From: Paragorgia papillata
Lineage: Eukaryota; Cnidaria; Anthozoa; Scleralcyonacea; Coralliidae
Length of the DNA stretch: 64,000 bases
Reading direction: 5' to 3'
NCBI GenBank assembly: GCA_035771165.1
Contig: JAWNZC010000106.1
Location: forward strand, 1,621,501 to 1,685,500
Below the pieces are notes generated by a model, which saw only the letters and a program-made list of their open reading frames with translations, was not told the origin of the DNA and ran no database searches. Shown here piece after piece: positions 1 to 64,000 of this stretch; position 1 is the stretch's first letter; every line of letters begins with the position of its first letter. The position numbers were made by a program, and so were the translations under genes.

Positions 1-718
1 CCACACAATAGTTTTGACTCCAGATTATAATAGGCTGATACCCATAGAACATTGCTAGGTCAGTCGTACTCACAACTGATTGTGGGGTCAGTGGCCTGCT
101 ACAGACTTAAATTGCACATGAAACGAAAATTAAGGTTGTCTTATTTGAAAGAACACTTAAAGTGATAGAGTAACATCTTTTGCAGTTTTTCGTTTCGTTG
201 TTGAGATATTTCAGTTTGTTTTTGAAATGTAAATTAAACAACTTGACGTCACATGTGCATAATGAGTTATCAGAGAAGTTTATATATCTTCGCTTTTATC
301 AAACATAATCACTTGAAATTCTACATGTTTGGCGTTGTGAGAGAAACACACGCACATACTTCCTTCGAATTAAGTTTGGTTTGATAATAGCAAAGATATA
401 TAACCTTCTCTGATAACTCATTATGCACATGTGACGTCAAGTTGTTTAATTTACATTTCAAACAAACTGAAATATCTCAACAACGAAGCAAGGAAACGAA
501 AAACTGCAAAAGATGTTACTCTATCATTTAAGTGTTCTTTCAAATAAGACAAACTTAGCTAATTTTCGTTTCATGTGCACTTTAAGTCTGTCATTGTGAG
601 GCCACCCCACCCCTCTATGTAGTAGGCCACTGACCCCACAATTTGTGAGTACGACTGACCTAGCAATGTTCTATGGGTATCAGCCTATTATAATCTGGAG
701 TCAAAAATCTTGTGTAGT
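1..718. repeat. Palindromic (foldback) repeat
   Basis: Bases 1 to about 330 reappear as the reverse complement at about 385-718. The left arm lacks some 40 bases present in the right arm near 600-640. The outer end lies at or just beyond the window edge, so target duplications cannot be judged. No transposase is seen. The 60-codon frame at 645 lies inside the arm and is not a gene. Confidence 0.85.
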
Positions 719-835
719 GGGGGTGCTACGTGGTCGACGTTTTCTCGCTTCTCCTCCTCGACTATACAAGCCTGTTTTGTATTACATCATAAATGATTTA
801 TATTCGGTTAAGCGGGGAGCGAATTAGAATATAAA

Positions 836-1542
836 TGAATTGTCAAACTGGTGAAAAGACACCACGCGGTAAAGAAATATTCTAAACGAGTGCTAAGGGA
901 AAATATCTAATGTTAGCGTTCATAAGAGAAAGTTTAAACTAATTAGAAATTGGGTGACTACAACTACCAGAATGCTTTGCCAGTTTTCTAGGGTTTCGAC
1001 TAAAAGGGATGACTCAAAAGGACACGTCCAGTCCTTTTCCCGCTTTTGTGTGTGAAAAAATGTGTCGTCAAATATGTTTTTTTCCAAAAGCTAGGGGTTA
1101 AATTAAACCAGATTTCTGATTCGGGTTAGGCTTTATGTTGTGGTTAGGGTATCGAAAAGATTGCTAAAATCATGAGACTCACTGAAACTTGACGACAAAT
1201 TTGGAAAAATCGAATTTGACAACATATTTTGGAAAAGCGGCGAAAGGACTGGACGGGTCTTTTTTTAAGTCATTTGAGCCGAAACCCTAGAATACTAGCA
1301 AAGCATTCTGGTAGTTGTAGTCACCCAACGCTATTCTCACGTCGCCGTGCAAATGGCCTATTGGCCCTATTAACAAGCTTTCTCGAAGAAGAACATCTAA
1401 TTGTGATCGAGAAACTTGTTAATTTCTAAGTTTACTCTCTTAACGCTAACATTAGATCTTTCCCCTTAGCACTCTAGCTAGCTTTTAGAAGTTTTCTTTA
1501 CCGCGTGGTGTTGTTTCACCAGTTTGACAATTCATTTGTCTG
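836..1542. repeat. Palindromic (foldback) repeat
   Basis: The arm at 836-1065 is repeated inverted at about 1240-1542; both ends carry AATGAATTGTCAAACTGGTG. The right arm has an extra block of about 100 bases at 1328-1428, which is partly self-complementary. Non-coding. Confidence 0.8.
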
Positions 1543-2311
1543 CTGTTTCATCTTTCAGCTTTTCCATCACCTTTTCTGTCATCTTGTCACTTTCTATTTA
1601 TGTCACTATAGTTATGATGTATGGGCCCTTTCTCGATATATTAGAACATGATTAGAATTAGATTTCCGCTCATCATAAGCCTATTATGAGGGTCTAACAT
1701 GAAGTAGATCCGCGAAGACCATTCTTGGCACTGTTCAATAGGACTGAAGGCTCTTAGGCTTTCACGTGTTGTGATTCTGGTGCAGATACTAAACTTGGAT
1801 TACTTGGTATATTCAAACTCTGCCTGTTAAAGCTCAGGAGAAGGTTCGATAATAAGGTAAAGAGCTGTTGGAATCAAATTGTATTAATATAAAAGTTTGT
1901 TGTGCGCGACTGCGCGGGATCTTTAATAGGATAATGTCCGTCCCAATCCGCGTCTAAATATGGCAATTTTTATTTGGTTCGACCTTTGGATTATTATTTC
2001 GACTGAACTGTTGGTCGTACTTAATAATAATTTGGGGTATTCTCTGTATTAGGTTCACAGAAACACAAAACGGCATTTGGTGCGACCCATTTGCTTCGAT
2101 CGCCGTATAAACTGGCTGCATTCGGTTCGGCAGTGCACATGAAAAGCACGCCGTCTAAATCTTTTTGGTCAGGTGTCCGGTCAAAACGTCCTCACTTATT
2201 AATTGAAATAAGTGAAACAACAATCGAAATATAGTAAGGTTTGATACAGTATGCTTCCGAAACAAACGTAGGAGTGATTGGAGTGAAGGCCCTTTGTCAG
2301 AGAGAAACGTA
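1543..2311. other. Intergenic, with a fragment of a dispersed repeat
   Basis: No gene is supported. Bases 2217-2311 resemble 50631-51118: both share AATATAGTAAGGTT, a CCGAAACA block and a terminal CAGAGAGAAACGT. This is a second, decayed copy of the inner part of the foldback at 49.9-53.3 kb. Confidence 0.5.
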
Positions 2312-2315
2312 TTAA

Positions 2316-3012
2316 GGTGGCTCCCTACAGTTTTAGTTTTCTCATGGCGTGTTACGTTCAGTCATAGTCTATGGTTATTGCTATCTTTAAAATAACTATT
2401 ACATAATTATTCTGTATACTGAACTGCAAAAGGAGAACCAATCTGCTGTTACCATGGTAATAATGGTGTTTGAAATGTGTCAAATATTCACGGTTTTTGT
2501 CTATTTAGACGTGTATCATGACTTTTCTTTGGTCAAAATTTCTAAGAACACCACGGAAAGTTGTCAAGACAGATTTTTCGCTATAAATTCAAGGCTAGTC
2601 TCTACTCAGGAAAATCTTCCACAGGACCGGAATGGACAGGACAGTTTTCTTTGTCTTGGTGAGCTCTCAGTCAGAACTAATGACTTTAACACAAAGGAAA
2701 CTTTCCTGTCCATTCCTATCCTGCAAAAGATTTTCCTGAGTGGAAACTAGCCTTTAATGGATTAAAAAAAGTTCCATCTTATGAAATTTTTTTATAACTA
2801 CTGTAAGTATGTTGTTTAAGTTTTTCCTATTTCTTTATGCACAAAATTTTAAAGAATTTTACCGAAGCAAATGTGTGATATTTGAGCATTTGTATCGCTT
2901 GGATGGCAGTGCTGACGTGACAGAATAGCAACTCAACAAGATTGCTATTTATGTATATGCCGATGTCATACTCATTACCAGTCCCTTCTTGGAATTACTG
3001 TAGGGAGCCACC
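2316..3012. mobile_element. Non-autonomous TTAA-flanked DNA element
   Basis: A perfect 15-bp terminal inverted repeat, GGTGGCTCCCTACAG, lies at 2316-2330 and inverted at 2998-3012. TTAA flanks both sides (2312-2315 and 3013-3016). TTAA duplication is typical of piggyBac and Kolobok superfamilies. At 697 bp it has no transposase, so it is a MITE. A second palindrome is nested at 2591-2752. Confidence 0.88.
2591..2752. repeat. Small palindrome nested in the TTAA element
   Basis: GGCTAGT...CTCAGGAAAATCTT at 2591 is mirrored by AAGATTTTCCTGAG...ACTAGCC at about 2722-2752. The roughly 160-bp near-perfect hairpin lies inside the 2316-3012 element and is probably a later insertion. Confidence 0.7.
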
Positions 3013-3661
3013 TTAAAGAGTGTGAAATCTTCTAAATTGATTGAGGAACATGTCAGCATACAGATAATACTCTTCTTAAAACAGAACTTGGTGTATTTTT
3101 GACATTGACAAATACATTCTTCAAATGTTTCACGCCAGTAGTCTGATCTATAAAGCAAGTCAAAGGCAAAGTGTCTGTTGCCAGTCTTTTACTTGCATCA
3201 AGTTTCCATTCTTATAGCAACACATATTAAAATACAGCAACAAAGCCTAGTCAAACGATACAAATTACCAATCTAACTGCTTGAGGTATTCTCTTTTCAG
3301 AGTTTATCCAAGCACTTCAGGTTAGGCCCATTTTTTTTGTCAGATTGAGTTTTTATATCTAAAATTGGTCAGGATCCCCTTAGCAGTAGCCGGGTACAAA
3401 TGGGGGTGGCCAAGGGCTGGTCTGAGCCAGGGCCGTCCTCAGAACATTTTGCTGGGGGGGGGGGGGGGTAGTAGGTAACCTGCATCTATAGAACACCTAG
3501 TCAAAATTGAGCCAGCGCTCTGACCATGTGTATTTGAGTAAAGCGGTAATTCCTGTGCGTGCGCATGTCGCCCGGAAATACGTTTTTGAATAGAGAAACC
3601 GGTTTTTGACAAGTATGGTTGTTGTCAGACAATGGTTCAAATGAATAAAGAAGATGTTTAA

Positions 3662-4466
3662 AGTGTCACTGAGACGAAAAATCGTCAGTCTTTTTCTGAT
3701 ATCATCATAAAGTAGATTTGAAATGAGGATGAACGGCGTTTGTGGTTTGTAAATATCTCATCTCGTTCAAGAGATATTCACGTTTTTGAAATATGCGAAT
3801 TATATGGCTGATGACGTCATGTACTCCAAACGAGCGAAATGAAAATCGTAAAATTAGGAATATCTCTAGAAATAAACAATAGAAAGTGCTCAAATTTTGC
3901 ATGCTTATAGTATTAAATAAAATACGTTTCACTGTGGAACTTTAGTTGTTTTCGTGGAAACTGCTGGTTCCTGGCCCCATCCAATGATAAAATTAAATTT
4001 TCTTATTTATCAGCAATCAAGTAGCGTTTACTCCAGCGAATAAATGTGACGATTAGGGCTTATGTTGGCATTGTAATTCAAACGTTTAAATCTATCTATT
4101 TTTAAACAATGAGGCAAAAATGATAACTCCCTTTTTAAGGTTTAGAGTAACCTGAGAGCATGCGCTTACCATGGCAATCACAAAAGCTCCACAGAGAAGT
4201 GTATTTTATTAGATACTATAAGCATACAAAGTTTAAGCACGTTCTATTGTTTATTTCCAGAGATATTCCTTATTTTACGATTTTCATTTCGCTCGTTTGG
4301 AGTACATGACGTCTCAGCCATAAATTTGCATATTGCCAAAACGTGAATATCTCTTGACTGACGAGATGAGATATTGACAAACCACAAACGCCGTTCACCC
4401 TCATTTTAAATGTACTTTATGATAAGATCAAAAAAAGACTGACGATTTTTTCGTCTTAGTGACACT
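3662..4466. mobile_element. TTAA-flanked foldback MITE inside the left arm
   Basis: AGTGTCACTGAGACGAAAAA at 3662 is mirrored by a near-identical inverted copy ending at 4466. TTAA flanks both sides (3658-3661 and 4467-4470). The right arm keeps the unoccupied site (13537-13540), which fixes the duplication as TTAA and shows insertion into one arm after the arms existed. The two halves form one long palindrome with no transposase. Confidence 0.92.
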
Positions 4467-4555
4467 TTAATGAAACAAACGTGAAATGCTTACGGTCACT
4501 GTTTATTTAGTAAGTGTGTTTGTGAACTGGTTGAAGAAATGTCGTAAAGAGAAGC

Positions 4556-4915
4556 ATGACTCATCTGTTTGAGCAAATGTATGTCGATGAAGTTGATTTT
4601 GAAGACATTCTAACTTTTGAGCAGATTATTGATCTCATTTCTTCCGAGTTTGTCCATCGACAAATTGAACAGCTGGAGGAGCTAGCGTCATGTTGGAAGG
4701 AAACCGAGGAGGTGGATGGTAATCAATGGACGACCATGAGAGAGCCTTGTGAAGTTTCTGATGAAGATTATCGTTGGATGGCCCACACAGACAAAGCTAT
4801 TTCAATGATTGACCGTGAAGATATTTGGAGGGCAATCGTTGAGGCCTGCAGAATTTTATCGTTTCCTAGTCTGTCCACTGTTGCAGACAATATTTTGACA
4901 GCTTATTTAATCTGA
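4556..4915 (+). CDS. Small acidic protein of the left arm (119 aa, C-terminus shifted)
   Basis: Unrecognised family. The predicted protein is acidic and has no transmembrane segment or catalytic motif that I can see. Start ATG at 4556 is preceded by an A-rich leader. An AATAAA signal follows at about 5042. The same gene lies in the other arm at 12988-13451. The arm copies agree closely up to residue about 104. There the right copy has one extra base and stays open for about 45 further codons to just before the shared polyA signal, whereas this copy stops early. The longer C-terminus is probably ancestral, so this copy is likely truncated by a 1-bp deletion. Conservation of frame through the shared part suggests a real gene. 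A role in the element's own propagation or host interaction is only a guess. Confidence 0.5.
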   Translation: MTHLFEQMYVDEVDFEDILTFEQIIDLISSEFVHRQIEQLEELASCWKETEEVDGNQWTTMREPCEVSDEDYRWMAHTDKAISMIDREDIWRAIVEACRILSFPSLSTVADNILTAYLI

Positions 4916-5778
4916 GTTGGTTTGTGTGGTCTAAGTTGTACGCTAAGACCGAAAGAACAATGAACATTAATAACTTACTGGACTATATAACGTGTGCTTG
5001 TAAACTTAAGTACCATTCAACTGTGTAATTAAAATTGTGTGAATAAAAATGTTTTTTTAAAAACCTAAAGCATTGGTCTACTTTCTTCACACTATACATT
5101 GTTACTTGTGGTGACAGTGGTGTACGGTTTAGAGAAAATTTCCAAATGGGGGCTTGTTATAGCAGATCACAAAATGACAGAGCCAAGAGAAATAAAAACC
5201 ATAACAGACAGAAAACGTTTAGAGTCGGTGTTACCTTTGGTCGTAACGATTTAAATGTAGAGGGCCGTCATCTGTAAATGGGGTATAATAGAATGGTTAT
5301 CCAAATTGACACTGGAGAATCCGTAATATTGTTTCATTCCAAATATGGCGCAACAAATTAATAAAAGAATAAGTCTGGCGGTACACTGTGAACGACGTTT
5401 GAAAATTGCGCCATTCAGACAAAAGTGAAGGAACTGTCTTTGTAAATAGATGTATGAATAAGTTACAGAGGGAAATTAATTACCTGTCAAATGACTTTTG
5501 TTTCCTGTGCAATTTCATTTGTTTTACTTTTATATATTTATATTGTACACTGTATGATGCGAACGTGTTAATTAGGCACAATTTATGTTCGCATTTGCTC
5601 CTTGAACTCGTATTTAAGTTATCATTGAATTCCCTACGTCCCTTTCGTGACTTTATGTCTTTCTAGGGAGTCCAGAAAACTCGATGTTTCCTAAGGTGCC
5701 AGTCAGCATATGCTGTAAGGGATTACTTAATCACAAAGATCGTACTAATAATTAAACTGTTTAATTAAAAGTTAAATG
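4916..5778. other. 3' flank of the acidic gene, no clear gene
   Basis: Contains the AATAAA signal at about 5042 and AT-rich sequence shared with the right arm (about 12240-12990). The 86-codon frame at 5406-5666 is Phe/Leu/Cys-rich and is not kept open in the other arm, so I do not call it. Confidence 0.5.
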
Positions 5779-6482
5779 ATTAAATAACACAACTTGTGTT
5801 TTAAAATGGGTTTATTTTGTAGATTGACTTATGAACGCACAAACAATTATTATTCTGTCCCCGTGTTCATGTTACCCATAACGGTTTTGTATTGGTTTAT
5901 TGGCAAAGAAAGAACACCAATTATAAATATCTGACTGTGGGGTTTCAAGTGTTAGGTTAAGTGCTATAATTGTTTATGTGTGTTTAATATTTTGTGTACT
6001 AAAAGAAATGATCAAATGAAACGCTCTGAAAGGTGATATGATTTACCATTTTATAAAAACGTTTAAGAATATCTTACTGTGTATTTTTAAGATAAGAAAA
6101 GTCATTAACATGAATTAAGTTAAAAGCCGTTAATAGGTGTTTATGTTAATCTTGATGAATATTTTTAACGTCAAACACGTCGATTTACATCATTAAGGCC
6201 TGTGGTAACCGACGTATTTTTCATGCACCGTATATGAATAGGTGAATTAAGTTCATTATTCATGACTAAACGGTCTTCTGGAACTGGTGTTTAGTATTTT
6301 ACTCTTGTTAACACCAGACGGTTTTACTCATTAAGGGGTATATTGCGTCTCACGCGTGTTAATAATGTTACACGTGTAATAAACGCTGCCGTGAATCGTG
6401 ATGCATTGTTTGATTGGACATGCACACTCTCGTAAATATTTTTTAACAGACAATATAGATCTCCGAACAAAATCCATATGCG
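5779..6482. repeat. Partial direct duplication inside the left arm
   Basis: The start (5779-5897) repeats at 6483-6600, which includes the 3' end of the C2HC gene. The end (6391-6482) repeats at 7562-7658. The middle (5898-6390) is unlike the C2HC gene between the second pair. Two units with common ends and different centres thus lie head to tail. The right arm shows the same order inverted (11400-12230). Confidence 0.7.
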
Positions 6483-6553
6483 ATTAAATAACACAACTTG
6501 TGTTTTAAAATGGATTTATTTTGTAGATTGACTTATGAACGCACAAACAATTA

Positions 6554-7460
6554 TTAATATGTCCCCGTGTTAATGTTACCCATAACGGTTTTGTATCCCA
6601 ACATTCGTTGTAGAAGGAATTTTCTTTGATTTATAGCCGCATTTATACTTTCATCTTCATTGTAGCCTTCTTTATCCATTAAACGTTTCATTGTTTTCAT
6701 AATTTTCTTGTGGATGCTGTCACGTTGAAGCTCCTTTACTAATCGAATGTACTTTTTGTATGTTTTTGCCATTTCTCTGGTATATTCTGGAACCAACGTA
6801 GCGTAGGCATGTTTCATAGCTTCGTCAACAGTAATGTTGTTTTCTTGCATTGTTTTTTTCGACCAAAGCATTTCGTTTAGGATCCACCTTTACAAAAACT
6901 TCATTTAATATATATTCCCAGAGTGTGTCGTTTTCTTCATCTTCCTCGCATTCGGACTCTTCAGAATGTTCGCTAGTACTTTCCTCATCGATGGACAAGT
7001 TGTCTTCCGTCGGCGATATACTGTTTTCTTCTTCCGTCGACAATATGCTGTTTTCTTCGTCTGTACAAGAGTCGTCTTCTCCATCTTCCTCCGACTCATT
7101 GCTATTTTCTTCATCGCTGTATGCATCCGTACTTTCATTAGTACAAGCGTTGTCTTCTCCATCTTCCTCCGACTCATTGCTATTTTCTTCATCGCTGTAT
7201 GCATCCGTACTTTCATTAGTACAAGCGTTGTCTTCTCCATCTTCCTCCGACTCATTGCTATTTTTTTCATCGTTGTATGCATCCGTACTTTCATCCTCCA
7301 TCACTACATCCTTATGCTTATCTATATCGTATGCTCCCTTTGAAATGTCACCTTGTTCCACCAGAAGCGGATAATCACAACGGATGGCTTGATGTCGTCT
7401 TACGTTATACGCAGACGAAAAACGCTTCATACACTGGTTACACTGATAACAATTACCCAT
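6554..7460 (-). pseudogene. C2HC-finger protein with acidic repeats, frameshifted
   Basis: Start ATG at 7458-7460. An N-terminal finger, CNQCMKRFSSAYNVRRHQ, is completed by a downstream Cys (C-x2-C-x12-H-x4-C). An Asp/Glu/Ser-rich region follows with three copies of a 26-residue unit (core STDAYSDEENSNESEEDGED), then further acidic sequence. The last third is basic and helical and reads in the +1 frame (6871-6554). The shift falls at an A7 run near 6850; one base fewer would join the frames. From general familiarity, cnidarian genomes hold many proteins with an N-terminal finger, acidic middle and a C-terminal stretch of this kind; exact relatives need a search. The break may be real decay or a homopolymer error. 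The acidic tract suggests a transcriptional or histone-binding role, which is only inference. Confidence 0.65.
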
Positions 7461-7660
7461 ACTATCACCAACAAAAATTGAGGAGAAATGAAAAAACTAG
7501 CAGAGAGAAATGACTACTGTATATATTACAATCTATTGCCTAGTTAACATGTTGTACAAAAACGCTGCCGTGAATCGTGATGCATTGTTTGATTGGACAT
7601 GGACACTCGTAATTTTTTTTTAACAGGCAATATAGATCTCCGAACAAAATCCATATGCGA

Positions 7661-8145
7661 ATTTTGCTCATTATGTTCTCATTTTGCTCATCATGCTTGC
7701 GCATTTTGCTCATTCACATTCGCATTATGCTCATTCACATTCGCATTATGCTCATTCACATTCGCATTATGCTCATTCACATTCGCATTATGCTCATTCA
7801 CATTCGCATTTTGCTCATTACGTGCGCATTGTGCTCATTTACAGTCGCATTGTGCTCATTCACATTCTCATTATGCTCATTAAGTGCGCATTGTGCTCAT
7901 TTACATTCGCATTGTGCTCATAACACTCGCGTAGTTTGCTCATTACGTGCGCATTGTGCTCATTTACAGTCGCATTGTGCTCATTCACTTCTCATTATGC
8001 TCATTAAGTGCGCATTGTGCTCATTTACATTCGCATTGTGCTCATTTACATTCGCATTGTGATCATTTACATTCGCATTGTGCTCATGTACATTCGCATT
8101 GTGCTAATTTACATTCGCATTGTGCTCATTTACATTCGCATTGTC
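7661..8145 (+). repeat. 21-bp iteron array, left arm
   Basis: About 20 head-to-tail units, mostly 21 bp, around GCATTATGCTCATTCACATTC. Variants have TTTACA or TTACGTGC in the spacer and G for A in TTATGC. The open frames across it read repeating Ser-His-Tyr-Ala-His or Leu-Cys-Ser-Phe in every register, as expected of a repeat whose length is a multiple of three, so no protein is implied. The inverted counterpart is at 10241-10870. Confidence 0.9.
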
Positions 8146-8361
8146 GGTTCCTGGGGACTTAAGGGACGTAAGGTTTGTCTGTCTATCTATCTGAGTCCCG
8201 GGGGGCGTAAGGGACGCAAGGGAGCGCGCTTCCAGACACTTTACTGAAATTCGAGACAGAAACAAAAGTGTGTAAATATAAAATAATCGCTTTAATTTTG
8301 GTTAGAGCAGATTTCAAATACATTTGAGTTCATTTCAATACAGTTACATGATGTATCTTAT

Positions 8362-8829
8362 TCAGTCAATCTGTATCACTTCTGGTACTGTCATTTCTAC
8401 AGGTTTGTTTCCACTTGTCGCTGTTGTAGACACAGAAGTTTCTCTTTTTATAGATGTCCGGGTAAATGTTCTAACGTTTTTAGTGCCCATCACCTTCACT
8501 ATTCTCTCATTTCTTCTTTTTCCACCTTTCATTTTCCTAGTCTGCCGCTTTTTCTTCTTTTTTGGCTCTTCCTCCTTTACAGTCAACTTCAAATCAGCAT
8601 CAAAATAAACAATTTTGTGTAAATCACTGGGTTTAACTTCATCATTCCCAACATATGTTCTTAAGTAGCTTGCACCAACAATATTCGGATATCCTTTCTT
8701 GACTACTTCGAAAATCACTTCTTTGCTATCAACTCCTGTTCTTAGACAACGGAGCCTTAAAACATTGTTATAAAGCACTTCACGCAAAACAAATGGTGGA
8801 ACATTACAAGCATTACTCATTGAAGTCAT
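8362..8829 (-). CDS. Small protein with very basic tail, spacer gene 1
   Basis: Unrecognised. The frame is open from 8874, but the first ATG is at 8827-8829, with a second at 8818-8820. This gives about 155 aa. Residues 1-85 look globular, with Leu/Val-rich helices and a Y-N-N-V-L-R-L-R motif. A lysine/arginine cluster (KKKKKRQTRKMKGGKRRNER) follows, then a Thr/Ser-rich tail. The basic cluster would suit nuclear import or nucleic-acid binding, and small basic DNA-packaging proteins are common in DNA viruses; this is inference. It lies in the unique spacer and is read divergently from 9211-9489. A TATTTTATACC stretch at 8885-8895 could hold its promoter. Confidence 0.55.
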   Translation of the reverse strand: MTSMSNACNVPPFVLREVLYNNVLRLRCLRTGVDSKEVIFEVVKKGYPNIVGASYLRTYVGNDEVKPSDLHKIVYFDADLKLTVKEEEPKKKKKRQTRKMKGGKRRNERIVKVMGTKNVRTFTRTSIKRETSVSTTATSGNKPVEMTVPEVIQID

Positions 8830-9210
8830 GTTTGTCTCCAAATGACAACTAGCAAAATAACTGACTGTTTTCAACTACCGCCCCTATATTTTATACCGTT
8901 TGAAAATGTCAAACAGGAAAAAAACGTGTTATGGTTTTATTCATTATGTTAATTGAAAATTAGTATATTACAAACCGGTTATATATCGCATGCAATAAAA
9001 GTTTAATCCCTACTTTGTAATGTGGTAATATTTGCACGGCAGCTGGACCAAACGAGAACGAGAATATTTTGCTAAAGACTGGCCCCGACCAAGGTTCGAC
9101 TAACTAGTTTAAGTAAACAAATTCGGTACGTTTTTCTTTTGGTGTTATGCTGAGGTATCTTTATGCATGTGCTACGTTGACTGTACTGATTATTTTTTTC
9201 TGAATAAAAG
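8830..9210. promoter_or_regulatory. Divergent intergenic region of the spacer
   Basis: About 380 bases lie between the two outward-reading spacer genes. The TATATTTTATACC stretch near 8884-8896 is placed for minus-strand transcription. AT-rich sequence and TGAATAAAAG lie just before the plus-strand ATG. No repeats or other genes are seen. Confidence 0.35.
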
Positions 9211-9489
9211 ATGGATCTGAAGATGTTAATCAATGATTGTACAACTGAAGAAGAACTGGCATTTTTAGAAGAAATGTTTGTATTTAACGAGGAACAAGAA
9301 CAAGCAGCTCTCATCCACCGCTTGGATTTGCTGAACGTTGAATACTATCTTATCCAGTCAAAATCCTGTGAAGAATATTTGTGTCCCGAACTCATGTCAG
9401 GGTGGATCGAACAAGACATTCTTAATTTTGTAATAGAATGGGATAACGAATTGCCATCAAACTTTAGTCTGCCCTGTAATTCTTCATAA
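9211..9489 (+). CDS. Small acidic protein, spacer gene 2 (92 aa)
   Basis: Unrecognised. ATG at 9211 follows AAAAG. The product is rich in Glu, Asp and Leu, with a likely N-terminal helical pair (TTEEELAFLEEMFVF) and no membrane segment. AATAAA signals occur downstream at about 9570 and 9616. Size and charge resemble the arm gene at 4556, and both contain short Leu/Glu helices, but I see no convincing residue alignment. It is in the part of the element that is not duplicated. Confidence 0.5.
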   Translation: MDLKMLINDCTTEEELAFLEEMFVFNEEQEQAALIHRLDLLNVEYYLIQSKSCEEYLCPELMSGWIEQDILNFVIEWDNELPSNFSLPCNSS

Positions 9490-10035
9490 TCTGACAACTC
9501 AGGATTGCATTTTACATGTAAGAGGAAGATTATTGTGTCAACAATTTTTGTAATAAGGATGTATGGTCTAATAAAATATAACACGGAAATATATTGAATG
9601 TTTGGAATTTTTTTTAAATAAAGATTCTCCCTGTGCATGCTACACAAGATTGGTACTAAACCTCTATGTACCATTAGATGTATATTTCCATTAGAACATA
9701 TTGGAACACTTTTGTTGACATATAAAAATTTGAAACTGCAGGATGCGAATAAAAAGTACAGGTTATATCTGAATGAGCAAATATATGAGCAAAGGAGCAC
9801 AATTGCGCACGTACAATGACAAAAGTTCATTGACGCGCGCTCTAGAAGATATTTTCAAGACACATTTTTACATTGAAAAAGTTTTTCTCTTCAAACTTTT
9901 CTGTTGTAAGTTTTTAATTTCATCACATGTTCATACAAAACTAGTTAATTTTCTTTTACCTGGAACTTTTATGTAAAAGTTAGCACGTTTCCAAATTTTG
10001 TATCGTACACGTTTTTTATTTTTATCCAAAAACAA
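9490..10035. other. Spacer 3' region, no clear gene
   Basis: Holds polyadenylation signals for the plus-strand spacer gene and AT-rich sequence. The 161-codon minus frame at 9345-9830 overlaps the 9211-9489 gene antisense and has no features of its own. Confidence 0.4.
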
Positions 10036-10240
10036 ATCATGTAACTGTATTGAAATGAACTCAAATGTTTTTGAAATCTGCTCTAAGCAAAATTAAAGTG
10101 ATTATTTTATATTTACACACTTTTGTTTCTGTCTCGAATTTCAGTAAAGTGTCTGGAAGCGCGCTCCCTTACGTCCCTTACACCCCCCGGGACTCAGATA
10201 GATAGACAAACCTTACGTCCCTTAAGTCCCCGGGAACCGA

Positions 10241-10870
10241 CAATGCGAATGTTAATGAGCACAATGCGAATGTAAATGAGCACAATGCACACTCAATGAG
10301 CATAGTGCGAATGTGAATGAGCACAATGCGACTGTAAATGAGCACAATGCGCACGTAATGAGCAAACTACGCGAATGTTATGAGCACAATGCGAATGTAA
10401 ATGAGCACAATGCACACTCAATGAGCATAATGCGAATGTGAATGAGCACAATGCGACTGTAAATGAGCACAATGTGAATGTAAATGAACAAAGTACTCGA
10501 GTGTTATGAGCAAAATGCGAATGTGAATGAGCACAATGCACACTCAATGAGCATAATGCGAATGTGAATGAGCACAATGCGTACTCAATGAGCATAATGC
10601 GAATGTGAATGAGCACAATGCGCACGTAATGAGCAAACTACGCGAGTGTCATGAGCACAATGCGCACGTAATGAGCAAAATGCGAATGTGAATGAGCATA
10701 ATGCGAATATGAATGAGCATAATGCGAATATGAATGAGCAAAATGCGAATGTGAATGAGCATAATGCGAATATGAATGAGCAAAATACGCACGCAATGAG
10801 CATAATGCGAATGTGAATGAGCAAAATGCGCAAGCATGATGAGCAAAATGAGAACATAACGAGCAAAATT
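10241..10870 (-). repeat. 21-bp iteron array, right arm
   Basis: The reverse-complement counterpart of the 7661-8145 array, read as GAATGTGAATGAGCATAATGC units, with more units and a different order of variants. TTACGTGCGCATTGTGCTCAT-type units recur at intervals. The copy-number difference indicates independent expansion or contraction in each arm. Confidence 0.9.
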
Positions 10871-11065
10871 CGCATATGGGTTTTGTTCGGAGATCTATAT
10901 TGCCTGTTAAAAAATTTACGAGAGTGTGCATGTCCAATCAAACAATGCATCACGATTCGCTGCAGCGTTTTTGTACCACATGTTAACTAAGGCAATAGAT
11001 TGTAATATATAGTCATTTCTCTCTCCTAGTTTTTTCATTTCTCCTCAATTTTTGCTGGTGATAGT

Positions 11066-11431
11066 ATGGGTAATTGTTATCAGTGTAACCAGTGTATGAA
11101 GCGTTTTTCGTCTGCGTATAACGTAAGACGACATCAAGCCATCTGATGTGATTATCCGCTTCTGGTGGAACAAGGTGACATTTCAGATATTTCAGAGGGA
11201 GGATACGATATAGATAAGCATAACGATGTAGTGATGGAGAATGAAAGTACGGATGCCTACAACGATGAAAAAAATAGCAATGAGTCGGAGGAAGATGGAG
11301 AAGACGACTCGTGTACTAATGAAAGTACGGATGCATACAGTGATGAAGAAAATAGCAATGAGTCGGAGGAAGATGGAGAAGACGACTCTTGTACAGACGA
11401 TAAGTCAATCTACAAAATAAATCCATTTTAA
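11066..11431 (+). pseudogene. Deleted C2HC-finger gene of the right arm
   Basis: Starts with the same ATG and finger as 7460-6554. An in-frame TGA replaces the Arg codon just after the finger, at about 11143. There are two 26-residue acidic units instead of three. A deletion then joins the acidic region directly to the 3' flank near 11400, removing the C-terminal third. Confidence 0.82.
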
Positions 11432-12987
11432 AACACAAGTTGTGTTATTTAATCGCATATGGATTTTGTTCGGAGATCTATATTGTCTGTTAAAAAATAT
11501 TTACGAGAGTGTGCATGTCCAATCAAACAATGCATCACGATTCACGGCAGCGTTTATTACACGTGTAACATTATTAACACGCGTGGGACGCAATATACCC
11601 CTTAATGAGTAAAACCGTCTGGTGTTAACAAGAGTAAAATACTAAACACCAGTTTCAGAAGACCGTTTAGTCACGAATAATGAACTTAATTCACCTATTC
11701 ATATACGGCTCCTGAAAAATACGTCGTTTATCACAGGCCTTAATGATGTAAATCGACGTGTTTGACGTTAAAAAAATTCATCAAGATTAACGTAAACACT
11801 TATTAACGGCTTTTAACTTAATTCATGTTAATGACTTTTCTTATCTTAAAAATACACAGTCAGATATTCTTAAACGTTTTTATAAAATGGTAAATGATAT
11901 CACATTTTATCAAACATATATAAATAATTATAGTACTTAACCTAACACTTGAAGCCTACGTCAGATATTCTTAAACGTTTTTATAAAATGGTAAATTATA
12001 TAACCTTTCAGAGCGTTTCATTTGATCATTTCTTTTAGTACACAAAATATTAAACACACATAAACAATTATAGCAATTGACCTAACACTTGAAACAACAC
12101 AGTCAGATATTTATAATTAGTGTTCTTTCTTTGCCAATAAACTAATACAAAACCGTTATGGGTAACATGAACACGGGGACAGAATAATAATAATTGTTTA
12201 ATTTTAAAACACAAGTTGTGTTATTTAATCATTTAACTTTTAATTAAACAGTTGAATTATTAGTACGATCTTTGTCATTAAGTTATCCCTTACAGCATAT
12301 CCTGACTGGCGCCTTAGGAAACATCAAGTTTTCTGGACTCCCTAGAAAGACATAAAGTCACGAAAGGGAAGTAGGGAATTCAATGATAACTTAAATACGA
12401 GTTCAAGGAGCAAATGCGAACATAAATTGTGTCTAATTAACACGTTCGTATCATACAGTGTACAATATAAATATATATAAAAGTAAAACAAATGAAATTG
12501 TACAGGAAACAAAATTAATTTGACAGGTAATTAATTTTCCCTTGTAACTTATTTCATAAACGCTTCAATGATCTTTGCTTCGAGTTCTATTTACAAAGAC
12601 AGTTTGAATACAATTTTCAAACGTCGTTCACAATGTACCGCCAGACTTGTTCTTTTATTAATTTGTTGCGCCATATTTGGAATAAAACAATATTACGGAT
12701 TCTCCAGTGTCAATTTGGATAACCATTCTATTATACCCCATTTACAGATGACCTTCTACATTTAAATCGTTACGACCAAAGGTAACACCGATTCTAAACA
12801 TTTTCTGTCTGTTATGGTTTTTATTTCTCTTGGCTCTGTCATTTTGTGATTTGCTATAACAAGCCCCCATTTGGAAATGTTCTCTAAACCGTACACCACT
12901 GTCACCACAAGCAACAATGTATAGTATGAAGAAGGTAGAGCAATGCTTTAGGGTTTTAAAAAAACATTTTTATTCACACAATTTTAA

Positions 12988-13451
12988 TTACACAGTTGAA
13001 TGGTACTTACAAGCACACGTTATATAGTCCAGTAAGTTATTAATGTTCATTGTTCTTTCGGTTTCATCGCACAACTTAGACCACACAAACCAACTCAGAT
13101 TAAATAAGCTGTCAAAATATTGTCTGCATAAAGTGGACGGACTAGGAAACGATAAAATTCTGCAGGCCTCAACGATTGCCCTCCAAATATCTTCACAGTC
13201 AATCATTGAAATAGCTTTGTCTGTGTAGGCCATCCAACGATAATCTTCATCAGAAACTTCACAAAGCTCTCTCATGGTCGTCCATTGATTACCATCCACC
13301 TCCTCGGTCTCCTTGCAACATGACGCTAGCTCCCCCAGCTGTTCAATTTGTCGATGGACAAACTCGGAAGAAACGAGATCAATAATCTGCTCAAAAGTTA
13401 GAATGTCTTCAAAATCAACTTTATCGACATTTGCTCAAACTGATGTGTCAT
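12988..13451 (-). pseudogene. Acidic small gene of the right arm, frameshifted near its start
   Basis: Counterpart of 4556-4915. The ATG at 13449-13451 is kept, but a 2-base deletion about ten codons later ends the frame early. The downstream part is intact and runs about 45 codons further than the left copy, ending just before the shared AATAAA signal near 12970. The lesions in the two arms are in different places. Confidence 0.75.
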
Positions 13452-13924
13452 GCTTCTCTTTACGACATTTCTTCAACCAGATCACAAACACACTTACTAA
13501 ATAAACAGTGACCATAAGCATTTCACGTTTGTTTCATTAAACATCTTCTTTATTCATTTGAACCATTGTCTGACAACAACCATACTTGTCAAAAACCGGT
13601 TTCTCTATTCAAAAACGTATTTCTGGTCGATATGCGCGTCCACAGGAATTACCGCTTTACTCAAATACACATGGTCAGAGCGCTGGCTCAATTTTGACTA
13701 GGTGTTCTATAGATGCAGGTTACCTACTTGGGGTTGTACGCTCAATTTTGGTGACTGCTACATAATTGTCACTCATCAGTACTATTTCTCGCCGCTGGTG
13801 GGTATCGACTACTGACTGAAATCTCTTGTCTGACGACTATAGAACAAATATAGCAATTCTTGGGGGTGTCACTCCCCCCCCCCCCCCCTCATGCACTCTC
13901 TGTAGCTCCGGCCCTGGTCAGAGT

Positions 13925-14587
13925 GCATGTCTCAGATGTGTTTGCCTTTGTCCTGAGCAGTAAAATGTTCAACTGTTCAAGTTGGCTGATTATTAATGGC
14001 AGTTTCTTAGTTGCTTAAATAACTGAAAACATATTACAGTATATAGAATTATAATATTATAATTATAAATGTTCTTCATAAATTTAGGCAAATTTGTGCC
14101 ATGTTTCTTGTTTGTTTATAATTGTGAGCTATGCGAATTAGAATAATCAGAACTTCAGGCATGCTGATTGGATAGCATTCTGAATTTATAATTGAATAAC
14201 ACACAAACGTAAATAGGCATCGCTTTACAGATATCCCATCCATCACATTGTGCTTTCAAAAAGCTCAAAATTTTAGTATATAAATCAATAATCACGATTG
14301 CCAACACCCCTCACCTTCAAAGTATACATTATCCGATAATATTTAGCATGGGTGCCTGCCTGTAACAAAAAATGCCATCAAAAGTAATATTTTGAAGCCT
14401 TGGCCAGCCCTCTATGAAATTTTAATTTAGCACCCCCACCCCACCCCACCCCCACCTCCTCCTCCTCCACGCACCCCCTAGTGTCCGCCACTGAGTGAAT
14501 GAATGCCTGACCAGGTGTCTTGTTTTTAATTTCCTAATAGAAGAAGTCTTAAACGAACACTTACTGGAGTGAAACTATTCAAGTGTG
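13925..14587. other. Intergenic, with a hAT-like right end
   Basis: Bases 14430-14494 form a C-rich tract ending CTAGTGTCCGCCACTG. This matches the right terminus of the hAT MITE at 44521-45040. No matching left end is seen nearby, so it is a fragment or solo end. An upstream finger fragment in another frame lies at about 14545-14594. Confidence 0.5.
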
Positions 14588-15469
14588 ATGTCTGTGACAA
14601 AACATTCATTTGAATGTGATATATGTGCCAGAATATTCTCCAATTCAAGCCACTTACTGCGTCATAAAAGTACACATGCTGGAGAGAAACCCTTTATGTG
14701 TGATATCTGTGACAAGAGATTTTCTCGGTCAAGCCACTTAATACGCCATAAAAGAATACATACTGGAGAGGAGCCATACACGTGTGATGTCTGTGACAAG
14801 ACATTTAACCAGTCAACAGGCTTACTATATCATAAAACAACACACACTGGCATAAAACCCTTTATCTGTGATATCTGTGACAAGAGATTTTCTCGGTCAA
14901 GCCACTTAATACGTCATAAAAGAATACATACTGGAGAGGAGCCATACAAGTGTGATGTCTGTGACAAGACATTTAACCAGTCCACAGGCTTACTATATCA
15001 TAAAACAACACACACTGGCATAAAACCCTTTATCTGTGATATCTGTGACAAGAGATTTTCTCGGTCAAGCCACTTAATACGTCATAAAAGAATACATACT
15101 GGAGAGGAGCCATACAAGTGTGATGTCTGTGACAAGACATTTAACCAGTCCACAGGCTTACTATATCATAAAACAACACACACTGGCATAAAACCCTTTA
15201 TCTGTGGTATCTGTGACAAGACATTTTCTCGGTCAAGCCACTTAATACGTCATAAAAGAATACATACTGGAGAGAAGCCATTCAAGTGTGATGTCTGCAA
15301 CAAGGCATTTAACAAGTCAAGAAGCTTACTATATCATAAAAGAACACATACAAGTGAAAAACCATTCATATGTGATAACTGTAACAAACGTTTTTCGCAG
15401 CTACGCTATTTAGTACATCATAAAATAAATATATGTACTGGTATTGGAGAAAATCTTCCAAGTATATAA
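14588..15469 (+). CDS. Tandem C2H2 zinc-finger protein, modular two-finger array
   Basis: A predicted nuclear DNA-binding protein of about 293 aa. It contains nine canonical C2H2 fingers joined by TG(E/I)(K/E)P linkers, plus a last finger whose second His is replaced (H-x5-C). Fingers 2 to 8 are built from a 56-residue, 168-bp module. One finger has helix RSSHLIR and the other QSTGLLY; the copies are almost identical, so the expansion is recent. The first ATG lies within a partial finger in another frame (14545-14594), which suggests that a deletion removed an upstream finger. The true start may instead be in an unseen 5' exon. A TTTTTAATTTCCTAATAG stretch at about 14523-14541 looks like a splice acceptor. 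No KRAB, BTB or SCAN domain is seen. Confidence 0.72.
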   Translation: MSVTKHSFECDICARIFSNSSHLLRHKSTHAGEKPFMCDICDKRFSRSSHLIRHKRIHTGEEPYTCDVCDKTFNQSTGLLYHKTTHTGIKPFICDICDKRFSRSSHLIRHKRIHTGEEPYKCDVCDKTFNQSTGLLYHKTTHTGIKPFICDICDKRFSRSSHLIRHKRIHTGEEPYKCDVCDKTFNQSTGLLYHKTTHTGIKPFICGICDKTFSRSSHLIRHKRIHTGEKPFKCDVCNKAFNKSRSLLYHKRTHTSEKPFICDNCNKRFSQLRYLVHHKINICTGIGENLPSI

Positions 15470-15540
15470 TGCCTTATCTGGGGCAGGATATTTCCCCAAA
15501 CTAATATGTAAAATTATCTTAATTATACTGTAGTAATTCC

Positions 15541-15610
15541 CAAATTTTTATCTCATAAAAGAACACATACAGGAGAAATACCTTTCAAGTGTTACGTACT
15601 CCCAGTCAAG
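15541..15610 (+). pseudogene. Remnant of one more zinc finger
   Basis: About 80 bases past the stop of the zinc-finger ORF, a short stretch reads HKRTHTG(E)-PFKC before breaking up. The array was once longer at its 3' end. Confidence 0.6.
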
Positions 15611-16320
15611 TATAAAACACTATCAATAATTAACAATATATTTACTTATAGTGTACTGTATGTGGAAAGTTCAATGACTTTTCAAAATGACTTTGCTTGC
15701 AATATGAAAAAAGTATGGCTGCGAGTACTCGCACGGTTTAAGTAAAATATGCAAGTAAGGATGATTAGCCGCCAGCCTTTATCTTTTTAACTGTTGACTT
15801 GACGCCCACAAGCAGCTGAGTCATAGTTAATGGAACATATACATGGTTTGGAACCTCTATTGTCTTTCAACATGAAGCATGGTCATGTTGAACTGACAAT
15901 GGAGTTCCTTATATGGAAGTAAATTCTACAGACACGTAACGATGAAGCACCTCAACACGTGACGATGAAGCAACTCACTAATTAAACTCGAGCGTTGCTA
16001 TTGGATGACTGCCTCATTATACAGAAAAATTGCACAAATTTCCATAAACATAGAACAATCACTTTGGACGAGTTTCCAAACCATGTCAGTATGTTCTATT
16101 AACTAGTGTTCACTCAGGGTTGTAACTTCCGGTTTACTTCCTAACCTTTTACTTAAAGAATGAAATAAAGTACAATAATTAAGGATTAGCTGTCACAGCC
16201 ACCGAAAAGTAGACCTAAAACAACCATTGTAGTAGCCTGCGTTGCAGGCTCTTGGGGGAGGGAAAAGCCTTGTTGGGACGCAGGCCACCATTGTAGCAGT
16301 GCTTATTGTTCGTTATCCTA
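15611..16320. other. Intergenic, nothing recognised
   Basis: AT-rich sequence with short direct repeats (GACACGTAACGATGAAGCA near 15930). The 77-codon minus frame at 16215-16448 overlaps a repeat end and is not called. Confidence 0.4.
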
Positions 16321-16323
16321 TTG

Positions 16324-17150
16324 GTGCTTACATGAGGCCGGCCCGCACTCAGGCCGGACTGAATTTCGGATTTTTGTTTTTGTTTACATGACGCCGGCCT
16401 TGAAATTATATAGACTTGGTTCCGCTCTTGCTTTAAGATTCGTATCAATTGTCTTCCAGCTTATGACCGCCAGAGAAGAATTATTTCACGTGGATTTGAC
16501 ACCAATCTCATTTAGCACAGCGCATTGAGTTTGTGAGGTGAAAGTGCTTCAGTTCGGTCTATCAGGCGACCTGAAATTAGGCTGGCATGAACTGAATCTC
16601 AGGCCGGACTCCAACCTCGTCCCCAGGGCGTTTGAGGAAGGAAGCGAGCAGGCCGATCAAACGCCCTGGCAAAGGCTGGAATCACGTGAGAAAATATTCC
16701 AATATATTTGGAAAATTTTCCCGCCAGATTGACCATCGGGCTTCCGGTCTATGTACGTCAACTTATATATTTGAATGAACTGAATTCATTAAATTTGTTT
16801 ATTTCAGTGTGTTAAGGTTATTTTGAGCTATTTTAGCATGTTGGATTTCTCGTAGAGACAATAAATTGTGTTGACTTGTACAACGGCTTATTTAATGAAT
16901 TCAGTTCATTCAAATATATAAGTTGACGTACATAGACCGGAAGCCCGATGGTCAATCTGGCGGGAAAATTTTCCAAATATATTGGAATATTTTCTCACGT
17001 GATTCCAGCCTTTGCCAGGGCGTTTGATCGGCCTGCTCGCGTCCTTCCTCAAACGCCCTGGGGACGAGGTTGGCCGGACTCATGAAAACCCACTACAATC
17101 GACCTAAAGTCAGTCCGGCCTGAATTCTGGCCGGCCTCATGTAAACACCC
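16324..17150. mobile_element. Outer MITE with TTACATGAGGCCGG ends
   Basis: TTACATGAGGCCGGCC near 16329 is mirrored by GGCCGGCCTCATGTAAACACC ending about 17150. Inside it sits a second element (16612-17072) with its own target duplication. The termini belong to a type seen again in divergent form at 17222 and 25573-25934. Confidence 0.7.
16612..17072. mobile_element. MITE with 9-bp target duplication, nested
   Basis: A long inverted repeat begins CAACCTCGTCCCCAGGGCG and ends with its complement. The direct repeat GCCGGACTC flanks it exactly (16603-16611 and 17073-17081). A 9-bp duplication fits MULE-type or P-like transposases; the CA start resembles P. A fragment of the same terminus is at 41345-41357. 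Confidence 0.9.
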
Positions 17151-17221
17151 CCTAAGATGGCGTTAAGCCAATCCAGTCTTGATGACAATCGCTTTAGGTC
17201 GTTTTACATGTACGTCTATTT

Positions 17222-18240
17222 AGGGGGTGATTACATGGAGCGGGCTAGGATGAGTTTTGAATTCAGGCCAAAATTCGCAATTATCAAGTAAATAAGGGCA
17301 AAGTTACGTTAGTTTTACTTCAATTTTACACTAATTAGTATTATTTATGTCGACGCAATCTTTTGTAAGCCCATCGTTAATAAAGCGTCTTCACGAAGAC
17401 TAATTAAAGGTAGAGCGAGTATAGGTTTCGTCGGCTCCGTGTTTTTGTCTATGTTTCGAAATGGCAATCATTACGTTATCCCATCACTCCATCAGGCCTT
17501 GCGCGGCTGATGATGCGTGCTAAATGCTAATCTTCATGCTTTCTTTCTTCGTTTTCCTGATTCCTGATGTCTGATCAAGTTGTTTGGAGTCAAGTGTTCT
17601 TTCTTGGTCGTGTTCCGTGTGTTCACAGACATAGTTATTGTTCAGTAATGTCGCTGGCAGGTATCTTTATCTTAAAGTATATACCCTTACAATCGCTGAC
17701 TAAACATATGATCATGCTGTGTTGACATTTACTATAAACGCTGTGTGGAAATACGTTCAATACAGGCAATCGTGTTTTATGTATTGCGAATTGTGTTTTC
17801 TATCGGAGAATTAGATTGTGTTTCGACTATTTTCTGTGACCAATGACGTTTAGACTTTTATAGATTTTAGCACTGCATGCGATGTAATTCCAGCTGCGAG
17901 TTTGCAGTAGCCCGAGTGTACGCCTGACCAGGCGTCTTGTTTATTAAGTCTTCGCTATGATCACGAAACACACGAACAACGTTTTGATGTTATATTTCAG
18001 TTCCTTTCAGCACTATTTATTCGGACAGTCAAGTAAACGAACGCGTGTCGAAGCGAGTTCAACAGTTTGCCGGGACGAAACGATTACATGGGCATTTTCA
18101 TCCCGATTAACTGGGCTAGCCCGCTTGCCACCGATTAACCGGGCTAGCCCGCTTGCCATATGTATTCGAAACGTTGAAAAAAGTTAAACATACAATTTAT
18201 ATAGGACGCGGGCTAGCCCGGTTAACCGGGCGATTTTCAA
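17222..18240. repeat. Degenerate repeat with GGGCTAGCCCG palindromes
   Basis: Starts AGGGGGTGATTACATGGAGC, akin to the ACATGA-type ends at 17150 and 25934. Bases 18060-18240 hold several copies of GGGCTAGCCCGCTTGCC and its complement. No clear coding region. Confidence 0.4.
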
Positions 18241-18734
18241 ATTAAATTATGCCAATTAATAGTTTAGAGGCTTTTACACAAAATGGTAGTAATATATATG
18301 CGGTTTCCAAGAGAGATTTTATGTAAAATGACACTTATTAAGAATATATTGCATGTTGGTTGGTAAAGAATTACTAAACTTAAACACTAGAGAATAAATT
18401 GAAGATAGTAGACAAAAGTGAACTCAGACACTAACATACCTCCGCCAGCGTGTTATTGAGACCCCAGTTTAAGTTCCACTATATACCGCATTGCTTGCAT
18501 ATTGGTTTACTTTTCAATTTTCATCTAATATTCAACCAAATTAACCCAAAATTTAACCCTTTACCTGGCAGATTACCAGGAGGTCTCCACTTGACTAGTA
18601 AAATCGTCTGGCGTTAGCCAGAGTAAAATTAATTGCCAAATGGCAACCATGCCCTGTAAAAGGTTAATGGCTTGGTCTATGATCAATCTTTCACGAATTT
18701 TCATGAAAACCTTCTGTGCATTGGGATATCCTGA

Positions 18735-18735
18735 C

Positions 18736-18832
<97 letters not shown>
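18735..18832. repeat. (ACAG)n microsatellite at a LINE 3' end
   Basis: About 24 perfect ACAG units, then AGAGAAAGAGAG, leading directly into the minus-strand LINE. Read on the LINE strand it is CTCTCTTTCTC(TGTC)n, placed where a CR1/L2-like LINE has its short tail repeat. Confidence 0.9.
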
Positions 18833-18833
<1 letters not shown>

Positions 18834-20640
18834 GAAAGAGAGAGAAATTTATTTAACTTCGGAATCACAATCAATTTACAATAAATTGCTTTTCATGCGA
18901 GCCGAAACAAGGTAAGTTATAATATATACAATAACAATAAAAATATATTATTTACAATTTGATTAATCGGATTGAGTAAGACTGTGTAACGACACTTTTC
19001 ATTTGAACGAAGTTAGGGAATTTTCTAATTTTATTTCGTTGGGTAACTCATTCCATAGCTTTGCTCCAGAAAATTTGAGACTCTTTTTGAGGTATTCAGT
19101 TTTGGGTTTTGGCAGTAGAACATTTGTATCTCTACTTCTTAGAGAGTAGTTTAATGTACTTGGATATGTTTGAAATAAATCTCTAAGATAAGAGGGTGCA
19201 GCATCATTCAAAACCTTATACATCATTATAGCTTTATTCTTTGAGCGTCTATTGGCAAGAGTTACCCAACCAAGCTCTTCACGTATTTCATGGGATCTGA
19301 TGTCATAACCTTGTTGTGTTATAACTCGAGCAGCTCTATTTTGAAGCTTTTGTAACCTTGTTTTTTGTGCAATTAGACAGTTATCCCAAACAATATCACA
19401 GTAATCAAACAAAGGTTGAATCAGAGATTTGTAAATAGTTATAGCAGTCGAGTGGTTAATAGATTGTCTTGCCTGCTTGAGGCCACCTATTGCCGATGAA
19501 ATTTTCTTTGCAGTGTTATCTATCTGGTCAACGCAAGCAAGTCTCTCATCAACATAAAGTCCTAGAGACTTACTGGATTTAACCCTTCTAACCGGTTGCC
19601 TATAGACGAGTTCAAGGTTACGGACGCCATATTGAACCTTTTCTGGGGCGAGCGCGGTCAAAGGGGGCAAACGCCTTATATTTTCATATGTAAACTTCAC
19701 GATTTTTGATCAGTGGGTGAATGGTTTACGTTTGTTTTGAACGATTTCGGGTCCGTATCATTTTGTTATTTCTGTAATACTTCAAGGAAACGTAGGGAAA
19801 ACTTTGTATGTTATTTTGGAAGGCTTGGAGGATTCTAAAACAAATCGCGATGGTTTGTTGAGGAATTGTATGCGAGCGCTTCACTGATTTGGTCATGAAA
19901 ATATTATTCTAGACTCTCTAGGTTCAGTTCGCGTCCTTAAAATTGCAATCTATCACTAACATTTAGAATACCTGCTCGTAAATTGGCTTGTTCATCGCTC
20001 CTCGCTCTGTATCAATAGGCGCGTGTACATACAATTCCTCAACAAACCATCGCGATTTCTTTTAGAATCCTCCATGCCTTCCAAAATAACATACAAAGCT
20101 TTTTCTATGTTTCCTTGAAGTATTACAAAAATTACAAAACGATACGGACCCGAAATCGTTCAAAACAAGCGGAGCTCGCCCCAGACTCTTTGCCCCCCCT
20201 TTTCAATATGGCGTCCGTAACCTTGAACTCGTCTATTGACGTATATATTTAATTTTGTTAAGCTTGTCATCAGATCCAATGAACATATATTCGGTTTTTG
20301 CTACATTTAAGCTTAATTCATTCGATATCAGCCAATTTCCAATATTTTTCATGTCATTATTGGTCGAATGGATGATATCACTTAATGATTTTCCTGCAAT
20401 TGTGGTGTTTGTATCATCCGCATACATTCGCGGATTGGAGTGTTCTAAACAATACGGGAGAGCATTAATATAAATAAGGAACAGTAACAGACCCAGTATG
20501 GACCCCTGAGGAACTCCGCAAGAGATTGATCTAGGGGTTGAAATATTACCGTTCACAACACATTGTTGTTTGCGGTTATTTAAATAAGACGTAAAGAATT
20601 CCAATGATTTACCAGATATACCGTCTAAGATAATTTATGT
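18833..20640 (-). pseudogene. Non-LTR retrotransposon (LINE), 5'-truncated reverse transcriptase
   Basis: The reverse transcriptase half (20604-20233) has GVPQGSILG and the catalytic YADD (MYADDTNT), then NELSLNVAKTEYM. The C-terminal half (19700-18999) has the usual thumb and tail, including LQKLQNRAARVI, MMYKVLN and KLWNELPNEI. A 629-bp element (19605-20233) separates the two. Removing it with one TA leaves the halves adjacent but off by one frame, so there is at least one further frameshift. The endonuclease and N-terminus are absent. This is a dead CR1/jockey-like copy. Confidence 0.88.
19605..20233. mobile_element. TA-flanked foldback MITE inserted in the LINE
   Basis: GACGAGTTCAAGGTTACGGA at 19605 is mirrored at 20214-20233, with TA on both sides (19603-19604 and 20234-20235). 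TA duplication fits Tc1/mariner. The inverted halves extend inward, with TGTATGTTATTTTGGAAGGC shared by both. No transposase. Confidence 0.88.
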
Positions 20641-20650
20641 ACTAAAAAAA

Positions 20651-20652
20651 AC

Positions 20653-20698
<46 letters not shown>

Positions 20699-20707
20699 CG
20701 ACCGACA

Positions 20708-20754
<47 letters not shown>

Positions 20755-20795
20755 ACAGAGACAGAGACAGACAGACAGACAGACCGACCGACAGA
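20651..20795. repeat. Compound microsatellite (ACAG)n(CA)n(ACAGAG)n
   Basis: ACAG units, then about 20 CA units, then ACAGAG and ACAG units again. It lies at the truncated 5' side of the LINE and may be the tail of an earlier LINE insertion on the same strand. Confidence 0.9.
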
Positions 20796-20936
20796 GATGA
20801 GAACATCTCTTAGATGAATTGAATAAATCATAATACAGGTTCTAAAAACAAGATTCAATTACACTTGTATGATGACATCATTTGGGTACAGGATGCGAGC
20901 CACGGACACGGATACAGCTAGTAAGAGAATTTGCTG

Positions 20937-21675
20937 TAAGGCCACACCAATTTTATTTTGTGTTTTACGAGCCCACCAACGCTAACAATCCGGAAAACAG
21001 AATAAAAATAAAATTGAAAATTTATCCTTTTATTTTTAAAATAAAAGAATAAATAAGTCAAGAATCCGAAATAATAAAAATCAATGGTTTTGTTCTTGCC
21101 GAAGCTCACTTTTTATGGCTGAAATGACTTGTCAAAACACGCTGAATTGCTGAGGTTTTGCACTTTTGGTTTTAATAATATTGTTTGGATCGTGTTTTGA
21201 GCAATATTCATGAACCGGAACCCGGCAGACTTTAGGCAAAACTTTAGGCTCCAGTCCTCTAATATGGAATTATGGGCATGCGCAAAACATGGCCGATCCG
21301 CAAGACGCTCTCACGTGTGCTTTCAAGCTGCGGCTCGCTCTTTATGTAAATATCTTGGATGTGCCGTGATGGCGGGCCTACCAGATTGTGCGTGGTTCTC
21401 TGTTAGTACATTCACAGATCCTGTAAACACTGCAAAATTTGTCTTGCTAACTCTTGTGTCTTATTGATCTGAATCAGTTAGGCAATGGCTAATCTATTAT
21501 ATCAATACATTGTACTATGTTGCTTTATAAATCCTTTGTGATATATAGATTTCTTGTGATAAATTTAAACATTCCTGAATCATCAATATAATTTTATTTT
21601 TATTTTTTCCCCCTCCGATCCTGAAAAAAGAGGATTTCTGCCCGCAAAACACAAAATAAAATTGATGTGGCCTAA
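20937..21675. mobile_element. MITE with TAGGCCACAT ends
   Basis: TAAGGCCACACCAATTTTAT at 20937 is mirrored by ATAAAATTGATGTGGCCTAA ending about 21675; the homology continues inward to GTTTT(A/G)CG. No transposase. The 85-codon frame at 21210-21467 has no recognisable domain. Confidence 0.75.
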
Positions 21676-21867
21676 ACCTGATAACTTAGAATTCGAATTC
21701 AAATAATTCTTTCAGTGGGTAAGGTTATAGTCGAAAAGGGGGAGGGGTACGTTATCGTAATATTTTTGAAATGAATTAATACTCGAAAAAGGCAGTTAGG
21801 TTAAAATACACGTTGTCATTTCACTAATCATTAACTTCAACATCAAAATCCCTTGAAACGGCGTCCA

Positions 21868-21920
21868 TTTGTTTGTTTGTTTGTTTGTTTGTTTGTTTGT
21901 TTGTTTGTTTGTTTATTTGT
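21868..21920. repeat. (TTTG)n microsatellite
   Basis: About 12 perfect TTTG units. Confidence 0.95.
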
Positions 21921-22149
21921 TTTATGTTTTGCCCATATATACATTTCACCGAAATACATTTTCAAGAAAATTATAGCTTTGAAGGGCTAAGGGCCTACTA
22001 GAAACCCTTACAGGCTTTTGTTTAAGACCCCTAGTTTACAGTTTACATTATATATTTGCAAGTAACTTTTGTTGTATAATCGGTTCCAATTTAAGTAAAA
22101 AGATGGAAAGTGATATAATAATATTATATACAATACAAAAAAACCCAAC

Positions 22150-22305
22150 CATTTGACAAATAGATTCCATTTTACCGTTGTATGTTCAGTTATAGATGCA
22201 CAGATGACGACACAACGTGGTAAGAACAAAAAAGTGGTCCACGAGACGTGACGTCCTCTGCATCTATAACTGAACAGACAATCTATTTGTTTTATACAAT
22301 AAAAA
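22150..22305. repeat. Short palindromic repeat
   Basis: ACAAATAGATT...GTTCAGTTATAGATGCA at 22157-22200 is mirrored by TGCATCTATAACTGAAC...AATCTATTTGT at 22259-22300. Confidence 0.7.
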
Positions 22306-22919
22306 ATAGAAAAATTATGTATTAACAGACTTACTAAATTTTCCCGTCGAAGTTCTGGGGCATTGAAAAAGATAAATCTCTTCATCTCATGTTGTGATCC
22401 ATGATCTACACAAATCACGGGACGTGATTGGCTCGTGTTGTTGCAGTGAGATCCGTGATTGGTTTAGAGAAATCAGACACGTCAGTGACGTAATCTGTGC
22501 ATCTTTCCTTTTATAGAACAATGCTATCGACCAATAAAAACGCACGTGCTATTTAAATTGTTGTATAATTAAAGGTAATAATTTTATACATTCACTGCTC
22601 AGTTAAGGATTTTGGCTTGAACAAAATGTGATAGCACACAGTGACACACAAAATTGCGCTACCAGATTCTGACCAAAGAACAGTAGTAATAAGCATTTGA
22701 TCATGAGAAGCTAGTAATATCTGTAAGTGTATAAAATACTTTAGCTGTTTGTATCCTCTATGATATAATCTATTTATTTTACGGATTTGTGCATAGTCAA
22801 TGATTCGTGTAAGTACGAGAAATCTAGAGATCAGTCGCCAGTCGGGGTTCCAGTCTCAACCGAGATTGTAAATTCTTAATAAAATTAATAATTTGGGTAT
22901 ATACCGCTGACATGATAAT

Positions 22920-23133
22920 AGCGAGGTTCAGATCACACTTCCACTGCCGCTACTGTAAATGTGGTTAAGCTACTGTAAATGTGGTTAAGCTGATGTAATG
23001 TTCGTTTTTTCGTTCTGTAGTCGTAGTTGGTTTTAATCCAGGTTTGAGACCTGCGACCATTACTGAACGTAAAAACAATATTTGACATGCTTAATTATAT
23101 TTACGGTAGTGGAAGTGTGATCTGAACCTCGCT
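22920..23133. mobile_element. Small foldback MITE
   Basis: AGCGAGGTTCAGATCACACT at 22920 is mirrored by AGTGTGATCTGAACCTCGCT ending 23133. The centre is partly tandem (GCTACTGTAAATGTGGTTAA, twice). Confidence 0.8.
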
Positions 23134-23186
23134 AATATTGGATCGCGAAAAGGGGCACAGACCTATTATCTGAGCACCTCCAGAAA

Positions 23187-25282
23187 CATCCTCGTACCCA
23201 GGGTCTTATCTCCGCTTCCCCGCCCCCGCCCACCGTTGCGAAAAGACCCTGGTTTAGGCTGGTCACGTGTTTCGAGGGCAAAAATATAACTTACTGGGGG
23301 TGGGTTATTTAGAAACATGGCTAAACTGAATCACACAAAGACAATGTTTTTATGTGATTATTTTATCGTGACAAGACAAGGTGTACGTTAATAATTCTCA
23401 AGAAAGCCAGACTGCATGCCTAAATCGATGTTTATTCACGTCGGTTTCCTCAGTGTTATGCGATACTGTAAAACCGTGTATACATGCAGAAACAGAATTC
23501 GCCGTCCTGAATTCTTAAAAGTCTCGATTGGCTCTTTGGAATAGTAAAATAAGACGTAAATCTCTTCAGTTTATTAGCGCCTTCATACACCGTCAATTTT
23601 TCGTTAGCCGTTTTGTGTGATTTGTCATTTGTGTCCCGCCGCTTCGCCTTTGTTGTTTTTAATATTGTGCCAACTGTCAATGTTTTAAAGCGTTTCGTTG
23701 CGCGTTGTTTGTACGAAATGTTTGCCTAAAAAACAAAGAGTAGACAGTATCAGTAAACTCTGAAGGAATACAGGAGCAAAGTAATATTTAAACTTTAAAG
23801 ATAATACAAATGTGCCTGAGCTGTTTATAAAGTCTCAAGAACGATGTTGACTGAAGCGAAATATAAACATATTTACTAAAATATACTATTTGAACGGTGG
23901 TCATGCAATAATTTGGATCTTTCGAAATTTAACGTTCATAACGAAGTATTTTCCATAATTTAGGAAACATAGAACGGTAACATTCGCGCTGGTTGAGTGG
24001 TAAGTTCTGTTTGCATTATTAATACAGACATGAGTGACAAGAAAAATATTGAACAAGCAACAACGTTCATGCAGCGAGCGATATAATAATACTGTAAAAT
24101 GTTAACACGAGTAAGTAAAACGCGATACTGAATACTGATAGACAACTTTAATGAAACTGAGGCTAACTGAAATAACAGTTGTTAGTATAAATACACAGGT
24201 GATTATAGAAAATCGCGCGCGCTGATTGGTCGAGCTACTTCGGACTAATTCTCGATAATCACCTACAGCGTTTATTCAAGATGGCCTCCAGCCAATTTGT
24301 CAATGCGACAGACGAGGAAATTAACAATTTCAAAGAAAATGTTGTTTCTAAAAGTAGGAAAATGTGTATTTATATTAAAACAATTATTCACCTCAGGCTC
24401 AGTGAATATCGGTGAAAATAACCTCGACTTCGTCTCGGTTATTATTCACCGATATTCACCTCGCCTTCGGCGAATAATTGTTAAATGACATGAACTTGTG
24501 GCTCCTTTTATGATGAATGTTATTAAAAGGTTAGCGTTTTAAAAATCAGCAATACAATTCAAATATAAGTGCCTACTTTATACACCCGCCGCTGCACGAA
24601 GCGGCACGAAACTGTTGCATTGATGCGATTTAGAATAGTGAAATGTAATGAACTAACCTCTTGGAATTTCTAAAGCACAGAATAAGAATCTAAAGCTTTG
24701 TTGACAGCTGCAAGCCCAAGGTGTTAATTGAATCTGTATATGTATTCTCGGCGAGTGTTGGCCGTTGCAAGAGATGCAGTGAGATAATTTCCACTTTCTT
24801 TCGAATGGAGGTTCAAGCGATTGTTAACCAATAGAATTTGTGAATTTCGCATAGTCTTGATAGTGAGGAAATTTAAACCCGCGTAACAGTAAAATTTGAA
24901 ACTCTCTGTTCCATCTTCAGGCGGCTATAATTTATCAGATCACTGATGACTGTAGAAATCCGCTCGAAGAATAAAATCTCTTTAAATTTGCTGCTCGTTG
25001 GATTGAACGACGGAAGACTTTCGGTCGAAGTTCAGAATTGTTCCTTCACTTATACCAGATTGTTCTCCATGGAGTGTTTAATTTTCGCAATGAGCTTTCC
25101 TCGATATTTTTTATTCTTGCACCCAAGGCACTGCGACAATTTTCAAAATAACCACCCGACCCTGACAAGAAAAGTTTGTTAGCACCCAGATTCTGGGAGC
25201 CACGTGACCAGCCTAAACCAAGTCTTTTCGCAGCGGTGGGCGGGGGCGGGGAAGCGGAGATAAGACCCTGGGTACGAGGATG
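23187..25282. mobile_element. 2.1-kb element with 9-bp target duplication
   Basis: Termini CATCCTCGTACCCAGGGTCT and complement, with inverted repeats of about 85 bp. The direct repeat CTCCAGAAA flanks exactly (23178-23186 and 25283-25291). The ends resemble those of 16612-17072 (CA-CCTCGT-CCCAGGG), so both belong to one family. No transposase is recognisable inside. The interior has a short hairpin cluster at 24380-24480 (GTGAATATCGGTGAA and complement). Confidence 0.88.
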
Positions 25283-25572
25283 CTCCAGAAATTGAAGCCG
25301 GAAGTTACGCCCTAATTTGTAAGCGACGCCATATTGGATGGCCCCAGCATGAGGAGTGAGTTGTTATATTTTACTGTTGTGAATTCGTTGTTTTCGCATA
25401 TAATCACGAAATAGACGAACAACACAAATCCATTTTGGTATTTCAACCAACGGGACACATCATGGAACTATGGAGGACCTAATTAGAACGTGAAGGAAAA
25501 CTCAATCATAAGTAAATAAGTTGATATTTTGACGAAATTTCGAAGCGGACGGAGAGCTCCTGAAGGGTTATT

Positions 25573-25934
25573 TAAAGGGGCCGTTTTGAGTTTCAATCTG
25601 GATTGAACTCATTCCGCTTCTTATCATATCCCTTTATCTATTTACATGAATCCGGATTGAGATTACATCATTCCGGATTGAGTCCAATCCGGGTTCTCAT
25701 TCCGGAATGAAATTTCGTTCCGGATTCATGTAAAGGCGGTGCGAGTTTCATTCCGGAATGAAAAACGTGACAGAGAGGACTAGAACAAATAATGCATGCG
25801 TGTTTTCTAATATTTACGGATTTCAGATTTCAGGCGGATTTCAATCCAGAAACCCAATTCCCATGTAAACACGGATTGACTTCGCATTTCAATCCAGATT
25901 GAAACTCAATCCGGATTCATGTAAACGCCCCCTA
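25573..25934. mobile_element. MITE with GGGGCGTTTACATGAATCC ends
   Basis: A palindrome built from repeated ATTCCGGAATGA and TCAATCCGGATT blocks. The right end is better kept than the left. The termini resemble the 16324-17150 element. Confidence 0.7.
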
Positions 25935-26247
25935 AGGAAACGAGAAACCCAACATTGCGAACGGCTGGTGGTTAATAAACTGATTTGTAGGATACAAATG
26001 TGAGATAATACTGTAATTGTGGAATGTTCACAATCGAGTAGGTCATTTTAAAAAGCCGAAGGACGTGTGGATTACGGCACAAGATAGATTGGCTTGTAGA
26101 TTTGTAGTAGATTTCGACAAACAGCATATTTCTTTGGAAACATAGGAGCATGTTAATACTCTAAAGTTTGTAATATTTATAATGTTTGGTGCCTTTCATA
26201 GAAGTAACTGTAGCATGCATCATATGACAAGAATTAATTAATCTCAG

Positions 26248-27201
26248 GTACATTAATGCCTGGGTCCCTTGGAAAAGATGACCAAAAATAGAATAGTTTC
26301 ATTAAAAATTTAGAATAAAGAATGTAAGGGCGGTTAGATAGGTGGACCATCATATTCGACTGTCAATGAACATTTCTGTTGCTATGGAAACAATCACGTG
26401 TAGCCGCAGGTGTGGTGTAGCGGACTGTGAAAATATCGTCGCCGCCGACCCACAGAAACCCTTTGAAATAATTTGATTTTAGGCATGTGGATACTTTGAT
26501 GGTTGTAGTTAATCGCCCAAATTAGAACCAAGTCACTAAATACCTTGTTGCCGAATAATGTTTCATAAAGGTGCAGAGACTGTGCAGTCAACTGGTAACA
26601 TCGCTATTATCTCATTATTGTAAAACGAAGGTACTTCGTCCTAATTTGGGCGATTAACTACAACCATGAAAGTATCTACTTGCCTAAAATCCAATAATTT
26701 CAAAGGATTTGTGTGGGTCGGCGACGACGATATTTTCACAGCCCCCAAAAGCACCCGTGCGGCGATCACGTGATTTTTTCCATGGCAGTCGAATATGATG
26801 GTACACCTATCTAGGCTTGGGGAGCACGGGTGGCGTGCACGCGCCTCTCACCAATAGTTGAGCCCGGTTGGACGGGGTTAGTACTTGGATGGGTGACCGC
26901 TTGGGAATGACCCCGTTGTCGAGCTTGGGAATCATGTGAGTAGAGTTTAGTTGGTCTCTCCTGTGCTTCGAGGGTTTTTCGCCGGGTACTTCGGTTTTCC
27001 TCCCTCCGTAAATCCAACACCTAGACCTTAGGAAGATAGCCTTGTAAGCGACCTAGAGTCCTACTGTTACTTCTCCTGTACCGCTAGGTACAAATGTTGA
27101 TACGAAATAAACATCAACCACCGTTACTTTCTTTATTCTAAATTTTTTATGAAATTATTCTGTTTTTGGCGATATTTTCCAGGACCCAGGCATTAACGTA
27201 C
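26248..27201. mobile_element. Long foldback element interrupted by a SINE
   Basis: The arm from GTACATTAATGCCTGGGTCC (26248) runs to about 26600 and returns inverted to 26815. It resumes after the SINE at about 27112 and ends near 27201. The two arm pieces are continuous once the SINE is removed. Both arms contain AATTTGGGCGATTAACTACA or its complement. Confidence 0.85.
26815..27112 (+). mobile_element. SINE with tRNA-like and 5S-like head
   Basis: The head reads GGAGCACGGGTGGCG, then GCGCCTCTCACCAATAGTT (tRNA-like). It is followed by GTTAGTACTTGGATGGGTGA-CCGC, which matches the internal control region of 5S rRNA genes. A roughly 170-bp body and an AATAAA-like tail follow. It splits the foldback element. 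Related copies are at 33050-33425 and 61905-62010. Confidence 0.85.
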
Positions 27202-29408
27202 AGTACCGTTCTAACCATGTTTTAATAAACTCCATGCCCAGTGTCCAAGTCATGTATATTAAACGTGTTGTGTTGGCATAATGGCATTTAAGAAATTAAG
27301 TTGTCATCATTGTTTCTTAACAGCTGAGCTATACTCCCTGTCATTTGGATGAAAAAATTGTTGGTGAGTATTTGTAAAATTGAATGTTATGTAGTTAGGT
27401 AGTTTAAAATGAAACAACTATGAAGGAAGAACTTAAAGGTGAAGCAACATGACAACTTAATACAGAATATAATTGAACTGTGTCATTTATAGTTTTCAAA
27501 CTTCGTCAATGATTTCATTAAAGAAAATTTTTACAATTCATGAGTGTATTTTGTCTTGTGTAGTTTGATTCTGTATAAATGTACTATATAATGATAAATT
27601 TTAAAAATTTAATCTGTTCTCGGCTTCTGTATGTTATGAAAATTGTGGCTGAGAACTAAACTGATCAACAAGGCCAGTGTTTGATGTTATAAAGTCAAAA
27701 CAAATCAAGCTAATATATTTGTTAAACTCCACAACGATGTGGCGGAGAACACTTGCATTCAATCATTCGGTCCTTTAGCAGTATTTCCATATTCTGAGTA
27801 AATTCTGAATGAGAACGGCCTTCGTCTGTTTAAAGTTGTCATCACTGACACTGGGAGTTCGCTCCATCGAACTCGCAAATTCCGTTTTTCTCAGCATTTT
27901 GGGGCTAAACAACTACAAGTTTTCTCTCCAAATGCTTCACGTGTCCTTTCTTCCTCGTGATAAAAAAGTTTGTCCGAACCCGAAGGAGAAAAATGCCTTA
28001 ATATACGTAAACTATAATTGTGCAACAGTGAAATGTTAGCGAAAGTGGGGCCATCCAACAGGGCGGCTGTTGCCGACTTCCGACCACTTCCGACTTCAAT
28101 TTCAGACAATAGATGCTCTATCCAGTCTCTTATATAGATGAGTTGGCACAAACGCCAGGAATAAATTGACTACCTATGGAGGGAGATTTAAACTTCTCAG
28201 TTCTGTGCCGCGTCTTTTCATTAATTTTGAAGGTAATATGTTATTAATAGCTGGTTTAGAGCAATACTAAATAATGTTCGGTATACACTTAACATCTATT
28301 TGAGCCTTGGTTGCTCTTTTTGCGAATTAAATGGAAAATAAGAAAGCCTTCGGCCATATACGACAAAGGCCGCCGTTTGAACTGTTCTTTAAATTGACAT
28401 TTTAAAACTTCTGTAGACAATAAAACGTATAAGTTATTACATTTAGAGTTGTACAAAACCTTGTACAGCATTTATTCACTAAAAGTTAGGTCTTTAACTT
28501 GACGCGGAAACACAAGTGTTTAGGACATAGAATATAGTCCATTATATTGCAATGACATAGTACGGAAGAGCGCGGTATTAGAGACCTTAAGCAGGTACAA
28601 TAGTATTTTTTCCAACCAAAACAAAGCGTTGAATAATTTGCAGCCCCGAGAGTAATTACAACAACGTCCACGTTGCACATACTGAAGCGTTTTCACCTTT
28701 TCAAAACGACGTTGTGACAAGAACAGCAAAAGTTGGTAATTTACTTAGGCGTTAATCTGTCATACGTCACGTTGTCGAACTCGAAGCTATGGCTGCCTTT
28801 TAAAGATCTTACAAAATACATAAAGCATACAATATACGATGTCCTGTTCCATGGTTCTTTTAAATGTAGTAACTTATTTGCCGTCGTCGTCCTAGCTTGC
28901 TTAAGGTCCCTAATATGGCGAGCACGATGTGTGAGTAACTAGTTGGATTATATCGAAGTTCTTAAAATAATACATAAATACAGAGATCAATACAACACAA
29001 GAGATTGGACAGGAAAACAAAAGGAAATCCAAACTGGCCGCCATGAAAACCTTTAGCTGCATCATGGCAAAACTTACCAGCATCAAGTTATATACTCAAA
29101 TTTTAAAATTTATTTTACAATGATAAATATCTTCTCAAACTCATTAATAAATCATTTGAGAAGATATTTGGTCATGTGTATGAGTTTTGAAGCCCGGTAA
29201 AGGTCGCGCAAACGGAATTGATAATTAAGAAATCAGATAATAAACGGCACAAACAAAGAACCGTTTACTGCCAGATTTCTTAATTATAAATTCAACGTGA
29301 AACCATTGTCTAATCTAATATACCATATCACCAATCCCCTCTACTATAATTGACGATTGAGAAGCTATTTCATAAACTCGTGTACCGTGTTTTACACTTA
29401 CCAGGTGT
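27202..29408. other. Intergenic, little recognised
   Basis: AT-rich. Bases 28070-28135 (GATGCTCTATCCAG region) match the inner part of the inverted repeats at 37.55 and 40.6 kb. A hairpin with AATTAAGAAATC...GATTTCTTAATT arms lies at 29220-29290. Short open frames at 27809, 27891 and 28733 have no domain features, and I do not call them. Confidence 0.4.
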
Positions 29409-29631
29409 TGCAAACACTCGAGAACAACAAAAATCACTCGGCCTATTACCTCGTAATTTTCAATATTCTTTCGCGTTTGTAAAACATTCGAAAACAATAA
29501 AAATCACTAGGCTTGCAGCCTCGTGATTTTCATTATTCTCTCATGTTTTACAAATACTCGAGAATAATGAAAGTTACTAGGTTAACGGCCTCGTGATTTT
29601 CATTGCCCTCTCGTGTTTGTAACCCCTAGAA
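29409..29631. repeat. Three tandem units of about 72 bp
   Basis: Each unit runs from ACTCGAGAA through AATCACT(A/C)GGC and CCTCGTGATTTTCA to TCTC(G/A)TGTTT. Each is itself partly palindromic (AAAATCACTAGG and CCTCGTGATTTT). Confidence 0.85.
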
Positions 29632-30890
29632 AAACACTCCCACTCGTTTATGAAATATTACTTAAATAATTCTTGGTTTTCATCTGACGTCACGGTGGCC
29701 ATATTGGTGCACAGAAACAATGAAATGGCGGACATGTTGGTGCACAATCTTTATCCTGTGGGAATTTAACTCTATTCTTATGCAAATATTTCGTATTGTT
29801 TCACCCCCCCAACGGGGCCACCAATCACTTAAGCGAAAACGATCCATTGCGTATGTATCATGTTTGTACTCAAACCAAAATAGAATTGATTTTTTACCAA
29901 TTTTTTTTAAAGATGCCATTAAAGATAATAATTAAATCCCACAAGAAGATATAAATGCAAAAAGAACAGTATTTAAAGGTACGGTTACACCCTAAAATGT
30001 ATAAAGATAGAGAATACTTCTGCATTTTTTGGTAAGTTGCTCTTTAAAAATATCTGGCATGCATTAGGCCATGTGAGAAAATTTCCTTGATTCTACCCAA
30101 TTGCATTTTGTCTTGCATAGCCAACATTTTTGTATTTTGTTATAAAATATAGATGTGTCACACAACCGAGAATCTGTTTCTCTTGATATTGCTGTGCCCT
30201 AACGAGTAACTCAGGAGTAACTGAGCAGCTCACGTTAGCGTACGGATTCCCAGGATATAAAGCTACCTAGTCCGCGCGGAATCGTACGCCACAGACACAG
30301 AAACGTGGGCTCTGGGAACAAGATCTACAAGCGACGTTCTTTACGCCAGGTATTATTTTGGCGGCTTTTTGACGGCGTGTCCGAGAAGCAAAGCATTCCG
30401 CAAGTAAATACAATTTTTACACTGGTTCAAATGTTTGATCATATTGTGATAAATTTGTGTTCATTCTGGTTGCGAGTCCATCGCAGTGAGCTCTCTCTAT
30501 ATAACTCGAGTGATATCTGCTGGTCATTGACCGGGCAAAGATTGAAGTCAAACATGGCGGATGTAGGCCTAAAGTACGTTCCAGTCTCCTACGCGGTTTT
30601 CCACCAGATCAGACTTGACCAATTGAACTCTATGCATACCTGGAAGGCTGACTCCAGTCAATCACTGGACGTCAGTTTCAGACCCTACGCGGTCATCTAA
30701 TTGGATGTCAGTTTTAGTCTTTTTCGGCCGAACCACAGGAGCCCAAACTACACCCTCTTGCACGCGAGCAGTGGTGTTCCTTTTTTTCATTTACTTTCCG
30801 GGGGCCGCGTATGTTAACGGTTGGCACAATATAATAAATATAATATAAATACAATATCACTATAAAATGCATGAAATATTTAATTTCTAT
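29632..30890. other. Intergenic, nothing recognised
   Basis: Includes a short imperfect direct repeat at 29695-29750 (GG-CATnTTGGTGCACA). The 131-codon frame at 30305-30700 has no domain signature; it could be a lone exon, but I cannot support it. Confidence 0.35.
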
Positions 30891-31149
30891 ATTTGTTGAT
30901 GCTCAATTATATAAACCTCTATACTAAAAATAAGTAAAGACTGGTAACTTTCATAGAACATATCAGACGATCAGATCTCTGTAGAATACACAAGAACCGC
31001 TCGATCTTACCAAAATTGCTATCAGTACATTCGTCAAGAACTTGGCTTTCCGTTCATTGCTCTTTCATCTTCTTTGCAGCTCGCCATACAAACCGACTTT
31101 GGCTTCAAAAAAGCCTTCGCTGTATGCGTACTACGAACGGCCGGTGTCA

Positions 31150-31893
<744 letters not shown>

Positions 31894-33049
31894 GATAAAG
31901 CTCGTTTATGCGACGTACGTTTCAGACAGCTCTTTATCCTAATATTTATTCCCCCTCACCGCACCTTTGTTGAGTTTGGACATAATTTCAAATTATACAA
32001 AGAAGTCGCGCTTGTTTTGCCAAGCCAAGTCAATCTTTGCCCACCCTGCGAGCAGAGCCTTCTTGAAAAATAGGCTCTGCTGTATTCGTGACTGGTTTCC
32101 ATTGCGCATGCATGTCAGTTGCTTGGTTACAATCTCGAACCCAGTCCCAATCAGAGCAGAAAACAAAACGAGAACCGGTTAAACGGGACTTAAACGGGTT
32201 ACTTCGTCCTAAATCTTGGACGAAGCCAAACACGAATACAGCAGAGCCTACTTTTCTTCCTCTCTCTCAGCGAAGAAATAAGGAAAAGAAGGCTCTGCTC
32301 GCAGGGTAATCTTTGCCAAGGACAGCCAAGTAAATCACAAGAGCCTCTGGTCTTCTAGGTCAGCGTCACGAACGATTAATACTTCGTCTTGTGGCGACAA
32401 CGGAACAACTCCAGAGAAGCCAGAGAACAACTGAAAATCTTATTAAAAATATCATAATTATGTCTTGACTATGGAAAATTTTAAAACTATTTGCTGGGAT
32501 ATGATATTTTCATTTGAACAAGACTTCGCTTCGGGTAAACCCTCCGGAGGTATTCCTTGGAATTCAGGGTAGGGGTGTGACCGTGTTCTAGACATTGAAT
32601 ATAAGGCATTGAATATTTTTGAGTAACCCTGTTTCAGACAAAATGGTGCCCTATTTGGTGTTGTATTCCCCCCTTTTTGGTCCCAGGTTTTTACCCCAGG
32701 GTAAAACATGGTAAAACCCCGCGCTTTTCCGCTGTCAAAAAGTAGGCAGACTGTGGGTTCGAGATCAACTTTCGATATACCTCACATACGTGCAGTGTTG
32801 ATGACTTGAGGTTTTGCTGAACTCAGTTTACCAGGAGTTGATATTAAAAGTAAAGACATGTCTAGTATGACCGAGACATCTGATTCGACCAAGAGAAATC
32901 CTACTACTGACTAGAAATCCTCCTAGTCGCCTTTCTAGTCGCCTCCTCAAGGAATGCAGTGCACAGATCGCGCCACGCCTCTGCGCAATGTTTAACCACT
33001 CTATGGTATGTAGTCTGATTTAGGTAATAGCATGCTTCGTTAGTTTTGT
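31894..33049. other. Upstream of the broken finger gene, with one MITE
   Basis: Apart from the MITE at 32043-32307 I see no gene here. Short frames in both directions across 31849-32310 are within repeat sequence. Confidence 0.4.
32043..32307. mobile_element. MITE with 9- to 10-bp target duplication
   Basis: ACCCTGCGAGCAGAGCCTTC and complement at the two ends. The direct repeat AATCTTTGCC lies at 32032-32041 and 32308-32317. Inside, AGCAGAGCCTA and TAGGCTCTGCT form a second inverted pair. Confidence 0.85.
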
Positions 33050-33425
33050 TTATTAAAGGTAAAGGTCTTTAATTAGAATACATCAAACGTGTATCTTTAC
33101 AATCAAATTACTCCTAAGGATTTTTCAATGTGGCCGTGTCGAGGCATATCAAAGGCGCTTTAAGCAGCCGCCATACGACACAGTTCAGAACACGGATCCC
33201 AGATAAGCCCTAGGTGTTGATTTTACGGAGGGAGGAAAACCGGAGAACCCGGCGACAAACCCTCGGAGCACAGGACAGATCAACTAAACTCTACTCACAT
33301 GAGTCCCAAGCTCGAGAACGGGGTTGTTCCTAGACGGTCACCCATCCAAGTACTAACCCCGTCTAACCGGGCTTAACTATTGGTGAGAGGCAGCGCCCTA
33401 ACAGCACACACCATCCGTGCTCCCC
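33050..33425 (-). mobile_element. SINE with tRNA-like and 5S-like head, minus strand
   Basis: On the minus strand: GGAGCACGGATGGTG, a tRNA-like GCGCTGCCTCTCACC, then GTTAGTACTTGGATGGGTGA. The body ends TTAATTAAAGACCTTTACC. A short direct repeat TTTTGT on both sides (about 33044 and 33426) is a possible target duplication. This copy is longer at the 3' end than the one at 26815. Confidence 0.85.
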
Positions 33426-33992
33426 TTTTGTGAACGTTCAGAGAGTTAATAAATCGGTGAGTACTTTAGGAAGCGCCGTGTTCTATTGCGAAGGGTTTAC
33501 GAACGTGTACCAGAACAACCAATGGAAGATTGGAAGTCGAGTTTTCATTCAGGTCATGGTTAATTGCACGCAATCACCAGACGCCAAGAAATCGACAAGG
33601 AGTTAAATAGCTGACAGTGGTCTACTGGTCTGTCGATTTTGTGAATTTTTGCGAATGAGTGACTGGTTTCTAAACCATATACCCATAAGCTTTCCATAGA
33701 CGAAGAGACAGAACGAGTGCTTGTTTGGTTTGGAATCAGAATCTTTCTGAAATCTGAATAGTCTTTTAACTAATGTTTCAAGTGTACTGTTGACATGTTA
33801 GGCCCTCGGCCAAGATACAATACTTATTCAAAAAGCGCGTTGACCATTGTTGAGACAAATCAATTCATGTGTTACCAGAGTCCAACATAGTAAAGTTTAG
33901 AACGAAAGCGATATAGTATCACATTCTTTTAACAATGCGATTAGCGACCGCGTTTCCTGTTTTTCCCAATTTACCTAAAATTGTCCTTTTAA

Positions 33993-34215
33993 GCCCTAAT
34001 CAAACGAGAACGCAAGTCATCGCAAGTTGGCAGTCAGAATTTCTGTGGCAGTCGTTCGAACACACAAATTAACAAAATAAAGGTTTCATGAGTGTTTTAA
34101 ACAAGTTTTAACTTTGTCACGGTACATGATATTTTCGGGAAACTATTCAGAGCGGCTGGCTGAGATAGCGTGACTGCCAACTTGCGATGACTTGCGTTCT
34201 CGTTTGATTAGGGCT
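33993..34215. mobile_element. TTAA-flanked foldback MITE
   Basis: GCCCTAATCAAACGAGAACG and its complement are the ends, with TTAA on both sides (33989-33992 and 34216-34219). Arms of about 50 bp enclose unrelated sequence. Confidence 0.85.
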
Positions 34216-35524
34216 TTAAGATTAGGGTTGGGGCTTGGGTTAGGCATTGGGTTGGAGTTTGAGTAACGGCTAGAATAAAGCAGCTGAGTAGTGCTGATAC
34301 TTCACAAGAGTATCAAGTATTGATTCAAGCATGTTTTAGTAAACAATTTACATTGTTCATTCATTATTTGTAAGCCAAATAAATACCAGTACCTGCATGT
34401 ACGCAATGCGTACCTATTTTTACTTTTTGTAGACAAAACCTTGCTAGTTAGATTGTACGCAAAAAGGTGGTCCTGGTTACGTATTTTGCCAAGGTTTCTA
34501 GTACTAATAATAAAAATAACGATTTTACACGAAAACGAGGCTAAATTGCGCAACATCACGTGATATCTCTTAAAAGCGGCCTCATCTGCCTGAATAATAT
34601 CCGGATTCAAATTCTACGTCAAAAACTGGTCTAGAAAATCCTGCTCTCAAAACACCCCCCCACTCAGGTGATACCTATCTCACTGCCTGGACTACATGTA
34701 TACAGAGAATAGAAGAAAATATTACCCAGTGGTGGGTAAACCTAGGGATAATTGGGAAACATGCCCAAGGGTCCTGAGCTCCTGACCCCCTCAAATTTGG
34801 AACTCTGAAATGGAATATAATATAATATACAGGAAAGGCCAATCTCACCCCCAGGCCAGAATGGTGAGAACAAATGGCCCTGGACCCAGTCTTCACTAAG
34901 TTTATTGTGCCTAGTCAGGCTCAATTTTCTCTTAATATTTAGTTCAGCTTGTCTTGACTGACCCAAACTGAAAACAATCAAAACATTCATTTCCAAATAT
35001 GTTGTCAAATTATTAAAATAAATAGACTTTTAAGAAATATCTGTAAATGCTTAGTATTTATCATTTGTTTCACCGTTGTATCAAATTCACAAGAAACTGG
35101 GTTGCCATTGTCTGGCCAGGGCTGCCTTCTTTTTGGCAGATTCAATTCAGCGTTTTGAAAAAAACATTTAGGCTTCGTTTAGTTGAGAATTCTTTGGCTT
35201 GTTTGAAAAAAGCCTGGTTCTCAATGACTTGGTGAATGAAGTCAAAAAAACATTTTGGCTGTGAAAGGAAAGTACACCACAGGGAATAATTTTTGTGTTC
35301 AGTCTTTTGTTTGCCAGATTTAGAAAACACTATCACTATGATTTGGCTGTCCCATGGGCTTCATTGTATGGCAGGGCAGTAGGGCACAGAGATGACACAA
35401 CCCATCATTACATATTCTTCCAATGTTTTTATGGGTGTTTCACCAGCTTCTCTCACATTTTCATTCATTTTGAAGTTGTTTTTAACTGCCAGCAATTGCT
35501 GCCATAACTTATTTGTAATTTGAG
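34216..35524. other. Intergenic, nothing recognised
   Basis: No domain-bearing frame. The 102-codon minus frame 34302-34610 and the 88-codon frame 34742-35008 show no motif, and I do not call them. Confidence 0.35.
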
Positions 35525-35690
35525 CCCTATAAACAAATGCCTGCGAGTTAGCCTGCGGCTTGCCTTGTTTCCACCAATCAGAATACCTAAAACATCCAAT
35601 GTTATCTCAGCCAATCAGATGTTGTGATAGCTCAGCGTCACTTGTTTGGCCATCTTGGCCCAGCCCCTACAAATGGCCCTGGGGATGAAG
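35525..35690 (+). repeat. Dispersed repeat, copy 1
   Basis: Starts CAAATGCCTGCGAGTTAGCC, contains ACCAATCAGAATACCTAAA and AATCAGATG, and ends ATGGCCCTGGGGATGA. The direct counterpart is at 41177-41357. Related termini (CCCTGGGGACGAGG) occur in the 16612-17072 MITE. Confidence 0.8.
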
Positions 35691-36227
35691 AAACCATTTA
35701 GAAAATTAGAAATCTTGAAATATCTTACAGAATCTTTATATAATGCATTGCATCCATGCAACAGTCTCAATTTCTATCTTCTACATTCATGTAACAGTCC
35801 CAATACATTATCTATTTTGTTAAAATACACCATAGGGCTACATCTATGCAGATGGTACCTGTATTTATTTAAGTGAAAACACTCCCATTGAGGTACAATC
35901 AGCAATCTGCTAGTCACTTCATGTATTTGGGGACTTACAATCTAAATTTGCTCCAAGGCTCCTTAATCCTCCCAACATTAATACTGTATTGAATATTGGA
36001 TAAAATCCAAATTATAAATAATTTTGCTATTAGGCTAATATGTAGATCACCATATAGGAAATACATTACAAGATATTTGTAAAAAAATAAATATCAGGGA
36101 AATTTGGACCAATTGTGACAGCCAACTCCTATAATAGACTATAATACGTCATTTTATGTAATGATGGCTTTATGTAAATATGACTACTAAATGTTTTGCC
36201 AGTGTCAATTTACTTACCACTGCCAAA

Positions 36228-37145
36228 CTAACCAGTACCACCCGAATGGACATTAGTCACATGACTTACTAAACCAGTGACTAAGTCAAATCTGGCATCA
36301 CATTGTAAACATATGTACTCCATTCCAGTTGGTTCTGTGGCTTCTAGTTCATGGGTCAACAGATGACGGTCAAATGATTTGAAATCAATAGTCATGTTGC
36401 AATAACAACATGGGAAATCCCTTTCTTCAACGTGAGTTCTTTGGTGATATTGTAAGGTATGTGACAGGGAAAATGTTTTGTCACAGATATCACACTTAAA
36501 TGGTTTCTCTCCAGTATGTGTTCTTTTATGACACACTAAGTGATTTGACTGGGAAAATGTCTTATCACAAGTATCACATTTAAATGGTTTCTCCCTAGTA
36601 TGTATTCTTTTATGACGTCGTAAGTTACCCAACTGACAAAATGCCTTGTCACAGATATCACATTTGAAAGACTTTATTCCAGTATGTGTTCTTTTATGAT
36701 ATAGCAAGTTACCTGTCTGAGAAAATGTCTTGCCACATAAATCACACTTAAATGGTCTCTCTCCAGTATGCGTTCTTTTATGATTTACTAAGTCTACTGA
36801 CTGAGAAAATGTCTTGTCACAGACATCACACTTCAATGGTTTTTCCCCAGTATGAGTATTTCTATGACGATTTAAGGACAACATATAGGAAAATGACTTA
36901 TCACACATATCACATTTGAATGGTTTTTCTCCAGTATGACACCTCTGATGACATTTCAAATTTGATAATTGAGTAAATGTCTTATCACAGACAACACACT
37001 TGAATGATTTCTCGCCGGTATGTACAGCCATATGACGTTTCAAACTTGATAAACAACCGAATGTCTTGTCGCAGGTTGAACACCAGTAAGACTTTTCTCC
37101 AGTTGTGTGATTTCCTTTAGTTATTAAGTCAGTTTCTTCACTCAT
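36228..37145 (-). CDS. Ten-finger C2H2 zinc-finger protein, intact
   Basis: A predicted sequence-specific DNA-binding nuclear protein of 305 aa. The ATG at 37143-37145 has a plausible start context and the same leader type as the broken paralogue at 31893. After about 20 N-terminal residues come eight regular fingers with TGEKP-type linkers. A ninth (CCYCNMTIDFKSFDRHLLTH) has an atypical linker, and a tenth after a 20-residue gap has H-x4-H spacing. The C-terminus ends SGGTG. No KRAB or other effector domain is present. The finger helices differ from one another, unlike the clone-like array at 14588. No stop or shift is seen, so this is the best candidate for a functional gene in the window. 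Unseen 5' exons are possible. Confidence 0.85.
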   Translation of the reverse strand: MSEETDLITKGNHTTGEKSYWCSTCDKTFGCLSSLKRHMAVHTGEKSFKCVVCDKTFTQLSNLKCHQRCHTGEKPFKCDMCDKSFSYMLSLNRHRNTHTGEKPLKCDVCDKTFSQSVDLVNHKRTHTGERPFKCDLCGKTFSQTGNLLYHKRTHTGIKSFKCDICDKAFCQLGNLRRHKRIHTREKPFKCDTCDKTFSQSNHLVCHKRTHTGEKPFKCDICDKTFSLSHTLQYHQRTHVEERDFPCCYCNMTIDFKSFDRHLLTHELEATEPTGMEYICLQCDARFDLVTGLVSHVTNVHSGGTG

Positions 37146-37549
37146 TGTGGCTCCTTCACGTTTCAGACAACTCTTGGTCTTAAGTTTATATTAATTTCCG
37201 CCTGTACTGCCATAGCCATTCGCTTGAGATTGAACAAAATTTCAATACGAAGGACCTTGATGTAGATTCGCTAATCCAGCAAAAACATACCACAATTTAT
37301 CAGCGACAGTTTGAAATATAAAACAAAGCGACACCGAAACATTTAAGGTACATAATTCCAGTGTCTTGACGAACTTCAGAAGTCTTCTGCTCGGACGACA
37401 ACTATAGCTACCAGAATGCATTTCGACTGTAACTTTGTTTACATGTTAATCACAATAAGTATCCCGTGTTCTCTTGGCAATTTATAAATGATGCATGCAT
37501 TCAACACCGTGAAGAAGATTTCGTGGGAGGAAGTCTCTCTCCTCCGCAG
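37146..37549. promoter_or_regulatory. Probable 5' region of the ten-finger gene
   Basis: About 400 bases upstream of the ATG. Bases 37160-37175 share GTTTCAGACA with the upstream of the broken paralogue (31920). No TATA box stands out. Confidence 0.35.
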
Positions 37550-40500
37550 AGGGGGTAATTTCCACTGATCTCAAATAATATACTCATTATACTGGATAGA
37601 GCATCCGGTGTTCGCAGTGAAGTCGGAATAGATTAGCGGCGACCATTTCCGGTGGGACCCATACAATATGGCGTAAATAGGAGTGGAAGCAGTTGAACGG
37701 CGTTTTTCCGCCAAATTCTGGGATGTTACGAAGAGTTACCACCGAATTGAGGTTTGTAATCTTATTTTAAGTAATAGTTTAGTGTTTTGAACTATTTTTT
37801 TGTTTAGAAAGTGGTTTTCTTTACAAAATACGCTTGCCTGTTTATTTGCTTCAGAGCTAGCAAAGTCGGTAAACAAATGTCTGGAAGTGACTGCCTGATT
37901 TGTTTCTTTCTAGTAACGCGTATTATTTGATGATTTACGATGATGTGTTTGTTTAACTTTTGATTTATTTCATGCCGATTAAACCCCAAGAAGTCATAAC
38001 TGTGTCTGTTTAAACTAATAAACTTACCCGCTGTTGATACTGTTCACATGAAATATTCGAACTTTATAGTTTTGTCGAATTTGGGCTAATGTTCAACCAG
38101 TTCAGATGGTTTTATTATGGTTACACTACAGTATGTATTTTGCCCAAGCCCTTGTCCCTTGATAGTATTTCATTTTGTCTACAGTATATCTCAAACAAAA
38201 TATGTACATACTGTATAACATTTTGAGTTAGTGGTACCGGTAGTTTATTATGGTTAGAGAGCATCTTACTGGCCATTAAGAAGTTACACCCAAGTTTGAT
38301 TCCTACTCGATCAATGCAGTTTTACTGTGCATTTAGCAGATTAAAATTTTATCTAGTTTGCTAAAAGCAAGAAAAGTCTTTCCATGCATCCAGGATTACT
38401 GTAGATCTAAGGATGTTACTCTCTGCAATCTGGGTTTAACTCCTACTTGATGCACTTACCAGATTAAAATTTCACCTTGGATGTACATTAGAGGAGTGCT
38501 CTAGTTTGACTCTACCAAACACCAGAGATTTCTTCTGGGTACTCCAGTTTCCTCCTGTAGTAACACTGACCAATGAGGGATGACTCTTGCTGGACCTCTA
38601 GGAAGAACAGTTTAGATATGATTGATAGAGTTATCAGTACCCAGTATAAATAAAGTTAGTTTACCTCAGTTTTCTTTTGTAGTAACATTGAGCAATGAGG
38701 GGTGACCCTTACTAGATCTCTAGGAAGGACAGTTTAGATATGACTGATAAGGTTATCCAGTGTAAAGACTGTTTAACTGTTACAATAGTTTAGTTCAGTT
38801 TCCTTTGGATGCATGTGACTTGAGTGCTTCCAGTTTGACTCTACCAAACAGCACAGGTTTCCTCCTGTAGTAACATTGGTCCTTAGATAAAGTTATGGTA
38901 TATCCAGTGTAAATACAGTTACCTGTAGTTTACTTTCCTTTTTTGTTTAGATTAGTTTTGTTTTGATTCTTACTGATGCTGGAAGAGGACAAGCTTATTC
39001 AATTTTTTTCTTATTTAGAAAAAGGTTAGCTGTGGTTTCCTTTCCAAGATGGTAAAAACGAATTTTGCTGTAGCTTTTTGCAATGGACTTGATGAGAGCA
39101 AAAACATGATTTTCATCAACAAGAGAATCTACCATATGGTTGTCAAGCTCTGTGAAGATTGTGCCAGTGCTCCAGCCACCACTGGCGCTAGATAGTATTT
39201 TAAAATTTTTTGACATTTTAGTCTGTGGCTTTGCCTTTGTACTGTATTAGAGAAAACTTAAATTAATTTCAATAAAATTGTTTGTACTATCCAGAGCAGC
39301 TTACACTAGCTTCAATTAAACTAAAATCTTATAAACATCTATATGCATTGTTATGATCACTCATCTCAAAAAAAATAATTAATGACTGATCTTGTCTTCT
39401 GCCAAGATCAGCTAGTGATAATTTCTGCATAAAAAAGTTGTGTGGATCTAATAAGGAAAAGACATATAGATGGGTATGAAACCTAAAAAGTTGTATGATG
39501 CAAGATATTGAGGTATGATAAATGTAGTAAAGATTGAAACTTTTTCAAAAATAGCTTGAAATGAAAACACTTCTGTAGTAAATAATAGTTTGGAATCATC
39601 CTTCTCTTTGTTTATTTTAGAAAAAAGCTCATGACTTATTATCTGTTTCAAATATAAGTCTACACAAAGTACAGTAGTGTCAGTACACTGAAGTATATAA
39701 AATATAAAAGAATATAGTAGATTATAACCAATAAATAATTATTTCTGTATGTAAATCAGAGCTGGCCAAACCATGCCCCTTTATTATAATTTTACTTCAA
39801 TCTCAGATGATTCTACTCTTTCAAATACCAGACAATTTGACTTTGTCAAATAGAAAACCCTTGGCAATGGCAAGTCTCTCCAGCAAGCCTAGGCAGCCAT
39901 GAGTTCATCACAGATATAATATATATATAAAGCAAGAACACACAGGTAACATGTAAAAAATTAGCCAATAGGCAAAAATATATTTTTTTATACAAGAGGA
40001 CAAATGGACAATTAATGTATTACAAATATTGAAAATGCACACCATAAATGCTAGGTGAACAGGAATTATCTTCGTGAATATTATAGTAACAGGACTTCAT
40101 CCGACTTCATCAATAATAGTAAAACAGTGAGTTAAATGCTTTAAATTTGCCTGTTTAATAAATAAAGTATAACTACAAACTTCCAATAAACATCTTCAGT
40201 TGTATAAAACCCTCAGATCGTCTGATCCAATATACGTTGAAAAAGACGGATATAGAAACGGTAATATTGTTACTTTGTCATAAAGTCACTGTCAAACTGC
40301 TAAAGTGAATACAAGATGTTATTTGTTCCTTACTTTAGTCCTTTAATAATTCTTCAAACTGTAGCCTGGTGGCCGGTGCTGATTTTCGTTCAGTAAAATC
40401 GTGAAATTTCGGCTGATTTTCCATGATCTCAGCCACTTTTAAGTTGTCCCATAGCGACAGGTACATTTTCTTGTTAAGGATGTAAAATTTAGCTGGTTTT

Positions 40501-40695
40501 CGTTAAAAATCCGATCATTTAAAGCGAAAACTATGATTCAGCAATAGTGATATAACTACGAAGTGGGTCCCACCGGATATGGCTGCCGCGAGATTTTTAG
40601 TCTCACTTCCGACTTCAATTTTTGCAAGGCGCGAACCAATAGATGCTCTATCCAGTATAATGAGTATATTATTTGAGATCAGTGGTAATTTCGGA
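37550..40695. mobile_element. 3.1-kb inverted-repeat-bounded segment
   Basis: A left terminus with AATATACTCATTATACTGGA and GGATAGAGCATC is mirrored at 40615-40690. The homology continues inward on both sides (GGTGGGACCC...ATATGGC at 37663 and its complement at 40565). The interior is AT-rich with the tandem block at 38505-38930. Frames at 38995-39216 and 39448-39651 lack motifs. It could be a large non-autonomous element or two facing MITE copies. Confidence 0.55.
38505..38930. repeat. Three degenerate tandem units of about 140 bp
   Basis: Each unit has (A/C)AGTTT(C/T)CT(C/T)CTGTAGTAAC. The first two units add CAATGAGG(G/A)(A/G)TGAC, CTCTAGGAAG-ACAGTTTAGATATGA and GTTATC. The CCTCC...CTAGGAAG order is also found in the body of the SINE at 26815, so the units may derive from a SINE tail. 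Confidence 0.65.
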
Positions 40696-41176
40696 GATTG
40701 GAGGTTTCGGGGGTCGTCGGAAATGCTCGGAGGCGTCAGCTGGACATAAGTAGTGCGGGCGAAACCACAGGCGGCTCATTCAAGCGACTTGTCTGACTGA
40801 TATTATATTATTATTAAAATGTATTAAATATGTCATCACAAGCATTATTAAAAATGCATTTAAATATAAAATACCTGGCGTTGTGTTGTTCCTTTTTGTA
40901 TTTCAGTCTCATACCTGTATATTCGAGCAGTATTGCTTGCTTTGCGGTACGCTTGCTTACCCTTGCAGAGTAAAATAGGAAGGAAGGCGACTCAGATTCC
41001 AAACGTCAACACTCGATGGCCGATAAGAAACGAATAAATCCTTTAATCTCGACCAAAATCACCACATTCACAAAGATAAGTAACCGTCACATCCAGAAAT
41101 CGGATTCCGTAATTCTGATTGGTCAATGGTTACCATGGTGCGATGCAACTCGGTAGACGGTAATGAGTTGCATCGC

Positions 41177-41357
41177 AAATAAACAAATGCCCGCGAATTA
41201 GCCTGCCGCCCGACTTGTTTCCACCAATCAGAATACCTAAACATCCAATGTTATCTCGACCAATCAGATGTGGTGATAGCTCAGCATGTGCCAGGGCCAT
41301 TTGTTCTTGGCCGCCATCTTGGCACAGCCCCCACAAATGGCCCTGGGGACGAGGTTG
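41177..41357 (+). repeat. Dispersed repeat, copy 2
   Basis: Direct counterpart of 35525-35690. Ends CAAATGGCCCTGGGGACGAGG, which carries the same terminus as the MITE at 16612-17072. It is probably the solo end of a related element. Confidence 0.8.
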
Positions 41358-41918
41358 ACATTTAGCCTCTGCCAGATTTCTGTCGGTTTCTTGCACAAGA
41401 TGTCGGTTTCTTGCATGACTTTCTAATATTCACGGACAACTAAGCCATCCACGTCTATATTAGTAACATATTTGTGGGTAAGTGATTATGACATGTTTAT
41501 AATATGTCTTTCTTGTAAAAAAGACAAAATATACTCAGTTTTTTGCCGTTTAATATATCAGACGAAGACTGACGAACACGAACCAGAGGATAACATACTT
41601 ATATCGGCCGACGTGTAGCTCACATTGAAACAACGAACTTTCCTAGTTTGTCCACACATTCAGTTATTTACTGTGGTCGTGTAACCTTCGTGGAACTTCG
41701 TCTACAGGCGTGGAGGCAGACTTCACTTTGGAGCACAGTGTTTGGCGTTTTGTTTAATGTCAGACAAAGTCAAAGGTGAAGGGAATTAATATGGTCTTTA
41801 TCTGAAACGTAAACGAGCAATCACGAGTAAAAGATTCGGACTTGAGTAAAAGCAAATTCTACTAGACAGGTTGAGAAATGTTTCATGTATATGTGTACTG
41901 TAGGTGTCCAGTCTGTTA

Positions 41919-42150
41919 CAGTTGATTTAACATTACTTTACCGCCGTGGGTTGCGAAGTTCGTTGGAAAGTTCAGATATTCGTTGGGAAGTTTGGAATTA
42001 CGTTGCTAAGATTGAAAATTATCCAATCAAATTGCGAGCTTTGGATCAAAACCCATTCTGATTGGATAATTTTTCAACCTTAGCAACGTAATTCCGAACT
42101 ACCCAACGAACTTCGCAACCCACGGCGGTAAAGTAATGTGAAATTAACTG
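41919..42150. mobile_element. Foldback MITE
   Basis: CAGTTGATTTAACATTACTT and an imperfect complement at the ends. The arms include TTACCGCCGTGGGTTGCGAA and GAATTACGTTGCTAAG. No clear target duplication. Confidence 0.8.
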
Positions 42151-42186
42151 TAAAGCATTTGCTAGTTTTATATCAAGTTTAAGATG

Positions 42187-42260
42187 TCATAATATGGTAA
42201 CACAGTTTGAAGAGAAACGATCCAAGTGTGATGTCTGTGGCACACTGCTATCAATGAGGC
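42187..42260 (+). pseudogene. Zinc-finger gene fragment
   Basis: Reads ATGGTAACACAGTTTGAAGA and then AAGTGTGATGTCTGTG, i.e. MVT-FEEK--KCDVC. This matches the second-finger region of the gene at 31772. It is on the opposite strand and stops after half a finger. Confidence 0.75.
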
Positions 42261-42354
42261 GAGTGCCATCTGATCGCGCTCACGCCCAATAGCAAAAAAC
42301 CTAGGCGTTCGCATTACTTTCAAAATAGCTTTAAGGCAGTTTATGTTTATTTTA

Positions 42355-43690
42355 GATAGATAGATTTATTAAAATAACATCGCAACCTTTAAGACAAAAT
42401 ATGTTTACAATTATATAAAATAGTAGTATAAAAATATATACAATGAAATGGAATAGTCAAAAAACAATCAAACTAACTACAAAGTAATTTACTACAAGTA
42501 TCTATAATGTGTTCTGTGAAGTTTTGCGTAATGACGTTTTTTGAAATATATATATAATCTAAAAATAAGCACACATGGCGGCGATAAACGATTTCTTAGC
42601 TCTATCGGTTCGCATATGTGGAATATTAATACAGTGATATTGTTGAAGGTTGTGCTTTGACTCATGTTTAGGTGGTAACAAACAATTGAGTTTATGTGAA
42701 GGATCGGACTTTACACCTTCAACTAACTTGAAGCACAATTTCTTGTGATGTTGGATGATTGGCTCCATATTCAATCTAACCAGGGCTGCTTGATAGTCTG
42801 AGTCAGGTTGGATAATTGCTATTGCTCTCTTTTCAATGCGGACAAGTTCGTTTGTTAGGTATTTAGGCAGTGAGTGATGGAAAACTGGAGCGGCGTAGTC
42901 CATTATGGATCTAATACACCATGTCTAAAAAAGTACTAGATCACATGGACGTACTTTTGCTCGCCTCAACTGCACTAGAAAATACAGGCGCTTAGCCGCC
43001 TTTTTAACGACTTCATTTATGTGAACATTCCAGGTGAATTTGTTGCTGATTGTTATAGCCCTAAAAGTTTTACACTTTCAACAACTTCGAACTCTTTGTC
43101 ATTGACAACAATTGGCTCAACGTTTTGCGTGGTTTCGTCAAAAGAAACTCTGAGCTCCCTACATTTGTCAGCATTTAGTTGAACTTTGTTCGGCGATTAC
43201 CTGTGCTCTACTAACGTACTATCTCAGATGTCGTGGTGTCATCTACAAATTTCCAAAGGAGTGGTTCACTGATATCAAAGTCATTAATCATTATATTAAA
43301 TAACCAGGGCCCCAATTTGGTCCCCTGAGGAACAACGGAAGGGACTAAGTCCCACTCCGAAAAACAGCCATCTGCAACTTTCACTCTTTGGTACCTGTCA
43401 CTGAGAAAATCAATTATCCAGTTGATTATGCTACGTGGCAGTTCGAGTTGACATAATTTTTTAATCAAGATGCCGTGATCAATAAAGTCAAAAGCTTTAC
43501 GATAATCAAATAAAATCGTTCTTTTAGTACTGCCGTTCCCATCAGTTCCTAGGGACCAATGATGTAACATGCTAATTAGTGCTTGTGTAGTTGACGACTT
43601 TGGAACCGCTCCATATTGATTAGGGGCAATCACTTTCAGAGCAGCCGGCTTGACAAAATCTGTGACAACAAAGTCCTCAGCTAATTTAGA
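42355..43690 (-). pseudogene. LINE reverse transcriptase remnant
   Basis: Bases 43633-43211 encode reverse transcriptase motifs NQYGAVPKSSTTQALISMLH, ILFDYRKAFDFIDH, VPQGTKLGPWLF and the catalytic FVDD. The C-terminal piece (42903-42559) reads MDYAAPVFHHSLPKYL and so on. Frameshifts and a gap at 42904-43210 separate them. The 3' end on the minus strand is TTAATAAATCTATCTATCTA, a short tail repeat. The endonuclease region is missing. Confidence 0.88.
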
Positions 43691-43924
43691 AATACATGGT
43701 GAGAGAGATCGGCCTTAGGCCCTTCTTTAAGTTTTGCGCGGGTTTCTTTTTAGGCTCCACAATGGCTCCACAGTTCTGGAGATACCAAGCTTCTTATTTC
43801 GAGCACTCTGCTTTGTACAAATTGTTTCCACTCACGAGTTTCTCCACGAATCCAATAAAGTGCGACTTCTGAATCGGAGCAACATTGTATCGACGGAATT
43901 TCGATGAAACCTTTCAAAGATTCT

Positions 43925-45220
43925 CTAGTATTTTTTATTTATTTATTAACTTTGCCATGATTGCCATATTACAAACATAAATACAGACATTGAGACAACA
44001 GGCTGGGCAACCGCAACAGCTAATGCCAATTACTGCGGCCCCGAAACAGATAGAAACACTTTACGAATTACAAAATCTAAACAAAACAATGTACAAAATA
44101 AACAATAAAGGATAGGCGACACAGTACAAATAGTCTAATATAACAACACGATGGTAGAATGTTCGTAAGATTCCGGGCTGAATTACATTTACGTTAAAAG
44201 TATTTTGCAATGCTAAAAGATAGTAGTTAAATAATGATTTCTTAAATTCTGTAAAAGTTCTGTTTTTTGATGTTATAGATTTAGGTATAGTATATTCCAG
44301 GTTCTTGTTGTCCGAATTAGATATGATATTTGGTAAGTTGAGGTATTGCATTTCTTTATTAGATATTTGTAGCAGGTAGAGTCAGATGATCTTGTTTGCC
44401 TTTGATGTTGAGGAGTTGGAAGGATGTTTTCATCTAGGGTGATTATATCATGATTTGCCTTGTAAAAGAATAGTATGTCCAGATATTCGTGCCAGTTACT
44501 AAGGGGAAGTAACTTAGCAGCAGTGGCGGACACTAGGGGGGGCGAGGGGGGGGGGGGGGGGGGGGGGGGGCGATCGCCCCCCCAATAATTTTAGCTGAAG
44601 CTTTCATTTTGAAAAGTGGAAGCACAAGAAAGTTTTCATTTCAAGAATGGAAGCACTACTTATTAGTTATTACAATAACAACAGCAGCAAAATGGCGTGT
44701 TTTAATAAAAACAAGCGAAAGTATTCTAATCCCACAAAATAAGTGTTATGAAGTAAGTTTGGATAAAGAAATTTCTTACAAGTTACAACATGCTTGATGC
44801 TTCGCATTTTTCCATTGTTATTTGAATTTTGCTTCGCAAAATATTTTCTCTGAAATGTTGTTTTTTTATGCTTAGCATGTGACTTATAACAAAATGCACC
44901 ATTAAAATAGTGTTTTGAAAACCTAAAATTTTTTACAAAATGTGTTCTCAGAATGCTTCAAATGCCATTTCAGCATCCCCCTAGAAGGCTTGTGCCTTCG
45001 GCACTCGCACCCCGAATATTTCGTCAAGTGTCCGCCACTGCTTAGAAGTGAGAAGTCGTTCCGTGTAGCTAATGTCGCAGCTGAAGGGGAGACCCAGAAT
45101 GTACTTTGATGCTCATCTTTGTACACGCTCTATTCTGGTTATTAATCCGACTGATTGCGGCGCCCATACTTGTGTAGCATATCCTAAGTGCGAGCGAACT
45201 AGAGCAAGGTAGAGTGTATG
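43925..45220 (-). pseudogene. Second LINE fragment, C-terminal domain and 3' UTR
   Basis: Reads HTLYLALVRSHLGYATQVWA and IERVQR, then a TGA, then ASKYILGLPF...YTERLL (45220-45045). It continues after a hAT MITE as KLLPLSNWHEYLDILFFYKA (44512 down). Frameshifts occur near 44280. The tail, TTAATAAATAAATAAA, is near 43930. It is fused at its 5' side to BEL/Pao sequence. Confidence 0.82.
44521..45040. mobile_element. hAT MITE inside the LINE
   Basis: CAGTGGCGGACAC at 44521 and GTGTCCGCCACTG ending 45040. The 8-bp flanks CTTAGCAG (44513-44520) and CTTAGAAG (45041-45048) differ by one base. The long G tract at 44546-44570 is next to the left end. The 62-codon frame 44609-44797 is not convincing. 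Confidence 0.9.
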
Positions 45221-46600
45221 TGTCACGAGTCTAGACAGTACCAGTGCGGAAAGCAATTCCAGTCTTGGGATGGTCTGTTTAACTAGTGGAGCTACAACTC
45301 TTGTCTTCGACGTCACTAGTCTCAAGCAAACACCGTCCTTGGTTTCAAGTCTTAGATACACTACGGCTGCGTATGCATTAACGGAGGCGTCGCAAAAACC
45401 TTGCAAACTTGCTGTTACTATGTCACCCTGTATTCCTTCCGGATTCCAACAAGGAATGTGGATCGATTTTGACTCTTTCAATTCCTCATGAAGGCGTAGC
45501 CAGATTTTCTTAGATTCCTCATCCAATACTTCGTCCCATCCAAGATTCTTTTCAAATAGGCTCTGGTAAAAATGTTTGAGTTTGATAGTCACTGGACTGA
45601 TCAGTCCTAATGGGTCGTAAATTCTTGACGTTGTCCAAACGACATCGCGCTTTGTTGGCTCTTTTGCGGTTGTTCTTTAAGGACTTGCTTGCTCTCTAAA
45701 ACAAACGAATCTTCTTCTTTGCACCACTGAACTCCTAGGATCTTCTCTGACACTGGAGATACATGTACGCCCCGAGGGCCTGTCATACTCCATGATCTTG
45801 GCGAATGATTCGTCTTCTTCTGTTACTCGACTGCTGATGTCTTCTCTGACTGGCACCTTATCTTCTGTATGGGTATTCAAAGATTTCTCGTTTTCTTGTA
45901 TTCTTTCCACAAAAGGTTTGGTAATTGGAAATAAATTTTCTCGCGTTGAACCCACCTTCTGCCAATCTCATCTTTGTCTTGACGTAGAGTTCGTAAGCTC
46001 CATCTTCATCATCATCACCAAATGCTAGATCATCGACATACAAGGACTGAAGCAATTTCTTGACAAACTCTGGGTCCTCACTTTCGTAGCTTGAGATGTG
46101 ATGTTTCAACGTGGCGTTCAGCAGAAAGGACTTGACGAGAGACCAAAGGTTACTCGGGTAAACCTCAGTTCGATTATTTCTGGATCTTGCTTCATCGGAT
46201 CGTCGAACCACCGAAATCGCAATACGTCGCGGTCGTCTTCAGCGACTTCTGTCAACGATGGGCCAGTATATAAACAATCATTCAATGATGGACCACCACT
46301 ATCTTCCGATGACGCATCATAGACCACTCTGACTGTCGTTGTATCTTTGTCTTGGCGTACAGCCGGATAAGTAGTGCACTTCTCCAACTTGCAATGACTC
46401 TGGTTTCGTAAATTGCTCCACAATGCCTCTTTGGATCTGTTCTTTGGTCACTGCGTCGTATTCCTTGATAATTTCTGGCTCCTTTCTTAGACGGGTTAAC
46501 AATGATGTTAATCTTTTCTTGCCGGATTCATAATTATCATGCAGGATAAGGTGTGGTTCCCTCCATGGTAAACTGACTTCGTACTTCTTTCCATCGTGGG
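45221..46600 (-). pseudogene. BEL/Pao LTR-retrotransposon remnant
   Basis: Pao-type pol in several frames: EPEIIKEYD..QIQRGIVEQF, VVYDASS (46423 down), RFTRVTFGLSSSPF, then the catalytic LYVDDLAFGDDDEDGAYEL and LAEGGFNARKF. The connection RIYDPLGLISPVTIKLKHFY and a Pao RNase H-like segment (GFCDASVNAYAAVVYLR, IPRLELLSALVLSRL) follow. At least four frame breaks. Neither gag, protease, integrase nor LTRs are present. It stops at about 45220, where LINE sequence begins. Confidence 0.88.
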
Positions 46601-47420
46601 GAAATCAAAAAAATAGTGACGACCGATAGAGCTTAAAGAATTCAACACTTTCTCAATACATTTGCTTAATATCCAATATTTGTCCGCTCATGTCTGTAAT
46701 ATGATGACTCCTGAAATCAAAAATCAATATTCTGACCAATCAGAATGCTCCGTCACCCAGCGGGCGGAGACCACTCAAAAACATATGGTTTTCCGGCAGG
46801 CGGTATTTCGCGTTGCCCGCCTACTGCCCGCGCCCGAACTCCCTAATACCGCCAGCTACGCAGGCTACGTGGATAAGGTCACTTGTATGTGCAAAACTAC
46901 AAAACAACACCGGAACAAATAGAAAAGACAAAATGACTCACAAACATACGATAGTCCATCTCTAAGAATGGTCTACCAACACTTGATGAAAACAATATAC
47001 TGGAATTATAACTGCTGGTCCCTGGCAAATATCCTTAAATATGGCCAACTTCGGTAGTATCTAAAGCAAACTACCACCCAAGCATCCCATCAGAGGACCG
47101 AAAGTATCACCAGAGCAATATTTATAATTAACTCTCCCTCTACAGACTTACTAAATATTGTAATGTACATAAACACATCACTACACAGTAAATTACAATT
47201 GGTGCATAATTAGAATAAGTCAATCGAATTTTCGTAAATAACCATACTCTTCTTGTAATAATACTCATTATCAGTAGAATTCAAAGTTCGCACTGACATG
47301 GCCGGACGCATTGGACTCCCAAAATCCCACAACAAGTTTGGTAAGCAGTCACTTTATAGTATACAATTATAATTTTTTACTTATCTATATTTTCCAACTA
47401 TATACATCGACTTCCAGCCC
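46601..47420. other. Intergenic, nothing recognised
   Basis: Low-complexity AT-rich sequence. The 116-codon frame at 47311-47661 runs across the hammerhead motif and is not a gene. Confidence 0.4.
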
Positions 47421-47478
47421 CAAATCCCTGCTGATGACTGATGAGACCACCAAAGAAGGTCGAAACGTGCATCCAGGG
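47421..47478 (+). ncRNA. Hammerhead ribozyme-like motif, probably degenerate
   Basis: CCCTG (47426-47430) and CAGGG (47474-47478) would form stem I. The conserved core CTGATGA occurs twice in tandem (47431-47444). GACC (47445) pairs with GGTC (47458) as stem II. GAAA follows at 47462, then a short stem III and ATC as the cleavage triplet, with one mismatch in stem III. Hammerheads of this type-I layout with tiny stem III are known from Penelope-like elements and retrozymes in animals. The 7-bp duplication of the core and the stem III mismatch suggest reduced or no activity. Confidence 0.7.
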
Positions 47479-48039
47479 TTGTGTCCCAATATGAATCAAG
47501 CACAGTACTTATCTACGCATCTTTTATTTCTGATTATATATATTGTTCTGTACATCACCCTTACATGCTTTTTTATTCAATTTCGTACACTGCATGTCCA
47601 ATTGCGTGACCACCATACACGTGTTATAATACCGGTATGGTTCCCTTTACTTACATTTTAATCAAAAATTGACTTGGGGGTGGGTCATGTTATTTCCAGC
47701 CAATACCTGGGGGTGGGTCAGCTGGTTTTATGCCGACGAAAGGGGGTGGGTCATGCATTTTTGGGCCACCACTTCTGCAGATGCTCCGGCCCACACCCCC
47801 CCCCCCCCTATACTTATTGCCCAGTCCCTTAGAAATTATAAATAAATGTTCTTAACCTGTTTCTGCTTAATTTCTATTTGTTGATGCTTGCGTCTTTCTG
47901 ATTTCCGAGTTCCGCCGTCGAGTTTCAACTATATATTATTTCGGCGAGTTCCACTCACTGCATGGTCAATTATAACCGCTTTATGCTAAAAATAAGGAAC
48001 GGCTCCCTAATTTGAAACTCCGTAAAATACACAAAAAAA
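47479..48039. other. Intergenic, low complexity
   Basis: A G-rich interspersed block at 47668-47770 (GGGGGTGGGTCA, three times) ends in a C run at 47800. It may be an old hAT-like end. Nothing coding. Confidence 0.4.
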
Positions 48040-48560
48040 CCGCTCGATCTCGCCAAAATTGCCATCAGTACATTTACCAAGAACTTGGCTTTCGGTTCAT
48101 TGCTCTTTCATCGTCTTTGCAGCTCGAGAAACGTTCATATAGACCACTTTCATAAAGCCCTTCACTTTAAATATTCTTTTATGTGCATCTAAATGAGCCT
48201 TTCTGGCCTCGTTATGAAGCAAAGATTCTTTTGAATTGTAGACACACAGACGAGGCCAGAAAGGCTAATTAAGGTCACATAAAAGAGTATTCAAATTAGT
48301 CGCTATTATGAAAGTGGTCTATACAAACCCTTTGGCTTCACAAAAGCTCTCGCCGTATGCGTACTACGAACGGCCAGTCTCACGTCGCGGTTTGTATCGA
48401 AGGTTTCTCGAGCTGCGAAGATGAAGTTTGGGGTTGAAAGAGCAATGAACCGGAATGCCAAGTTCTCGACGAATGCGGTACTGATGGCGATTTTGGCGAG
48501 ATCGAGCAGTTTTTGTGGATTTTACGGAGCTTCAAGTGCGGGCCGTCTGAAATATTCTCT
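48040..48560. repeat. Inverted repeat also present near 31.0 kb
   Basis: CCGCTCGATCT...CAAAATTGCCATCAGTACAT...AACTTGGCTTTC at 48040-48130 returns inverted at 48400-48520. Its close relative lies at 31005-31085. A TA-flanked MITE sits in the centre. Confidence 0.75.
48140..48321. mobile_element. TA-flanked MITE
   Basis: TAGACCACTTTCATAA at 48140 and its complement ending 48321, with TA on both sides. It has a smaller inner palindrome, AGCCTTTCTGGCCTCG, and complement. Confidence 0.75.
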
Positions 48561-48765
48561 ATGAAAGTTACCAGCCTCACATTGATTTATTTTTTCTTTG
48601 TCTAAATCTTGATGTTGTTTTTGGTTATATGTGATTTGGTTTTATTGTTTTGCGTGTGTTTAGAATTTAGCACATTTCAATGTTTCATCACGCTCGGGGA
48701 CAACTCACTTGGGCCAGCACGCACGTGGCCTGCGTGCCCCATGAGCGTGGCCGATTTTCAGGCGT

Positions 48766-49113
48766 TCCTCACGTTGTAACCAATAAACTATTGTAATTGT
48801 AAGAGCATTGTAGGCAATAAATTATTGCATTGTAATGCTAGAAGAGGTTATTAATGAAAACCTCTCCCCCCCGAACCCCAGAACCCTAACCTGACAAAAA
48901 ATGAATTTCCCGGGGGTTACCCTAACCCTAACCCCAAAAGTGTCGGGGGGGTTTATCCACCTCGTCCCCGTCCATCCACCCCTAATGTGTTCGCAAATTT
49001 ATGGTCCACCGTCGTTACCAAACATTGTGGGATGCGCAGTGATATTACAATGCAATAATTTATTGCGTACAATGCTCTTACAATTACAATAGTTTATTGG
49101 TTACAACGTGAGG
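48766..49113. mobile_element. Foldback MITE
   Basis: CCTCACGTTGTAACCAATAA at 48766 is mirrored by TTATTGGTTACAACGTGAGG ending 49113. Arms of about 70 bp continue through AATTGTAAGAGCATTGTA. The centre contains CCCTAACCCTAACCCC, too short to be telomeric. Confidence 0.85.
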
Positions 49114-49559
49114 AATGGGTGCGATTTTCTATGCGATTCTTGATCGTGGCTTTTTTTAAAAGAATATAACAAGCAGATTTAATTGACTTGATGTAGCAAT
49201 AACAATTGTTAAGTGGTCTTTAAACTATGAAAACGCGAAGCCAAGTCTACGTGCCACGGAATATTAAGTTCTACTATAAACAACTCAGCTGCCGTCAAAC
49301 GATCACAAAAATTCCTTTGATCTGGTTTAATAGCTTTCGTACCTAAAATATTAAAGCGAAGCGTCCACAATTTGGAAACTAGTTTAAAGAGAAGCCTCGT
49401 TATTTCCAACGTCATTTTATTGGCAGTTGTTTCTTTCTAATTTTTCATTTGCCTCAAAAACACGGCGTATGTTGAGACCTGTAGATTTTTTACAAGGCCT
49501 AAGACAAGTAAGGCGTACCTTTTATATCTGAACTGAAAAACTGCTATATTAAGGCACTC

Positions 49560-49782
49560 ATTTTACCGTGGTTTGCGATCATTTCTCTGCACATCAGGCA
49601 ACACGATCACAAAAATTTCAAAATCGTGCCGCACGAGTTATTACTAAACCAAATTATGAAGTTAGTTCCCATGATATAAGATTAAAACTTAAACTTAATG
49701 AACGTCGTATTCAACATAGAGCCATAATGTTGTACAAAGCCCTCAATGGTCTTGCTCCATAATATATAGCTGACTTATTTAA
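49560..49782 (+). pseudogene. LINE C-terminal fragment, upstream half
   Basis: Reads QKFQNRAARVITK, HRAIMLYKALNGLAP, a TAA, then YIADLFK, stopping at TTAA (49779-49782). It resembles the C-terminus of the LINE at 18999-19700. The frame resumes at 59569. Confidence 0.85.
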
Positions 49783-50067
49783 AGTGCCTATGTCATCCTC
49801 AGGGACTTTACATATTTGTAATATATCTTCTCAGGCGAAAATTTCATCTTCATTGACTTTTTCGCTGTTAAAGTTGGCGATTTTGACGTTAGCCGCGGGA
49901 ACAAAAAAACTGGGGTCTAGTAAGCGGAAGTGACGTAATGGGGAAGCGGGTTTCAGACCGAAACAGTGTTTATATAGCGAACACGAGGCAAGCTGAATAA
50001 TCTCTGGGTTTTTTCCGCCGTATTACTGTTTGGATTCGCTCGAAAGTTCATCGAAATATAGTTCACA

Positions 50068-50611
50068 ATGTCCTCTAGGGCTACTGATCCATATAACAGC
50101 CAGAATGACTCGGATACAAACTTTATTCTGGGATACGTCCTGGAGATCGAAGACGACGCAAACATGTCTACCACTGACACGACCACTAATTAAATGAGGA
50201 ATTGAGGATGAATGGTTTGTCCAACCGTATATCAAGACGAGCCAATTGCTGATGCAGAGTAGATCGAGAGGTATAATGAGCAAAAAAGACTCGAAGAAGA
50301 TAGAGAACAAAGGCTACAAACTCACTTAGATAGACGCGCTTAGATAGATCATGAGGTAGACAGTTGGTAAGTGTATTAGTGTAATATTTTAATGTCTATC
50401 AAATCGTTTATGTTTTGCGTCGAATTGTATTTACATTATTTGTGCCATTTGTATATTGTCGATGGATTCACGGGTTCATACTCGCTATATTTTCCCCAAC
50501 ATGTGTAAATGTGTAAATTGCAGTACAAAACTGCTTGTGAATGCGAAAGAATGTCGATGTTGCATGGAGATCGAAGCTTGCGTTGAAGCGGTTAACAGTG
50601 AACAAAAGTAG
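50068..50611 (+). pseudogene. P2X7 C-terminal-domain-like gene fragment, left arm
   Basis: The ATG at 50068 starts an acidic N-terminus (GYVLEIEDDANMSTTD) that ends at a stop. After a frame break the exon continues DEPIADAE-stop-IERYNEQKRLEED to EVDSW. It ends at a GTAAGTG splice donor at 50367. The second exon (from 50504) reads CKCVNCSTKLLVNAKECRCC and then MEIEACVEAVNSEQK before a stop. The Cys pattern C-x-C-x2-C...C-x-C-C followed by EI is that of the zinc-binding P2X7 C-terminal (ballast-like) domain, which occurs without a channel in many cnidarian proteins. The acceptor reads AT where AG is expected. Several stops make it a pseudogene. Confidence 0.72.
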
Positions 50612-50687
50612 CGTGCTGCGTAGGCAGCGTTGAAACAACAATCGAAATATAGTAAGGTTAGATATACTGCCGAAACAGAGAACGTAG

Positions 50688-51057
50688 CAGGAACGTAGCC
50701 AGGATTTTGAAAGGGGGGGAGCCGAAATCAAAATAAATTTTTAGGGGGATGCGGGGGCATGCTCCCCCGGGAAATTTTGAAATCGAGCGTCGCTGAAATG
50801 CCATTTCCTGGCTTTTGGAGGAAGATTTTACAGACTCTAAAGGTTAAAAAACGTCATAAAATACTCAAAACACGCAAACGTCACATAGATACTCAAAATG
50901 CATTCACTCAGTAGATTGAATACACTGTTTACAGTTTATTTCCTGACACAATGGCATATTGCATCAGTTTTGTAGTTACATGTCTGTTGTTTTATATCAA
51001 AAGTTAAGTGGGGGGGGGGGGGGGGGGGAGCCGCGGCTCCCCCTGGCTACGTCCCTG
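50688..51057. mobile_element. hAT MITE
   Basis: CAGGAACGTAGCCAGG at 50688 and CCTGGCTACGTCCCTG ending 51057. The flanking octamers are GAACGTAG (50680-50687) and GAACCTAG (51058-51065), with one mismatch. It contains a G run at 51011-51028. Confidence 0.9.
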
Positions 51058-51145
51058 GAACCTAGTAGTTAGTCTAACGGAGAAACTTTCAGAGAGAAAC
51101 GTGACGAAGGGCCTTCGCTCGAAACGTCAGTAGACTCCTAAGGTT

Positions 51146-52590
51146 TAGCCTGCTATAGCAGACCCTATTTTTCTCCCGCTTTGCGAGGAAAAAGTAGGGT
51201 TTGAGTTCTGGCTATTGTGTCTCGTCAGCCAACCAGAAATTACTTTCCAAATCCCGGTAAGTGACGTAATTGTGTAATCGTGTTTATAGAAATTCAATAC
51301 GGAGTTCGAAGGAGCGGCGATTCCGGCGAAGAAAGTTTACGGGGTGTTGCGTCTAAATTCTATCGAAGTTTCAAGATAAAGCGATAAAGAAAATAACGGA
51401 GAGCAAGAATAATGTTGTTATCAATATGCTAAGTAGTTATGGTGAATATCTGATATGCCAGACTCAGACTCCAGCCTGTCGTCCTCGAGTGACGAATGTT
51501 GATCAAAATGAGTCTACGACAGACGAAGGAGAACTACAAACAAACTCGATCAATCTGATGAAAAATTAGATTAATGCAAGAGAGGGAAGAGAGTGCAGAC
51601 ACATATTCTTTAGTTTATGGCTCACAGGAGAGTTGGCTATATTTGTCGAGAAAAGTAAGGCGCTTCATACTATATAGCAAGAACTCTGCGGCCTGTGCCG
51701 TGGCTGTAAACGAAGCTCACGTTATTAAATATTGGTAAGTACTACATATTTTCATTAAATAAGTCTTCGTTTATTACTGTCTTATATGAAAGAGACAGAC
51801 GTAATTAAACCTCGTAATTAAATTTTTGGGGAATAAACAAATATTTTAAAGAAAATATGTAGTATTTAATACCAATATTTAATAACGTGGGCTCCGTATA
51901 TAGCCACAGCACAGATGCGTGTTTTTGCTATAGGGATCAACCACGCGAATGAGCAGCATGAAGCGGCTTACTTTTCTAGACAAATATAAGTCGTATTATT
52001 CGTTATTATAAACGAATATATAACCTAACGAATATGTGCCTGCCAGGCAATCTTTTCTCTCCCTTGCAGAACCAAATATGAGTGAGACGAATAGTACTTA
52101 CCGTTATACCAAATGCAAAGCTTTATATAAGCCTATCAATCAAATCCTTATAATCAGACCAGACTGACCGAGTGAATCGAAACAACTGATAGTAATAACA
52201 ATGTTCGTTTAAAGTCTGTCGTAGACTCATTTTGATCATAGTCCCTATAATTAAATTCCAGGGACTACTCACCGTAACTACTTAGCATATTGATAACAAC
52301 ATTATTCTTGCTCTCCGTTATTTTCTTTATCGCTTTATCTTGAAACTTCGATAGAATTTAGACACAACACCCCGTAAACTTTCTTCGCTGGAATCGCCGC
52401 TCCTTCGAATTCCGTATTGAATTTCTATAAACACGATGTACACAATTACGTCACTTACTGGGATTTGGAAAGTAATTTCTGATTGGCTCACGAGACACAA
52501 TAGCCAGAACTCAATTAGGCGCTCAGGTCAGCAGACCCTACTTTTTCCTCGCAAAGCTGGAGAAAAATAGGGTCTGCTATTAGCAGGCTA
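51146..52590. mobile_element. 1.4-kb element with 9-bp target duplication
   Basis: TAGCCTGCTATAGCAGACCC and its near complement form the ends. The flanks CCTAAGGTT (51137-51145) and CCTAAGATT (52591-52599) differ by one base. The arms extend several hundred bases (TTAGACACAACACCCCGTAA near 52360 and its counterpart near 51340). No transposase frame is seen. The terminal motif resembles that at 32043-32307 (AGCAGAGCC / AGCAGACCC). Confidence 0.82.
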
Positions 52591-52699
52591 CCTAAGATTA
52601 GAAATACTGCCGAAACAGAGAACGTACTATATTTCGATTGTTGTTTCAATACTGTCTACGCAGCACGCTACATTTGTTCACTGTTAACCGCTTCAACGC

Positions 52700-53206
52700 A
52701 AGCTTCGATCTCCATGCAACCAATGCAACATTGATATTCTTTCGCTTTCACAAGCAGTTTTGTACTGCAATTTCCACATTTTCACATGTTGGGGAAAATA
52801 TAGCGAGTATGAACCCGTGAATCCATCGACAAATAATATACAAATGACACAAATAATGTAAATACAATTCGACGCAAAACATAAACGATTTGACAGACAT
52901 TAAAATATTACACTAATACACTTACCAACTGTCTGCTTCAGCGCGTCTATCTATTAGTTTGTAGCCTTTGTATTCTATCTTCTTCGAGTCTTCTTTGCTC
53001 ATTATACCTCTCGAACTACTCTGCATCAGCAATTGGCTCGTCCTGATATACGGTTGGACAAACCATTCATCGGCCTCCATCCTCATTTGTGATTGTATCA
53101 GTGGTAGACATGTTTGCGTCGTCTTCGACCTCCAGAACGTATCCTGGAATAAAGTTTGTATCCAAGTCATTCTGGCTGTTATCTGGATCAGTAGCGCTAG
53201 AGGACA
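52700..53206 (-). pseudogene. P2X7-C-like gene fragment, right arm
   Basis: Counterpart of 50068-50611. The N-terminus from ATG at 53206 runs further than the left copy (to TITNEDGGR) before its stop. DEPIADAE-stop-FERYNEQRRLEEDR follows in another frame. The donor after a Trp codon is kept. In the second exon the Cys codons TGT of the left copy are changed and a short duplication lies at about 52720. Confidence 0.68.
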
Positions 53207-53339
53207 TTGTGAACTATATTTCGATGAACTTTCGAGCGAATCCAAACAGTAATACGGCGAAAAAACGTAGAGATTATTCAGCTTGCCTCGTGTTCGCTAT
53301 ATAAACACTGTTTCGGTCTGAAACCCGCTTGTGTTTAAC

Positions 53340-54134
53340 CGAGGAACTCGTCCATTTCGTGTATGAGAATAACTACTTATTGACCGAGCGTGAGGTCTGT
53401 ACTAGTGAAATATCGGACCGATGTTTTTTTAGTACGAAAAATATTTCACTAGTACAGACCGAACAAGCGAGGTCAATAAGTAGTTTATTATATGGCCATA
53501 AATGTTGTGAACGTTCTGTGAAACTGACTCGACCCATCACCCATCTTTCTTGCGAACTAAACGAAAATGGGAAACATTTTCCCATTTTTAAAGTACTTTC
53601 CGTTGAGCTAGAATCCTAAAATTTCTACCCCAAATAGTATTTTTCAATTGCTTTTGTTTGACATATTGCTCAAGATCGTACGTTAAGTAGTTGAATAAGA
53701 AATCATCTGAAATTCTAATACTTGTGAGAAGTAAATGTATATTATTACGAACAATGTTATGAACGTTTTGAACATTTAAAAAACTTTCACAAAACGTGGA
53801 AACTCGAACTATACATCACATGAAAGCTTATAAAATTTCTAACAACATACCTGCACGATATATTTCAACAATGAGTAGTTCTGAAATTATAATCCATCTT
53901 GTTGCATATACTGACATGACTGCCATTTTGTTTATAAAACTTACCGTCCCGAATGGCAGATTCCGCTCTGAGCGGGCGGATACGGGAAATATCCGACCGC
54001 TTATGAACCAATCAAATTACAGGATTTCCGTATTCGGACCTCTCAGCGCTGCTGCCATATAATAAAGACTTTTATTAACTATAACATCTCATCAAAGAAT
54101 GATGAGAGAACTATAAAATGTGAACACATGTAAA
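53340..54134 (-). repeat. Left (3') LTR of the Gypsy element, interrupted
   Basis: Bases 54064-54134 match 58747-58820 (GTTCTCTCATCATTCTTTGA region on the minus strand). Bases 53340-53365 match the next LTR stretch at 58719-58744 (GGAACTCGTCCATTTCGTGT). About 700 bases between the two, holding a palindrome at 53376-53485, are absent from the right LTR and look like an insertion. Confidence 0.6.
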
Positions 54135-57100
54135 CTCTTGTCCCATTTGGTAGGATGTGGACCGATCTGGTTCTGGATCCGCACATGGTTACCAACTACC
54201 AGTGGTGGGAGTCTCCTAGTGTGTTCTGTCCATCTCTCTGCTGTCTTCATGTGTCTGTTCCTTAGGGCTTCCTCTCGGGCGGCTAGCGTGTCTCTCCAGG
54301 TGGGATGGGGCCTGTAGCGGCCAGGTATGATGGGTATGAAATATTTGATTGGTCTTCCAAATACGCACTGGACTGGAGACAGCTTCGTGTCGGGGTCTGG
54401 AGTATTGCGGTACTGGAGTATGGCGCGTTGTAGTGCGTCTGTGTCAAGACTGCCATTTGGGCTGGTGTTGTTGGTGATGAGTCGTTTGACAGCTTTCACG
54501 CCGACTTCTGCCATGCAGTTTGAATGGGGAAATGCCACGGATGACAGTCGGTGGTGTACTCCCCACTCCTTTAAGAATTGGCGTGTGTTGGCTGCTGTGA
54601 ACTCGGGACCACCGTCTGTTGCACACTCATCTGGGATACCAAATGTCACAAATGTGCGTCGCAAGCAGTTAATGAGGCCCTTTGCACCCTCATGTGCCCG
54701 TTCGATGATGGGCCAATTGGAGTATCGGTCTACCACAACAAGGTAGTTCACTGTAGTGGAAGAAGTCGGCACACACGTACTGGAAGGGATATGCTGGTGG
54801 CATAGGTGGTGAGGGAGGGACATTGGGTTGTGAAGGTGCCATGCGATTGCAGCAGTTGCAGTTTCCCCGCAAGGCTTTAATGGCTGAAGTGATGCCTGGC
54901 CAGAACACGGTTGTTTCTGCACGTGCGGTCATGGAGGTTACACCCTGGTGTGCGGAGTGGAGTACAGTCAGAACATGTTGCCGGAGTGAGGGTGGTATGA
55001 CGATGCGGTCCTTGTAGAGGATGACACCGTCCACTGTGTATAGGTGCTCACGGAATTGGTAGTACTCATGGAGTGTTGGTGGCAGCTCGTGTCGAGACTC
55101 AGGGAAGCCCGATTCGATGATGAAGACTAGCTGGACCATCTCTTTGTTGTTTGTTGTTGCCAGCTTGACTCTGTCCCATGTTATTGCCATAGTGCTCAGT
55201 GCTGAAGAAGCAGATGATGTCAGTTGGTCGTTAATAGTAGAGGAGTAGGATGGTGATGGACGCTCTTCACAGCGAATGCCAGCCAAAAAGGAGCGTCTAA
55301 TGGTGGCAAGTGGGGGTGGGATGACTAAATCACTGTTGGTTGCTACATCGTCTGATAAGATGAGTTTTTCTGGATTTTCTGGCCCGGTGGGGTGGCGGGA
55401 AACTTCGTCGGCCGCTTTGTGTCTCACACCAGGAATGTGTACCATTCCGAATCTGTAGCGTAGCGTCTTCTCTTTGAGGTTACGAAGCCTGGCGTTGGAG
55501 ATATCCTCGAGGTTTCGATCGCCAAGCACCTTGAGCAAGGGCTTGTGGTCCATCGCGATGATTAGGTCACTGCAGCCCAGGACGAAGAATCTGGCTTTGT
55601 CTAAGGCGTCGGCTACGGCGAGGGCCTCTCCCTCAACTTGGGCAAAGCGTGACTCTGCAGCGTAGGTGAAGCGGCTCCCTACGAGTGTTGTTTTCCAACC
55701 TGTGGGGCAGCAGAAGGGCTCGGTGGATGTGCATTGGCAGTGCTTTTGGAAGAGCCAGTATCCAATGCCAGTTTTTGACCAATCCGTGGCTAGGCAGGTT
55801 GGCTTAGATTTGTCGAAGATGCGGACTCCCTCCTCGATCTCGCCGATGATCACTGACTTGGATTCTTCGAAGACCTGGTTGAGTTTGTCGTCCCAGAGGA
55901 ATGGCGTTCCAGATCTGAGTAACTGACGGAACGGTAGCATGCGCTCTGTTGCGGCAAATGCGTATGACACCTGGTTGATGAGGCCGAACCAGGAGCGCAC
56001 GTCTGTTATGTTTGCTGGCTTTGGGAAGTTACGGATGGCGTCGAGGTACTTCTTGCATGGTCGCACGTTGTTAGTGGTGATCTAGAATCCCGCGAATTCG
56101 ACGGTGTCTTGGCCAAATGCAAACTTCTCGTGGTTGAGTGTGATGCCATGGCGACCGCAGATGTCGAGCCAATCAACTGCCTGGTAAAAGCTTGCGGTGA
56201 GGTTGTCTGCCCATAGAAGTGTGTCGTCGATGCACTTGGTTTTGTTCGGGATGTGAGAGACAATCTCATCAAATCGTCTCGAGTAACCGTCGCCTGATGC
56301 TATGTAGCCCTGAGGTGCGGTCTTGTATCGGTATCGTCCCCATGGGGTTATGAACGTGGTGAGGTGGCAGTCATCTGCATGGAGTGGAACGCTGTGGTAG
56401 CCATTCCAGCAGTCGAATACGGTCTTGTTTTTACCGTGTGGTATAGAGCGAACTTGGTGGAATGGGCTCTGTGTGTGGTGGGTCTCGCGTGTTGCGTGGG
56501 CGTTGAGTGCCTGGAAGTCCACTGTGCGTCGGGGTTTGCCATTCTTCTTTGCGTACACCACCATACGGTGGCACCATGTTACAGGCTCTCCCACTGGAAC
56601 TTGTTCGAGGACACCCAGCAACACATCCTGGTCAAGACCGGCCTTGACATCATTTTGCCAGTGGAGTGGTACTGGGATGGGGTTGTGGTGGGCGACGGGC
56701 TCCGCGTTGGGGTCGACCATGAGTCTCATAGGGGTACCCTCCATCAGTGGTGGTGGCTGGTGCTCACACGTGTTGAATGTACTTGATCTGTAGTAGTCCA
56801 GAAGCCATTGTTGCAGGCGCTTCCTATTAGCCTCGGTTGCTGGGAAGGATAGTTGAGTCGGCTTGGTTGGTGGTGCTTGGCGGCGTGGGCAGTTGCATGG
56901 TGCCGTGAGTGCACTCTCGGGTGTAGGCGATACAGCGTTTGTGTTGCTTTGTTCGGTCGTATCAGGCTCTATGTCTGGCTCCATCTCTGTGCTCACTTGA
57001 AGGGCTTCACCCACAGTGGGGACGTTATCGGAGATCATGCCTTGTGCCATACAGGCCTCTCGACTCCGGAACAGTTTGTTGGAATCTCTTGTTACGTAAG

Positions 57101-57782
57101 TGATTTGTCGAGTTTCAAGGGTCTGTCCGGATTTGGATCTGCCAGAAAATCTTATGATGGCGGCGCCGAGGATCTTAATGCCGTTGTTGTTTACGGCGTA
57201 CATGTGCATTGTAACCGGAATCAGATCCTTCTCACGTAGGCCAAGGCATTGGATCACTTGCATGCTCGCTAGGCAGCTCTGACAGCCGGTGTCAGCCATG
57301 GCAGATAGTCGTGTTGTCTTTGGTTGGGAGGTAACAAGCTTCATTCCAAGAGCTGCATAGTCCTCCGGGCGGATTGTGGCTGTTAGTGCAAGGAATGGTT
57401 GAGGTTTGGATATTTGACGGACCCATCGGTCATTGAGGTGGTTGTACAGGTGATGATCTAGTGAGATGGCGTGTCTGTCTGGATCCCGGGTGGGACTGGT
57501 TGTGGTGCAGAGGACATCAAAGATGGCGCCTTCAGTCTCTCTAGTAGCACCACTGGGGTGGGTTTGTTGTCGTTTTCTTGTGTTGTCCTTGCTTCGGCAC
57601 ACTGCTTCAAAGTGGTTGGCTCGACCGCAATGATCGCATGTCTTTCCGTACGCGGGGCAGTCACTCTTCCTTACCTTTGGTGGAGCGTTTTTTTCATGGC
57701 CGCGCTTGCCACAATATGAACATGTTTCATTTTTATTGTCAGATTGGCGGTTTTTGAGCTCCTCCTGTTTGCCACGGCGGTA
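54092..57782 (-). pseudogene. Gypsy pol, interrupted by a stop and a frameshift
   Basis: From the gag stop: two CCHC-like knuckles (the first lacks its last Cys), then protease with ADTGCQS at about 57290. Reverse transcriptase follows with a CIDDTLLW active site near 56240. An in-frame TAG after EFAGF (56082) interrupts it; the frame simply continues (NNVRPCKKYL). RNase H has LATDWSKTGIGYWL and VEGEALAVADALDKA. The integrase N-terminal HHCC runs from HSAHQ to CNCC. A frameshift at about 54750-54780 separates CADFF, the first catalytic Asp, from the rest, which has ATDGGPEF and [13 protein letters not shown] for the second Asp and the Glu. All catalytic residues are present. Confidence 0.88.
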
Positions 57783-58511
57783 TTAACTGCGGGTAGCATC
57801 AGCTCCCTGGGTTTCTAAGAGGTGTCCAGCAGATCTTTTACCAGCCTCTTTCGCTTCGATGAACTGAAATGCTTCTTCCAAGGTCATGTCTTGGTTCTTG
57901 TCACCAAGTAAGTCCAATTGGATTTCACTGTCGGCAAGGCCACGTGTTAGGGCGTCCCGGAGGATGGTATCGGTGTAGTTCACCTCTGCATCACAGCCAT
58001 GGCAATTGGTAATAAATTTACAGACACCAGCTTGCCCACGTAAGCGTGCGCCAAAACTGCGTATTGTTTCATCTCTGTCTTGTCGCATGTTGTGGAGTTG
58101 CACGCGAGGGACCATTGTGTTTTCCTCTCGCACAGCAAGTTTTTTTATTGCCATCATCACTTCGTCTACACTTTTGTTGGTGAGTGAGCCACCGGCATTC
58201 CGTGTAAGGTCTTTACGGAGTTGTTCGTCACAACATTCGAGCAGTTGTATTACTTTGTCTGTACCTGTCACTTTTGTGGCCTCAGTATAGTCCTGCCAGC
58301 GGGTAACGAAGTAGGACCATTCTTCACTTGATCCTGCAGCAGACAGCTTGACCCTCTCAGTCTTGGCTGTTGTGAATGTTGGTGCAGGAGTGTTTGTTGG
58401 AGCAGTGTGTGTGCCCGTAGAGTGGACCTGAACCAATACAGCAGCGAGTGCATCTGTGACGTCTTCCGTTTCGTAAGTGCAGTCGGGAAATGGGCACTTG
58501 TAGTTTGGCAT
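57783..58511 (-). CDS. Gypsy gag (242 aa)
   Basis: ATG at 58509-58511. It opens with a finger-like MPNYKCPFPDCTYETED. A capsid-type helical region follows (EEWSYFVTRWQDYTEAT, VIQLLECCDEQLRKDL, VQLHNMRQDRDETIRSFGAR). It ends at a TAA. The frame then continues open without shift into the CCHC knuckles (CSYCGKRGH, CDHCGRANHFEAVC) and pol. The product would form the particle coat. The TAA may be a mutation or a read-through point. Confidence 0.82.
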   Translation of the reverse strand: MPNYKCPFPDCTYETEDVTDALAAVLVQVHSTGTHTAPTNTPAPTFTTAKTERVKLSAAGSSEEWSYFVTRWQDYTEATKVTGTDKVIQLLECCDEQLRKDLTRNAGGSLTNKSVDEVMMAIKKLAVREENTMVPRVQLHNMRQDRDETIRSFGARLRGQAGVCKFITNCHGCDAEVNYTDTILRDALTRGLADSEIQLDLLGDKNQDMTLEEAFQFIEAKEAGKRSAGHLLETQGADATRS

Positions 58512-58671
58512 CGTTGTGCTGTTTCTCGAGTTTCTTTATGGCTTTGAAGTTGAGTTTTGTTTTACCAAGTTAAAACAACTTTACAAAATCCAAGATGGCG
58601 GCCGAGTCGGAGATTGAATTTCCTGTTGTTTTGCCAAGTTTTAACGAAGAAAGAAGGTTGTCGCCAACTTT

Positions 58672-58826
58672 TCAGTTGCTTGTGGGGTCCCTTGTATATT
58701 GTTCTCTCATCATAAATAGGAACTCGTCCATTTCGTGTATGAGAAAGACTTTTATTAACTATAACATCTCATCAAAGAATGATGAGAGAACTATAAAATG
58801 GGAACACATGAAAACTCGTTCCCAGG
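58672..58826 (-). repeat. Right (5') LTR of the Gypsy element
   Basis: On the minus strand it begins near TGTTCCCATTTTATAGTTCT and ends before the TTGGCGACAA priming site. It is about 150 bp long. Contains AATAAA at about 58750. The exact outer end is uncertain, because CTGGGAACGAGT is tandemly repeated at 58820-58855. Confidence 0.65.
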
Positions 58827-59032
58827 TCCCTGTCTCTGGGACTCGTTCCCAGGTCTCTGTCTGAACGGTTGTTTATCTATTACGCTCTAGTGTTCCCGCG
58901 GCTAACGTCAAAATCGCCAACTTTACCAGCGAAAAAGTCCATGAAGATAAAATTTTCCCTGAAAAGATATATTACAAATCTTCTCAGAATGTTCCAATTA
59001 GTATAAATATGTAAAGTCCCTGAGGATGACAT

Positions 59033-59568
59033 AAGTGGCTCCATATAGTTTCTTGAATAGAAATAGAAATTACCCTTCAAACTAATTTAAGTTTGGTAAT
59101 GGCGGCCAATTACCCTTCAAACTAATTTAATTTATTTATTAAAAACTAATTTTTTTTTGAAGTATGAGTAACCAATAGGCCGATTTTAAAAAAATTCTGT
59201 GGAACGAAATTTTTTAAAAATTAACAAACATGATTTTTCCGGAAAAAAAATTATTCGTTCTACATAATTTTTTTAAATCGGCCTATTGATTACTCATACT
59301 TCAAGAAAAGTTTTAATGAAAACAAAATTGGGGGTCACCAAAGTTTTTTTCGAATTAAATTAGTTTGAAGGGTAATTGGCAGCCATTTTGGAACGTTATT
59401 GTTGCCATAGCAACAACTGCTGCTATTTATTTGGTAACAGTTTTTGATTGTCGGACTGTTTAACTATGTATAACATTTAGTTTTATTCTTTTTCCGAATT
59501 GTTTAATCACGTGTTTTGGACTCTCAAACTTGTATTTTCCATTTTTCAAGAAACTATATGGAGCCACT
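59033..59568. repeat. Nested foldback with AGTGGCTCCATATAG ends
   Basis: AGTGGCTCCATATAGTTTCT at 59033 is mirrored at 59549-59568. A second palindrome inside has AATTACCCTTCAAACTAATT ends (59107 and about 59370). Near-perfect arms then meet at about 59220 (ATTTTTTTAAATCGGCCTAT). Confidence 0.8.
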
Positions 59569-59935
59569 TTAAACCTTTAAGTGAGCACATATCCTACAAC
59601 TTGTGGTGCAGGAATATAAATTTACAGTTACCAAAACCTAGAACTGATTTTCTAAGAAAATCCTTTATGTATAGTGGAGAAAAACTATGGAATGATTTAC
59701 CTATACTGAACTTAAATCTAAAACCACGCTGTATTCTTTCACAAATAATATAATATCCTCGGATCCTCTTTAATAATTACTCAGGAAATTTTTTGTAATC
59801 GAATTGTAAAATAACAAAAATATTGTATATGTACTGTATCTAGTGAATTATTTTTTTAATGTGTGTTGAAATCTTGACTCTCGTGTAAGCCAAATGTAAT
59901 TTTGATGAAATTCCAAGTATAAATAAAACATCTCT
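59569..59935 (+). pseudogene. LINE C-terminal fragment, downstream half and 3' UTR
   Basis: Resumes the frame broken at 49782: FKPLSEHISYNL, LPKPRTDFLRKSFMYSGEKL and WNDLP, comparable to LPKPKTEYLKKSLKFSGAKL in the copy at 18999. It ends with an AT-rich UTR and AAATAAAACATC before the microsatellite. Confidence 0.85.
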
Positions 59936-59995
59936 CTCTCTGCCTGCCTGTCTGCTTGTGTGCCTGCTTGTCTGTTTGTTTGTCTGTCTGTTGCC
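59936..59995. repeat. (TCTC)/(TGCC)/(TGTC)n tail of the LINE
   Basis: CTCTCTCTCTGCCTGCCTGT and further TGTC/TGTT units directly after the LINE 3' end, as at 18735-18832. Confidence 0.85.
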
Positions 59996-61649
59996 AGAAT
60001 ATATTACAAAAATCTGCACAATTTTTTGTGGAATGATTGACCATAGACCAAGGATCAACCCGTTTAATGTTGGTTGAATTTGGTTGAAATTTGGATGAGA
60101 AATTAATAAGAATCTGACCACAAGAATATCGGTGTAGACGAAATGCTTGATTGCACTCATTATCCTTATTTTATGTAAACATTTTTGCACAATTTTGGTA
60201 CGAGTACATTTTATTCATTGATACATGTGTAAGTCTTGTAAAATTTTGGAATCTAGAGTGCCTGAAACGCCATTTCCTGCACTTTGAGGGGTGATTTTAC
60301 AGAATTCTGAAGGTTATAAAACATCATAAAAAAATGCACAAAAGAAAACACATTTTAGGACTTTGAATATATATTTTATTATTTTTCATAGAATTTTTCA
60401 TAATAATTATAAAATGCGCTCAAAATCATTCCATGTTATCTCGATGAGGCGATTACGAAATTTACTAATTACTAAATTACCCTAATTACTTCGTATCAGC
60501 GGAGGGGATGCGACCGCCGACCGAGCGTACTTTATGTAACCCTTCATGAAATGCACCAACGCCGGAGTGATTAACAGCCGTGAGCGCCACTGACAAAAAA
60601 AGTCTCAATACTACTTCGCCCCCCCCACCCCCACCCAATGTTTTCTCCACGGATTTGGAAAAATTAAGAAATCGATCTGGGGTGGACATGTCCACGCCAC
60701 TGGTTTGTTTCTTTTTAAAAGTCTTAAATAACTCGCTGGTGGAGGTATATGCAGTCTCTGCACGAGTGCCCTCTTGTTCATGATGTATTGTTCCATTCAT
60801 TCATAACTGCCCTCATAATTTATTATAATTAATCACATTCAATCACATTCCTGTGTTTCTGAAGTGTAGGTTAAGCATCTCACCCGAAGTTTATTAGCCG
60901 TGTATAATCTCGAAGACGAACATATTCAACTTTACTATAGCTTGTATACATTTTAAACTAGTGCACGATATAGAAAACCCCGGTCTTGAAAATCCATATG
61001 TTTGAAGCGTGTAATTATATTCTCCCGCCCACAGGTATTTTAAAACTCGTTTAAAGTGGGTGAATCGTTTTCCTCAGAGTCCAACAACTTACGTCTGACT
61101 GATAGCCTAGTCAGCGCAGCAATGATGTTGCTCAACTAGTGCCAGTCACCTATGGCTGCGCCGTCTGTCTTGCACCTATTGCAAAACCCCACTTAGTTAC
61201 AAATCAAAACAAGGTTAATGGAACTAGCTAGACTGCATGCTGTGCCTAGATAAGCTACGACATGTTAACATGTTAATTGTTAATTAACAATCAACTATAT
61301 AATTGTATTTGGTTTTGCAATGTTGTGGTCGGCGACGGTTAAATTAAGGTTATATTATCTTGTATAGCTACTCACTGTTTAATTCTTAAGCACTATCTAA
61401 CTAAGTCACCGTTCTGAAATTGACATAAATGTCTTAGTTTACAACAAACGGGTCCGCAGACGTTTTTGACAATGTACATGCATGTTGCGGTGATCGATGA
61501 AAAAAAAGATATTACCGATCAAACCAACTTCTTGCTTCACTGCCCAACGCCAGGGCATGCACGAAATAGCTAGAATTCTCTGTGAAACATGCCCATTCCT
61601 CAGTTACCTTAATTGCCGCCGACAGATTGACTAATACTCTTATGATTAC
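59996..61649. other. Intergenic, nothing recognised
   Basis: AT-rich. Frames at 60486-60800 overlap each other on both strands and lack motifs. A 14-bp perfect palindrome, GTGGACATGTCCAC, lies at about 60681. No repeat ends are resolved here. Confidence 0.4.
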
Positions 61650-61676
61650 GTATATATATATATATATATATATATA
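61650..61676. repeat. (TA)n microsatellite
   Basis: About 13 TA units just before the GGGGTAAAA element. Confidence 0.9.
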
Positions 61677-61690
61677 CTTGGGCGATATAA

Positions 61691-63358
61691 ACTACACTGT
61701 AAATTTCAGGGGGTAAAAAATACCCCAAACTGTGGGGGTAAAATTTTTTCCACAGAACGCCCCGTTTTTGGGGGGTAAAATTTCAATCAATTTGAAAAGG
61801 GGTAATTTTTACCTCCTGAATGTGGGGTGAAAATTAAGGGTAAAAATAAAGGGGTAAAAATTGAGTAGCCTCAGTCCTCTAATTTCTTATGCTTTTTTAT
61901 GAGCCTTAACCTTCCCAATGGGTCACCCATCCAAGTACTAACCCCAACCTCCCGGGCTTAACTTACCTTGCATTAGTTTGCTTACCTTACCACTGCGCCA
62001 AGCGCCTCTTCATATTTATTATTGAAATTTACGATATATAACCGAGTTTTTTCTTTAATATTACATTGTTAAGTTCATATTTTCTTTACTTTTCTTAACA
62101 CGTTTATTTTATAACGTTTCACGACATTTGTGATGGGTTTGGAAGGGTTTCATTAAAAAAACCCATTTGTGTTGACTAGTTGTGACAGATCAAAAACATT
62201 TACATTAATTTTGCCACATAGAACTAATGTTATGAGTTAATAGCCGGTCAGTTTCCGTATCATACGATGAAGAAACAAAATATTTATTTCGATAACAGTT
62301 TATAAAACACTGTTGTAGGCCAAAAATATGTACAAACATTTGTTTACCTATACGAATTTCCAGCAAAATGGGAAAAGAAACTAAATCGTTGCAACGTTAA
62401 GAATTAGATTCAAAGTCAGTTCAGCCCATTTTAATCTTGTCTCCTCAGCTTTGATACACAGACAATGCCGAAAATACTATAGTTTCAACTAAGTTCATGA
62501 TATATATTAGCAATGAACTTTTGTCGAGTCAAAAAATAAATCAGCTAAGTTCTTTTGTTCAAACTTTTTCGCATTGTTTTTGACACAAGAAAAGTGTAAA
62601 ATCATTCAAAGTAATTCATTTCAATAGCAACTTAAAGACATTGTCGTAGAGCAAAAAATATAGGAAATAACACTTGTTTACGTACCCCAATTTAATCCAA
62701 TATAAAACAACAACATTCAAAACCAAATCCACAGTAATTTCATTTTTGTGAGCAGTCTTAGGTTGTGTTTAAGTCACCTTTGAGCCTTTACACACAGACG
62801 ATGTTTACAAGCTTACGGAAGTAAACTTTAGGTCGATTTCAATCTGCTAAACAATCTTCACCTTAATTTTTAACTATTATACACATTTGTGTACAAAAAC
62901 TATTCAAGAAAATTTAAAAAAAATTGCCTACATACGCTTTTATATTAACGATAATTGTAGTTATGTCTTCATGTCACTCTTTCGAAAAAAAATCGCCATT
63001 TTCGAAAACATTGTCTTGCAGTTCTGGTTACCCCCAACGTAGGGGGGAGTTTTTTACCCCCACTATTAGTTACCCCTTACAAGGGCCAAAATGGGGGTAG
63101 ATTTTACCCCTAGATAATTTTACCCCCCTATATTTTTACCCCTTATTCAGGGCTAAATTTTACATTTTTACCCCGAGATGGGTAAAAAATTTGCTCCAAC
63201 AAATTACCCCCGTAAAAGGGGTAATTCTGCGCGACAAAAAGAAGAATTGCCCTTATTTAAGGGGTAATTACTACCCCTTTATCATTCACCCCCCCAAAAA
63301 TAGCACTTTTACCCCCAAAATGGGGTAAATTTTGCCCCTTGAAATTTACAGTGTAGTG
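61691..63358. mobile_element. Element with GGGGTAAAA-rich inverted ends
   Basis: ACTACACTGTAAATTTCA at 61691 and its complement ending 63357 are the termini. About 170 bases (left) and 330 bases (right) of irregular GGGGTAAAA / TTTTACCCC repeats follow inward. The interior is AT-rich, has no gene and includes a SINE fragment at 61905-62010. No clear target duplication. It ends about 45 bases before the SLC43-like ATG. Confidence 0.78.
61905..62010 (-). mobile_element. SINE head fragment, minus strand
   Basis: On the minus strand it reads GAGGCGCTTGGCGCAGTGGT, with an A-box-like TGGCGCAGTGG. Then come GTTAAGCCCGGGAGG and GGTTAGTACTTGGATGGGTG, the 5S-like segment. The body is missing. It lies inside the 61691-63358 element. 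Confidence 0.75.
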
Positions 63359-63402
63359 ATACCAAATAGTTACACTTCAGCCAGCTCATCGTATGTGTTG
63401 TG

Positions 63403-63722
63403 ATGGCTACCTTCAACAGCATCTATCAGTATCGTCACGCCGTAGTTTTCTGGGGGATTTTGGAAATCATGTTGTTCAGTGCCATTGTGTATGGTTGGTC
63501 GTCGTTGGTCTTCGTATTCAAGGAAGAGTCGTATTTTGCGGATTTATGCTCAGCTGATCCAGTTCCCGCCAACACTACGAGACTAAATGAAAATTGTGCA
63601 GCCCAGGATGATCTACTTAATTTGGCTTTTACCATTGGCGTTTTCACCTTTCAATCGTTTGGTATAATTGCTGGAACGCTCTTAGATTACTGAGGCATAA
63701 GAGTGACGAGACTGATCGCTAG
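63403..63722 (+). CDS. SLC43-family transporter, first coding exon
   Basis: Start ATG at 63403. After a short cytosolic tail, TM1 (VVFWGILEIMLFSAIVYGWS) leads into SLVFVFKEESYFADLC. The extracellular loop has a likely N-glycosylation site (NTT) and paired Cys, and TM2 is LAFTIGVFTFQSFGII. GW(S/A)SLVF-L/F-K-E-YF--LC is characteristic of the SLC43 amino acid/purine transporters (LAT3, LAT4, EEG1) of the major facilitator superfamily at the plasma membrane. A TGA at 63691-63693 interrupts the exon after GTLLDY. The frame then continues GIRVTRLIA, the family's conserved loop, to a GTGAGT donor at 63723. TGG to TGA, a read error or a null allele are all possible. The remaining exons lie beyond the window. 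Confidence 0.8.
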
Positions 63723-64000
63723 GTGAGTATTAAATGTTTCTATATTGTGCAGCGAAAACTTAGAAATTCTGGAAACTGTCTGTTTATATGGAGCCGAGTT
63801 ACCCGCTCAGCCGAGTTATCCGGTTTGCCGGGATAAACATTCACGTTCTGTTGATATGAAAGCGAATGACCTGGCAAGTTTAAATATTAATTTGAGATGA
63901 TTACATCAACGAAAGTGTCATAAAGCAACGAATATATAAAATTCATCCCGCTATGCCGAGTTACCCAAGGAAAAGTGTTTATATGGGGAAATGTTTATCC
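63723..64000 (+). other. Start of intron 1 of the SLC43-like gene
   Basis: GTGAGTATT at 63723 is a strong donor. The following sequence is open in no frame. GAGTTACCCGCTCAGCCGAG at 63795 and CCGAGTTACCC at 63957 are short related repeats. Confidence 0.65.

What the first reader, a model, noticed from the sequence alone, without database searches (positions are those of the whole stretch)
3470..13728. 10.3-kb element whose inverted repeats make up most of its length
Arms of about 4 kb face each other around a 1.7-kb spacer. The 5'-AG ends and an apparent 6-bp duplication (GGGGGT against TGGGGT, next to a G run) match the rules published for Polinton/Maverick elements, but no polymerase, integrase, ATPase or capsid gene is present. 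Each arm instead carries two small genes and an iteron array, and the spacer carries two more. Either this is a non-autonomous derivative that duplicated its gene block into giant inverted repeats, or it is an unnamed element class. The Polinton link is inference from ends only.
Basis: partly seen in the sequence, partly recalled or inferred. Interest (0 to 1): 0.88.

Follow-up and report, generated by a model that had tools for sequence, protein, structure and literature searches.

The report
Palindromic Polinton transposon from copy-back duplication
This 10-kb piece of an unnamed eukaryote's genome is probably a jumping, virus-like element (a Polinton) that lost most of its genes when one end was copied back on itself into a giant mirror image, and the same genome holds more such mirror-image elements.

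Summary
Window 3470-13728 is one element whose inverted arms (3470-8359, 10038-13728) make up about 84% of it, around a 1.68-kb loop. The Polinton link, a guess from the ends, gains support. Of 11 related elements with both ends read, 7 have exact 6-bp duplications outside AGTAG ends, 2 are exact with ends placed by eye, and 2 (the window included) match at 5 of 6. A 35.5-kb relative carries an A32-like ATPase (below cut-off), a 27.6-kb relative an rve integrase (nesting not excluded). No polymerase B was found in the parts read. The palindrome has a direction: the left junction is continuous in 8 relatives; of 30 candidates scored with a probe across the right junction, only this locus and one sister cross it, at a break with 2 shared bases. 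That is the mark of copy-back, or head-to-head, duplication of one end before insertion. C321 and C455 broke elsewhere, and 33 inverted ATPase pairs show the habit in long relatives. Best reading: a non-autonomous, copy-back Polinton derivative, formed repeatedly in this genome. Paper listings seen showed none.

The parts
3464..3469 (.). left copy of the target-site duplication, GGGGGT
   Evidence: read directly; the right copy differs at 1 of 6, next to a G run
3470..13728 (.). whole element, 10,259 bp, ends AGTAGGTAACC...GGTTACCTACT
3470..8359 (+). left arm (includes the TTAA-flanked insert)
3662..4466 (.). MITE-like insert flanked by TTAA (3658-3661, 4467-4470), in the left arm only; the right arm shows the empty site
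4556..4915 (+). gene A, left copy (119 aa; shorter than the 157-167 aa of 11 other copies)
6554..7460 (-). gene C (C2H2-like finger, acidic repeats, helical C-terminal part), left copy, frameshifted into frames 6825-7460 and 6554-6871
7700..8144 (+). 21-bp tandem array, left arm
8360..10037 (.). loop: single-copy stretch, continuous with the left arm in relatives that lack the right junction
8362..8874 (-). gene D (basic protein; 155 aa from a conserved Met), no outside relatives found
9211..9489 (+). gene E (92 aa), under purifying selection across the family
10037..10038 (.). derived junction: parent-like loop DNA switches to the inverted arm, 2 shared bases (AT)
10038..13728 (-). right arm, inverted copy
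10240..10830 (-). 21-bp tandem array, right arm
11066..11431 (+). gene C, right copy: early stop after the finger and truncated at the deletion
   Evidence: stop read by eye
12988..13451 (-). gene A, right copy, broken frame
13729..13734 (.). right copy of the target-site duplication, TGGGGT

Best explanation
A non-autonomous Polinton/Maverick derivative. In a replicating parent, synthesis or joining that ran from one end (terminal repeat, gene A, gene C, tandem array, gene D, gene E) stopped at the base matching 10037. It switched to the opposite-sense copy of the same end at the base matching about 8357, and ran back out to the end. The product is a linear palindrome with the same terminus, and so presumably the same replication origin and integrase site, at both ends. 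It was then inserted by a Polinton integrase supplied in trans, leaving a 6-bp duplication. SHOWN: the palindrome; the family's ends and duplications; the left junction is widespread and the right one is confined to two copies; the break with 2 shared bases; other break points in other relatives; a larger relative with an A32-like ATPase. INFERRED: protein-primed replication as the setting, switching by one nascent strand rather than joining of two molecules, mobilisation in trans, and equal use of both ends.
For: Junction test: a probe across the right junction (9930-10130) had 30 candidates, all scored. The window and C95 cross it, 3 match the loop side alone and 25 the arm side alone, 2 of those 25 being the left arms of the window and of C95. 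The three loop-side places agree with the window to 10037 and then go elsewhere; two further ones (L019, L020) agree to 10025. The left junction is unbroken: 8 relatives (L010-L017) align from about 8240 through 9469. Ends and duplications: 11 elements with both ends read; 7 exact with the end at AGTAG (C3, C14, C452, C302, C455, C321, C320), 2 exact with mutated ends placed by eye (C446, C339), 2 with 5 of 6 (C103, window). Other break points: C321 (arm co-ordinate 369 meets 1399, 2-bp overlap) and C455 (777 meets 1217, 33 bp between), both with exact duplications. Relatives: C320, 35.5 kb, with an A32-like ATPase in an inverted pair; C302, 27.6 kb, with an rve integrase at 8e-9. 33 inverted ATPase pairs, all in the same divergent order.
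Against: No polymerase B was found in what I could read: 33.4 of 35.5 kb of C320 (32 frames of 95 aa or more) and 8.5 of 27.6 kb of C302 (a PriCT_2 primase domain there instead). The C302 interior has 32 other similar places at 73-82%, and none lies within 40 kb of the 61 end positions I listed, so that integrase may belong to a nested element of another family; the end searches scored only 40 of 211 and 40 of 262 candidates. The A32 match is below its cut-off. The window's own duplication is 5 of 6, beside a G run. 8 of 30 end loci lack AGTAG. The sister copy C95 is truncated in its left arm. The four-sequence test of arm homogenisation was indecisive. Head-to-head joining of two broken molecules would leave the same junction.
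Confidence: 0.7

Rival explanations
1. Head-to-head end joining: two broken linear copies, each keeping the same end, were joined at unequal breaks by host repair and the product was inserted. Same anatomy, no strand switching.
For: One clean break with 2 shared bases and, in C455, 33 bp between the arms fit end joining as well as a template switch.
Against: Nothing here excludes it; many palindromes in one family fit a replication fault better, but that is inference.
Confidence: 0.2
2. Palindrome made in the chromosome by inverted duplication after insertion of a normal element.
For: Inverted duplications are common chromosomal events (general knowledge).
Against: Exact 6-bp duplications flank the outer ends of palindromic copies C3, C14, C452, C455, C321 and C320, so in those the palindrome existed before insertion.
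Confidence: 0.04
3. Foldback/Galileo-type cut-and-paste transposon with long terminal repeats.
For: Long inverted repeats with internal tandem arrays look alike (Galileo: abstract start of PMC3573991).
Against: 6-bp duplications and AGTAG ends, and relatives with an A32-like ATPase or an rve integrase; no P-type transposase seen in the frames scanned.
Confidence: 0.03
4. Assembly artefact (mirror-image read joined to itself).
For: Such artefacts exist in long-read data (general knowledge); no reads were available here.
Against: Arms differ by 2-6% and by an 805-bp insert and a 0.5-kb deletion; a sister copy shares the junction; several palindromic relatives have their own flanks.
Confidence: 0.01

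Closest known systems
Polinton/Maverick elements
   Same: 6-bp target duplication, (AGT)2-like ends, inverted terminal repeats; a larger relative with an A32-like ATPase and one enclosing an rve integrase
   Different: no polymerase, integrase, ATPase or other core gene recognised in this element; arms of 3.7-4.9 kb against 46-1,447 bp in intact vertebrate Mavericks (PMC8097293, passages)
Copy-back defective viral genomes of negative-strand RNA viruses
   Same: same topology: one end copied back onto itself so that both ends are alike, with a unique loop (topology partly recalled)
   Different: DNA element, inserted in a chromosome, inherited; only starts of abstracts seen
Cytomegalovirus laboratory variants (Towne, AD169)
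   Different: herpesvirus, laboratory variants, keeps most of its genome
Adenovirus incomplete-particle genomes (Daniell 1976)
   Same: left-end enriched DNA of a protein-primed linear DNA virus; I recall long inverted terminal duplications among them
   Different: that detail is recalled; only the reference and passages in PMC12090768 were seen
Foldback and Galileo transposons
   Same: very long, internally repetitive inverted repeats
   Different: different end and duplication rules and different transposase (partly recalled)

Membership tests
Polinton/Maverick | 6-bp target-site duplication | tested here: met
   family: 9 of 11 exact (2 of these with ends placed by eye), 2 of 11 with 5 of 6, the window among the latter
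Polinton/Maverick | ends of (AG)n or (AGT)2 type | tested here: met
   AGTAGGTAACC here; AGTAGATAGG, AGTAGTATAG, AGTAGTAAGCC in relatives; 22 of 30 end loci hold AGTAG at the expected place; rule from PMC8097293
Polinton/Maverick | terminal inverted repeats | tested here: met
   far longer than usual
Polinton/Maverick | protein-primed polymerase B | tested here: not met
   no Pfam match in the window genes, none in 32 frames of C320, none in the frames scanned from 8.5 kb of C302; the genome has 1631 candidates elsewhere, 77 scored
Polinton/Maverick | retroviral-type integrase | tested here: inconclusive
   absent from the element and from C320 frames; rve at 8e-9 inside C302, which has the same ends, nesting not excluded
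Polinton/Maverick | packaging ATPase | tested here: inconclusive
   absent here; A32-like in C320 below the curated cut-off (20.4 against 22.8 bits); relatives at 78-80% lie within 5 kb of a listed polB hit at 8 of 35 places
Polinton/Maverick | capsid and protease genes | not tested
   no Pfam match seen in 32 C320 frames; no dedicated search
Foldback/Galileo | P-type ends, duplications and transposase | tested here: not met
   6-bp duplications, AGTAG ends, no such transposase in the frames scanned
Copy-back genome (as a way of forming) | one ancestral and one derived junction | tested here: met

The most novel reading that the evidence does not exclude
Palindromic Polintons are a lasting class of their own: copy-back genomes that replicate and insert as palindromes with two equal ends, spread in trans on full Polintons, and may act on them as defective interfering genomes do on viruses. 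The shared junction in C95, the 33 inverted ATPase pairs, and the serial palindromes of the cleanly inserted 35.5-kb C320 element leave this open.
Probability: 0.3. Interest if true: 0.88.

Novelty: new variant of a known kind. Interest (0 to 1): 0.73.

Why it matters
Copy-back genomes are known from RNA viruses, and mirror-end variants from cultured DNA viruses. Here a chromosome keeps a record of them for what looks like a Polinton, the group thought to link transposons with adenovirus-like viruses. The junctions are countable traces of how these elements replicate, a step not seen directly for animal Polintons as far as I know (recalled). They make it testable whether Polintons make extrachromosomal linear palindromes and whether such palindromes hold down their parents.

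Tried and rejected
Structure prediction of gene A (pLDDT 51) and of the gene C family (pLDDT 47; residues 121-160 alone average 76-92 per block) was too poor for a fold search. Gene D had no outside relatives at E 0.001; PHROGs gave only weak chance-level matches. Viral contigs had no relatives of the ATPase, gene A or gene C. Homogenisation of arms: in five pairs the arms of one element were not regularly closer to each other than to other elements (window 96.6% against 97-98% to the best others), and the four-sequence test was 2:1:1, so I do not claim it. PriCT_2 as a marker of this family was useless: that domain is abundant here in other elements (150 of 688 candidates scored). The census of arms used 49 of the 129 rows, picked by me: 10 of 37 clusters have both strands; itself scored 40 of 484 candidates, so a single arm is no proof that the partner is absent. 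In one search I used the 105 of 140 rows at 83% identity or more; 66 are in 33 pairs, 39 unpaired. Of the 33 pairs, 3 have a listed polymerase B hit within 40 kb, 23-34 kb away.
Full report
WHAT IS THERE. Element 3470-13728 begins AGTAGGTAACC and ends with its reverse complement. Outside the tandem arrays its arms match in blocks of up to 508 bp at 94-98%. The left arm holds an 805-bp TTAA-flanked insert whose relatives are numerous. The right arm shows the same spot without it, so the insert most likely came after the palindrome formed. The right arm lacks about 0.5 kb, including the end of gene C. Without the insert and its duplication the element is 9,450 bp.

GENES. Gene A (left copy 119 aa) has 8 relatives in the large protein set at 52-63% identity. 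Of 29 arm stretches compared, 11 keep a frame of 150 aa or more; among their 55 pairs the 14 with dS of 0.1 or more have a median dN/dS of 0.34, range 0.16-0.47. Gene C has one C2H2-like finger below the Pfam cut-off (18.9 against 25.2 bits), acidic repeats and a helical C-terminal part; 5 outside relatives were found with a natural frame from L036, one of them with a Pfam finger. In the window the left copy is frameshifted; L026 and L036 read across the same spot in one frame. Gene E shows dN/dS of 0.25-0.36 in 15 of 16 comparisons, which are 12 distinct places since three pairs of loci overlap, and 0.81 against the sister C95. Gene D shows no constraint at the small distances available. The window copy is therefore a decayed member of a family in which A and E were under selection.

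FAMILY, ENDS, DUPLICATIONS. The terminal 191 bp find 40 scored places of 211 candidates. Of the 30 cut out as loci, 22 hold AGTAG at the expected place and 8 do not. For 11 elements both ends were read: C3 CATATA, C14 GTTGTC, C452 CTTGTG, C302 CCGACG, C455 TGGCTG, C321 TATATA (itself a palindrome, so less telling) and C320 ACCGTC are exact with the end set at AGTAG. C446 (ATTCTC) and C339 (AATAAC) are exact if mutated end bases are allowed, placed by eye. C103 (ATTGTC/ATTGTG) and the window (GGGGGT/TGGGGT) match at 5 of 6. A second C446 copy shares its flanks with the first and was not counted. PMC8097293 (passages) gives (AG)3 or (AGT)2 ends and 6-bp duplications for vertebrate Mavericks, and terminal repeats of 46-1,447 bp.

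POLINTON LINK. Element C320:69254-104767 (35.5 kb; its two ends match at 98% over 301 bp; exact duplication) carries gene A at its right end, genes D and E, and an ATPase with an N-terminal C2H2 finger. The ATPase matches the poxvirus A32 packaging family below the curated cut-off (E 4e-4; 20.4 against 22.8 bits). ATPases 78-80% identical to it lie within 5 kb of a listed polymerase B hit at 8 of 35 places, although only 77 of 1631 polymerase candidates were scored. Element C302 (27.6 kb; exact duplication) has gene-A-bearing inverted ends of 1.5 and 1.4 kb and an rve integrase inside (E 8e-9, above cut-off), with a PriCT_2 primase domain (2.7e-9). I read 8.5 kb of its interior. Against this: 32 other places resemble that interior at 73-82%, and 0 of 32 lie within 40 kb of the 61 end positions I had, so nesting is possible. 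No polymerase B was seen in the C302 frames scanned or in 32 frames of C320. Membership by ends is met, by core genes it is open.

DIRECTION OF THE PALINDROME. In L010-L017 DNA runs without break from the arm (about 8240) through D and E to 9469, so the left junction is taken as ancestral. A probe across the right junction had 30 candidates, all scored: 2 cross it (window, C95), 3 match only the loop side, 25 only the arm side, among them the left arms of the window and C95 themselves. The three loop-side places (C406, C11, C351; the first two are near-identical and may be copies of one locus) agree up to 10037 and then go on differently. The window switches there to the inverted arm, with AT shared at the break. 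L019 and L020 agree up to 10025 and then differ. Because palindromic relatives have exact duplications outside their outer ends, the palindrome formed before insertion.

REPEATED FORMATION. C321 joins arm position 369 to 1399 with a 2-bp overlap and C455 joins 777 to 1217 with 33 bp between; both have exact duplications. C3, C14, C452, C100 and C446 are palindromes with loops of 0.3-1.6 kb. C9 has arms of gene C and tandem array around D, without E. C320 holds two palindromes in a row, 82936-89180 and 89296-101119, at 99.2-99.7%. Of the 105 ATPase copies at 83% identity or more, 66 form 33 pairs, all divergent, 355-4,091 bp apart (140 of 2298 candidates scored). At C132 (TAA) and C340 (TAG) both copies of a pair hold the same kind of stop, at C140 and C285 only one does. 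That the pairs are arms of whole palindromic elements was read out in C320 only.

READING. I take these as copy-back products of Polinton replication: a growing strand, or a broken end, turns back on the same end, giving a linear molecule with two equal ends. Head-to-head joining of two molecules would look the same. That the parents use protein-primed replication, and that the palindromes move on proteins of full Polintons, is inference from the known biology of the group (PMC6431247, section 10 read).

WHAT IS IN PRINT. I searched for Polinton with palindrom (44 papers, 20 listed), with non-autonomous and terminal inverted repeats (32, 20 listed), with long inverted repeat or foldback (7), with 6-bp target site (3), with inverted duplication (2), and a wider set with copy-back terms (222, 12 listed). 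No listed title or abstract start is about palindromic Polintons; papers not listed were not seen, and the library lacks most subscription papers. The nearest parallels are copy-back genomes of RNA viruses (abstract starts) and cytomegalovirus variants with an inverted duplication from the left end (passages).

Noticed in passing
window 3043-4470; L002, L003 (C455): Two places on contig C455 hold the window's left flank, the first 190 bp of the element and the MITE at about 99%, but not the element DNA beyond the MITE; how this block moved is unexplained.
   Followed up: partly
whole genome, PF08707: A PriCT_2 primase domain, mostly in frames of about 350-400 aa, is present in great numbers (688 candidates, 150 scored, all over cut-off), apparently in another element family.
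   Followed up: no
C320:90859-92076 (L071:4859-6076 -): A tyrosine-recombinase-like gene (DUF3504; weak Phage_integrase) sits in one arm only of the larger C320 palindrome, in a 2-kb insert.
   Followed up: no
window genes D and E against L010, L012, L014, L015: In the same loci D differs from the window by dS about 0.04 but E by about 0.4, as if the block were a mosaic of two lineages.
   Followed up: partly
L072:9255-9500 (C320:105255-105500): Sequence like the 21-bp tandem array lies just outside the right end of the 35.5-kb C320 element, so that element may have inserted into or beside a relative.
   Followed up: no
window 54092-58535, minus strand: Frames that look like a Gypsy-type retroelement (gag-like, zinc knuckle, reverse transcriptase, integrase), judged by eye.
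   Followed up: no
window 14573-15469, 31359-31871, 36228-37190: Several long C2H2 zinc-finger array frames, judged by eye.
   Followed up: no
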